A stretch of 38,791 nucleotides of DNA from Pirellulales bacterium (GTDB lineage Bacteria > Planctomycetota > Planctomycetia > Pirellulales > JACPPG01): the NCBI GenBank assembly GCA_035546535.1, contig DASZWQ010000197.1, positions 1 to 38,791 of the forward strand, given 5' to 3'. The position numbers and the translations under genes were made by a program. The notes under the pieces were generated by a model. That model was not told where the DNA came from, did no database searches, and saw nothing but the letters and a program-made list of their open reading frames with translations. Shown piece by piece: positions 1 to 38,791 of the stretch; positions within the stretch are counted from its first letter, which is position 1, and each line of letters begins with the position of its first letter.

Positions 1-12
1 AGAATTCGCGAC

Positions 13-1227
<1,215 letters not shown>

Positions 1228-1275
1228 CTATGCTTGGGCCGTGAATACGGTTTCGATCTCGCGAGGAGGTGCGTG

Positions 1276-2586
1276 ATGCCTGCCCGCCAACGCGTGGTGA
1301 TCATTGGTGGCGGGTTTGGGGGCCTGAAGGCTGCGCAGGCCCTGGCGCGCGAGCCGGTCGACGTCACGCTCATCGACCGGCGGAATTTTCATCTCTTCCA
1401 GCCGCTCTTGTACCAGGTGGCCACGGGCGGCTTGTCGCCGGCCAACATCGCGGCGCCGCTGCGGGCGATTCTCAAGTCGCGCGACAATACACAAGTGCTG
1501 CTCGCCGAAGTGAAGCACATCGACACCGCGCGGCGCGAGGTCATCTTGCGTGAAGAGACACTTCCCTACGACATCCTCGTGGTGGCGACCGGTTCGACTC
1601 ACTCCTATTTCGGCCATCCTGAATGGGAACAATGGGCACCGAGCCTGAAGACGATCGAAGACGCCACCGAGATTCGCCGCCGCATCCTGTCGGCCTTCGA
1701 AGCTGCCGAGCGCGAGCCCGACCCTGCACGGCAGCAGGCCTTGCTGACATTTGTGATCGTCGGCGGCGGACCAACCGGCGTCGAGCTGGCAGGCGCTGTC
1801 GCCGAATTGGCGCGCTGGACGCTACGCCAGAACTTTCGCCATTTCGATCCCGCGAGCGCGAAGATCATCCTGGTCGAAGGGGCCGATCGCGTGCTGACAA
1901 CGTATGCCCCGTCGCTGTCGGCAAAGGCCGCCCGATCGCTCGAGAACCTGGGCGTCACCGTGCGCACAGGCGGCATGGTGACCAATGTTGCGGAGCATGC
2001 CGTCACGGTTCGCTTCGGCAACGACGAGCAATCGTTCGCGGCACGCACCGTCCTGTGGGCCGCTGGAGTCACGGCGTCGCCCTTGGGAAAGATCGTCGCC
2101 GATGGAACGGGCGCCAAAGTCGATCGCGGCGGGCGCCTGATCGTCGAGCCCGATTTGTCACTTGCGGGCCACCCGGAGATCTTCGTGATTGGCGATCTGG
2201 CCAACTTCAGCCACCAGACCGGCGAACCATTGCCGGGCTTGGCGCCCGTGGCGATGCAGCAAGGGACCTACATCGCGAAAGCGCTGCGCCGTCGTGCGGC
2301 GGGAAAAGCGGTCAAGCCGTTTCGTTACTTCGATCGCGGCGTGATGGCCACGATTGGTCGTGCCAAGGCTGTGGCCGACGTGCGCGGCGTTCGCTTCTCG
2401 GGCCTGCTGGCATGGCTCGGGTGGCTGTTCATCCACCTGATGTTCATCATCCAGTTCCAAAGCCGCGTGCTCATTCTCATCCAATGGGCCTGGAACTACA
2501 CGACGCGTAATGCCCCCGCTCGCTTGATCACCGGGCGCGAGCCTTTTACACTCGTCGGGCGCGAAGAGAGTCCGCCGGAAAAGTAG
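1276..2586 (+). CDS. ndh: Type II NADH dehydrogenase (NDH-2 family, FAD-dependent)
   Basis: Single-subunit, non-proton-pumping NADH:quinone oxidoreductase of the inner membrane. The FAD-binding GGGFGG is at residues 11-16 and the NADH-binding GGGPTG at 163-168. IGDLAN near residue 305 is the second FAD contact. A hydrophobic/amphipathic C-terminal stretch (about residues 375-410, GLLAWLGWLFIHLMF) matches the membrane anchor of NDH-2. Length is 436 residues. The ATG at 1276 is preferred over the upstream ATG at 1225 because GAGGAGGT lies 5 bases before it and the Rossmann strand follows at once. It diverges from gap, so an NADH producer and an NADH consumer share one intergenic region. Quinone specificity cannot be read from sequence. 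Confidence 0.93.
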   Translation: MPARQRVVIIGGGFGGLKAAQALAREPVDVTLIDRRNFHLFQPLLYQVATGGLSPANIAAPLRAILKSRDNTQVLLAEVKHIDTARREVILREETLPYDILVVATGSTHSYFGHPEWEQWAPSLKTIEDATEIRRRILSAFEAAEREPDPARQQALLTFVIVGGGPTGVELAGAVAELARWTLRQNFRHFDPASAKIILVEGADRVLTTYAPSLSAKAARSLENLGVTVRTGGMVTNVAEHAVTVRFGNDEQSFAARTVLWAAGVTASPLGKIVADGTGAKVDRGGRLIVEPDLSLAGHPEIFVIGDLANFSHQTGEPLPGLAPVAMQQGTYIAKALRRRAAGKAVKPFRYFDRGVMATIGRAKAVADVRGVRFSGLLAWLGWLFIHLMFIIQFQSRVLILIQWAWNYTTRNAPARLITGREPFTLVGREESPPEK

Positions 2587-2622
2587 CCGAACTCGGCAAA
2601 ATCGCAGCTGGGTGGTGCGGCG

Positions 2623-2647
2623 GTAGCCTTCCGGGCTACTGATTTTT
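2623..2647 (+). terminator. Possible intrinsic terminator of ndh
   Basis: GTAGCC (2623-2628) pairs with GGCTAC (2634-2639) around a 5-base loop and is followed by TGATTTTT. It starts 36 bases after the ndh stop and overlaps the stop codon of the convergent EF-hand gene. The stem is short, so strength is uncertain. Confidence 0.45.
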
Positions 2648-3367
2648 CGGTAGCGCCGCGCCGGGCACTTGCACGCCACCACCGGCCATGCCGCCATTCA
2701 TCCCCTGGGTAAGCACGCGTTGCATGGCAGCTTGCTCCGACGGATCGAGTTGTCCATTGCCATTCGTGTCGAAGCGCTGCAGTTGCTGAGCCATCACAAG
2801 GTTGGGCCCCCCGGCTTGCATTTGCGCCATGCCCAGCTTCATGGCCTGTAGCTCTTGCGGGTCGAGCTGGCCATTGCCGTTGGCGTCGAACTGCCGCATC
2901 AGCATGTACATGCCTTGGTTGTTCGATAAGCCGCCACCGCGGCGTCCGCGCATGTTCTGCTGTGACATGTTTTGCATCTGCTGCATCTGTTGTTGCAACA
3001 GCTTTTCCTCGGCATCAGCGTCGGCCTGCGCCTTGGCAGCTTTCGCAGCGCGATCCTCCTTCTTCCGTCGCGCAGCGTCGGCCTTTTTTGCCTTGACGGC
3101 AGCTCGCTTGTCGGCGGCGGCCTTTGCCTTGCCGGCCTTTGTGGCGGCGGCGTCATCCGCCAGATCGGCGAACTCATCTTGCCGGTCGGCGACGTCCTTG
3201 GCGGCATTATCCCTCACAGCTTTGCTCTTCCCGGCGTCATCTTTCGCGGCGGTGCCTTGCGCAGGCTTCTTCGTTTTGTCGGCGGCGCTTATCATCGCCG
3301 GATCAGTCATAAAGCTGATCATGCTCGTGAGCACTGCTACCGTCGTCCATCGCGCCAGGTTTGACAT
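2636..3367 (-). CDS. Exported EF-hand protein with Ala/Lys-rich coiled-coil region
   Basis: Predicted 243-residue exported protein of unknown role. A signal-like hydrophobic stretch (about residues 8-20) is followed by an AxA-type site near residue 29. Residues 30-120 are very rich in Ala, Lys, Asp and Arg and probably helical. A Gln/Met-rich segment (122-138) and an Arg/Gly patch follow. Two canonical EF-hand loops, DANGNGQLDPQE (161-172) and DTNGNGQLDPSE (200-211), keep all Ca-ligand positions including the final Glu. The ATG at 3367 was chosen because the signal peptide starts there; the frame is open to 3439. A smaller protein at 17186-17581 carries the same type of EF-hand pair. Calcium binding is inferred; partners are unknown. 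Confidence 0.8.
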   Translation of the reverse strand: MSNLARWTTVAVLTSMISFMTDPAMISAADKTKKPAQGTAAKDDAGKSKAVRDNAAKDVADRQDEFADLADDAAATKAGKAKAAADKRAAVKAKKADAARRKKEDRAAKAAKAQADADAEEKLLQQQMQQMQNMSQQNMRGRRGGGLSNNQGMYMLMRQFDANGNGQLDPQELQAMKLGMAQMQAGGPNLVMAQQLQRFDTNGNGQLDPSEQAAMQRVLTQGMNGGMAGGGVQVPGAALPKNQ

Positions 3368-3611
3368 GAGGATGTCTCCACACTTCGTCGCCGACCGCTG
3401 TAAACCCAAGCTGCCAAGAGGCGGCTTGGACGTCACCAACCTAGTTTAATCGCCCCAGGCAAGGCTGGAAACGGTCTGGAGGGGCTTCCGTTCTATAAAA
3501 CCCCTGAAACTCTTCGCAGTTACGTGTTTTGCGGGACTTCTTTGGAGTCTCAGGCTCGCGACAAGATGTCCTAACGGTACGCCAGCCTGGGCGAAACTTT
3601 CCGCGGCCGAC

Positions 3612-4160
3612 TCACGCTCCCAGGAGCAACTCCAAATAACTGCGCCGCTCGGGGGCCTGCAGCCTTAGCCGCTTGGCCAGGCTGCCAAGAGCCGCGCGGG
3701 CGGCTGGTAGCATGGCTTCGTCGGCCGTTAGCTCGATCTCGCAGAACTGTCCGACCCCTTCGACGTCGTCGAGCGCTACTTCGCTCGCCCATCCCTCCCA
3801 ATCGAAATGGGCCGTTCGCCGCCGTTTGCGGACCGTGGCCACTTCGCGAAAACCGAGAGCCGCGAGCAATTCGGCAAATTGGTGCGCTCCTTCGTCGCCG
3901 GACGGGATCGCTAGTTCGATCTCGCGGCGGGTCTTGGTCGTGGCGTCAATCTTCGGCCCTTTGTAGGTCACGAAGTTCTTCTCACCGACAGAACGGATCC
4001 GCAATGCCTCGTCGGTCTTTGCAAAATCGCGCCCCGGATGATTGAAATACCGATCGGCCTGCGTCACCGCGGCGCCTACGATCGCGCCCAAATCCGCAAG
4101 CCGCGCTTCGCATGCCGCCACATCGGAAAGCGGGAACTTTTGCTCGACTTCGTAATTCAT
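3612..4160 (-). CDS. CYTH-domain protein (class IV adenylate cyclase / triphosphatase type)
   Basis: 182-residue cytoplasmic protein of the CYTH superfamily, whose members act on triphosphates (cAMP synthesis from ATP in CyaB-type enzymes, hydrolysis of thiamine triphosphate or inorganic triphosphate in others). The diagnostic ExExK motif is E4-V-E6-Q-K8. Further charged strands follow as expected: ALRIR, TYKGPK, TRREIE, RKRR and FCEIE. Length fits single-domain bacterial members. The ATG at 4160 is the only start that keeps the motif at the N-terminus; no good Shine-Dalgarno is visible. It lies 89 bases downstream of the methyltransferase, on the same strand as the thiamine-phosphate synthase fusion, which makes a phosphate-ester role connected to thiamine possible but unproven. 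Confidence 0.85.
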   Translation of the reverse strand: MNYEVEQKFPLSDVAACEARLADLGAIVGAAVTQADRYFNHPGRDFAKTDEALRIRSVGEKNFVTYKGPKIDATTKTRREIELAIPSGDEGAHQFAELLAALGFREVATVRKRRRTAHFDWEGWASEVALDDVEGVGQFCEIELTADEAMLPAARAALGSLAKRLRLQAPERRSYLELLLGA

Positions 4161-4249
4161 GCTAGCTTAGCAGGCGAGATGCCGCTCCTCGATAGTTTCG
4201 TCGTGCTCAAGACAGCTCCGGTCGGGCGCGCCTGAGACTGCCCGCTCTT

Positions 4250-4987
4250 CTACGTCTTGCGCGCCAGACAAGCGGTCCAGCCCGCGGGAAATTTGAACGC
4301 TGCGTAATGATTTAACTTGCCCGCCCGGAACCCTGCCTGCTCTAGCTGCTTCAGGACGATTGCCGGCGCGATCAGTTGCAGCTCATGCACCTCGTGGTCG
4401 CGACGATACGTCGCACCGCGGCGACGAAATGTTGTGATCGTGCGTGTAAGCCGTCGCCGCAAAGGATCTTCCGCGGCCTCGTAGAGACACGTCCAATCGC
4501 CTGTCTCGGTAAATCCCCGCGTCACTTTCGCCGGGCCGGCGCGACCGGGCCCAGCCACATCGAACAGGAAGAGTCCGGCCGGCGTCAGGGCGTCGTACAC
4601 GCGACGAAAAAAAGCCGACAATCGCCGCTCGGAATTCTTGACATCGAATAGATAGTTGAAGACCTCGCCGATCGCTACCACAGCCACGGCTCGCGGCAAC
4701 CGCGCGCCGAGGAACGAGCGGGCGTGGAATTTCCCTTTCGGAACGCGCTTTCGGGCGAGCGCCACCATTGCAGTCGAAATGTCGAAGCCGACGACATCAA
4801 ATCCGGCTTGTGCGACCTTTTCGGATAGAATTCCACTTCCACAACCGAGTTCCACCACCGTGCCGGCCGTGACCTTCGCGCGGTCGAGCTGCCCGAGCAA
4901 CTCATCGGCCGCTGAGTGGGCCAGGCCGCCAAAGCCGGCATCGTGGATAAACGCCAGATCGGCGCGATAGGCGTCACGAGCGATCAC
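4250..4987 (-). CDS. Class I SAM-dependent methyltransferase
   Basis: Predicted 245-residue cytoplasmic methyltransferase. Motif I, VVELGCGSG, is at about residues 44-52; the acidic ribose-binding position follows in VVGFDIS. The post-motif segment (IGEVFNYLFD, then LFLFDVAGPG) matches the class I Rossmann fold. The substrate is unknown. The GTG at 4987 follows GAGGTGAGA at a normal distance; the frame is open to a TTG at 5044, which has no Shine-Dalgarno and lies 15 bases after the stop of the upstream gene, so the start is uncertain by 19 codons. The short spacing to the ClpN-ThiE gene suggests cotranscription. Confidence 0.85.
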   Translation of the reverse strand: MIARDAYRADLAFIHDAGFGGLAHSAADELLGQLDRAKVTAGTVVELGCGSGILSEKVAQAGFDVVGFDISTAMVALARKRVPKGKFHARSFLGARLPRAVAVVAIGEVFNYLFDVKNSERRLSAFFRRVYDALTPAGLFLFDVAGPGRAGPAKVTRGFTETGDWTCLYEAAEDPLRRRLTRTITTFRRRGATYRRDHEVHELQLIAPAIVLKQLEQAGFRAGKLNHYAAFKFPAGWTACLARKT

Positions 4988-5059
4988 GTGTTCTCTCACC
5001 TCGACGTTGTTGATCACATCGGCATCGAGCTTGCCGCGATACAAGTACGAGAATCTGTG

Positions 5060-6733
5060 TTATCGCGCGGCTTTCAAACGCCGAACGAACTCGGCCGCCG
5101 CCTGCACCGGATCGGCGGCGGCAACAACGGCTCCGCTCACGGCAACCCGCGAGAATCCGGCCTGCAACACTTCGTCGAGGTTCGTCAGGTCAACACCGCC
5201 GATGGCAAACGCCGGCAAGCGAATTCTCGACGCCACATCGCGAAGCAACTCTACACCAGTGAAAGCTTCGAATTGCTTGGTTTTCGAGGGAAAAGTCGGT
5301 CCAACGCCGATATAGTCGGCTCCCTCGAACACCGCCTGGTGGGCTTGGGCGAGCGAATGCGTCGAGCGCCCGATTAGCGCCCGAGGTCCGAGGATGGCCC
5401 GCGCGGCCGAGATCGACAGATCGTCCTGGCCGAGATGTACGCCATCGGCGTGCGCGGCTGCGGCAATATCCGCGCGGTCATTGATGATGGCAAGAGTGCC
5501 ACGGGCCCTGGTACGCGCCTGCAAAAAGACGGCCCAGGCGAGCAGTTCCCGATCCGTGAGTTTCTTGTCGCGCAACTGAATCATGCCCACACCAGCCGCG
5601 ACTAGCTTGTCGACGAGTTCCGTGAATGCCAGTAAATTACCGCGGCAGCCGTCGATAAGCACGCACAGCCGTACCGCTTCGAGCCGCTGGGCGATCGATT
5701 GCGCTGCGTCAACCGCCTGTTCCAGCGTGTACGCGCGATAGCGAAGGCGCTCGAATATCGCGGCCGTGTCTGGTTCAGTAACCTTCGCGTATTCTTCCAG
5801 GCTGCGCAATGCCTCCTGCAGCCGTTTCCAGTTCGCCGTTAGCACGGCTGCGAGATCCGCCCGCTCAAATTCGGTATCGGTGGCGATCGTGATGCCGACG
5901 TCGCGGAGCGTGTCGCGGGAGGCCAACATGTCACCGTGCGCAAATGGCTGGAGCGCTCGCGCCAGCTCGTGCCGCAGGTGCTTGAGCTCGCTCGTCAGGT
6001 CTCGATGGTCGAGAACCAAACGCACGAAATCCTCGACGACGCGCAAGCCCTCGCGGGCTCGGTTGGCCGCCGCGTCGATCACACGCAGCAAACGGGCGTC
6101 CAAGTGTGGAGCGTGTGTTGTTTCGGTAATCCTTCTCCCCTCACCGGAAGAGGGTTGGATCGAGGGAGTCTCCCCATCGTCGGAGATTTGTTCACTGGCA
6201 ACTGCACCGCCACGAGCCGCAGCCAGCACCTCGGCCGCGACTTCTTCCACGGCTTCTGTGGCGGCGTCACGAATCTCGGGACCGGCGTCGAGCGCGACCG
6301 GTCCCGGCTCATGCCCATAGAGGTCGTGGATCTGCTTTTCGAGCTCGTCGGCGCGGAGGCCGTGCTCGGCGAGCCAATCGGCGGTCTCTCCCGGGGCCGC
6401 TACGAGTCCGAGCAGCAAATGCTCGGTCGCCAGCGCCAAGGGGCGCGGATAGGCCCAGAGTCGATCGACGGCCGCATTGATGGCCGCGGCCACGGCGGGA
6501 GAAAAATCACGCCGCGCGCCATTGGCGCTTGGCTGCAGGCTGGGCCAACGCTCTTTAACTTGTGCCTGGCCCACGCCGCGCGTTAGCAGCATCTGCGCGG
6601 CGCGGCATTCTTCCTCGGCCAGGAGGCCCAGAAGCAGCTCGGGCGCATCCAATTCGCCACGATCGGCGCGACTGCTCCAGCCGGCAGCTTCGGCAAGCGC
6701 TCGTTCGGCGGCGGCGGTAAACGACCAGGTCAT
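5060..6733 (-). CDS. thiE: Clp N-terminal domain fused to thiamine-phosphate synthase
   Basis: One uninterrupted 557-residue frame. Residues 1-142 form a Clp N-domain made of two repeats (FTAAAERALAEAAG..LLLGLLAEEE; FSPAVAAAINAA..EHLLLGLVAAPG). Residues 145-208 are an acidic, low-complexity linker. Residues 210-345 match the helical domain found ahead of ThiE in long thiamine-phosphate synthases (NRAREGLRVVEDFVRLVLD, LKHLRHEL). Residues 355-557 are ThiE, with IQLRDK, IINDR, HADGVHLGQDD, IGVGPTFPSKTK and FAIGGV all intact, so it should join HMP-PP and thiazole phosphate to make thiamine monophosphate. No AAA+ module is present. clpC, with a similar N-domain, lies 1 kb away and is divergent. 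No Shine-Dalgarno is obvious before the ATG. The enzyme half is certain; what the Clp domain does is unknown. Confidence 0.92.
   Translation of the reverse strand: MTWSFTAAAERALAEAAGWSSRADRGELDAPELLLGLLAEEECRAAQMLLTRGVGQAQVKERWPSLQPSANGARRDFSPAVAAAINAAVDRLWAYPRPLALATEHLLLGLVAAPGETADWLAEHGLRADELEKQIHDLYGHEPGPVALDAGPEIRDAATEAVEEVAAEVLAAARGGAVASEQISDDGETPSIQPSSGEGRRITETTHAPHLDARLLRVIDAAANRAREGLRVVEDFVRLVLDHRDLTSELKHLRHELARALQPFAHGDMLASRDTLRDVGITIATDTEFERADLAAVLTANWKRLQEALRSLEEYAKVTEPDTAAIFERLRYRAYTLEQAVDAAQSIAQRLEAVRLCVLIDGCRGNLLAFTELVDKLVAAGVGMIQLRDKKLTDRELLAWAVFLQARTRARGTLAIINDRADIAAAAHADGVHLGQDDLSISAARAILGPRALIGRSTHSLAQAHQAVFEGADYIGVGPTFPSKTKQFEAFTGVELLRDVASRIRLPAFAIGGVDLTNLDEVLQAGFSRVAVSGAVVAAADPVQAAAEFVRRLKAAR
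6131..6170. repeat. REP-like palindromic tract inside the fusion gene linker
   Basis: On the minus strand CCCTCTTCC and GGTGAGGGGAGAAGG form an imperfect dyad, flanked by CTCCCTCGATCCAA. It resembles the dispersed CCCTCTCCC/GGGAGAGGG elements of many GC-rich genomes. Here it is read in frame and supplies linker residues around 190-203 (SIQPSSGEGRRITE). Copy number elsewhere cannot be seen from this window. Confidence 0.4.
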
Positions 6734-6968
6734 AGGCGGACTAGATTGGCAAATCGCGAGGCAGACCGCAAATCGTTTCTCTCTCTCGAATTATCGCTCC
6801 TAACCGGTGCGGAGGGAGCGGCGCGTTGCCGGATTTCAGCGGCCTCGCCCTCGCCGGATGCGGAACCGCCCTAACCCCAAGCCGGCCCTTTAGTTGCCTT
6901 GCTCCAATAACCACTACGAGATACAATTCCGCGGCGAATGCAACCGGGTAGAAAAGGAGTTCTCACCC

Positions 6969-7613
6969 ATGCGCGGCCTGCGATGGGCTATCTATTTGTG
7001 GCCCGGATTAGCCGACCTGTGGTGGCACGGGGCGTGGTCGGGACTGGCGCTGGCTAGTTCCTATGCCGTGCTGACCGGTTTGTTGCTGGCGGCAACCCTG
7101 GTTTGGAACGAGCTATTGGGCCCGAACGTGGGCAGTTCGCTCTGGGGGGCTTACGCCGCCGCGTGGCTGGCACTTTTGTTTGTTTCGTTGCGAACCTCAC
7201 CGCGAGCCAAGGAAGCGCAACTCGCCGGTGCCCGCGACTTGTTTCCCGCAGCCTTGGCGGAATACTTAAGGGGGAACTGGCTCGAAGCCGAGTTGCTTGC
7301 GCGCAAGCAGATCGCCGCCTTTCCATCGGACGTCGAATCAACGGTCCTGCTGGCAGCCGCCCTGCGACACAATAACCGCTTCGACGAAGCCTACGAAACG
7401 CTCGATGTGGCGGCTCTGTGGGAGCGGGCCGAGAGCTGGAAGCTGGAGATCGACAGCCAATACCGGCGGCTCACGGAAAAGCAGAGCCGTCTGGCCTTAG
7501 AAGCAGCGCCTGCCAAATCCCTTGCGGCATCGGCGAAAACCGAAACGGAACACAAAGTGCAAGAGTCTGAGGAATCAGCAAAAACCCTGCCAGAATGGCG
7601 CCAAGCCGCCTGA
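6969..7613 (+). CDS. Membrane protein with TPR-like region, unknown function
   Basis: 214 residues, family not recognised. The N-terminal part holds about two membrane segments (roughly residues 18-45, GLALASSYAVLTGLLLAATL, and 53-70, WGAYAAAWLALLFVSL). A helical region follows whose pattern (LRGNWLEAELLARKQIAAFP, then LAAALRHNNRFDEAYETL) looks like one or two tetratricopeptide repeats. The tail is charged and probably disordered. The ATG at 6969 is preceded by AAAGGAG at 9 bases; the frame opens earlier, at 6894, but without supporting sequence. It lies 156 bases upstream of clpC on the same strand, so a role in protein quality control at the membrane is conceivable, not shown. Confidence 0.75.
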   Translation: MRGLRWAIYLWPGLADLWWHGAWSGLALASSYAVLTGLLLAATLVWNELLGPNVGSSLWGAYAAAWLALLFVSLRTSPRAKEAQLAGARDLFPAALAEYLRGNWLEAELLARKQIAAFPSDVESTVLLAAALRHNNRFDEAYETLDVAALWERAESWKLEIDSQYRRLTEKQSRLALEAAPAKSLAASAKTETEHKVQESEESAKTLPEWRQAA

Positions 7614-7769
7614 AACGGCAGGGGCCTTTCGAGGATCAAGAAAAAAGCAAGAATCAGATAGGTAACAAGCAAGTCCGGATCGAACGAACTGAGGGAGTCG
7701 ACCACCGTCCCTGGCACCGTGCAACGCAAGTAGCTGCCGCGCAAACGGGACGAAACTCGGAGAGAGCGC

Positions 7770-10295
<2,526 letters not shown>

Positions 10296-10329
10296 CGGCG
10301 GAGTCGCTTCAACTCGCGTAACAAATCTA

Positions 10330-10369
10330 CCGCCGCTCCAGGATGTCGATTCTGGGGCGGCGGTTTTTT
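10330..10369 (+). terminator. Intrinsic terminator of clpC
   Basis: CCGCCGCTCCAG pairs with CTGGGGCGGCGG (one mismatch) around a short loop, directly followed by six T residues. It lies 35 bases after the clpC stop. Confidence 0.9.
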
Positions 10370-10582
10370 GTGCGCGCATGTTCGCGCGTTTGACGCCGGT
10401 CATCCGCCTGTCGGTTGATACAGCCACGTCAGCGATACGCGCCGTTCGCGTCGCAAGCCCACCATTCTCGGTTTATGGTGTATTCACACCAAACGTCAAC
10501 GGGCAATTGGACAGTCGAATAGCCCGTGTGCGAGTAAAATCAGTGTTTGCAGATCTCGGTTTCGAGTTACCGCAAAGCGAAA

Positions 10583-10911
10583 ATGGAGTTTATTGGGGCC
10601 ACCTCCCCCCTAGCGTACGATGGGCATACGATCATTTGGAAAGGATGGCTAAACGATCAACTGGCGTGTTCGTTCTTCAACGACGCGTTCAAGAGAGTGA
10701 AGATCGATAGCCCGGAATTCGAGCAGCTTATGGCCACTCTATGGCACGAGGTCAAGGGGCATAATGTCGACGACGCGTCGCACGACAACAGGGAGGAAGA
10801 GAAGGCGTTCATCAAAAAGTACGAACAGCCATTTTCGACGCCATCAAGAAAGCGAAAGCAAGCGGAACATGGAAAAAGGCACTCGACAAGGCCGCCAAGT
10901 CGCACCCGTGA
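10583..10911 (+). pseudogene. Frameshifted small gene, about 109 residues if restored
   Basis: The frame from ATG 10583 gives a normal-looking protein (MEFIGATSPLAYDG..., SPEFEQLMATLWHEVKGHN, then EEEKAFIKK), after which the same frame turns into Arg/Pro/Ser-rich nonsense. A coherent Lys-rich tail (AIFDAIKKAKASGTWKKAL, ending KAAKSHP and TGA at 10909-10911) continues in the -1 frame. The switch can occur at CAAAAAG (10813-10819). This is either a single-base lesion in an A-run, a sequencing error, or a -1 frameshift site. No family recognised and no clear Shine-Dalgarno. Confidence 0.5.
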
Positions 10912-11218
10912 CTGGCGCCGGCAATCCTTCAGCCAGGTCTCAAGGAGCGCCGTCGCTGCCATTTCTCGGTTTCGCGGTCCTACTAGAGGTCGCCGCGGCA
11001 GCAATCGGCCTTGCCGCCTGCAACGCAACATCGAGATTGCGGTGGAATGGCTCATACCACAACGCCACCACGGGACTCTATGTCTTGTCGCTCGCCGTCG
11101 CCATTCTGCTCCGCGACCGCCCAACACGCCTCGATTGCTTGTTTTCGCACTCTTCGTGGTCGCACTCCTGTTGGGCTTTGTCCCGCCGACCCTTCCGGCA
11201 GTGTTATTCTCGAAGTAA
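10869..11218 (+). pseudogene. Frameshifted remnant of a small membrane protein
   Basis: From ATG 10869, overlapping the end of the previous remnant, one frame encodes a soluble lead and two hydrophobic segments (FLGFAVLLEVAAAAIGLAA; GLYVLSLAVAILL). Near 11105-11125 that frame loses coding character, while the -1 frame continues with a further membrane helix (RLLVFALFVVALLLGFVPP) and a stop at 11216-11218. Joined, they give a plausible protein of about 115 residues with three helices. Hydrophobic patterning is the only evidence, so this is tentative. Confidence 0.35.
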
Positions 11219-11454
11219 GAGATCCATTCCGCGCTGCCTGTGCATCTGAACTTGCGTGCTTTTGCCTTTCAGCCCGACACCGGCATGGGCTCGCTTCGCA
11301 AATGGTTTCGGGATGCCATGACAATCTGTCGCTGTCGATATTCGGAATCGGGGACAAATGGTCGCACCCACCCTCAAGAGGGCTGCCGAATGGCGAAGTG
11401 ACTGAAACGTGGCACCCTCGTAACCTTGGGACAAAGGGCATCGGAGGGTTTGCT
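11219..11454. other. Stretch with no supported gene
   Basis: No reading frame here shows convincing protein character and no RNA gene or terminator is visible. It continues the decayed region downstream of clpC. Confidence 0.4.
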
Positions 11455-11661
11455 GTGATTCGCGCCGCCGCTTCTGTTACTTCCAATCCGGTCCTACGTC
11501 GCAAGAAAGACGCCGCGCCGGAAATGTATGGTCCTGCTGCAGGACTGGTTCCGTACGACCAGGCCACGGTCGCCGCCCACTTGGCATTTCTGCGTCAGTC
11601 CGCCGTCAGCCAGTTGCCCGACTCGCAGCCAGTGTCCGGCTCGAACCTGGCGCGCCAATAA
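11455..11661 (+). CDS. Possible 68-residue protein, unknown
   Basis: A GTG at 11455 is preceded by CGGAGGG at 6 bases, a better ribosome site than most genes in this window. The product is a short soluble protein with a basic start (VLRRKKDAAPEMYG) and a helix-like segment (QATVAAHLAFLRQSAVS). No family is recognised. The frame is also open upstream, where it looks non-coding. It could be chance in a decayed region. Confidence 0.35.
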   Translation: MIRAAASVTSNPVLRRKKDAAPEMYGPAAGLVPYDQATVAAHLAFLRQSAVSQLPDSQPVSGSNLARQ

Positions 11662-11723
11662 AGTTCGGCAATTCGGGCGGGTAAGTCCATCTCGGTTGCT
11701 CGCCTTGATCTGCGTTTGGGCGT

Positions 11724-11757
11724 CTCCGAAACGCTAGAAATTCTACTGGTTTCGGAG
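11724..11757. repeat. Perfect 9-bp inverted repeat
   Basis: CTCCGAAAC (11724-11732) and GTTTCGGAG (11749-11757) flank a 16-base AT-rich spacer, about 100 bases before the sulfatase start. It has no T-tract. It could be an operator or part of a remnant element; nothing else supports a function. Confidence 0.35.
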
Positions 11758-11855
11758 GGGCGAAGGCTTGATCTCGCTTCCGCGACCGACACCCGGCGGC
11801 ACCACGAGCGTTTAATAGGCGCTCACTTGCGTGGCGTCACCCGGAGATTTAGCCC

Positions 11856-13247
11856 ATGTTTCGCCCGATTCTGATCCTCGCCTGCGCGCTGTATCCGTTC
11901 CAATCGGCCCTTGGCGCGGCGACCTCGAAACCCAACGTGCTCGTGATATTGGCGGACGATCTCGGCTACGGCGAACTCGGCTGCCAGGGGTACGCAAGCG
12001 ATATTCCTACACCGAATGTCGACAGCATCGCCCGGGGCGGTATCCGCTTTACGAGCGGTTACGTGAGCGGGCCGTACTGCAGCCCGACCCGGGCCGCGTT
12101 CATGACGGGTCGGTACCAGACGCGCTTTGGGCATGAGTTCAACCCGGGGCCTGCGCAAGCGTCGCCCAAGGATTTTGGGCTGCCGCTTGGCGAAGTGACC
12201 ATCGCCGACCGGCTGAAAGCCGCGGGCTACACGACCGGCTGGTTTGGCAAATCGCACCTGGGCTACGAGCCCCCCTTTCACCCGCAGAAGCGCGGCTTCG
12301 ACGAATTCTTCGGCTTCCTGGGAGGCGCGCATTCCTATCTCGACGCTTCGGCCGATCGTTTCAACCCGATCTTGCGTGGAAACACGCCAACGACCGAGAT
12401 CGACGGCTACACGACCGACGCCTTTGGCCGCGAGGCCGTGAAGTTCATCGAGTCGCACAAATCGAGCCCGTGGTTTTGTTACCTGGCCTTCAACGCCGTA
12501 CACGCGCCGTTGCAGGCGACGGACAAGTATCGAGGACGCTTTCCCAATATCAAGGACGAAAAGCGTCGGCCGTACGCTGCCATGCTGTCTGCGATGGATG
12601 ATGCGATCGGCACCGTGCTCGATAAGCTGCGCGAGCTAAAGCTCGAAGAGAACACGCTCATCTTCTTTTTCAGCGACAATGGCGGGCCGACGCGCCAGAC
12701 GACCAGCGGCAACGGCCCCTTGCGGGGCTTCAAGGCGCAAACGTGGGAAGGAGGAATCCGCGTCCCATTTCTCGTGCAATGGAAAGGGCACTTGCCTGCC
12801 GGCCGCACGGACGATCGGCCCGTGATTCAGCTTGACATTTATCCCACGGCGCTGGCCGCGGCCGGTGTGACAGTCGAGCCCGATTGGAAGATCGAGGGCG
12901 TGAACTTGTTGCCATATCTGAACGGCGAAAAGACCGACGCTCCTCACGAGGCGCTCTATTGGCGATTCGGCTCACAAGTAGCAATCCGCAAGGGGAACTG
13001 GAAGCTGGTCAAAGGAGTCGGTAGCGCCGGTGTCGGTCCTGTCGAGCAGCGCGCGAAGAGCAATATGGACGGTGCTGAGCTGTACGACCTGGCAGGCGAC
13101 ATTGGCGAGACGAAGAATCTCGCCAGCCAGGAACCGGCGAAGGTGAAAGAGTTGGCCGCGGACTGGGATCGCTGGAACAGCGACAACGTCGCAGCGCGGT
13201 GGGTGCCAGCGCGCGCCGCGCGAAACCGCGCCAAACAGGCGAATTGA
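11856..13247 (+). CDS. Exported formylglycine-dependent sulfatase
   Basis: 463-residue sulfatase, probably periplasmic, that hydrolyses sulfate esters; planctomycetes use such enzymes on sulfated polysaccharides, but the substrate here is unknown. A Sec signal peptide covers about residues 1-21. The metal site starts with LADDLGYGELG (D34, D35). The signature CSPTRAAFMTGR puts C75 as the residue converted to formylglycine. GKSHLG (around residue 130) and FFFSDNGG (around 270) are the other active-site segments. CGGAG stands 9 bases before the ATG. No sulfatase-maturing enzyme is nearby, so activation must come from elsewhere. The next gene is pyruvate carboxylase, with no obvious functional link. 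Confidence 0.93.
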   Translation: MFRPILILACALYPFQSALGAATSKPNVLVILADDLGYGELGCQGYASDIPTPNVDSIARGGIRFTSGYVSGPYCSPTRAAFMTGRYQTRFGHEFNPGPAQASPKDFGLPLGEVTIADRLKAAGYTTGWFGKSHLGYEPPFHPQKRGFDEFFGFLGGAHSYLDASADRFNPILRGNTPTTEIDGYTTDAFGREAVKFIESHKSSPWFCYLAFNAVHAPLQATDKYRGRFPNIKDEKRRPYAAMLSAMDDAIGTVLDKLRELKLEENTLIFFFSDNGGPTRQTTSGNGPLRGFKAQTWEGGIRVPFLVQWKGHLPAGRTDDRPVIQLDIYPTALAAAGVTVEPDWKIEGVNLLPYLNGEKTDAPHEALYWRFGSQVAIRKGNWKLVKGVGSAGVGPVEQRAKSNMDGAELYDLAGDIGETKNLASQEPAKVKELAADWDRWNSDNVAARWVPARAARNRAKQAN

Positions 13248-13529
13248 ATCCAAAGCTGTCGCGCATCAGCGACGTCAAGCGTCGCGAACGGGCGCGCCGG
13301 CGAGCCGTACCGCATCACTTGCGGACCGAATCTGCCCCCTCACGGGCGTCTAGAACGAAACGCCCCGGCCGGGTACAACAGGCTATTCGGGGCTGGCGGC
13401 CCAGGCCTGTTCTGTGTGACGCGACTGGCGGCTCTCTCTGCGGCTGAAAGTCCGCTGCCGGTGCGCCCGGGCCACTCGGCTCGTGAGGTTCAATTTGGGC
13501 AATCGGATCGTGTGCGAGAAAGTGAATTC

Positions 13530-16500
13530 ATGACCCCGTTCCGCAAGCTGTTGGTGGCCAATCGCAGCGAGATCGCTATTCGCGTCTTTCGCGCCGCCCA
13601 CGAATTGGACATCCGCACGGTGGCCATCTACTCGCACGAGGACCGCTTTGCCCTGCACCGGCTGAAGGCCGACGAGGCGTACCCGATCGGTAAGCCTGGC
13701 GAGCCCTTGCGGTCGTATCTGGATATCGACGGCATCGTCGACATTGCGGTCCGCCACGGAGTCGATGCAATCCACCCCGGCTACGGCTTTTTGGCCGAAA
13801 ACCCCGGCCTGCCCCGGGCCGCCAACAAGGCGGGCATCGTCGTTTGCGGCCCGCCGCCCGAGGTGCTTGAGCAGTTGGGCGACAAGGTCATGGCGCGTGG
13901 CCTTGCGGCCTCGGTCGGCGTGCCGATCCTGGCCGGCAGCAACCAGCCGCTCGCCAGCGCCGACGAAGCGCTTAAGCTGGCCGAAAAGCTCGGCTATCCG
14001 GTGATGCTCAAGGCGGCCAAAGGGGGTGGCGGGCGCGGTATGCGCGTCGTCAACGCGGCCGCTGAGTTGCCCAACTCGCTGGCCCAGGCCCAGCGCGAGG
14101 CGCTATCCGCTTTCGGCAGCGACGAAGTCTTCCTGGAGAAGTTCATTCCCCGACCGAGACATATCGAAGTCCAATTGCTAGGCGACAAGCACGGCAATCT
14201 GGTGCATTTGTACGAGCGCGATTGCTCGCTGCAGCGGCGGCATCAGAAAGTGGTCGAAATCGCACCGGCGCTAAAGCTCGATCCCAAGGTGCGCGACCAG
14301 ATTTGCCAGGCAGCACTCGCGATTGGCCGGAAGGTGAACTATCAGAATGCCGGCACTGTTGAATTCTTGCTCGACACCGATACCGACAAGTTCTATTTCA
14401 TCGAGGTCAATCCGCGCATCCAGGTCGAGCACACGGTGACCGAAGTCGTCACCGGCGTCGACATCGTGCAGTGCCAGATCCTGATCGCGCAGGGCAAGCG
14501 CCTGGACGGGCCCGAGATCGATCTCGGCTCGCAAGCTGCGATCACCACGCGCGGCTACGCCATTCAATGCCGCGTGACGACCGAAGATCCGGAAAATCGT
14601 TTCCTGCCCGACTACGGCCGCATCACCGGCTATCGGTCGGCAGGCGGCGCGGGGGTGCGGCTCGACGGTGGCACGGCCTTCTCCGGCGCCATGGTCACGC
14701 CGTTTTACGATTCGCTGCTGGTGAAAGTCACGGCCTGGGCGCGACAGTTTCCTGACGCGGCCCGTCGCATGGAGCGCTGCCTCCAGGAATTTCGCATCCG
14801 CGGTGTGAAGACCAATTTGCCGTTTTTGATCAACCTGGTCACGCACCCTGATTTCCTCGCCGGCGGCTACACAACCCGCTTTCTCGACGAAACGCCAGGT
14901 CTATTCCAGTTCACCGTTTCGCGCGATCGGGCAACGAAAATCTTCAACTACCTGGGCGAAGTAATCGTCAACGGCCATCCGGCCGTGAAGGAGAAGCCCG
15001 AGAATGTCCGCCGGACGCCTGCGCCAGTGCCGCAACTGGATCTCGATCAGCCGACGCCCAAGGGAGCTCGCGACAAGCTGCTGGAACTGGGGCCCAAGAA
15101 GTTCAGCCAATGGATTCTCGATCAGAAGCAGCTACTACTGACCGACACGACGTTTCGCGATGCGCACCAGTCGCTCTTGGCCACCCGGCTGCGCACGCAC
15201 GACATGCTGGGCATCGCTCAGGCTTATTCGCGTCTGGTGCCGCAACTGTTTTCGATCGAGATGTGGGGCGGGGCAACGTTCGATACGGCCATGCGCTTCC
15301 TGGGCGAATGCCCCTGGCAACGGCTCGCGGATCTGCGCGAACAGATCCCGAACATTCTCTTCCAGATGCTATTCCGCGCGTCGAACGCGCTGGGATACGC
15401 CAATTATCCCGACAACGTCGTGCGGGCGTTCGTCAAGGAGACGGCCGAGGCCGGCATGGACATTTTCCGCGTCTTCGACTCGCTGAACTGGGTCGAAAAC
15501 ATGCGCGTCGCCATGGAAGCCGTCATCGAGTCGGGCGCCATTTGCGAAGCGGCCATCTGCTACACGGGCGATATCCTCGACCCGAAGCGGACGAAATACA
15601 ACCTTAAGTATTACGTCGATATGGCCAAGGAGCTGGAAAAGCTGGGCGCGCACACCCTGTGCATCAAGGACATGGCCGGCCTGTGCAAACCCTACGCGGC
15701 CGAACTCTTGGTACGCACGCTGAAGCAAGAAGTCGGCATTCCGATCCATTTCCACACGCATGACACGAGCGGCGTGCAAGCCGGCGCCGTGCTGAAGGCG
15801 GCCGAAGTCGGCCTCGACATTGCCGACGCGGCTGTGGCGCCGTTCTCGGGCCTGACCTCGCAGCCGAATCTGAATTCGCTCGTCGAGGCCTTGCGATTTA
15901 CGGGTCGCGATAGCGGCATCGGCTTCGCGCCCTTGCAGCAGATTGCCGACTATTGGTCGGCCGTGCGCGAGTTCTACACGCCCTTCGAAACAGGCATGCT
16001 GGCCAGCACGGCCGACGTCTATGTCGACGAGATGCCCGGTGGGCAGTACACGAACCTGTACCAGCAAGCAAAGGCCATCGGCCTGGCCCATCGTTGGCGT
16101 GACGTCTGCCGGGTGTATGCGGAGGTGAATCAGCTTTTCGGCGACATCGTCAAAGTCACCCCCAGTTCAAAAGCCGTGGGCGATATGGCGCTGTTCATGG
16201 TGACCGGCGATTTGACCGTGAAAGACGTGCTCGATCCGCAGCGCGAGCTGGCGTTTCCGGAGTCGGTCGTGGATCTGATCTCGGGGCGCATGGGGCAGCC
16301 GCCGGGTGGCTTCCCGCCGGAAGTCGCCAAACGTATTTTGCGAAATCGGAAGGCCGTAAAGGAGCGTCCGGGCGCGACAATGCCGCCGGCCGACATGAAA
16401 GCCGCCGAGGGGAATGTCGAGAAGATCATCAATCAAAAGCCGACCAGCAGGGACGTGATGTCCTACTTCATGTACCCGAAGGTCTTTGCCGAATTCGCGG

Positions 16501-16973
16501 CCAGGCAGGAGCAATACGGCGACACCAGTGTGCTGCCGACGCCTGTGTTCTTCTATGGGCCGGAGCCGGGCGAGGAATTCACCTTCGACATCGAGCGCGG
16601 CAAGACGCTGATCGTGAAGTTCCTCACGGTCGGCGATCCGCATCCCGATGGGCGCCGCACGGTGTTCTTCGAGCTGAACGGCCAGTCGCGCAATGTCACG
16701 GTGCAGGACCGTGCGCTGGATTCGTCGGTTGTCCATCATCCGAAAGCGGATGCCAACGACCAGAATCAGGTCGGCGCGCCGATGCCGGGCTCGGTCGTTA
16801 CTGTGGCCGTGCAGGCGGGGGACACCGTGGCTAAGGGACAAAAGCTGCTGTCAATGGAAGCCATGAAGATGGAAACGACAGTCTATGCCGAGCGCGACGG
16901 CAAAGTGGCGGAAGTCCTGGTCCGCCCCGGCACGCAGATCGAAACCGGGGATCTCTTGGTCCGCTTCGAGTAA
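13530..16973 (+). CDS. pyc: Pyruvate carboxylase
   Basis: 1147-residue biotin enzyme that carboxylates pyruvate to oxaloacetate in the cytoplasm (anaplerosis). The N-terminal biotin carboxylase begins KLLVANRSEIAIRVFRAA and contains the ATP-grasp loop KAAKGGGGRGM and the EVNPRIQVEHTVTE segment. The carboxyltransferase starts with DTTFRDAHQSLLATR (D539) and contains HFHTHDTSG and CIKDMAGLC. The C-terminal biotinyl domain has EAMKMETT with biotinylated K1113, 35 residues from the end. Domain order and length match single-chain pyruvate carboxylases. The ATG at 13530 was chosen because family homology begins there; the frame is open to 13416. The Shine-Dalgarno is weak. The 280 bases upstream contain a GGGCGT/ACGCCC hairpin (13344-13365) without a T-tract. 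Confidence 0.97.
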   Translation: MTPFRKLLVANRSEIAIRVFRAAHELDIRTVAIYSHEDRFALHRLKADEAYPIGKPGEPLRSYLDIDGIVDIAVRHGVDAIHPGYGFLAENPGLPRAANKAGIVVCGPPPEVLEQLGDKVMARGLAASVGVPILAGSNQPLASADEALKLAEKLGYPVMLKAAKGGGGRGMRVVNAAAELPNSLAQAQREALSAFGSDEVFLEKFIPRPRHIEVQLLGDKHGNLVHLYERDCSLQRRHQKVVEIAPALKLDPKVRDQICQAALAIGRKVNYQNAGTVEFLLDTDTDKFYFIEVNPRIQVEHTVTEVVTGVDIVQCQILIAQGKRLDGPEIDLGSQAAITTRGYAIQCRVTTEDPENRFLPDYGRITGYRSAGGAGVRLDGGTAFSGAMVTPFYDSLLVKVTAWARQFPDAARRMERCLQEFRIRGVKTNLPFLINLVTHPDFLAGGYTTRFLDETPGLFQFTVSRDRATKIFNYLGEVIVNGHPAVKEKPENVRRTPAPVPQLDLDQPTPKGARDKLLELGPKKFSQWILDQKQLLLTDTTFRDAHQSLLATRLRTHDMLGIAQAYSRLVPQLFSIEMWGGATFDTAMRFLGECPWQRLADLREQIPNILFQMLFRASNALGYANYPDNVVRAFVKETAEAGMDIFRVFDSLNWVENMRVAMEAVIESGAICEAAICYTGDILDPKRTKYNLKYYVDMAKELEKLGAHTLCIKDMAGLCKPYAAELLVRTLKQEVGIPIHFHTHDTSGVQAGAVLKAAEVGLDIADAAVAPFSGLTSQPNLNSLVEALRFTGRDSGIGFAPLQQIADYWSAVREFYTPFETGMLASTADVYVDEMPGGQYTNLYQQAKAIGLAHRWRDVCRVYAEVNQLFGDIVKVTPSSKAVGDMALFMVTGDLTVKDVLDPQRELAFPESVVDLISGRMGQPPGGFPPEVAKRILRNRKAVKERPGATMPPADMKAAEGNVEKIINQKPTSRDVMSYFMYPKVFAEFAARQEQYGDTSVLPTPVFFYGPEPGEEFTFDIERGKTLIVKFLTVGDPHPDGRRTVFFELNGQSRNVTVQDRALDSSVVHHPKADANDQNQVGAPMPGSVVTVAVQAGDTVAKGQKLLSMEAMKMETTVYAERDGKVAEVLVRPGTQIETGDLLVRFE

Positions 16974-17185
16974 TGGCTCCGAGCAATTAGCCGCCGAGCT
17001 CGCCCGGCGATTGCCAAACGGCCTGAGCGACCGTTGCCCGACGCTCACGTCCTGCGGCGTTCGGCTCTTTTTGCGGGATTCCGCGTAACGCCGCGTACGT
17101 CTGTGTGTTGAATCATAAGTGGGCACACGCGTGGCACCGTTGGAACACGCTCGCCGCAGGCCGGAAAGCGTGGCAGGAGCACCTT

Positions 17186-17581
17186 ATGCATTACGTCGTC
17201 CTGGCCAGTTTGCTTGTCCTTTCACTGATCACTTCGCCGGCCGTGGCCGCCCGCCACCCTCGCTACCGTGGAAACGGGGTAGCCCGGGCCGCGACAGCGC
17301 AGCGTGAAGCGGCGTTTCTGCGGCAATTCGACGCGAATGGGGATGGTCAGCTCGACGCGTCGGAGCGGCAGGCTGCGCTTGAGGCGCTCAAGCAAATGCA
17401 GAACTCAGGGGCCACCGGCGGCAAAGTCGCGGGGGGCCTCAAGAAGACTGCCAACAAACTGAATCAGGCCCAGAAGCAGGAACTGATCAAGCGGTTCGAC
17501 AAAGACGGCGACGGCAAGCTCGACGCCGCCGAACGAGAGGCCGCTAGAAAGGATCTTGAGAAACTGGCCGCCCACAAGTAA
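17186..17581 (+). CDS. Small exported EF-hand protein
   Basis: 131-residue protein with a Sec signal peptide (hydrophobic residues 3-16, cleavage near AVAA at 19-22) and two canonical EF-hand loops, DANGDGQLDASE (49-60) and DKDGDGKLDAAE (105-116). AGGAG lies 6 bases before the ATG; the frame opens at 17105, but homology-like sequence starts at the signal peptide. It looks like a short paralogue of the protein at 2636-3367, without that protein's Ala/Lys-rich region. The role is unknown; calcium binding in the periplasm or at the surface is inferred. It is convergent with the SDR gene. Confidence 0.8.
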   Translation: MHYVVLASLLVLSLITSPAVAARHPRYRGNGVARAATAQREAAFLRQFDANGDGQLDASERQAALEALKQMQNSGATGGKVAGGLKKTANKLNQAQKQELIKRFDKDGDGKLDAAEREAARKDLEKLAAHK

Positions 17582-17631
17582 GAGGCGAGCCTGCAAGAAC
17601 TCGTCGGGCAGGCCCGCCGTGTGTGTCAAGT

Positions 17632-18324
17632 CTATTCGCCCGAGCGGACCGCCATCGGCTCGCCATTGTTCTTGGCGGTAATGCCGAGGATCAGCGGGAC
17701 CGCACGCTTGGCCCATTGCTCGGGCGTGGGGTAGCTGTTGGCGCCGTCACCCCACGCCACTTGTAGCATGTCGGTGTTGATCACGCCGGGATTTAGCGGC
17801 ACGGCGGCCATGCCCTTGGGCAGCTCTTGCGCCAAAGACCGTGTCATACCTTCGATGGCCCATTTCGTCGTGCAATAGGGCGCGACCTCGGGCGAAGTCG
17901 ACCGTCCCCAGCCAGAGCTGAAGTTGACGATCACGCCTTTTCCCCGCTTCACCATTGCCGGCAGGAAGTGCCGCAGCACGTAGTAAACGCCGGTGACATT
18001 GACGTCCATCAGGCTTTGAAATTCTTCTTGCGGAATTTCCCACAAGGGAGCAGGCCGGTTCATGAGCGCCGCGTTATTGATCAAGAAATCCGGCGCCCCG
18101 GCCGAGCCCAACACGTCTTTCGCCCATCGCTCGACCTGATCTTCCTTGGCGACGTCGACGCTCATGAAGCGATGCGGTGCGCCAAACCGCCTGGCCAACT
18201 CAGCCACGGCGTCCTTATTGCGCGCGGCGCCGCATACGGTGTGGCCGGCGGCAATAAAGCCTTCGGCCATGGCCAGCCCCAGCCCACGGCTGACGCCCGA
18301 GAGAGCAATGATCTTTCCAGCCAT
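17632..18324 (-). CDS. Short-chain dehydrogenase/reductase (SDR)
   Basis: 230-residue NAD(P)-dependent oxidoreductase of the classical SDR family, cytoplasmic. The cofactor motif GVSRGLG is at residues 10-16, NNAA is present, and the catalytic Tyr/Lys pair is Y150-x3-K154 (PYCTTKWA) with a serine in the preceding NFSSGWG. The substrate is unknown. It lies 61 bases downstream of the ThuA-domain gene on the same strand and may be the last gene of that unit. Confidence 0.92.
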   Translation of the reverse strand: MAGKIIALSGVSRGLGLAMAEGFIAAGHTVCGAARNKDAVAELARRFGAPHRFMSVDVAKEDQVERWAKDVLGSAGAPDFLINNAALMNRPAPLWEIPQEEFQSLMDVNVTGVYYVLRHFLPAMVKRGKGVIVNFSSGWGRSTSPEVAPYCTTKWAIEGMTRSLAQELPKGMAAVPLNPGVINTDMLQVAWGDGANSYPTPEQWAKRAVPLILGITAKNNGEPMAVRSGE

Positions 18325-18385
18325 TCTCGTCGCGCTTCCTAAGACTACGAAGAATCGCGCATGCGCTCGCGGCGAACATCCCCCG

Positions 18386-19297
18386 CTACGCCGGCGGCAT
18401 TACGCCCGCGCCCGGAGTGACTTGCTTCATGTTCGGCGTGATGTCGGCTTCTGAATCGCCGCAGGCCCAGCCGATGCCACCGAGCACGATCGCCTGGAAG
18501 CGCGGATCGCTCCACACGTCTTCGCGATGTCCCATGGAGGTGTAGAAAACGCGTCCCTTACCATGCTTGCGCGCCCAGGTTGCCGGATAGGGAGGCCGTT
18601 CGTAGTCCTTGCCCTTCATGCCCTGCGTGTCCTGCACCAGGATCACGTGCAAATCGTCGGCGTAGTTCTTCAGCGAATACCATTCGTCGTTGATCTTGAA
18701 CGAATCCGCCGAATCCTTGTCGTGTACGCCCGCCAGGCCAGGGAACTTCGCGTCGGTGATCGCCATGCGCGCGACCTGCTGCGGGCCGTGGCTGATGAAC
18801 TCGCCGCCGACCATGGCGATATACGGATCGACCTGCGTTTGCGCCTGGCGCTGGCCTCCGGCGTCGTGGCCCGGCGAGTGGCACGTGTCGGCGCCGCAAT
18901 GCGATGCGAGGAACCCTTTGCCGGCCGCCACGGCGTCGAGCAGCCGTTTCTTTCCCTCCGGCGATACGGCCGGTTGCTTGTCGACGCCCACCTGGCAAAT
19001 GTCTCCCTGTGTCTGGAAGAAGAAGGCATCGAACTCACCGAGGTCCTTGTCGAAGATGCCGCCGTCTTTGGTGCAAACGACCTCGAAGTTGTGCTGCTTG
19101 CCCAGCTCGGTCAGTACCTTGTCGGCGTGTGAAGGCCCGTCGCCATTGCGACGAATCGAGCTGTGCTCGAACCCGCCACTTTTCGTGAAAAACAGAATCT
19201 TGCGCTTCGGCTTATCGGCGGCCCAGGCCCATGACAGTGGCAGCTGTGCAAGTCCCAACGCGGCGGCGGAAGAAATCAATAAGTCGCGGCGCTTCAT
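18386..19297 (-). CDS. Tat-exported ThuA-domain protein
   Basis: 303-residue protein of the ThuA (trehalose-utilisation, glutamine-amidotransferase-like) family. These are frequent in planctomycetes and often linked to carbohydrate metabolism, but their reactions are poorly defined. The N-terminus KRRDLLISSAAALGLAQ is a twin-arginine signal (R3-R4). The fold markers are KILFFTKSGGFEHSS, the loop FLASHCGADTCHS and the closing GKGRVFYTSMGHREDVW. The ATG at 19297 is preceded by GGAG at 10 bases and begins the Tat signal; the frame extends to 19363 without support. Neighbours are an SDR downstream and a small membrane protein and an NHL protein upstream. Confidence 0.88.
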   Translation of the reverse strand: MKRRDLLISSAAALGLAQLPLSWAWAADKPKRKILFFTKSGGFEHSSIRRNGDGPSHADKVLTELGKQHNFEVVCTKDGGIFDKDLGEFDAFFFQTQGDICQVGVDKQPAVSPEGKKRLLDAVAAGKGFLASHCGADTCHSPGHDAGGQRQAQTQVDPYIAMVGGEFISHGPQQVARMAITDAKFPGLAGVHDKDSADSFKINDEWYSLKNYADDLHVILVQDTQGMKGKDYERPPYPATWARKHGKGRVFYTSMGHREDVWSDPRFQAIVLGGIGWACGDSEADITPNMKQVTPGAGVMPPA

Positions 19298-19446
19298 CGT
19301 GGCAAATCTCCAGGCAAGGTAGGCGTGCGGCGGGAAAGAACAACGGGCCGACCCAAAGGGCATGATTACTTTACCCTCCTATCGCGCCGATTAAAAGTTG
19401 GAAGCCCGTGCGGTGAACCGGGCCGAAAACGTGGAATCTCCAGGGG

Positions 19447-19677
19447 TCATTCCGTCAGGGCGGCGGCCAGCACCAGGCCCACGAGAAATAAAGCTACGCC
19501 CCAATGGATTGCCAGCGAGATCCAGTAGAGCACTGGCCGATCGTCGTGCCGTGCCTGCGACGAACTCCAGGGGACCGGGCACGTCCCCGAGTGCCAAAAG
19601 CGCACGGTGCTCAACAGAATTGCGACCGCGGCCACCACGACAGCGAACATCGCCATAGTTTCGCCGGCATCAGGCAT
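19447..19677 (-). CDS. Small two-helix membrane protein
   Basis: 76 residues with a membrane segment near the N-terminus (MFAVVVAAVAILLSTV), a polar loop containing WHSGTCPVPW, and a second helix at the C-terminus (WGVALFLVGLVLAAAL). Family not recognised. AGGAAA precedes the ATG at 19677 by about 10 bases. It sits between the NHL gene and the ThuA gene on the same strand with gaps of 71 and 149 bases, which fits a shared transcript. Confidence 0.55.
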   Translation of the reverse strand: MPDAGETMAMFAVVVAAVAILLSTVRFWHSGTCPVPWSSSQARHDDRPVLYWISLAIHWGVALFLVGLVLAAALTE

Positions 19678-19748
19678 GCGCTATGGTTTCCTGGCGACTT
19701 CCGAGCAAACACCGTTCAAGGTCACCGTCACACGTTCGCGCTTGACGA

Positions 19749-20783
19749 CTATTGCTCGGTGGTGTCGAACTTCTGGATGCGATGGTTGTAAGCATCGACC
19801 ACGTACAAGTCGCCATGACTATCGAGTGCGACTCCATGGGGTGCGAGAAATTGGCCAGCCTCGCTCCCCTGTTCTTCCCCCAGCCCACGCAGGTATTTAC
19901 CGTCGCCGGTGAACTGCTGCACCCGTCCCCCGGCGGCGCTGATCCACAAACGGTCTTCACGATCGCAACAGATGGCGATAGGCCCGTGCATGGACGGGAT
20001 CGGCTTGAACTCGCGACCAAAGCCGCCGGGCCGATCTTCCAGGTCGCCAAAGGCGGATAGAAACGTGCCGTCGGCGGTAAACTTCTGCACGCGACCATCC
20101 ATGGCCTCGGTCGTGTAGATGTTTCCGCGCGAATCGATGGCGATGAAGTCAGGACCGCCGGCGCGCGATTTGACATTGGTCTTGCCGCCGAATTCGCCGG
20201 GCTTCGTGCCATGCCGGCCCCAGGTGCTCAGGAATTTTCCTGCGAGGTCGAGCACCTGAATGCGGTGGTTGGTTTGATCGGCGATGTACAGTCGCCCGCT
20301 GGGCGCGACGGCCATTCCACCCGGATAGTTGAATTCGCCGGGGCCGGGACCGCTTTTTCCCCATTCGTGCAGCAGCTTTCCATTGGGGCTGTAGACAGAC
20401 AGACGGTCCGGATGTGTTTCTTTGTTGATCGTCGACGCCGGAAAATGACTGAGGTAGATATTCCCATCTTTGTCGAGAGCGATACCACCAGGGCTGGGTA
20501 GGACCGCGAAATGTCCCAACAGTTTTCCGGCGCGATCGAACTTTTGAACGCGATCGTTGTAGTGGTCGGTAATCAGGATCTCGTCTTCGCGTGTGATCGC
20601 GATGCCGATCGGAAAGTGAAATTCACCGGGCTCGATACCCTCTTTGCCCCAGGTCGTGACGAATCGCGGCGCGTGCGGATCGGGCTCGGCAGCCGGGGAT
20701 GGCGAGGCGATGCACGTGGCAGCAACTACCCCGCCGCACAATGCACAAGCGACTCTGAGGAAATACCTATGAGATCGGTTCAC
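19749..20783 (-). CDS. Exported NHL-repeat (beta-propeller) protein
   Basis: 344-residue exported protein with a signal peptide (hydrophobic stretch about residues 12-24, then SPAAE). At least five NHL-type blades follow, for example FNYPGGMAVAPSGRLYIAD and FLAPHGVALDSHGDLYVVD, each followed by NHRIQ-type turns. NHL propellers usually bind proteins or ligands, though some are lyases; no catalytic motif is recognised. I chose the GTG at 20783 because the signal peptide begins there and a promoter-like sequence lies just upstream; the frame extends to a TTG at 20891. It is probably the first gene of a unit with the membrane protein, ThuA and SDR genes. Confidence 0.85.
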   Translation of the reverse strand: MNRSHRYFLRVACALCGGVVAATCIASPSPAAEPDPHAPRFVTTWGKEGIEPGEFHFPIGIAITREDEILITDHYNDRVQKFDRAGKLLGHFAVLPSPGGIALDKDGNIYLSHFPASTINKETHPDRLSVYSPNGKLLHEWGKSGPGPGEFNYPGGMAVAPSGRLYIADQTNHRIQVLDLAGKFLSTWGRHGTKPGEFGGKTNVKSRAGGPDFIAIDSRGNIYTTEAMDGRVQKFTADGTFLSAFGDLEDRPGGFGREFKPIPSMHGPIAICCDREDRLWISAAGGRVQQFTGDGKYLRGLGEEQGSEAGQFLAPHGVALDSHGDLYVVDAYNHRIQKFDTTEQ

Positions 20784-20829
20784 GGCTCGCCATTCGAGGG
20801 GCCAACGGCTTTTGCCTGGATTAACGCAT

Positions 20830-20860
20830 AGTATACCTCGCTTGAGCGGGTCGCTGTCGA
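20830..20860 (-). promoter_or_regulatory. Possible promoter of the NHL-repeat gene
   Basis: On the minus strand TATACT (20835-20830) lies 19 bases downstream of TCGACA (20860-20855). The hexamers are good but the spacing is long. The start of transcription would be about 40 bases before the GTG at 20783. Confidence 0.35.
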
Positions 20861-21025
20861 CACGACATGTTCCCGGATTCCCTCGGTCCAACTCAGGCGT
20901 TCGTTCGGGGATACCGGGCCTGGCGTACCTCCGTCGGAAGTTCGCATTGCCGTCAGTCTCGACGTAAGATGGGGCCTTGCTCGCCTAAGAACCGTGCTCA
21001 GCCGTGGATCTATTGATTAGACGCG

Positions 21026-21517
21026 ATGAATGCGACCCTTTCAGATTTTGACGCCGTAGCACGCTTATTGGCCGAGTATGCCGAACGGCGCGTGTTTCAG
21101 GGCTTCAGCCGAGGCCCGGCGTCGCGCTCGAAGGCGCGTTTTCAGATTGCCTGGCATCGTGGGCGCGTGTTCGAACTCACGCTCGATGTCACATCAAACA
21201 CGTTGCGTCTGCCCGAACTATTGACCGGCGTCCCGGTAGACTCCACGATGTACCGGGAATTGAAGGCGTTCATAAGGTCGCGGCAAGCCGACGACTTGCC
21301 TGAGCATCGGCGCCTCGACACCAGTCGTTTACAGGCACGCACCTACTGTCGCTGCGGGAGCATTTTGCTCGTGATGAAATCGCTTGACGGCGACAACGAA
21401 TACGCGGCCCGCAAGCTGGTGCATCTGGTCAACGAGATCTACCTGACGTTCTTATCCGAGGGCCCGTACCTTGATTACATGATCGAAACCTTCAACCTCG
21501 ATCCCGACCGGATGTAG
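21026..21517 (+). CDS. Conserved-looking hypothetical protein
   Basis: 163-residue soluble protein, family not recognised. It has an alpha/beta character: an N-terminal helix (FDAVARLLAEYAERRVF), strands in the middle (ARFQIAWHRGRVFELTLDV), a Cys pair in TYCRCGSILLVMKS, and a C-terminal helix (KLVHLVNEIYLTFL) ending in an acidic tail. This order loosely recalls YbjN-like folds, but I cannot confirm it. It is 86 bases upstream of the cytochrome c gene on the same strand. Codon use and protein composition look genuine. The ATG has no strong Shine-Dalgarno. Confidence 0.7.
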   Translation: MNATLSDFDAVARLLAEYAERRVFQGFSRGPASRSKARFQIAWHRGRVFELTLDVTSNTLRLPELLTGVPVDSTMYRELKAFIRSRQADDLPEHRRLDTSRLQARTYCRCGSILLVMKSLDGDNEYAARKLVHLVNEIYLTFLSEGPYLDYMIETFNLDPDRM

Positions 21518-21603
21518 CCGACAGCCCGTTCCCTTCTCGTTCGCGCCGGCAGGCGGTTACAACGCTCCGGCGAGTAAGCGCACGTATCCCCAGGAATACC
21601 ATC

Positions 21604-22056
21604 GTGAGGCCGCGACGATTCCCCATCGAGGTTCTTCTGCTTGCCGGAGCGTTCTTCGGCGCGGCGCACTGGGCCGCCATTGCGGCATCCGACGACGCGC
21701 CCGCGACCAAGCGGATAACGATGGAAGAGGCGAAAAAGCTGAAGTCGCCGGTACCCTTTACCAAGGCATCGATCGCCCGCGGCAAGATTCTGTACTCGCG
21801 GGACTGTACCGAATGCCACGGCGCCGACGGCAAGTCCTTGGTCGACGTCGTCGCCAATGCCACGGATCTGACCGATCCCAAAGCATGGAAAAGCGGTACC
21901 AGCGAAGGCGAGGTCTATCGCAGCATCCGCGACGGGGCGGGCGAGGCCATGCCACCGTTCGTCGACAAGGTGTCCAAAGAAGAGGATCTCTGGCACCTCA
22001 CGAATTTTCTGCGCAGCCTATGGCCCGATTCCGCACGCCCCAAGTTGCAAGAATAA
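21604..22056 (+). CDS. Exported monohaem cytochrome c
   Basis: 150-residue periplasmic class I-type c cytochrome. A signal peptide (hydrophobic stretch about residues 8-26) is followed by one haem site C68-T-E-C71-H72. M116 in GEAMPPF is the likely sixth ligand. The C-terminal helix (EEDLWHLTNFLRSLW) is typical of the fold. It starts at GTG 21604 with AGGAA about 8 bases upstream. The stop is 49 bases before the ThDP-enzyme gene, strongly suggesting an operon and an electron-transfer role for that enzyme. The redox partner is inferred, not shown. Confidence 0.9.
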   Translation: MRPRRFPIEVLLLAGAFFGAAHWAAIAASDDAPATKRITMEEAKKLKSPVPFTKASIARGKILYSRDCTECHGADGKSLVDVVANATDLTDPKAWKSGTSEGEVYRSIRDGAGEAMPPFVDKVSKEEDLWHLTNFLRSLWPDSARPKLQE

Positions 22057-22105
22057 ACGCGCCCTGAATGCATCGTTCGCCCCACAGCCCAGGTGGAACC
22101 CTGAC

Positions 22106-24085
22106 ATGAAAAAGCCATCCGCCGAAAAACGCGCCGAAGCAAGTCCGAAGCAAACCGTAGATTCTTCGCGCCGCTCGTTCCTGCTTTCTTCGGCCGCCGG
22201 AGCCGGCGCCATGGTGGCCGGCATGGTTGTGGAGTCGAAGGCCAGCGTCCCGGCGGCCAGCATTCCCTCGATCGCCATTCCCAAGGAAGTGCTGGAATCG
22301 ATCAAAGAAGCGCCGAAGCCCGGCTCCTTCGAAGGGCAAGGCATGACCGGCGCGGAAGTGTTCGCCAAGCTTTGCAAGGATGAGGATCTCGCCGCGCTCT
22401 TTTGCTGCCCCGGCAATTACACAGTAATCAATGCCATCGCCGCCGCCGGCGTGCCGGCCTACGGCGGACGGTGCGAGGGCTCGATGGCCGCCGCGGCTGA
22501 CGGCTTTTCGCGCGCCACCGGCGAAGTCACGGCCTGCTCCGGCACCGAAGGGCCAGGCCTGACGAACATGATCATGAACATCGCGTCGGCCGCCGCGGCT
22601 CGCACGCCACTGTTGGTTCTGGCCAGCAACATGCAGTTGGCGGGCGACGATCGCGAGACCTTCATTCAGACCGGCTATCAGCAGCCGCTGACAACCGGCA
22701 TGAAGAAATACGGCAAACGGCTTATCGCGCCCGAGCGTGTGTGGGAGTACGGCGCGTACGCGTTTCGCAATTTGAAGTCGGGGGTCCCTGGCCCCGTGCA
22801 CCTCGACTTCCCGGGCGAGGTGGCCCGCGCCAAGTTCACCGACCCGTCGAAGCTGAAGGACTATTACGGCAAGGACAAATATCGCACCGAGTCGCAAGCT
22901 ACACCGGCGAAGAAGGACGTCGAAAAAGCGCTCGACATGATCGCCAAGGCCGAGCGGCCCTTGTTGATCGCCGGCCAGGGCGTGTTCCAGAACAAGGCCT
23001 GGGAACCGCTCTTGAAGGCTGCCGAGAAGAACGAACTGGCTGTCGTTACCTCGGGCCCGACGCGTGGTCATTTCCCGGACGACCATCGTTTGTCGGCGGC
23101 GCTATCGCCCGACGCCGTGATGAGTGCGGACCTGGTGATTTTCGTCGGTCAATATTGCATGCCCAGCCCAGGCGAGTACCGCTGCAACCCTGATGTGAAG
23201 ACAATCCGCGTTCACCCGGTGGCCGAGGATTTGGGGCGCAACTGGCCGCTCGATTTGGGCATTGTCAGCAGCGAAGGACCATTTCTCGAAGCCTTGGCCG
23301 ATCTATTGCCGGCGCGCAAACGCGACAAATGGATCGACGAGTTGGCTGGTGCGCGGCAAAAGTTCGAAAAGATGCTCGCCGACCAGCACGCGCTGGGCGT
23401 GAAGTACAGCAAGGACACCAACCACTTGCACCCGGCGGCTCTCTGCAAGGAAGTGACCGACTTCTTTTACAAGGGAGATATCGATCCCAAGCAAACGGTC
23501 CTCGGCGGCGGTGGCTGGACAATCGGCGTTCACATCGGCCGCTGGCAACGCGCTTATCGGCCGGGCCAAGGCATCGTTTGTCCGTATCAATACGGTGCCA
23601 TCGGACCCGATCTCGCGATGATGATTGGCGCGAGCGCGGCCGTGCAGCGCGGCGTGGGCCCCCAAGCTCCTTACAAGGGCGCGCCCACGGTCTGCGTCAG
23701 TAGCGATGCGGGGATCGCCTACAGCTTGTTCGAGCTGGACACCGCCGCCAAGTACAAGCTTCCCGTGATCGGCATCATCTACAACAACGACTGCTGGGGC
23801 ATGTGGCCCAGCGCCGTTTCCTCGGCCCGATCGATGCACCTCTATCTGTTCCAGCAGAACTTGCGCTACGACGAAATGGCGCAAGGGCTCGGCGCTCGCG
23901 GCGAGTACGTCCGCACGCCGGAGGAGCTGCGCGAGGCGCTACACCGCAGTTACGCGGCGGCGACGAACGAAAGCATGTCGACGCTGATCAACTGCCAAGG
24001 GATGAAGGACTTCACCTCGGCCAAGAACTACCCGCCGGGCGTGGCCCTGAATCCCGAACCCGGCTGTGGCGCCGTCGCACACTAA
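22106..24085 (+). CDS. Tat-exported thiamine-diphosphate-dependent enzyme
   Basis: 659-residue member of the acetolactate synthase/pyruvate oxidase-like ThDP family with an added N-terminal twin-arginine signal (R22-R23 in SSRRSFLLSSAAGAGAMVAG). The N-terminal pyrimidine domain has the activating glutamate E124 in RCEGSMAAAADGFSRATG. A central domain (about 265-420) follows. The C-terminal pyrophosphate domain has D534 in SSDAGIAYS and N560-N561 in IIYNND, in the usual Mg/ThDP arrangement, but SDA replaces the common GDG. Tat export of a folded, cofactor-loaded enzyme is consistent with a ThDP protein working outside the cytoplasm. AGGTGG precedes the ATG. The substrate is unknown; the adjacent cytochrome c suggests oxidative decarboxylation. 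Confidence 0.88.
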   Translation: MKKPSAEKRAEASPKQTVDSSRRSFLLSSAAGAGAMVAGMVVESKASVPAASIPSIAIPKEVLESIKEAPKPGSFEGQGMTGAEVFAKLCKDEDLAALFCCPGNYTVINAIAAAGVPAYGGRCEGSMAAAADGFSRATGEVTACSGTEGPGLTNMIMNIASAAAARTPLLVLASNMQLAGDDRETFIQTGYQQPLTTGMKKYGKRLIAPERVWEYGAYAFRNLKSGVPGPVHLDFPGEVARAKFTDPSKLKDYYGKDKYRTESQATPAKKDVEKALDMIAKAERPLLIAGQGVFQNKAWEPLLKAAEKNELAVVTSGPTRGHFPDDHRLSAALSPDAVMSADLVIFVGQYCMPSPGEYRCNPDVKTIRVHPVAEDLGRNWPLDLGIVSSEGPFLEALADLLPARKRDKWIDELAGARQKFEKMLADQHALGVKYSKDTNHLHPAALCKEVTDFFYKGDIDPKQTVLGGGGWTIGVHIGRWQRAYRPGQGIVCPYQYGAIGPDLAMMIGASAAVQRGVGPQAPYKGAPTVCVSSDAGIAYSLFELDTAAKYKLPVIGIIYNNDCWGMWPSAVSSARSMHLYLFQQNLRYDEMAQGLGARGEYVRTPEELREALHRSYAAATNESMSTLINCQGMKDFTSAKNYPPGVALNPEPGCGAVAH

Positions 24086-24130
24086 ATTCCGTCGTTCGCG
24101 TCCTCCGACTTCACATGACGCGCAGGGACC

Positions 24131-24157
24131 CGCACGATTGGGTCGCGAAATCGTGCG
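24131..24157. repeat. Perfect 8-bp inverted repeat after the ThDP-enzyme gene
   Basis: CGCACGAT (24131-24138) and ATCGTGCG (24150-24157) flank an 11-base loop, 45 bases after the stop. There is no T-tract, so it is a weak candidate for a terminator or mRNA-stabilising hairpin. Confidence 0.35.
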
Positions 24158-24273
24158 CGCTGTCGATAAGAATGCGCGCAACGACAACTCTCGGTTGATT
24201 TGCCAGCGCGAAATTGGTAATTGTTTCGATCTTGTTTGTTGACTGGGAAAGTCGACTGCGCGAGGCCGATCGC

Positions 24274-25035
24274 ATGACGCCGCTGGAAATCTCGGGTTTG
24301 TTGTTTCTTTGCATCTTCGCGGCAGCCATGTTCGGCATGGCTGTGGCGCGATTCCTACCGGATCATCATCTGCACGCCGACTCCCGCGATGCAATCAAAG
24401 GTGGCCTGGCATTGATCGCCTCGCTGACGGCACTCGTGTTGGCGCTCGTTGTGGCGGCTGCGAAGGAGACTTACGACACCAACACGACCACGGTGCGTCA
24501 ACTAGCGTCGAATGGGCTGCTGTTGGATCGGTTATTGGAGCTTTACGGAGACGCAACGGCCGAGCAGCGCGTGGCATTGAAACATGCTGCCGAGGTCGGT
24601 CTCGAACGTATTTGGCCTCACGACCGGCACGAGAAGCCCAAGCTAACGCCCGGCGAGGCCGCAACCGACTTCGAACATTTGTACTTCGGCATCGCCAACC
24701 TCCAGCCCGAGAATGACGCGCAGCGGGCTCTCAAGTCGCGTGCTTTGGACCTGACGACGGGACTAGCCCAGACTCGCTTCCGCCTGTTTTCACAGAAGGA
24801 AAGTGTCATCCCGCGCCCCTTCCTGGTCATACTGGTCTTTTGGCTGATGGTGCTGTTGGGCGGAGCGGGGCTGTTGGCGCCCCGAAACGGTACAACCGTG
24901 GCCGTGCTATTGATCTGTGCCTTCAGCGTATCGTGTGCGCTGTTTCTGATCCTGGAGTTGGGGCGACCGTTCGACGGCCTGATGCGGATTTCCAGCACTC
25001 CCTTGCGCGAAGCTGTGACCCAATTCGGCAAGTAA
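24274..25035 (+). CDS. DUF4239-like integral membrane protein
   Basis: 253 residues with four membrane segments in a 2+2 arrangement: about 6-27 (GLLFLCIFAAAMFGM), 45-65 (GLALIASLTALVLALVVAA), 185-205 (LVILVFWLMVLLGGAGLL) and 210-230 (VAVLLICAFSVSCALFLIL). A soluble middle domain lies between them. The ending ELGRPFDGLMRISSTPLREA matches the conserved C-terminus of the bestrophin-like DUF4239 family as I know it. The function is unknown. The ATG at 24274 has GAGG at 8 bases; an upstream TTG at 24214 is possible but less likely. Confidence 0.8.
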   Translation: MTPLEISGLLFLCIFAAAMFGMAVARFLPDHHLHADSRDAIKGGLALIASLTALVLALVVAAAKETYDTNTTTVRQLASNGLLLDRLLELYGDATAEQRVALKHAAEVGLERIWPHDRHEKPKLTPGEAATDFEHLYFGIANLQPENDAQRALKSRALDLTTGLAQTRFRLFSQKESVIPRPFLVILVFWLMVLLGGAGLLAPRNGTTVAVLLICAFSVSCALFLILELGRPFDGLMRISSTPLREAVTQFGK

Positions 25036-25061
25036 GTGGCGACTTTCGATTGCCCCTTCAA

Positions 25062-25370
25062 ATGATTGACCAACCAGTCCTATGTCGCGGCATGCGCGTG
25101 CTTTCCAATGGGCCGGAAATCTTGCAAGAGGCCCAAGCGATAACCAGTTGTATCGTCGGTGGAATTGCGTTGCCTCGTGTGCGCTACGGCGAAGAGAAAG
25201 GCGATTGGGGCGCCGCCGAGCGCCCCTGTCACGACTGCGCCGCAATCGAGGGTGAATTCCGCGTACCGGGGTGCGATGTCGAACGCTGTCCAGCTTGCGG
25301 TGGACAGATCATTAGTTGCGGCTGCGCGTTCGAGGAATCGGACGGTTCATCTACGCGTACGATTAGATGA
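25062..25370 (+). CDS. Small zinc-ribbon protein
   Basis: Up to 102 residues. The C-terminal half is rich in paired cysteines: RPCHDCAAIEGEFRVPGCDVE followed by RCPACGGQIISCGC, a pattern I associate with a small conserved zinc-binding family of unknown function. The true start is uncertain. The ATG at 25062 gives the longest product but has no Shine-Dalgarno; the conserved part begins near PRVRYGEEKGDWG, so a later TTG or GTG (about 25170-25180) is possible. It lies 26 bases after the DUF4239 gene. Confidence 0.65.
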   Translation: MIDQPVLCRGMRVLSNGPEILQEAQAITSCIVGGIALPRVRYGEEKGDWGAAERPCHDCAAIEGEFRVPGCDVERCPACGGQIISCGCAFEESDGSSTRTIR

Positions 25371-25812
25371 TCCACGTCCGTTGTAGCAGAAGCGTCTAGA
25401 GCCGTGGCCAAAGGGTCTGGCCCGCCCCCAATTGGTGCCCTTTGGGGATGATTTCCCCCGAGAGCGAACGGGCAGTTCACGGCAGCGTTCAACGCCAAGA
25501 TTCCCGAGTCTACTTCCGCGATTCTTCAGGGGCTGGCGCTGGTGGACTTCTGCCTCTTGCGCGCCGCCGTAAGTAGTCACCCGCGGTTGCTGACAAATCG
25601 GCAAGGAATCGCCACGTCCGTGTGACCGGTGTGACAGTCAAAGTCGCGCGCCCTACAGAGCCGGATGTGTGTAGAACCGGCCATTTTCCCGGATTTTTAT
25701 CGAGATTCGCAGCAACGGGTTATCCGATGTTGCTCGATGGGGGTGCCTCGCCACCGGGATGGCGAAAGTGGATTTCGCCGCTGTTGCCGGGTATGTTTAT
25801 GTCAGGAGTCCT
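25371..25812. other. 442-base intergenic stretch without a supported gene
   Basis: Reading frames here look non-coding on both strands. An inverted repeat CCAAAGGG/CCCTTTGG (25408-25415 and 25438-25445) may follow the zinc-ribbon gene as a hairpin. TGTGAC occurs twice, 9 bases apart (25621 and 25630). The T-rich CCCGGATTTTTATCG near 25690 is the most AT-rich spot and could hold the promoter of the next gene, but no convincing hexamer pair is seen. Confidence 0.4.
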
Positions 25813-26757
25813 ATGCTCATGCGCGCTGCTCCTGACGTTTTCTGGCAACCGTCGCTAAAGCCCTGGCTGGGTGCGGCGTTGTTGTTCGGTCTCATGCTAC
25901 CGGTCGTTAACCCGGTCACTGCTTCCGGCGCCGAGGCGACCAAATCCGCCGCGCCCCCTAAGAAACCGACGGCCAAAGCGTCAACGGCAGCTCCGGCCAA
26001 GCGTTCTCCGTCAAGCGCACAACCACCGGCTGACATGGCTGCCGACCCGGCCGATAAGCCCGGTGCGGGCCCCGTAAACGAAGCGTTTGCCAGCCGAGGC
26101 TTGCGTCCCGTCATCACGGGTGACGACTGGCAAGACATGCTATTGCGGTTCGAGCAATGGCTGACGGTGCAAACGCTGTACGACGATGGCCAGGTGAAAC
26201 AGATGCGCTCGAAATTCGCCGCGGTCACCAAGGGCACGCCGGCGGCGAATCGCAAGCAGTTCATCAAGGATACCGAGGCAAAGCTCGACATCCTCTATGG
26301 CCCCAGCACCTTCGCGCTCGAACGCCATTTTGCCGAGCACATGGCGGCGGCCGCTCCGGCATACCTGAAAAAGGCCCGCCAGCAGTTGCCGGATGTCGTG
26401 GCCTCGAATCCCCAGCAGCTGCAGGAACGGCTCGCGCGATTCGGCCAGCGTTACCAATCCAACATCGACGTGCATCAAACATTCCAGCAATTAAAGCAGA
26501 TGCACATCGCGGCGCAGGAAAGGACCGACGCACGGCGGGCCGATCAGCAGCCGCGACCACCAGCTGGGCACGTGGCTTCGTCGTCGGCAGGCGGCAACCG
26601 CAACTCGCGCAGCGGCTACACCAAGGCCCGCGATTATTACCCGCAGAACAACAGTTCGATCAGCTACACGGTGATCCCCGCCATGCCGATTTTCACCAAT
26701 AGCGGCTTTGCCATGTTCGGCGGTGGCGTGGCGATCACGATTACACGCAATCGATAA
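25813..26757 (+). CDS. Secreted protein of unknown function
   Basis: 314 residues, family not recognised. The N-terminus has a signal/anchor segment (about residues 19-38, LGAALLFGLMLPVVN). A Pro/Ala/Lys-rich low-complexity region follows (40-90), then a mostly helical domain (about 100-245: WQDMLLRFEQWLTVQTLYDD, FIKDTEAKLDILYG, LQERLARFGQRYQ). A Ser/Asn/Tyr-rich tail ends in a hydrophobic, Gly-rich stretch (GFAMFGGGVAITI). The ATG at 25813 or the one at 25819 fits the AGGAG at 25804-25808; an ATG at 25759 would place extra residues before the signal. It is convergent with the DUF1501 genes. Confidence 0.7.
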   Translation: MLMRAAPDVFWQPSLKPWLGAALLFGLMLPVVNPVTASGAEATKSAAPPKKPTAKASTAAPAKRSPSSAQPPADMAADPADKPGAGPVNEAFASRGLRPVITGDDWQDMLLRFEQWLTVQTLYDDGQVKQMRSKFAAVTKGTPAANRKQFIKDTEAKLDILYGPSTFALERHFAEHMAAAAPAYLKKARQQLPDVVASNPQQLQERLARFGQRYQSNIDVHQTFQQLKQMHIAAQERTDARRADQQPRPPAGHVASSSAGGNRNSRSGYTKARDYYPQNNSSISYTVIPAMPIFTNSGFAMFGGGVAITITRNR

Positions 26758-26812
26758 GCCAACCATTGCGTGTCTGAGTCGCGGTGAACCCTGAAGGACG
26801 TTTTCGCCTTTC

Positions 26813-28198
26813 TCAGGCGATCAATGCCTCAATGGGCGTTCCCTCGGTGATCCGATGCGGCCGGTCGGTCGCATCCTTCAGCACCAGATCGTGCCGGATG
26901 CCGAGAATCTCGTAAAGCGTGGCCGCGATGTCGTCAGGCCGCGCGGGCTGATCCTTCACCTGCGCCCCGAGGCGGTCCGTCGCGCCGACGATCGTTCCGG
27001 CGCGAATGCCGGCGCCGGCCCACAATACGGAATACGCCTGTCCCCAATGATCGCGCCCGCCGTCCCGATTCTGATTGATCTTCGGAGTTCGGCCCATTTC
27101 CCCCATGACGATGATCAGCGTTTCGGCAAGTAGACCGCGCTGGTCGAGATCGCTGATGAGAGCCGACAGTCCCTGGTCCAACTCCGGCATCAGGTTTTGA
27201 TCGTACAGTCGGAAATGGTCCTGATGCGTGTCCCAAATCTGAAAAGCGGAGAGGATCGTGTTTTCGGGATTCGAAACGGCGTTGGCCGTGACGAAGCGCA
27301 CGCCGGCCTCGATCAAGCGCCGCGACAATAGCAGCACCTGTCCCATCTCCGACCGGCCATAGCGTTCGTGCATTTCTGCCGGTTCACGGCTGACATCAAA
27401 GGCAGCTTGCGTCGCCGGAGACAAGATCATATTCAGCGCTTCGGCTTGATGGGCGTTCCAGCTCGTTTGCTCGGCGAGCGTGTGCGCTGCAGCGAAAGTC
27501 TCGTCCATTTTGCCCAGTAGCTGCACGCGCTCGCGCATGCCGTTGGCGCTGACGCCCTCCGGCAGCCCTAGCCCCTCAGGGATTGGCAGTTTTCCCTCCC
27601 ACTTGGGCGAGCGTGCCATCATGCGATTGCGCACCGCCGGGAGCGGATCGTATTGGTTCCCCATCCAACCGCCCCCGGCGCTCGGCGTGGGAAATCCCAT
27701 GTCGAACAGGAACGTCGGCGTCAGCACGAAAGGAGGCATGCCGCGCACTTTGGGCAGCACGCGCGCCACGACCGAGCCGTACGTCGGGTGATCCGCCGGC
27801 GTCGGCCGGATATTGGCATCGCTTCCCGGTGAGTGCCCGCTCAGCGCGTAAGCAGCGCTGCTGTTGTGAGCATTAAAGGGATGCGTGGCCGATCGTAGGA
27901 TGGCGAACTTGTGGGCCAGCTTTGCCAGCCGTGGCAGCTTCTCGGTGATGAGAATGCCTGGCACCGACGTTTCGATGGGTCGATAAGGCCCGCGGATCTC
28001 GACGGGCGCGTCCGGTTTCAGATCGAACGTATCATGCTGCGACGGTCCGCCATTGAGAAAGACAAAGATGCAATGGCGGGCTTTGGCCGCGGCAGTAGCG
28101 AGTGCTTGGGCGCGTAACTGATCGGCCAGCGTCACGCCCCCCAGCGACAGGGCGCCGAACCGCAGCAATTCGCGCCGCGTCAAGTGTGCCCTGTTCAT
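26813..28198 (-). CDS. Tat-exported DUF1501 protein (first of two in the cluster)
   Basis: 461-residue exported protein of the DUF1501 family, abundant in planctomycetes and related in fold to alkaline-phosphatase/sulfatase-like enzymes. The twin-arginine signal is LTRRELLRFGALSLGG (R8-R9). Family landmarks are FVFLNGGPSQHDTFDLKP, AHNSSAAYALSGHSPG, QIWDTHQDHFRLYDQ, MGEMGRTPKIN and GGRDHWGQAYSV; the His/Asp residues in these would form a metal site if the fold holds. AAGGAG lies 9 bases before the ATG. It follows another DUF1501 gene by 70 bases. No DUF1549/DUF1553 partner, the usual neighbour, is present. Function is not established for the family. Confidence 0.92.
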   Translation of the reverse strand: MNRAHLTRRELLRFGALSLGGVTLADQLRAQALATAAAKARHCIFVFLNGGPSQHDTFDLKPDAPVEIRGPYRPIETSVPGILITEKLPRLAKLAHKFAILRSATHPFNAHNSSAAYALSGHSPGSDANIRPTPADHPTYGSVVARVLPKVRGMPPFVLTPTFLFDMGFPTPSAGGGWMGNQYDPLPAVRNRMMARSPKWEGKLPIPEGLGLPEGVSANGMRERVQLLGKMDETFAAAHTLAEQTSWNAHQAEALNMILSPATQAAFDVSREPAEMHERYGRSEMGQVLLLSRRLIEAGVRFVTANAVSNPENTILSAFQIWDTHQDHFRLYDQNLMPELDQGLSALISDLDQRGLLAETLIIVMGEMGRTPKINQNRDGGRDHWGQAYSVLWAGAGIRAGTIVGATDRLGAQVKDQPARPDDIAATLYEILGIRHDLVLKDATDRPHRITEGTPIEALIA

Positions 28199-28268
28199 GG
28201 AAGAATTCTCCTTGTCCCGACGGCAACACCATTGACCTTCAAAGGCGTTGGCCGATGCACACCTCGCC

Positions 28269-29606
28269 TTAGAGCAGCGCGCTCATTGGCAATCGTTCGT
28301 CGAGCACGACCTGCGGTCGACCGTCGTAATCGGGAATCGTGGTGCCCGGGTCGATGCCCAATTGATGATAGACCGTGGCCAGCACGCTTTGCATACCGAT
28401 GGGATTGCCGATGATTCGCTCGCCGCGGCCGTCGGTGGCGCCAATGATCTGGCCCGTCTGCAAGCCGCCGCCGGCTAACCACAAAAAGCCGGCCTCGGGC
28501 CAATGGCCGCGACCATCAGGCGTCTGATCGCCGATACGCGGCGTACGGCCGAATTCGCCCCCCATCACGATCACCACGTCGTCGAGCAAGCTGCGCTGGT
28601 CCAGGTCGGTGACCAGGGCATGCAGTGCCTGATCGAGCGGCGGCAGCATTTCTCGCAGGGCGATGAAATTCTGCGCGTGCGTATCCCAGCCATGCACCCC
28701 CACAGTAACGACCGATACGCCGGCCTCGATCAAACGCCGCGCTAGCAAAAGTGATCGGCCTGGATGAGGGCCGTGGCGGTATTTTCCTTCGCCGTAGCGG
28801 GCGCGAGCCTCGGGCGTTTCCTTTTCGAGATCAAACGCATCGCGGACTCGCGTCGACGTGATGATCTCCATGGCGCGAGCGCGGAAAAGCTCCACGCCGC
28901 GTGCGGCCTCGGCTTCGATCCGGCGGCGCGCACCGTCGAGCGAGGCCAGCAAGTCGTATCGATCGGCCAGGCGATCACCGCTGAGCGCGCCGTTGCGCCC
29001 CATGTTTTCAATCGCCTCACGAGGGCTCGAAGAGCCGACGCGCACCGGCTCGTGCTCGACACCGGCGTAATAGGCCCGCTCCCAGTCGTGGTGATTCTCG
29101 ATGCTGACATAGGGAGGCATGCCGCCCGTCCCGCCGCGCAGGCGGCTGACGACCGATCCGACCGCGGGGCGGCGGGCCTCGCCCGGCACTGAAGCGCGCG
29201 GCGATTCCTGCCACGGATAGCCGCTATAGAACATATTGCCCGTGTGCAAGTTCGCGACCTGAGCGCCGCGCAGAATCGCGAACTTGTCGGCGATCGTGGC
29301 CTGCCGCGGCATCAATTCACAGATCTCGATGCCCGGAACGTTCGTGGCGATCGGATTGAACTCGCCGCGATATTCCGCCGGGGCACCCGGCTTCATGTCG
29401 TACATGTCCAGATGCGACGGTCCGCCGCTCAGGTGGATCATGATCGCCGATTTCGGCCGGCGGCCACTTTCCCCAGCGACCGCGCGCTGTCGCAAGACGT
29501 CCTGTAAGGTCAGGCCGCCCCATGCCAGCGTGCCGACACGCAAAAACCAGCGGCGACTCATGCCCTGGGAAGTACGAAACGGTCGGGGATCGGTGATCGT
29601 GAGCAT
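28269..29606 (-). CDS. Tat-exported DUF1501 protein (second of two in the cluster)
   Basis: 445-residue relative of the downstream gene product. The twin-arginine signal is SRRWFLRVGTLAWGG (R18-R19). Landmarks are IMIHLSGGPSHLDMYDMKPG, VGVHGWDTHAQNF, MGGEFGRTPRIG and GRGHWPEAGF. GAGG precedes the ATG by a short spacer. The two proteins share order of motifs but differ clearly in sequence, so they are old paralogues, not a recent duplication. The pair probably forms one transcript, starting from the region shared with the divergent hydrolase gene. Confidence 0.92.
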   Translation of the reverse strand: MLTITDPRPFRTSQGMSRRWFLRVGTLAWGGLTLQDVLRQRAVAGESGRRPKSAIMIHLSGGPSHLDMYDMKPGAPAEYRGEFNPIATNVPGIEICELMPRQATIADKFAILRGAQVANLHTGNMFYSGYPWQESPRASVPGEARRPAVGSVVSRLRGGTGGMPPYVSIENHHDWERAYYAGVEHEPVRVGSSSPREAIENMGRNGALSGDRLADRYDLLASLDGARRRIEAEAARGVELFRARAMEIITSTRVRDAFDLEKETPEARARYGEGKYRHGPHPGRSLLLARRLIEAGVSVVTVGVHGWDTHAQNFIALREMLPPLDQALHALVTDLDQRSLLDDVVIVMGGEFGRTPRIGDQTPDGRGHWPEAGFLWLAGGGLQTGQIIGATDGRGERIIGNPIGMQSVLATVYHQLGIDPGTTIPDYDGRPQVVLDERLPMSALL

Positions 29607-29831
29607 GGCGAGACCTCAGCGGGCGGAAGGTGGATGCAGGTGGGACGATCCGGGCGGGACTTCCGATGTCCGGATTTTAAGACCTGCCAATGAGCCGCGT
29701 CAATAAAATCACGGGGCCGGGGCCGCTCTGGAGGGATTCACAGCAGCCGCTTGAAAGCAGTTGTTTCCGCAATTTCAGCGGTTAGGCTAAGCAAATCGCA
29801 TCGCATCTCAGCAGCCCACGGTCGAATTTCC

Positions 29832-31292
29832 ATGAAAATCTGGCTGTCAATCGTCGTAATCGCACTGGTTCCCGCAATTTGCGTCGCATCCGGCTTGCCG
29901 CGCAGCACGCCTGAGCAGCAGGGAGTCTCCTCGTCCGACGTGCTGGCATTCGTCGAAGCGCTTGACCAGGTCGACGCGATGAACAGCGTGATGGTGGTGC
30001 GTCATGGGCACGTGATCGCCGAAGGATGGTGGACGCCGTATCGCGCCAGCGCACGTCACTCGCTGTATTCGCTGAGCAAAAGTTTCACGTCCACGGCGGT
30101 GGGATTCGCCATTGCCGAAGGGAAGCTCAGCGTCAACGACTCGGTACTGTCCTTCTTTCCGGAAGATGCCCCCGTGGATCCAAGTAGCAACCTGAAAGCA
30201 ATGCGCGTGAGCGACCTGTTGCGGATGTCGACCGGCCATCAGCGCGAGCCGGGCCGCGCCGGCAGCGAGCCTTGGACGAAAATCTTCTTGGCGCAAGAGG
30301 TCCCCTTCCGGCCAGGAACGCATTTTCTTTACAACACCTCGGGCACGTATATGCAATCGGCGATCGTGCAGAAGGTGACGGGGCAGACGACGCTCGATTA
30401 TCTGCGCCCGCGTTTGTTCGAACCGCTGGGCATCGAAGAACCCGTGTGGGAAACCAGCCCGCAAGGTATTTCGCTGGGTGGATACGGTTTGAGCGTTCGC
30501 ACCGAGGATATTGCCAAGTTCGGCCAACTCTATTTGCAGAAAGGAATGTGGCAAGGAAAACAATTGTTGCCCGCCGCTTGGATCGAGGCCGCCACGGCGC
30601 GACAGACCTCCAACGGCAGCAACCCGGACAGTGACTGGGAGCAGGGCTACGGATATCAGTTCTGGCGCTGCCGTCATGGCGTTTATCGCGGCGACGGCGC
30701 CTTCGGTCAGTACTGCATCGTGATGGATGATCACGATACCGTGGTCGCCATCACCAGTGGTGTCAAAAACATGCCGGCGGTTTTGCAATTGGTTTGGGAT
30801 AAACTGCTGCCGGCGCTGAAATCGAATGAATTGCCCGCCGCCAATCAGGCACACCAGCAACTGGCCGACAAGTTGCAAAACGTCAGCGTGCGCCTGCCCG
30901 ATGGGGGCGACAAGCCAGGCGCGCTGCTCGGCAAGACCTTTACGTTTCCCGCAAACCAGCAGAATCTCGAAAGCCTGACCATCGAGTCGGGGCCTGGTGA
31001 CCGACAGGTAACGCTGGTCACACGTGTTGCCGGCAGCGAGCAGCGTCTCGTGTGTAGCTACGGGCAATGGCACGATGGCCACGCGGCCTGGGGAAGTATG
31101 CCACGGCAAGTCGCCTCGGCGGCCGCCGGTTGGACCAATGATCGATTCAACGCGCGCGTCTGCTTTTACGAGACGCCGTTCATCACCACCCTGCGGATCG
31201 AGCCGTCGGGCGACGAAATCACACTGAACGCGGAAACAAACGTCGGCTTTACTCAAACGAAGCTGCCGGAGTTGGTGGGCAAAGCCAGGTAG
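29832..31292 (+). CDS. Exported serine hydrolase, class C beta-lactamase-like
   Basis: 486-residue protein with a signal peptide (about residues 1-17). The beta-lactamase/transpeptidase-like domain (about 18-330) has the catalytic S80-x-x-K83 in YSLSKSFTSTAVGFA, the tyrosine in FLYNTSGTYMQSAIVQ, and a Gly-rich third element (GAFGQYCIVMDD). A further domain of about 130 residues, beta-rich by pattern, follows. Such proteins are usually esterases, peptidases or amidases on the envelope rather than antibiotic-resistance enzymes; the substrate is unknown. The ATG at 29832 begins the signal peptide, though its Shine-Dalgarno is weak; the frame is open to 29751. Confidence 0.9.
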   Translation: MKIWLSIVVIALVPAICVASGLPRSTPEQQGVSSSDVLAFVEALDQVDAMNSVMVVRHGHVIAEGWWTPYRASARHSLYSLSKSFTSTAVGFAIAEGKLSVNDSVLSFFPEDAPVDPSSNLKAMRVSDLLRMSTGHQREPGRAGSEPWTKIFLAQEVPFRPGTHFLYNTSGTYMQSAIVQKVTGQTTLDYLRPRLFEPLGIEEPVWETSPQGISLGGYGLSVRTEDIAKFGQLYLQKGMWQGKQLLPAAWIEAATARQTSNGSNPDSDWEQGYGYQFWRCRHGVYRGDGAFGQYCIVMDDHDTVVAITSGVKNMPAVLQLVWDKLLPALKSNELPAANQAHQQLADKLQNVSVRLPDGGDKPGALLGKTFTFPANQQNLESLTIESGPGDRQVTLVTRVAGSEQRLVCSYGQWHDGHAAWGSMPRQVASAAAGWTNDRFNARVCFYETPFITTLRIEPSGDEITLNAETNVGFTQTKLPELVGKAR

Positions 31293-31355
31293 GGCGCGGC
31301 CGGCCTTGTCCGCGGGCATCGCGCGAAGCGGCGATGGAGACGAAACGCTCGATCC

Positions 31356-33302
31356 TCAGCGGGATGTCGCGGGCTGTATCAGGCGGGTGTGATCAAGGCT
31401 TGCAACAGCGCCTGTATCTTTTTGCCGCAACACCGCGAATGAGCCAAGCTGCTGGTCAGGAACGAATTGCTCGCGAATATAGGCATCGAGCAGAGGAAAG
31501 TGCGTCAGCGCGCACAGTTCCGATTTGAAATGCCACGATTCTTGCAGGACGACCAGCTGCACGTTCTCACGCACCAGCGAGTCGACGATCCAGCGATCGA
31601 GATCTTCGTCGTACTCTTGCGGATAGGTGAGCCCCTTGTGAAACCAGAGCAAGGGCTGCGGCGACGGCGCACCAACGAGGCCGTATAAAAGCGTGAACTC
31701 GGGGAAGACGAAAAACGGCCTCGATTCCTGCTCGAGCAGGCTTACGAGGCGCGTCATATCGTCGTCACGGAATTCCACGTCCTGGACGATCGTCGGCTTT
31801 CCCCATTTGAGATGCTCCAGGCCGGGAACCGGCAGGTAATCGGTAAATACGGCGCCGCGAAAGATGTCGTGTACCGATCGGTTCCACGAAGCCCGCATTC
31901 CCTGGAAGCCGCAGCCCACAACAACGACGGTAACAAACAAGGCCATCTGCTCGCGCCGTTTCTTCCGCCGGATACTACTTATCGCGTACTGCACATCGGC
32001 AACTGTGGTGGCGGCATGCGGCCGGCCAAACATGCCGAGAATCATACCTAGCAGCACGAGTATGCAGCCCGCTACTTGAGGTAACGTCGTGCGTGTGATC
32101 AGCGAGCCGATAATGCTCGCTATGAGGAGCAGTGTGGCCGCGCCCCAGCCGGCTTGGCTGCTTGTGCTCGCATCGGTCTGTCGCTCGAACAGCCAGGCCA
32201 GCAGGCCGGCGGCGCATCCAAACACCAATCCGACAAATGGCATGCACTCCTGCCATTGATTGCACGTCGTCACGCTGAAGGCATTTTGAAAAAACTGCAG
32301 ATAGATGCAGAGGATCGACGCCACTGCCAAGCGCGGCGCGCCGTCCAGCGGCTTGCGGCGGACGATGATCACCAGGATCGCCACACCCACGAAGGCCGAC
32401 AAATACATTGCCACGGGCAGAAAGCTGGCGTTCCCGCCCAGCAGATCGCCGAGCAGTTTGGGCCGACTTGCAAGGATGCGCCCCATGCCAAGGCGGCTGG
32501 GAATCGTGAAAAAATGCTCGACGAACAGCGCGGGATCCGATTGCAGAACAAGCCAGGTTAGAAACGCCGCCGTCAACCCAGCCGTGCCGAGCAGAAACCA
32601 CACCAAGGACATCCAGAAGCCACGTCCGCTCGCCAAATTGATCGCCAGCAAGAGGAAGAAATAGACGGGAACAACCAATAAGCCCGCGTTCTGCTTGCTC
32701 AAAAACGCTGCTGCGGCACAGGCCCCGGCCGCTATGCACAATAGCCCGCGCATGACGTCCGAGCAGGTACGACGCGCTGTGGCGCAAAGGCAGGTGATGC
32801 TTATTAGCGAAAAAAAGAACGCGGTCTGTTCCATATTGGGCGTGCCATATGGCGGATAGAACCACGTTGCCGTGAGAAAGCCCGCGATGAGCGCGGGCCA
32901 GGGTTTTCCCGGAAAGAGCAAGGCCACGGTCACCATGGACAAGGCCGTGGCCAGCAGATTGACCAGCGCCGCGCCGACGAGGAAGGCCGTGAAGTTGACG
33001 CCGAACAGCTTGAAAACAATCGCTTGCAGCCAGAAGACGCCTGGCCCTACCGGAATGATGAAGTCCTTGTACGGGACCTGTCCGGCCAGAATGCGATAAG
33101 CGCCGTCGAACTCGATCGATTGATCGAGCGCAAAGAATCCACGTTCACCGGCTTTGAAACAAAAGACAAACGAATAGAAAAGGACGGCCGCGGCGAGAAA
33201 AGCCGGCACATAACGCTGCCGCCACGACCCAGGCGGCGCGCAACCCGCGGCTGGATGTCCGGAGCGATCTGCGGCGCTAGCGGTCGTAAGTTCGCCAGGC
33301 AT
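31356..33302 (-). CDS. Polytopic membrane protein, GT39/PMT-like glycosyltransferase
   Basis: 648-residue inner-membrane protein with about ten helices. The first (about 32-48) is followed by an acidic periplasmic loop, ALDQSIEFDGAYRILAGQVP, then YKDF, the arrangement of lipid-sugar-dependent glycosyltransferases of the GT39/ArnT type. LSKQNAG between later helices is also typical. The last 170 residues are mostly soluble. Donor and acceptor are unknown. It is convergent with the serine hydrolase. The assignment rests on topology and a few motifs. Confidence 0.75.
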   Translation of the reverse strand: MPGELTTASAADRSGHPAAGCAPPGSWRQRYVPAFLAAAVLFYSFVFCFKAGERGFFALDQSIEFDGAYRILAGQVPYKDFIIPVGPGVFWLQAIVFKLFGVNFTAFLVGAALVNLLATALSMVTVALLFPGKPWPALIAGFLTATWFYPPYGTPNMEQTAFFFSLISITCLCATARRTCSDVMRGLLCIAAGACAAAAFLSKQNAGLLVVPVYFFLLLAINLASGRGFWMSLVWFLLGTAGLTAAFLTWLVLQSDPALFVEHFFTIPSRLGMGRILASRPKLLGDLLGGNASFLPVAMYLSAFVGVAILVIIVRRKPLDGAPRLAVASILCIYLQFFQNAFSVTTCNQWQECMPFVGLVFGCAAGLLAWLFERQTDASTSSQAGWGAATLLLIASIIGSLITRTTLPQVAGCILVLLGMILGMFGRPHAATTVADVQYAISSIRRKKRREQMALFVTVVVVGCGFQGMRASWNRSVHDIFRGAVFTDYLPVPGLEHLKWGKPTIVQDVEFRDDDMTRLVSLLEQESRPFFVFPEFTLLYGLVGAPSPQPLLWFHKGLTYPQEYDEDLDRWIVDSLVRENVQLVVLQESWHFKSELCALTHFPLLDAYIREQFVPDQQLGSFAVLRQKDTGAVASLDHTRLIQPATSR

Positions 33303-33484
33303 AGAAGCGATTTCGCGCGGAATATCCGCGCGATGCGGGCGGATGCCCCCCCGACACCGCAGATACGACGGGCGGGATTATGTGCATACCCCCGAATTGC
33401 GGCAATGCCAATCATGAATAAATTGCAAGGTGGTCAAGATCGATCCACAGACCGCTATCACTGCTGAGCCGGCGCGTCGGCGCG

Positions 33485-33529
33485 AAAAGCACAGACGGTA
33501 GTGGGGCATTTGCCACGGCCCCACTACCG
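33485..33529 (-). terminator. Long perfect hairpin, possible terminator of the peroxidase gene
   Basis: CGGTAGTGGGGC (33496-33507) pairs perfectly over 12 bases with GCCCCACTACCG (33518-33529); the loop is 10 bases. On the minus strand it is followed by TCTGTGCTTTT. It lies about 84 bases beyond the peroxidase stop. The rest of 33303-33612 shows no gene. Confidence 0.55.
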
Positions 33530-33612
33530 ATCCAACTGTGCTAACGACCCTGCGGCTTCGCGGTCTTGCTGCGCGCGTAGCTGCAGTGAAGTCCCTGAGA
33601 TTGTCGGCGGGG

Positions 33613-35913
33613 TCAAAGATCCGCGATCCGGTTGACGCCTCCCAGATTCGTAAAAATCTGGTCGACGACCTGCGGCGTTATGCTTTGGCGCCCGAGGGCA
33701 CTTGCCACGGCCAGCGCGAACGGATTCGTGGTAACCGTATCGCTTCCGCCCGAGTTAGCAGTGCCACCGCCGGTGGTGCCACTGCTTCCTGCACCGTTAT
33801 GGGATGCTAGTTCGTCGAGCCAGTTCAGCAGGGCGCTAACCAGCGCGCCGCGCGGGCCCGTTTGCCACCATGACGTACCTGACGTCAGCAACTTGAAGTT
33901 CGCAATGGCCGGACTATTGGGGCCTGCCTGCCCCTTGGTGATATCAACGTCGATGCTGGTCACCGAGCTATTGAGAATGTTGCCGTGCGCTGGGGGAACG
34001 ACCTTTACCGTGTAGTTGCCGGAACCGGCATTCGAAAACTGATAGACGCCGCGCGCGTTGGTCGTCGTCGTATCGACGACCTCGCCATTCTGAATCAACT
34101 CGACAGTCACTCCGGCGAGCGGTGCGGGGAAACCAAGATGATTGGCCCCGCGCGTTCCTAATGTCGGCGCGGTGGTAGCGACGACGGTCCCTTGAATGTT
34201 GCTATAGAAGTGAAACACATCCGCTTGCAGATTCGTGAGCGTCGTATTGCGCTCGATGATTTGCGACAGCGTCGTGTTGTTCAACTGCCGGACCAGGCTG
34301 GCAGGATCGGCATTTTCGTAGAAGAAACGATCGCCATCGCGCAAGGCCTCGAACTGCCGGGCCAGCACCGCTTGCTCGGTTTGACCGAGCGACGAACCGC
34401 GCAGGTGATTCTCAGCCATCAAGCCGACAAACGCCTCGACATTGTTGACGTTGCCGTATAGCTGCTTCAATTGCTGTTGCAGCTGAACGTCGGACGTGAT
34501 CTGCGCGAACGAGGTCACGGGTTTTTCGCCCATAGCAACGCGCAATTGGTTGTAAGTGGGATCGCCTTCGTCCCGACCGCGTTGAATGTCGTCGGCAATC
34601 AGGTCGCTGGCACCGACCTCGACGTTGTTGATCACGGGAGCGTCGGGGAAGAGCGCATTGCGCAGTCCGTCCACCGTCTGCTCGTCCACTTCCTGCGTCA
34701 GATCGGTTGACAGGTACTTGAGGTTGGCCGCCACTTCGCCTGGCTGCGCGACGATTCCCGGCTGAAAGAAGTCCTCGGCCAACGGCAGCGTCGGTAGACT
34801 AGCGATTGCGTTGGCGTTGTTGTCCATGAACTGAACGTCGTCGTCTAGCAACGTGTGCAGCCGGAAGGCGGCGCTCGCGAATTCGACGGAGATGGACGGA
34901 TTGACATTCGGATTATAGCCACGGTAAGGCGTCAGCGCGTTGTTCCCCATGAGCGCCGGCAGCCATTCGTTGTATGTGATCGACTGAATTTCGCCGATCA
35001 CGATTTGCCGCGCTCCCTGATAAAGCTGCTCGTCAGTCCACGTCGGATGCTGCTTGGCCAATTGCGCGGCCTGGTAATTATGCTCTCGGACAAACAACGT
35101 CGTGATATTGCTGAGTTCGACGTTTTCATTGGCCCGAACGTCGCCGGCGGCGAACAAGGAGCTTTCCGGCACGCCCGTGTTGTCGGCCATGTTCAGGCCC
35201 ATGGTGTTGTAGGGGAGCAAATCGCCGGGCGAGGTTTTTAGCTGGCCGCCGCTAAAAGTACGTAGCGCCGCTGCCGTGGCCGCATCGCTGCCGTAGATCA
35301 TGGAACCATCGATGAAGCTCGTGTCCTGGTTGACTTGCTGAGCGGGGTTCGACGTGCTCGTTCCCGTGCCCGGCGCGATCGCGCTACGGTCGAAGGGGAT
35401 CGACAAATTGCCTTGGCCGGTAGGATCGAAGGTCGGATCGCCGGCGGGGATCGGAATATTCATCGACACATCGCTACTCTCGGTCAGATCGATGTCGTGA
35501 TCGATGAACTGCCCCCATGCGTAAACCCAATCGGACAAGGAACGGTTGTTGTCCAGATCCTGCTCAACGCCGTTGAGATCCTGATTGGCGATCAGATTCG
35601 AGATCGCGCGCGCCGAGGGAAGATTTTGCCCATTGGGGGCCGAAATGCCGTCGGCGTAATTCGCCGGTCCAATGCGCGTGAAATTCGTATCCGCGGCGCC
35701 CCAGGTGGGGTTGGCGACGTTGTTGCCAATGCCGTCGATCGGTTCGACGCCTTGCGAACCGACGACTCCCGTCGTGGTGGAGGTCGTGGTGACGGAGAAC
35801 ATCCGCCGCTCTTCGAGTGGTTCGTAGTGCAGGCCGCGGCGCACGCGGCAAGCAGCAGATGCGTTATCTCCGGTGAATAGCTGCGCGACAATCGAACGCA
35901 GGACAAATCTCAT
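33613..35913 (-). CDS. Surface haem peroxidase of the animal (peroxidase-cyclooxygenase) type
   Basis: 766-residue protein. Residues 31-40 (EPLEERRMFS) are the motif that opens many planctomycete surface proteins. The peroxidase domain covers about 55-590: distal H139 in WGQFIDHDIDL, catalytic R276 in FVREHNYQAAQLA, proximal H353 in FRLHTLL. A beta-sandwich of the SdrD/carboxypeptidase-regulatory type follows (about 610-680, GVTVELIQNGEVVDTTTT, ARGVYQFSNAGSGNY). Residues 705-730 are Gly/Ser/Thr-rich. The family oxidises halides, phenols or tyrosines with peroxide; the target here is unknown. GAGGGA is 5 bases before the ATG. No cysteine-rich anchoring domain is seen. Confidence 0.93.
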   Translation of the reverse strand: MRFVLRSIVAQLFTGDNASAACRVRRGLHYEPLEERRMFSVTTTSTTTGVVGSQGVEPIDGIGNNVANPTWGAADTNFTRIGPANYADGISAPNGQNLPSARAISNLIANQDLNGVEQDLDNNRSLSDWVYAWGQFIDHDIDLTESSDVSMNIPIPAGDPTFDPTGQGNLSIPFDRSAIAPGTGTSTSNPAQQVNQDTSFIDGSMIYGSDAATAAALRTFSGGQLKTSPGDLLPYNTMGLNMADNTGVPESSLFAAGDVRANENVELSNITTLFVREHNYQAAQLAKQHPTWTDEQLYQGARQIVIGEIQSITYNEWLPALMGNNALTPYRGYNPNVNPSISVEFASAAFRLHTLLDDDVQFMDNNANAIASLPTLPLAEDFFQPGIVAQPGEVAANLKYLSTDLTQEVDEQTVDGLRNALFPDAPVINNVEVGASDLIADDIQRGRDEGDPTYNQLRVAMGEKPVTSFAQITSDVQLQQQLKQLYGNVNNVEAFVGLMAENHLRGSSLGQTEQAVLARQFEALRDGDRFFYENADPASLVRQLNNTTLSQIIERNTTLTNLQADVFHFYSNIQGTVVATTAPTLGTRGANHLGFPAPLAGVTVELIQNGEVVDTTTTNARGVYQFSNAGSGNYTVKVVPPAHGNILNSSVTSIDVDITKGQAGPNSPAIANFKLLTSGTSWWQTGPRGALVSALLNWLDELASHNGAGSSGTTGGGTANSGGSDTVTTNPFALAVASALGRQSITPQVVDQIFTNLGGVNRIADL

Positions 35914-36492
35914 GGTGTTCCCTCAAAAGCTGAGCCCCCGACAAATTCGGGCAACGAGCCCCCTGCTCGTCAAACGCAAGCGCGCGGAAGCGCCCGATGG
36001 CCGCGTGCCGCCCTACTGCAAACGGGAGTGGTCCGGGAACGCGCGCGGAGATACCATGCGAGCGAGGCTCGTCCGTGACAGCGCGTAACAAGGCGCGAAT
36101 CATGCGCCGTGAAACTCCGTAGCTACCACCAGAAAAGGCGGAGCGACGGACGCGCCACACACGTGGGCGAGCAAAACGCTCGCCCCGCGTCAGAAGTTGA
36201 CCTTTTTTCCCAGCCACTAAGAAACTTGGCCGCGACTTGACAGACCAGCCCAGTCCAAGTCAAGGTTGCACTGCAAGCGAGTGATACACGGCCAATTGCG
36301 AGGGTACGTGGTGGCTCCCGAGACGTCAAGGATTTAAATCGACCAATTCACGGGCTGAACGCAGACAGCCCCTAAACTGCTTGTATATTGCCGGTTAGCC
36401 GCGATTTCGCAATCCGCCAGATCGTGGCCCTGGTCAAAAATCGTCCGAACGTCGCCATCGCCCCATTGCCTCCCATCTCCAGGATTTGATTC
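35914..36492. other. 579-base divergent intergenic region with several hairpins
   Basis: This lies between the peroxidase and the second NHL-like gene, which diverge. I see no gene. Perfect inverted repeats are GGGCGAGC/GCTCGCCC with a 5-base loop (36165-36185), ACGAGC/GCTCGT (35954-35970) and GGGCT/AGCCC (36352-36370). A TTGACA occurs near 36238 without a good -10 at 17 bases. The region should hold both promoters; TGTATATT near 36382 is the best -10-like spot for the rightward gene. Confidence 0.4.
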
Positions 36493-37497
36493 ATGACACG
36501 CCCCGCTTCCTGTCTTGTTTTCACAAGCATGCTATTCGTGGCTTTCGCCGCGAAAGCGGCCGACAAGACGCAGCCCGTTCGCATGGGCTGCGGATTGATG
36601 ACCTTCGACACGGTTCCCGGCTGGGGGCTTTTGCCCGACGGTCGTTCCGCCCTCGGACCGACCCACGGATCGGTCGTCGTCGACAAGGCGGGGAACATTT
36701 ACACAAGCGCCAACAAGGGGGTCGTGGTTTTTTCTCCAGACGGGAAGGTGATTCGCTCCTTCGTCGATGACAAGCATTCGAATCTTCATGACATGAAGAT
36801 CCGCGACGAAGACGGTACCGAGTTCATCTACGGTGCCCGCAACAACGACGCCGAGGGAATCAAGTTCCGCGCCGACACCGGCGAGATCGTGCTGCGGCTG
36901 GGCTTCCCCGAAGAATCGGGCCTGGGGCTCAAGAAATTCAACCCGACCGCGATCACCGTGGCCCCAAATGGCGACATCTATCTTTCCGATGGGTATGCCA
37001 GCAATCACATATTCAAGTACGACAAGTCCGGCAAGTACCAGATGCACTTCGGATCGCACGGTAACGACTTGAAGCAGTTCAACACGGCGCACGGCATGAC
37101 GCTCGACACGCGCTATGACCCGCCGCGGCTGTTGATTTGCGACCGCAATCACGAGCCCAAGGGCCGTTTGCTGCACTACGATCTCGACGGAAACTTCATC
37201 GCCGAGGTCGTGACCGGCCTGGGCATGCCCACCTCGGCCGTCGTGCAGGGCGATTACGTTTCGGTGCCGGACTTGCACGGCCGGCTCGTGATTCTCGACA
37301 AGAGCAATACCATCATCGCTGTCTTGGGGAGCAATCCGGACCCTGCCACGCGGATGAACTTCAACGTGCCGCAAGAGCGCTGGATCGAAGGCATTTTCAA
37401 CGGCACCCACGGGTCGAGCTGGGACAAGGACGGCAACCTGTACGTACAGGATTGGAACGTTTCGGGGCGCATCATGAAGCTGGTGCGCGTCAAATAG
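36493..37497 (+). CDS. Exported NHL-like beta-propeller protein
   Basis: 334-residue exported protein. The signal peptide is about residues 1-22 (VFTSMLFVAFAAKAA). Propeller-type repeats follow: GSVVVDKAGNIYTS, FNPTAITVAPNGDIYLSDG, HGMTLDTRYDPPRLLICDR and HGSSWDKDGNLYVQDWN. The pattern is similar to the lyase-type NHL proteins, but I cannot identify catalytic residues. It differs from the NHL protein at 19749-20783 and is not a close paralogue. AGGA lies 8 bases before the ATG. It is convergent with the esterase gene. Confidence 0.88.
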   Translation: MTRPASCLVFTSMLFVAFAAKAADKTQPVRMGCGLMTFDTVPGWGLLPDGRSALGPTHGSVVVDKAGNIYTSANKGVVVFSPDGKVIRSFVDDKHSNLHDMKIRDEDGTEFIYGARNNDAEGIKFRADTGEIVLRLGFPEESGLGLKKFNPTAITVAPNGDIYLSDGYASNHIFKYDKSGKYQMHFGSHGNDLKQFNTAHGMTLDTRYDPPRLLICDRNHEPKGRLLHYDLDGNFIAEVVTGLGMPTSAVVQGDYVSVPDLHGRLVILDKSNTIIAVLGSNPDPATRMNFNVPQERWIEGIFNGTHGSSWDKDGNLYVQDWNVSGRIMKLVRVK

Positions 37498-37542
37498 CGC
37501 ATACGACCGTCATGCGTCGCACGCAACACGGCGTTCGTCGGC

Positions 37543-38652
37543 TCACTTTCCAGCGGCCTCGTGCCCGTGCCACAACCATTCAAGGGCCTGTGGCAGGGTC
37601 TGCTGCTTGACGCCGCCGTCGCAATGCACGGCATTGCGCGCAAAAACGAATTGATAGTGATAGCCTTTATCCGCCAGCACTTTCGCCATATTTTCGTTGG
37701 CGAGCACCCAATCGTGCATACCGTCACGCATGGCATTCGGATTCAAGAGATCGCTATCGCTGATTTCCAGCCACAGCCGCAGGGGCTTGGTCGGACTGTT
37801 CGGGATCAAGGTCTCATGAAAGCCCCAGGCGCCGTGCGGCGTCTCGGGATTGTGCGGCCATTGTTGATTCACATATGTGCCTGAGTACGTGAGCACACGG
37901 TGATACAAATCGGGCCGATACCAGGCCATGGCCAGCGCGCAGGAGCCGCCCGAGCTGCAACCCATGGTGGCCCGGGCCTCGGGATCTTTCGTCAACGTGA
38001 CGTGGCACTGCTTTTCCACCAGCGGCAGCACCTCGGTCTCGACGAACTCGGCATACAGGCCCGACATCGTGTCGTATTCCAACCCTCGCTGGCTGCCTTG
38101 CGCATCGCCGCGACCGTTGCCGATCGAGATGCCGATCATCACCGGCACTTTCTTTTCGGCAATCAGATTATCGAGCGCGGTGAACAAGAGTTTGTCCGGG
38201 CCATCCGCGCCGACGATAAAAGGAGCGGTCGTTCCCGGCACATATTGCTGTGGCACGTACACCGCCACCCGGCGCGTGTACGGAGCCGGATGGCTCGTGG
38301 TTACAACCATCTTCGCCGGGTTGTCGGGATCCGGCGTACCGTGCGTATTGGGCTCGCGAGCGATGCCAGGATAAATCTTGCTGTCGGCCGAATTCATCGT
38401 CAGATTGTGTACCGCACCATGCGGTACGTCCGGCTTCACAATCAATTGCGGTGCCGGCTTGTGCGTCGGGCCAATGATGAAGTTCCCCTCAACGTCGACA
38501 GGCGGCACCTCGCCGTCGGGCAATTCCTTCGCGGCGACGTAACCAGGCGTGTGTGGATCGCGCGCCGGAGGTCTGGGCCGATCCGCTGCCGCGCCTAGCC
38601 CAGCCAAGGAGAATAACGGAACGGTCCACATCGCAAATCTTAGGGCGTTCAT
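37543..38652 (-). CDS. Exported alpha/beta-hydrolase, esterase type
   Basis: 369-residue exported esterase resembling the enterochelin/esterase D group. A signal peptide (about residues 1-22) is followed by a Pro-rich lead (24-50), then the hydrolase domain. The nucleophile elbow is G231-C-S233-S-G235 (ATMGCSSGGSCALAM). The likely acid and histidine lie in LWLEISDSDLLNPN and FARNAVHCDGG. The substrate is unknown. The ATG at 38652 directly abuts the palindrome CAGTACTG, the edge of a foreign-looking tract, and no good Shine-Dalgarno is visible, so the native leader may have been replaced. Confidence 0.88.
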   Translation of the reverse strand: MNALRFAMWTVPLFSLAGLGAAADRPRPPARDPHTPGYVAAKELPDGEVPPVDVEGNFIIGPTHKPAPQLIVKPDVPHGAVHNLTMNSADSKIYPGIAREPNTHGTPDPDNPAKMVVTTSHPAPYTRRVAVYVPQQYVPGTTAPFIVGADGPDKLLFTALDNLIAEKKVPVMIGISIGNGRGDAQGSQRGLEYDTMSGLYAEFVETEVLPLVEKQCHVTLTKDPEARATMGCSSGGSCALAMAWYRPDLYHRVLTYSGTYVNQQWPHNPETPHGAWGFHETLIPNSPTKPLRLWLEISDSDLLNPNAMRDGMHDWVLANENMAKVLADKGYHYQFVFARNAVHCDGGVKQQTLPQALEWLWHGHEAAGK

Positions 38653-38791
38653 CAGTACTGTCCGGTTAGAAGTCGAATAGGCGTCGTTGGTTAGGGTCGG
38701 GGTCTGTACGGTTTTGGTGTTGTGAGGTGGAAAGTAGCTGTAAAAGTGGGGTTTTCTCGAAGGTATTGACAGACAAGATTTGGAGGATTTC
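38653..38791 (+). mobile_element. Probable left end of an insertion sequence
   Basis: From 38653 the composition changes to a G/T-rich, C-poor strand. The tract opens with CAGTACTGTCCGGTTAGA, which resembles IS termini. It ends with TTGACA (38766-38771) and GGAGG (38782-38786) spaced to serve a rightward start codon immediately outside the window. No gene is contained. The element type is unknown and the second end is not visible. Confidence 0.4.

Follow-up and report, generated by a model that had tools for sequence, protein, structure and literature searches.

A Clp N-domain fused to ThiD2-ThiE as a form of thiamine phosphate synthase found across Planctomycetia

The window, a 38,791-nucleotide stretch of the genome of a Pirellulales bacterium (assembly GCA_035546535.1, contig DASZWQ010000197.1), encodes in a single frame a Clp N-domain (Clp_N), a variable linker, a ThiD2 domain and a complete thiamine-phosphate synthase (ThiE), and the same architecture was found across the class Planctomycetia. 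Clp N-domains are docking arms of AAA+ unfoldases or stand-alone partners. Across the class Planctomycetia, such a domain is a regular component of a key enzyme of vitamin metabolism. This suggests that vitamin B1 synthesis and protein quality control are linked there in a way not yet described. The parts are each known; neither a fusion of Clp_N to a thiamine synthase nor such a combination as the thiamine phosphate synthase of a whole class was found in the open-access papers searched, most subscription papers being outside that scope.

The fusion protein contains a complete double Clp_N fold

The features of the locus are listed below.

5060..6733, minus strand: whole fusion ORF (Clp_N, linker, ThiD2, ThiE), 557 amino acids plus stop, ATG start
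6308..6733, minus strand: Clp N-domain, residues 1-142, with four-helix repeats at about 1-65 and about 73-142 (Pfam, phmmer, AlphaFold2, VIA)
6098..6307, minus strand: linker, residues 143-212, mostly predicted disordered, variable in length (model and genus alignment)
5699..6097, minus strand: ThiD2, residues 213-345, HMP-P kinase family PF17792 (Pfam, 136 bits)
5063..5686, minus strand: ThiE, residues 350-557, thiamine-phosphate synthase TIM barrel (TIGR00693; structure matches 1g4s and 3o63)
6966..7613, plus strand: small gene, TPR-like, lying between thiE and clpC, context only, conserved at most Pirellulales loci
7770..10295, plus strand: clpC, 841 amino acids, divergent neighbour, context only, conserved beside fused and unfused thiE

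The Pfam models of Clp_N, ThiD2 and TMP-TENI matched residues 101-138, 217-339 and 369-536 of the one frame 5060-6733. The Clp_N match (PF02861) scored 27.6 bits against a cut-off of 20.7, and Pfam alone detected just the second Clp repeat of the window's fusion. With phmmer, residues 4-141 aligned over the whole N-domain of B. subtilis ClpC (2y1q, E 2e-6), and Pfam matched Clp_N (E 0.1 or better) in 27 of the 28 relatives that were aligned. The AlphaFold2 model of residues 1-142 alone (pLDDT 93) showed the predicted eight-helix double Clp_N fold, with the two four-helix repeats characteristic of PF02861. The structural matches of the modelled domain were the N-domains of ClpT2, ClpC1, ClpC and ClpB (VIA Z 15-16), with ClpT2 at the top (Z 16.2, rmsd 2.7 over 131 residues) and the ClpC1-NTD at Z 15.5, and the best match in a PDB profile search was S. 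aureus ClpC (E 2e-24), with mycobacterial ClpC2 matching at E 1e-14. In the AlphaFold2 model of the full-length protein, residues 143-158 and 175-209 were unstructured. The AAA+ ATPase modules of ClpC/Hsp100 unfoldases were not detected in the fusion ORF by Pfam.

These results bore out what the first-pass annotation had read from the letters alone, namely a two-repeat Clp N-domain at residues 1-142 (phmmer alignment and eight-helix model), free of any ATPase (Pfam) and joined in one frame to an intact ThiE (Pfam, NCBIfam and fold models). The intervening part had been described as a ThiE-associated helical domain; the domain is indeed present, but it is more than a helical domain, as it belongs to the ThiD2 family of HMP-P kinases.

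Clp_N proteins lacking an ATPase have precedents. Plant ClpT1 and ClpT2 belong to the plastid ClpP complex; they share with the fusion the Clp_N fold without ATPase, ClpT2 being the closest fold, but are not fused to an enzyme. Mycobacterial ClpC2, likewise a Clp_N domain without ATPase and unlike the fusion without an attached enzyme, serves as a sponge for cyclomarin and also represses the gene that encodes it (PMC10030653).

An internal start codon separating ThiE from the Clp domain was considered but not supported, as the linker has no conserved in-frame start. There was no ATG in the linker of the window's fusion or in those of 26 of 42 relatives, and the start codon directly before the Clp domain aligned in nearly all relatives. 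The architecture recurred in more than 100 related loci, which excludes an assembly error.

The C-terminal part is a predicted HMP-P kinase and TMP synthase

Residues 208-555 matched the thiamine phosphate synthase equivalog PRK02615 of NCBIfam (376.7 bits, cut-off 335), and the ThiE equivalog TIGR00693 scored 179.6 bits against a cut-off of 145.1. The ThiE substrate motifs QLRDK, NDR, GQ, STH and TK were intact in the window and invariant across the aligned relatives, and the ThiE part matched the structures 1g4s and 3o63. The ThiD2 family model PF17792 scored 136 bits, its cut-off being 23.5; no solved structural relative of this domain was found by sequence. Because phosphorylation of HMP-P, though not of HMP, is reported for the ThiD2 family (PMC12345177), the protein is a predicted kinase-synthase combining HMP-P kinase and TMP synthase.

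The C-terminal 350 residues of the fusion correspond to a ThiD2-ThiE protein of the PRK02615 type, known from cyanobacteria and others. The cyanobacterial homologues align to the window's protein at about 40-43%, and their loci differ from it in having no Clp_N. The fusion was the only ThiE found in the genome (assembly 97% complete). No canonical ThiD was found there: two PF08543 matches were weak and partial, the better one being a ribokinase. The fusion therefore appears to be the genome's sole HMP-P kinase and TMP synthase.

The fusion is distributed class-wide

ThiD2-ThiE was found in 184 of the 196 genomes of the Pirellulales order searched. From these, we chose 64 loci for reading, comprising all frames long enough for a fusion and short ones as a contrast; Clp_N was present in 42 and absent in 22. 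Nearly all of 113 genomes from other orders of the class had ThiD2-ThiE frames of at least 486 amino acids, and 38 of 40 loci that we chose from these orders carried Clp_N (37 by profile and L212 by reading), L235 and L238 being the two without it. The 24 ThiD2-ThiE loci read in other classes of the phylum all lacked a fused Clp_N. Named records with the fusion included Thermogutta sp., Gemmatales, Isosphaeraceae and Planctomycetes bacterium Pan216. The search for the same domain order proposed in the first-pass annotation thus placed the fusion throughout the class and in none of the 24 loci outside it.

Two further loci were of note. At L041 the fusion was cut at the contig end (7067), and the missing Clp_N half opened a second contig of that genome (G045:C198:6-164), with clpC next to it. 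At L268, from another class of the phylum, a 757-amino-acid ORF joined ThiD2-ThiE to about 410 unassigned N-terminal residues in which no Clp_N was found.

The fused domain is constrained but has lost ClpC-specific residues

Within the genus, Clp_N is under purifying selection and as constrained as the enzyme domains, while the linker is not. Identities among four species were 65-76% for Clp_N, 62-72% for ThiD2 and 63-67% for ThiE vs 16-29% for the linker, and pN of Clp_N was 0.13-0.24 vs a pS of 0.48-0.70. In the relative L050 (4427-6124) the linker was made of simple repeats (EEGRGE.., SPLPSPLTPVPSPLTP), which suggests that linkers may lengthen through repeat expansion. An 89-base probe of the linker, searched as a dispersed repeat, matched only itself in the genome.

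Phosphoarginine reading by the ClpC N-domain involves both glutamates E32 and E106 (PMC12583610), and planctomycete ClpC retains the functional residues of the ClpC N-domain that were compared. Residues were counted in 109 fused domains of the main type (type A), 40 from the Pirellulales order and 69 from outside it. The equivalents of E32, R9 and K85 were almost always replaced, K12 was changed to R in 104 domains, and the T7 equivalent was T or S in 106. The E106 equivalent was kept in 81 domains (38/40 within the order, 43/69 outside), and the T7/E106 equivalents were retained in 38 of the 40 Pirellulales forms. With E43 and R45 a new signature appeared; as R11, E42 and R44 (R12, E43 and R45 in ClpC numbering) it was conserved across the class. 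The fused domain thus resembles the ClpC N-domain (B. subtilis, S. aureus, M. tuberculosis; a PF02861 pair) in fold, in T7 and, within the order, in E106, but differs in the absence of AAA+ modules, in the loss of E32, R9 and K85 and in its own R12/E43/R45 signature.

No type-A domain kept both E32 and E106. Among the fused domains, the pair was present only in those of L063 and L069, where retention of ClpC sites was not above background (P 0.11). The loss of most ClpC-specific residues (E32, R9, K85) argues against a plain copy of the ClpC docking surface and, judged from these replacements, the main-type domain does not mimic the surface of ClpC. The TEH motif of the fused domain may be structural. 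It also occurs in the ClpB N-domain of this genome, and E106 alone is therefore no sign of phosphoarginine binding. With E106 kept in just 43/69 domains outside the order and E32, R9 and K85 lost, phosphoarginine binding would not be class-wide.

The domain was lost repeatedly and probably re-acquired

On a tree built with FastTree from the ThiD2-ThiE part, the fused/unfused label required 14 changes as compared with a mean of 31 after shuffling (0/500 as low). The simplest reading is that the fusion was gained at the base of Planctomycetia and then lost repeatedly in Pirellulales, since Phycisphaerae and cyanobacteria outside the class are unfused and nearly all non-Pirellulales members are fused. 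This repeated loss shows the Clp domain to be dispensable in many species. Loss by gene fission was rejected: among the matches listed in 57 genomes, no type-A Clp_N was seen apart from ThiE, the fusions scoring 83 bits or more, whereas the matches ranked after them, ClpB-sized frames, reached 77.5 at most. As to the origin of the type-A domain, the PDB profile search favoured ClpC; scores within planctomycete genomes slightly favoured ClpB among the matches listed in the 57 genomes.

The fused domains of L063 and L069 were ClpC-like, with 64% and 57.5% identity, respectively, to the ClpC domain of their own locus, as compared with 27% in the window. They lacked the type-A signature and grouped with ClpC N-domains at a support of 100, and L063 was placed among unfused relatives in the ThiE tree. 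Based on the ClpC-type sequence, this grouping and the missing signature, Clp_N was probably re-acquired from ClpC in these two lineages. The reading does not draw on the AU test and is kept at probable because that test did not reject a tree holding all fused domains together as a single origin (p 0.33). The adjacent clpC could have supplied both domains; planctomycete ClpC N-domains had a mean identity of 96% to that of the window.

The neighboring clpC gene is an old feature of the region

The proximity of a divergent clpC had been taken in the first-pass annotation as a cue to the role of the fusion, and this did not hold. Among loci of the order with enough flank, divergent clpC lay upstream of 24/34 fused and 20/22 unfused genes, and of 7/38 fused genes elsewhere in the class. 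As clpC is as frequent beside unfused thiE, adjacency and fusion are separate traits, and adjacency as a functional cue was rejected. The clpC adjacency is an old feature of the region that says little on the fusion.

No TPP riboswitch or other Rfam RNA was detected in the window at the gathering threshold, no CIRCE heat-shock element was found, and no sigma-70-like promoters were recognized by consensus around the divergent region. Methyltransferase and CYTH genes (window 3612-5044, minus strand) lay closely 3' of thiE on the same strand, and the CYTH gene remained near thiE in many relatives. At L121 (6612-7502, minus strand), a 297-amino-acid protein with about three Clp_N-type stretches and no ATPase was encoded between clpC and the fused thiE.

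Clp_N as a putative docking module and alternative explanations

Our leading explanation, put forward tentatively, is that Clp_N serves as a module for protein docking and ties the genome's sole HMP-P kinase/TMP synthase to a partner from the ClpC-McsB system or to a thiamine enzyme. Clp_N on its flexible tether would hold the bifunctional ThiD2-ThiE on that partner, most likely one that a ClpC-type N-domain can recognize, such as an McsB/phosphoarginine-marked or partly unfolded protein, or ClpC itself. One candidate for such a marked or unfolded protein is an enzyme acting earlier in thiamine synthesis, for instance ThiC; Arabidopsis THIC was enriched in a CLPC1 trap (PMC8889267). Docking would couple the flux from HMP-P to TMP, or the turnover of the enzyme, to the state of proteostasis. 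In the window's genome mcsA (166 amino acids) and mcsB (360 amino acids) lie side by side (L250:4404-6101, minus strand) and clpS is present; the presence of McsA and McsB makes a link of the fusion to the ClpC/McsB system possible. The McsB family occurs in 186 of the 196 genomes of the order and, being near-universal, makes its co-occurrence with the fusion uninformative. We infer docking from the single ThiE, the confirmed Clp_N fold, its constraint and class-wide conservation, the probable re-acquisition, the confinement of the type-A domain to ThiE among the matches listed in 57 genomes, the presence of McsA-McsB and ClpS, the T7/E106 retention in the order and the THIC enrichment. Against it stand the loss of E32/R9/K85, the patchy E106 outside the order, the TEH motif in ClpB and the repeated loss of the domain.

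The last of these points would also fit a module acting in cis, with Clp_N stabilising, solubilising or multimerising ThiD2-ThiE and no partner in trans. Such a role, the strongest competitor although unlikely, is consistent with losses that left no obvious substitute (judged partly from the matches listed) and with the disappearance of known ClpC ligand residues. A long, fast-changing and predicted disordered linker apart from the enzyme would, however, be unusual for a packed structural domain, and the same kind of domain, not another, returned in two lineages. Alternatively, the domain may dock on ClpC, or on ClpP like plant ClpT, and mark ThiE for regulated degradation. The closest folds do include ClpT1/ClpT2, Clp_N proteins without ATPase, and clpC is often adjacent in the Pirellulales order, but the adjacency does not track the fusion, and R9 and K85, which are reported as an anchor or as mutated positions in the resting state of the ClpC N-domain, are lost. 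This leaves self-targeting improbable.

Loss of the same residues, together with E32, also speaks against a decoy role, in which the free domain would draw ligands or peptides away from ClpC. Mycobacterial ClpC2, a Clp_N protein without ATPase, provides the precedent (PMC10030653), and in structure the fused domain closely resembles the N-domains of ClpC and ClpC2; with just 27% identity to the window's own ClpC domain and no evident reason for a sponge to be located on ThiE, we regard this role as highly doubtful. If Clp_N were a neutral relic, left by an old gene fusion and without a role today, this would account for the many losses in Pirellulales, but it is very hard to reconcile with the strong constraint within the genus, the new conserved R11, E42 and R44 signature across the class and the retention of the domain in 38/40 loci of other orders.

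Returning to docking, a bolder form would have B1 synthesis read a signal of protein damage, either McsB phosphoarginine or thiamine enzymes that have unfolded, through a link rebuilt from clpC at least twice after loss; we consider this form rather unlikely. If the domain does dock a partner, it would offer a direct handle on the coupling of thiamine synthesis to protein quality control and a natural system for finding the ligand of the Clp_N fold once freed from ClpC. As planctomycetes carry McsA/McsB, the question is testable in cultured species.

The genome of the window also encodes a stand-alone double Clp_N protein of 161 amino acids (L098:4708-5190, minus strand), which is ClpC-like, keeps both E32 and E106 and is possibly a ClpC2-like partner.

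Follow-up and report, generated by a model that had tools for sequence, protein, structure and literature searches.

Enzymes that depend on ThDP and belong to the acetolactate synthase/pyruvate oxidase/oxalyl-CoA decarboxylase superfamily are normally cytoplasmic. The known pyruvate oxidases (PoxB and the POX of Lactobacillus) are cytoplasmic as well, and they work with FAD and with quinone or O2. 2-Hydroxyacyl-CoA lyase (HACL), oxalyl-CoA decarboxylase (OXC), benzaldehyde lyase and BbmA are also found in the cytoplasm, are non-redox enzymes and have no cytochrome partner. An exported cofactor enzyme that shares its operon with a c-type cytochrome partner and a small cytoplasmic protein is known from the NapA-NapD and TorA-TorD systems, in which the cofactor is molybdopterin. 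The proofreading chaperones of the twin-arginine (Tat) pathway come in unrelated folds, TorD being helical and NapD ferredoxin-like (PMC3712460).

The locus described here resembles the NapA-NapD and TorA-TorD systems in its gene content, but the cofactor of its exported enzyme would be ThDP. It lies in a stretch of 38,791 nucleotides that was analysed as a whole and is called the window below (contig DASZWQ010000197.1 of a Pirellulales bacterium). The enzyme shares its superfamily with pyruvate oxidase, and a respiration-coupled oxidative decarboxylation would follow the same logic; in contrast to the known pyruvate oxidases, it carries a Tat leader and is partnered with a cytochrome c. Searches of open PMC papers gave no description of a ThDP enzyme that is exported or located in the periplasm and connected with Tat or cytochrome c, and the enzyme, the cytochrome and a third gene together point to an electron-delivering oxidation system that is undescribed in those papers.

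All three genes are on the plus strand. The cytochrome c gene (21604-22056) is followed, after a gap of 49 bases, by the ThDP enzyme gene (22106-24085), and these positions were confirmed by an open reading frame check. The third gene (21026-21517) lies upstream of both and encodes a protein of 163 aa. A promoter scan gave no signal exceeding chance. The ThDP enzyme is complete, with 659 aa, and its TPP_enzyme_N, TPP_enzyme_M and TPP_enzyme_C domains each score above the Pfam cut-off. The catalytic Glu124 (22475-22477), which activates ThDP and aligns with the corresponding Glu in known ThDP enzymes, is invariant across 24 aligned homologues, as are Asp534, Asn560 and Asn561 of the Mg/ThDP diphosphate motif (23705-23788), where the usual GDG...NN appears as SDAG ... 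NND. Among the curated NCBIfam models none came near its cut-off (best 165.8 bits vs 539), and the scores for acetolactate synthase, pyruvate oxidase, OXC, HACL and glyoxylate carboligase all fell short, so that the enzyme represents an unnamed family inside the superfamily. The closest PDB relatives by sequence are BbmA, HACL, OXC and benzaldehyde lyase (~20-24% identity), mostly non-redox lyases or decarboxylases. The structure model of the enzyme is poor (pLDDT 59) and too weak for placing cofactors or the cysteines C90 and C100, and its Foldseek matches confirmed the superfamily and nothing finer. These two cysteines (22373-22405) are invariant and belong to the N-terminal ThDP domain, one of them standing just before the PGN loop, which normally lines the active site. 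About 15 kb from the enzyme gene, a ThiD2 domain and thiamine monophosphate synthase are joined in one protein (5063-6733, minus strand); the proximity is probably a coincidence.

The preliminary description had noted a twin-arginine signal on the ThDP enzyme, and comparison with homologues upholds it. The leader (DSSRRSFLLSSAAGAGAMVAGMVV) is of the classical twin-arginine type by eye; with SRRSFLL it fits the S/T-R-R-x-F-L pattern, and an h-region is present. It spans 22163-22240 (SRRSFLLSSAAGAGAMVAGMVV...), with the RR codons at 22169-22174. R22 and R23 are invariant in the 24-row homologue alignment, while the surrounding leader diverges. The Pfam TAT_signal model, a short one of 21 positions, gave 14.7 bits, below its cut-off of 22.7, and Tat export is therefore proposed from the motif and its conservation. 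Of the other copies whose 5' end is intact, nearly all likewise have the RR pair, including two that first appeared to lack it because the gene call had missed it. The exception is a solo copy of the enzyme (L130:1498-3456, minus strand), which has no RR, no third gene and no cytochrome within ~1.5 kb, and which provides a natural test of what the cassette does. At L025 the Tat leader is kept without an adjacent third gene, and the same genome holds another complete cassette. The source genome encodes TatC (5.0e-57), and its other two ThDP enzymes are without a twin-arginine leader. As judged from sequence, export of the enzyme and linkage of the three genes are strongly supported.

The cytochrome gene has a GTG start, and its product is a class I-like cytochrome c by its CxxCH motif and its Pfam scores, both of which are above cut-off (Cytochrome_CBB3, 1.6e-11; Cytochrom_C, 4.6e-9). 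Its reading as an exported monohaem protein was correct, as it has a Sec-type leader and a single haem-binding motif, CTECH (21805-21819), and CxxCH is present in all members of the cytochrome alignment. A survey of the gene pair, which the preliminary description had suggested, was made on a non-redundant set of 35 loci, in which the near-identical L016-L021 were thinned and 34 had upstream sequence. The same cytochrome family stands directly upstream of the enzyme on the same strand at 24 of these 34 loci, and on this conservation across genomes chance was rejected as the explanation of the pair. At five of the remaining ten, other c-type cytochromes are adjacent or near. At four loci, from one acidobacterial clade, a different cytochrome-like gene adjoins the enzyme divergently, on the opposite strand; it encodes a CxxCH domain fused to a helix-hairpin-helix domain (L026:3807-4493, L028:4306-4911, L029:4514-5221 and L030:4324-4773, minus strand). 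At L025 the upstream genes are those of a quinoprotein dehydrogenase and a cytochrome c. No adjacent cytochrome was found at L027, L076, L077, L078, L079 and L130, the last of which stands outside the non-redundant set, which means that the cytochrome is either not obligatory or encoded elsewhere. Since the cytochrome occurs on both sides of the tree, for which only a midpoint root is available, an ancestral enzyme-cytochrome pair with several losses or replacements would be the simplest reading.

The third gene is a tighter partner of the enzyme than the cytochrome is. The suggestion that the hypothetical gene at 21026 may belong to the system was borne out, because a homologue lies beside the ThDP gene at 31 of 32 testable non-redundant loci (L026, L027 and L080, which end at contig edges, were left out of this count). 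Its position is upstream of the cytochrome in planctomycetes and downstream of the enzyme elsewhere, with the linkage kept. In the Terriglobia sample, enzyme and third gene co-occur perfectly, in the identical 12 of 250 genomes, and every copy of the third gene that was examined, in this sample or in the genomes from which the loci come, adjoins a copy of the enzyme. The 163-aa protein belongs to an orphan family: it has no match in Pfam or NCBIfam, where the TorD/NarJ and NapD family signatures are also absent from it, and no signal peptide is seen by eye. Its AF2 model is confident (pLDDT 92.4) and bears a resemblance to type III secretion chaperones and YbjN. The VIA-align comparison with SycT gave a Z of 8.0, which is near background, with an rmsd of 3.5 over 112 aligned residues; however, the top 17 structural rows are mostly of the type III secretion chaperone/YbjN fold class, which makes the fold match credible. 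The likeness to SycT, SicP, CesT, ExsC and YbjN is one of predicted fold, with no sequence similarity, and unlike the setting of those secretion chaperones the cassette contains no type III secretion genes and links the 163-aa gene to a Tat substrate. On the basis of this model, we propose that the protein may be a cytoplasmic, dedicated export chaperone of the ThDP enzyme. It lacks the family signature of TorD or NapD, but known Tat chaperones differ in fold, and a third structural type beside these two is thus conceivable.

A scan of GTDB species genomes gave 28 homologues of the ThDP enzyme with 52-85% identity, from Planctomycetota, Hydrogenedentota, Acidobacteriota and Gammaproteobacteria. 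Their occurrence is patchy: the enzyme was found in 1 of 392 Planctomycetota genomes, in 12 of the 250 genomes of the Terriglobia class sample and in 3 of 244 genomes of the order of Pseudohalioglobus, where Pseudohalioglobus lutimaris HF004 is a named strain that bears the cassette (L009). Such a distribution fits horizontal spread. The pairwise distances of the enzyme, the cytochrome and the third protein correlate with each other (Spearman 0.72-0.79). The neighbouring genes, which were checked for hints of the substrate, include no gene that is constant among the loci; the inconstant ones encode PQQ dehydrogenases, amidohydrolases, a cyclase, an aminotransferase, Lon and NHL proteins.

A second family of ThDP enzymes with a Tat leader (family B) was met just upstream of one of the cassettes, where the enzyme (L007:2166-4073) has its own small cytochrome. 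Family B has 21-24% identity to the window-type enzyme in a joint alignment (24% for the L007 copy), and its nearest matches are PRK08327 and benzoylformate decarboxylase. Of 200 Terriglobia genomes 35 carried it, often more than once, and it was not found in the 246 Planctomycetota genomes searched. At its loci (L007:2166-4073, L083-L102 and L106-L115) a small monohaem cytochrome c usually follows the enzyme. A clear RR leader was seen at 19 of 20 family B loci, L101 being ambiguous, and a small cytochrome c is adjacent at 14 of the 18 with enough flank, two of the 14 being convergent. In wider flanks the third gene was not seen, and no other neighbour is constant. By sequence family B pairs independently with a small cytochrome c, and the recurrence of this arrangement in two distant ThDP families greatly raises the likelihood that exported ThDP chemistry is functionally connected with cytochrome c.

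We hypothesize that the cassette encodes a periplasmic ThDP enzyme that passes the electrons of its Breslow intermediate to cytochrome c, and that its export by Tat is aided by a chaperone. The ThDP enzyme would fold and take up ThDP and Mg in the cytoplasm, where the 163-aa protein would remain and, until the cofactors are in place, probably shield or proofread either the enzyme or its leader. Once folded, the enzyme would cross into the periplasm through the Tat translocase and attack its substrate there. The substrate would most likely be a 2-oxoacid, and the attack would yield an enamine/carbanion (Breslow) intermediate, which the co-encoded cytochrome c would oxidise to release a carboxylic acid and deliver electrons to the respiratory chain. 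Electron transfer to the cytochrome and a 2-oxoacid or an aldehyde as the substrate, as the preliminary description suggested, are plausible. ThDP carbanions are known to reduce external acceptors, among them DCPIP, PMS/MTT and O2 (PMC11908136), and it is therefore chemically reasonable that a haem protein could serve as the acceptor. Together with the view that the cassette of three genes is mobile and inherited as a unit, this explanation has, in our judgement, about an even chance of being right as a whole. It would mean that 2-oxoacids (or related compounds) are oxidised in the periplasm and feed respiration without uptake of the substrate, and that the enzyme and the cytochrome are a natural pair for testing whether a protein partner can oxidise the Breslow intermediate directly. 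The 163-aa protein could prove to be a Tat chaperone of a third structural type, next to TorD and NapD. More tentatively, at somewhat less than an even chance, the system may represent a new class of periplasmic oxidoreductases in which ThDP alone passes electrons directly from a decarboxylated substrate to a haem protein, with a chaperone fold that is new for Tat and a second family that has converged on the same solution.

Other explanations differ mainly in what the enzyme does after export. The exported protein might be a non-redox lyase, decarboxylase or carboligase of the periplasm, the product of which is oxidised by separate periplasmic dehydrogenases (e.g., PQQ-dependent) that use the cytochrome. 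The nearest solved relatives HACL, OXC, benzaldehyde lyase and BbmA would agree with this, and PQQ-type beta-propeller dehydrogenases occur in several loci (L013, L014, L023, L025, L026, L029, L031 and L068), but at most loci, the window included, the cassette consists of enzyme, cytochrome and third gene without a dehydrogenase, and family B is likewise paired with a cytochrome alone; we regard this explanation as less likely than the main one. Lower still is the probability that the enzyme, like pyruvate oxidase, contains FAD and that electrons pass from ThDP via FAD to cytochrome c, which would make it a periplasmic counterpart of PoxB with a soluble cytochrome replacing quinone. TPP_enzyme_M is the FAD-holding domain in pyruvate oxidase and acetolactate synthase, and the ThDP enzyme has it in full and matches pyruvate oxidase models and structures; on the other hand, the score for the pyruvate oxidase NCBIfam model is 100.5 against a cut-off of 742, and the families that match better are not known as flavin oxidases.

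Two further alternatives bear on the third gene and on export itself. The 163-aa protein could be a regulator or another cytoplasmic factor with a YbjN- or MotA-like fold and no chaperone, since the fold comparison also lists YbjN/AmyR, PA14_16140 and MotA. This has a real but minor share of the probability, because secretion chaperones fill most of the top rows, and the way the gene perfectly co-occurs with, and sits beside, a single exported enzyme across distant phyla fits a dedicated partner better. That the leader is vestigial and the ThDP enzyme works in the cytoplasm is by far the least probable of these readings: the usual location of the superfamily and the TAT_signal score would allow it, but an RR pair that stays invariant in 24 sequences although the rest of the leader diverges, the leaderless ThDP paralogues of the source genome and the linkage to the gene of an exported cytochrome all argue against it. 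A periplasmic enzyme that delivers its electrons to cytochrome c remains the reading that we prefer.

Elsewhere in the window, the minus strand encodes a tandem pair of DUF1501 proteins (26816-29606), which is typical of planctomycetes, and a bacterial protein with an animal-type haem peroxidase domain (33616-35913).
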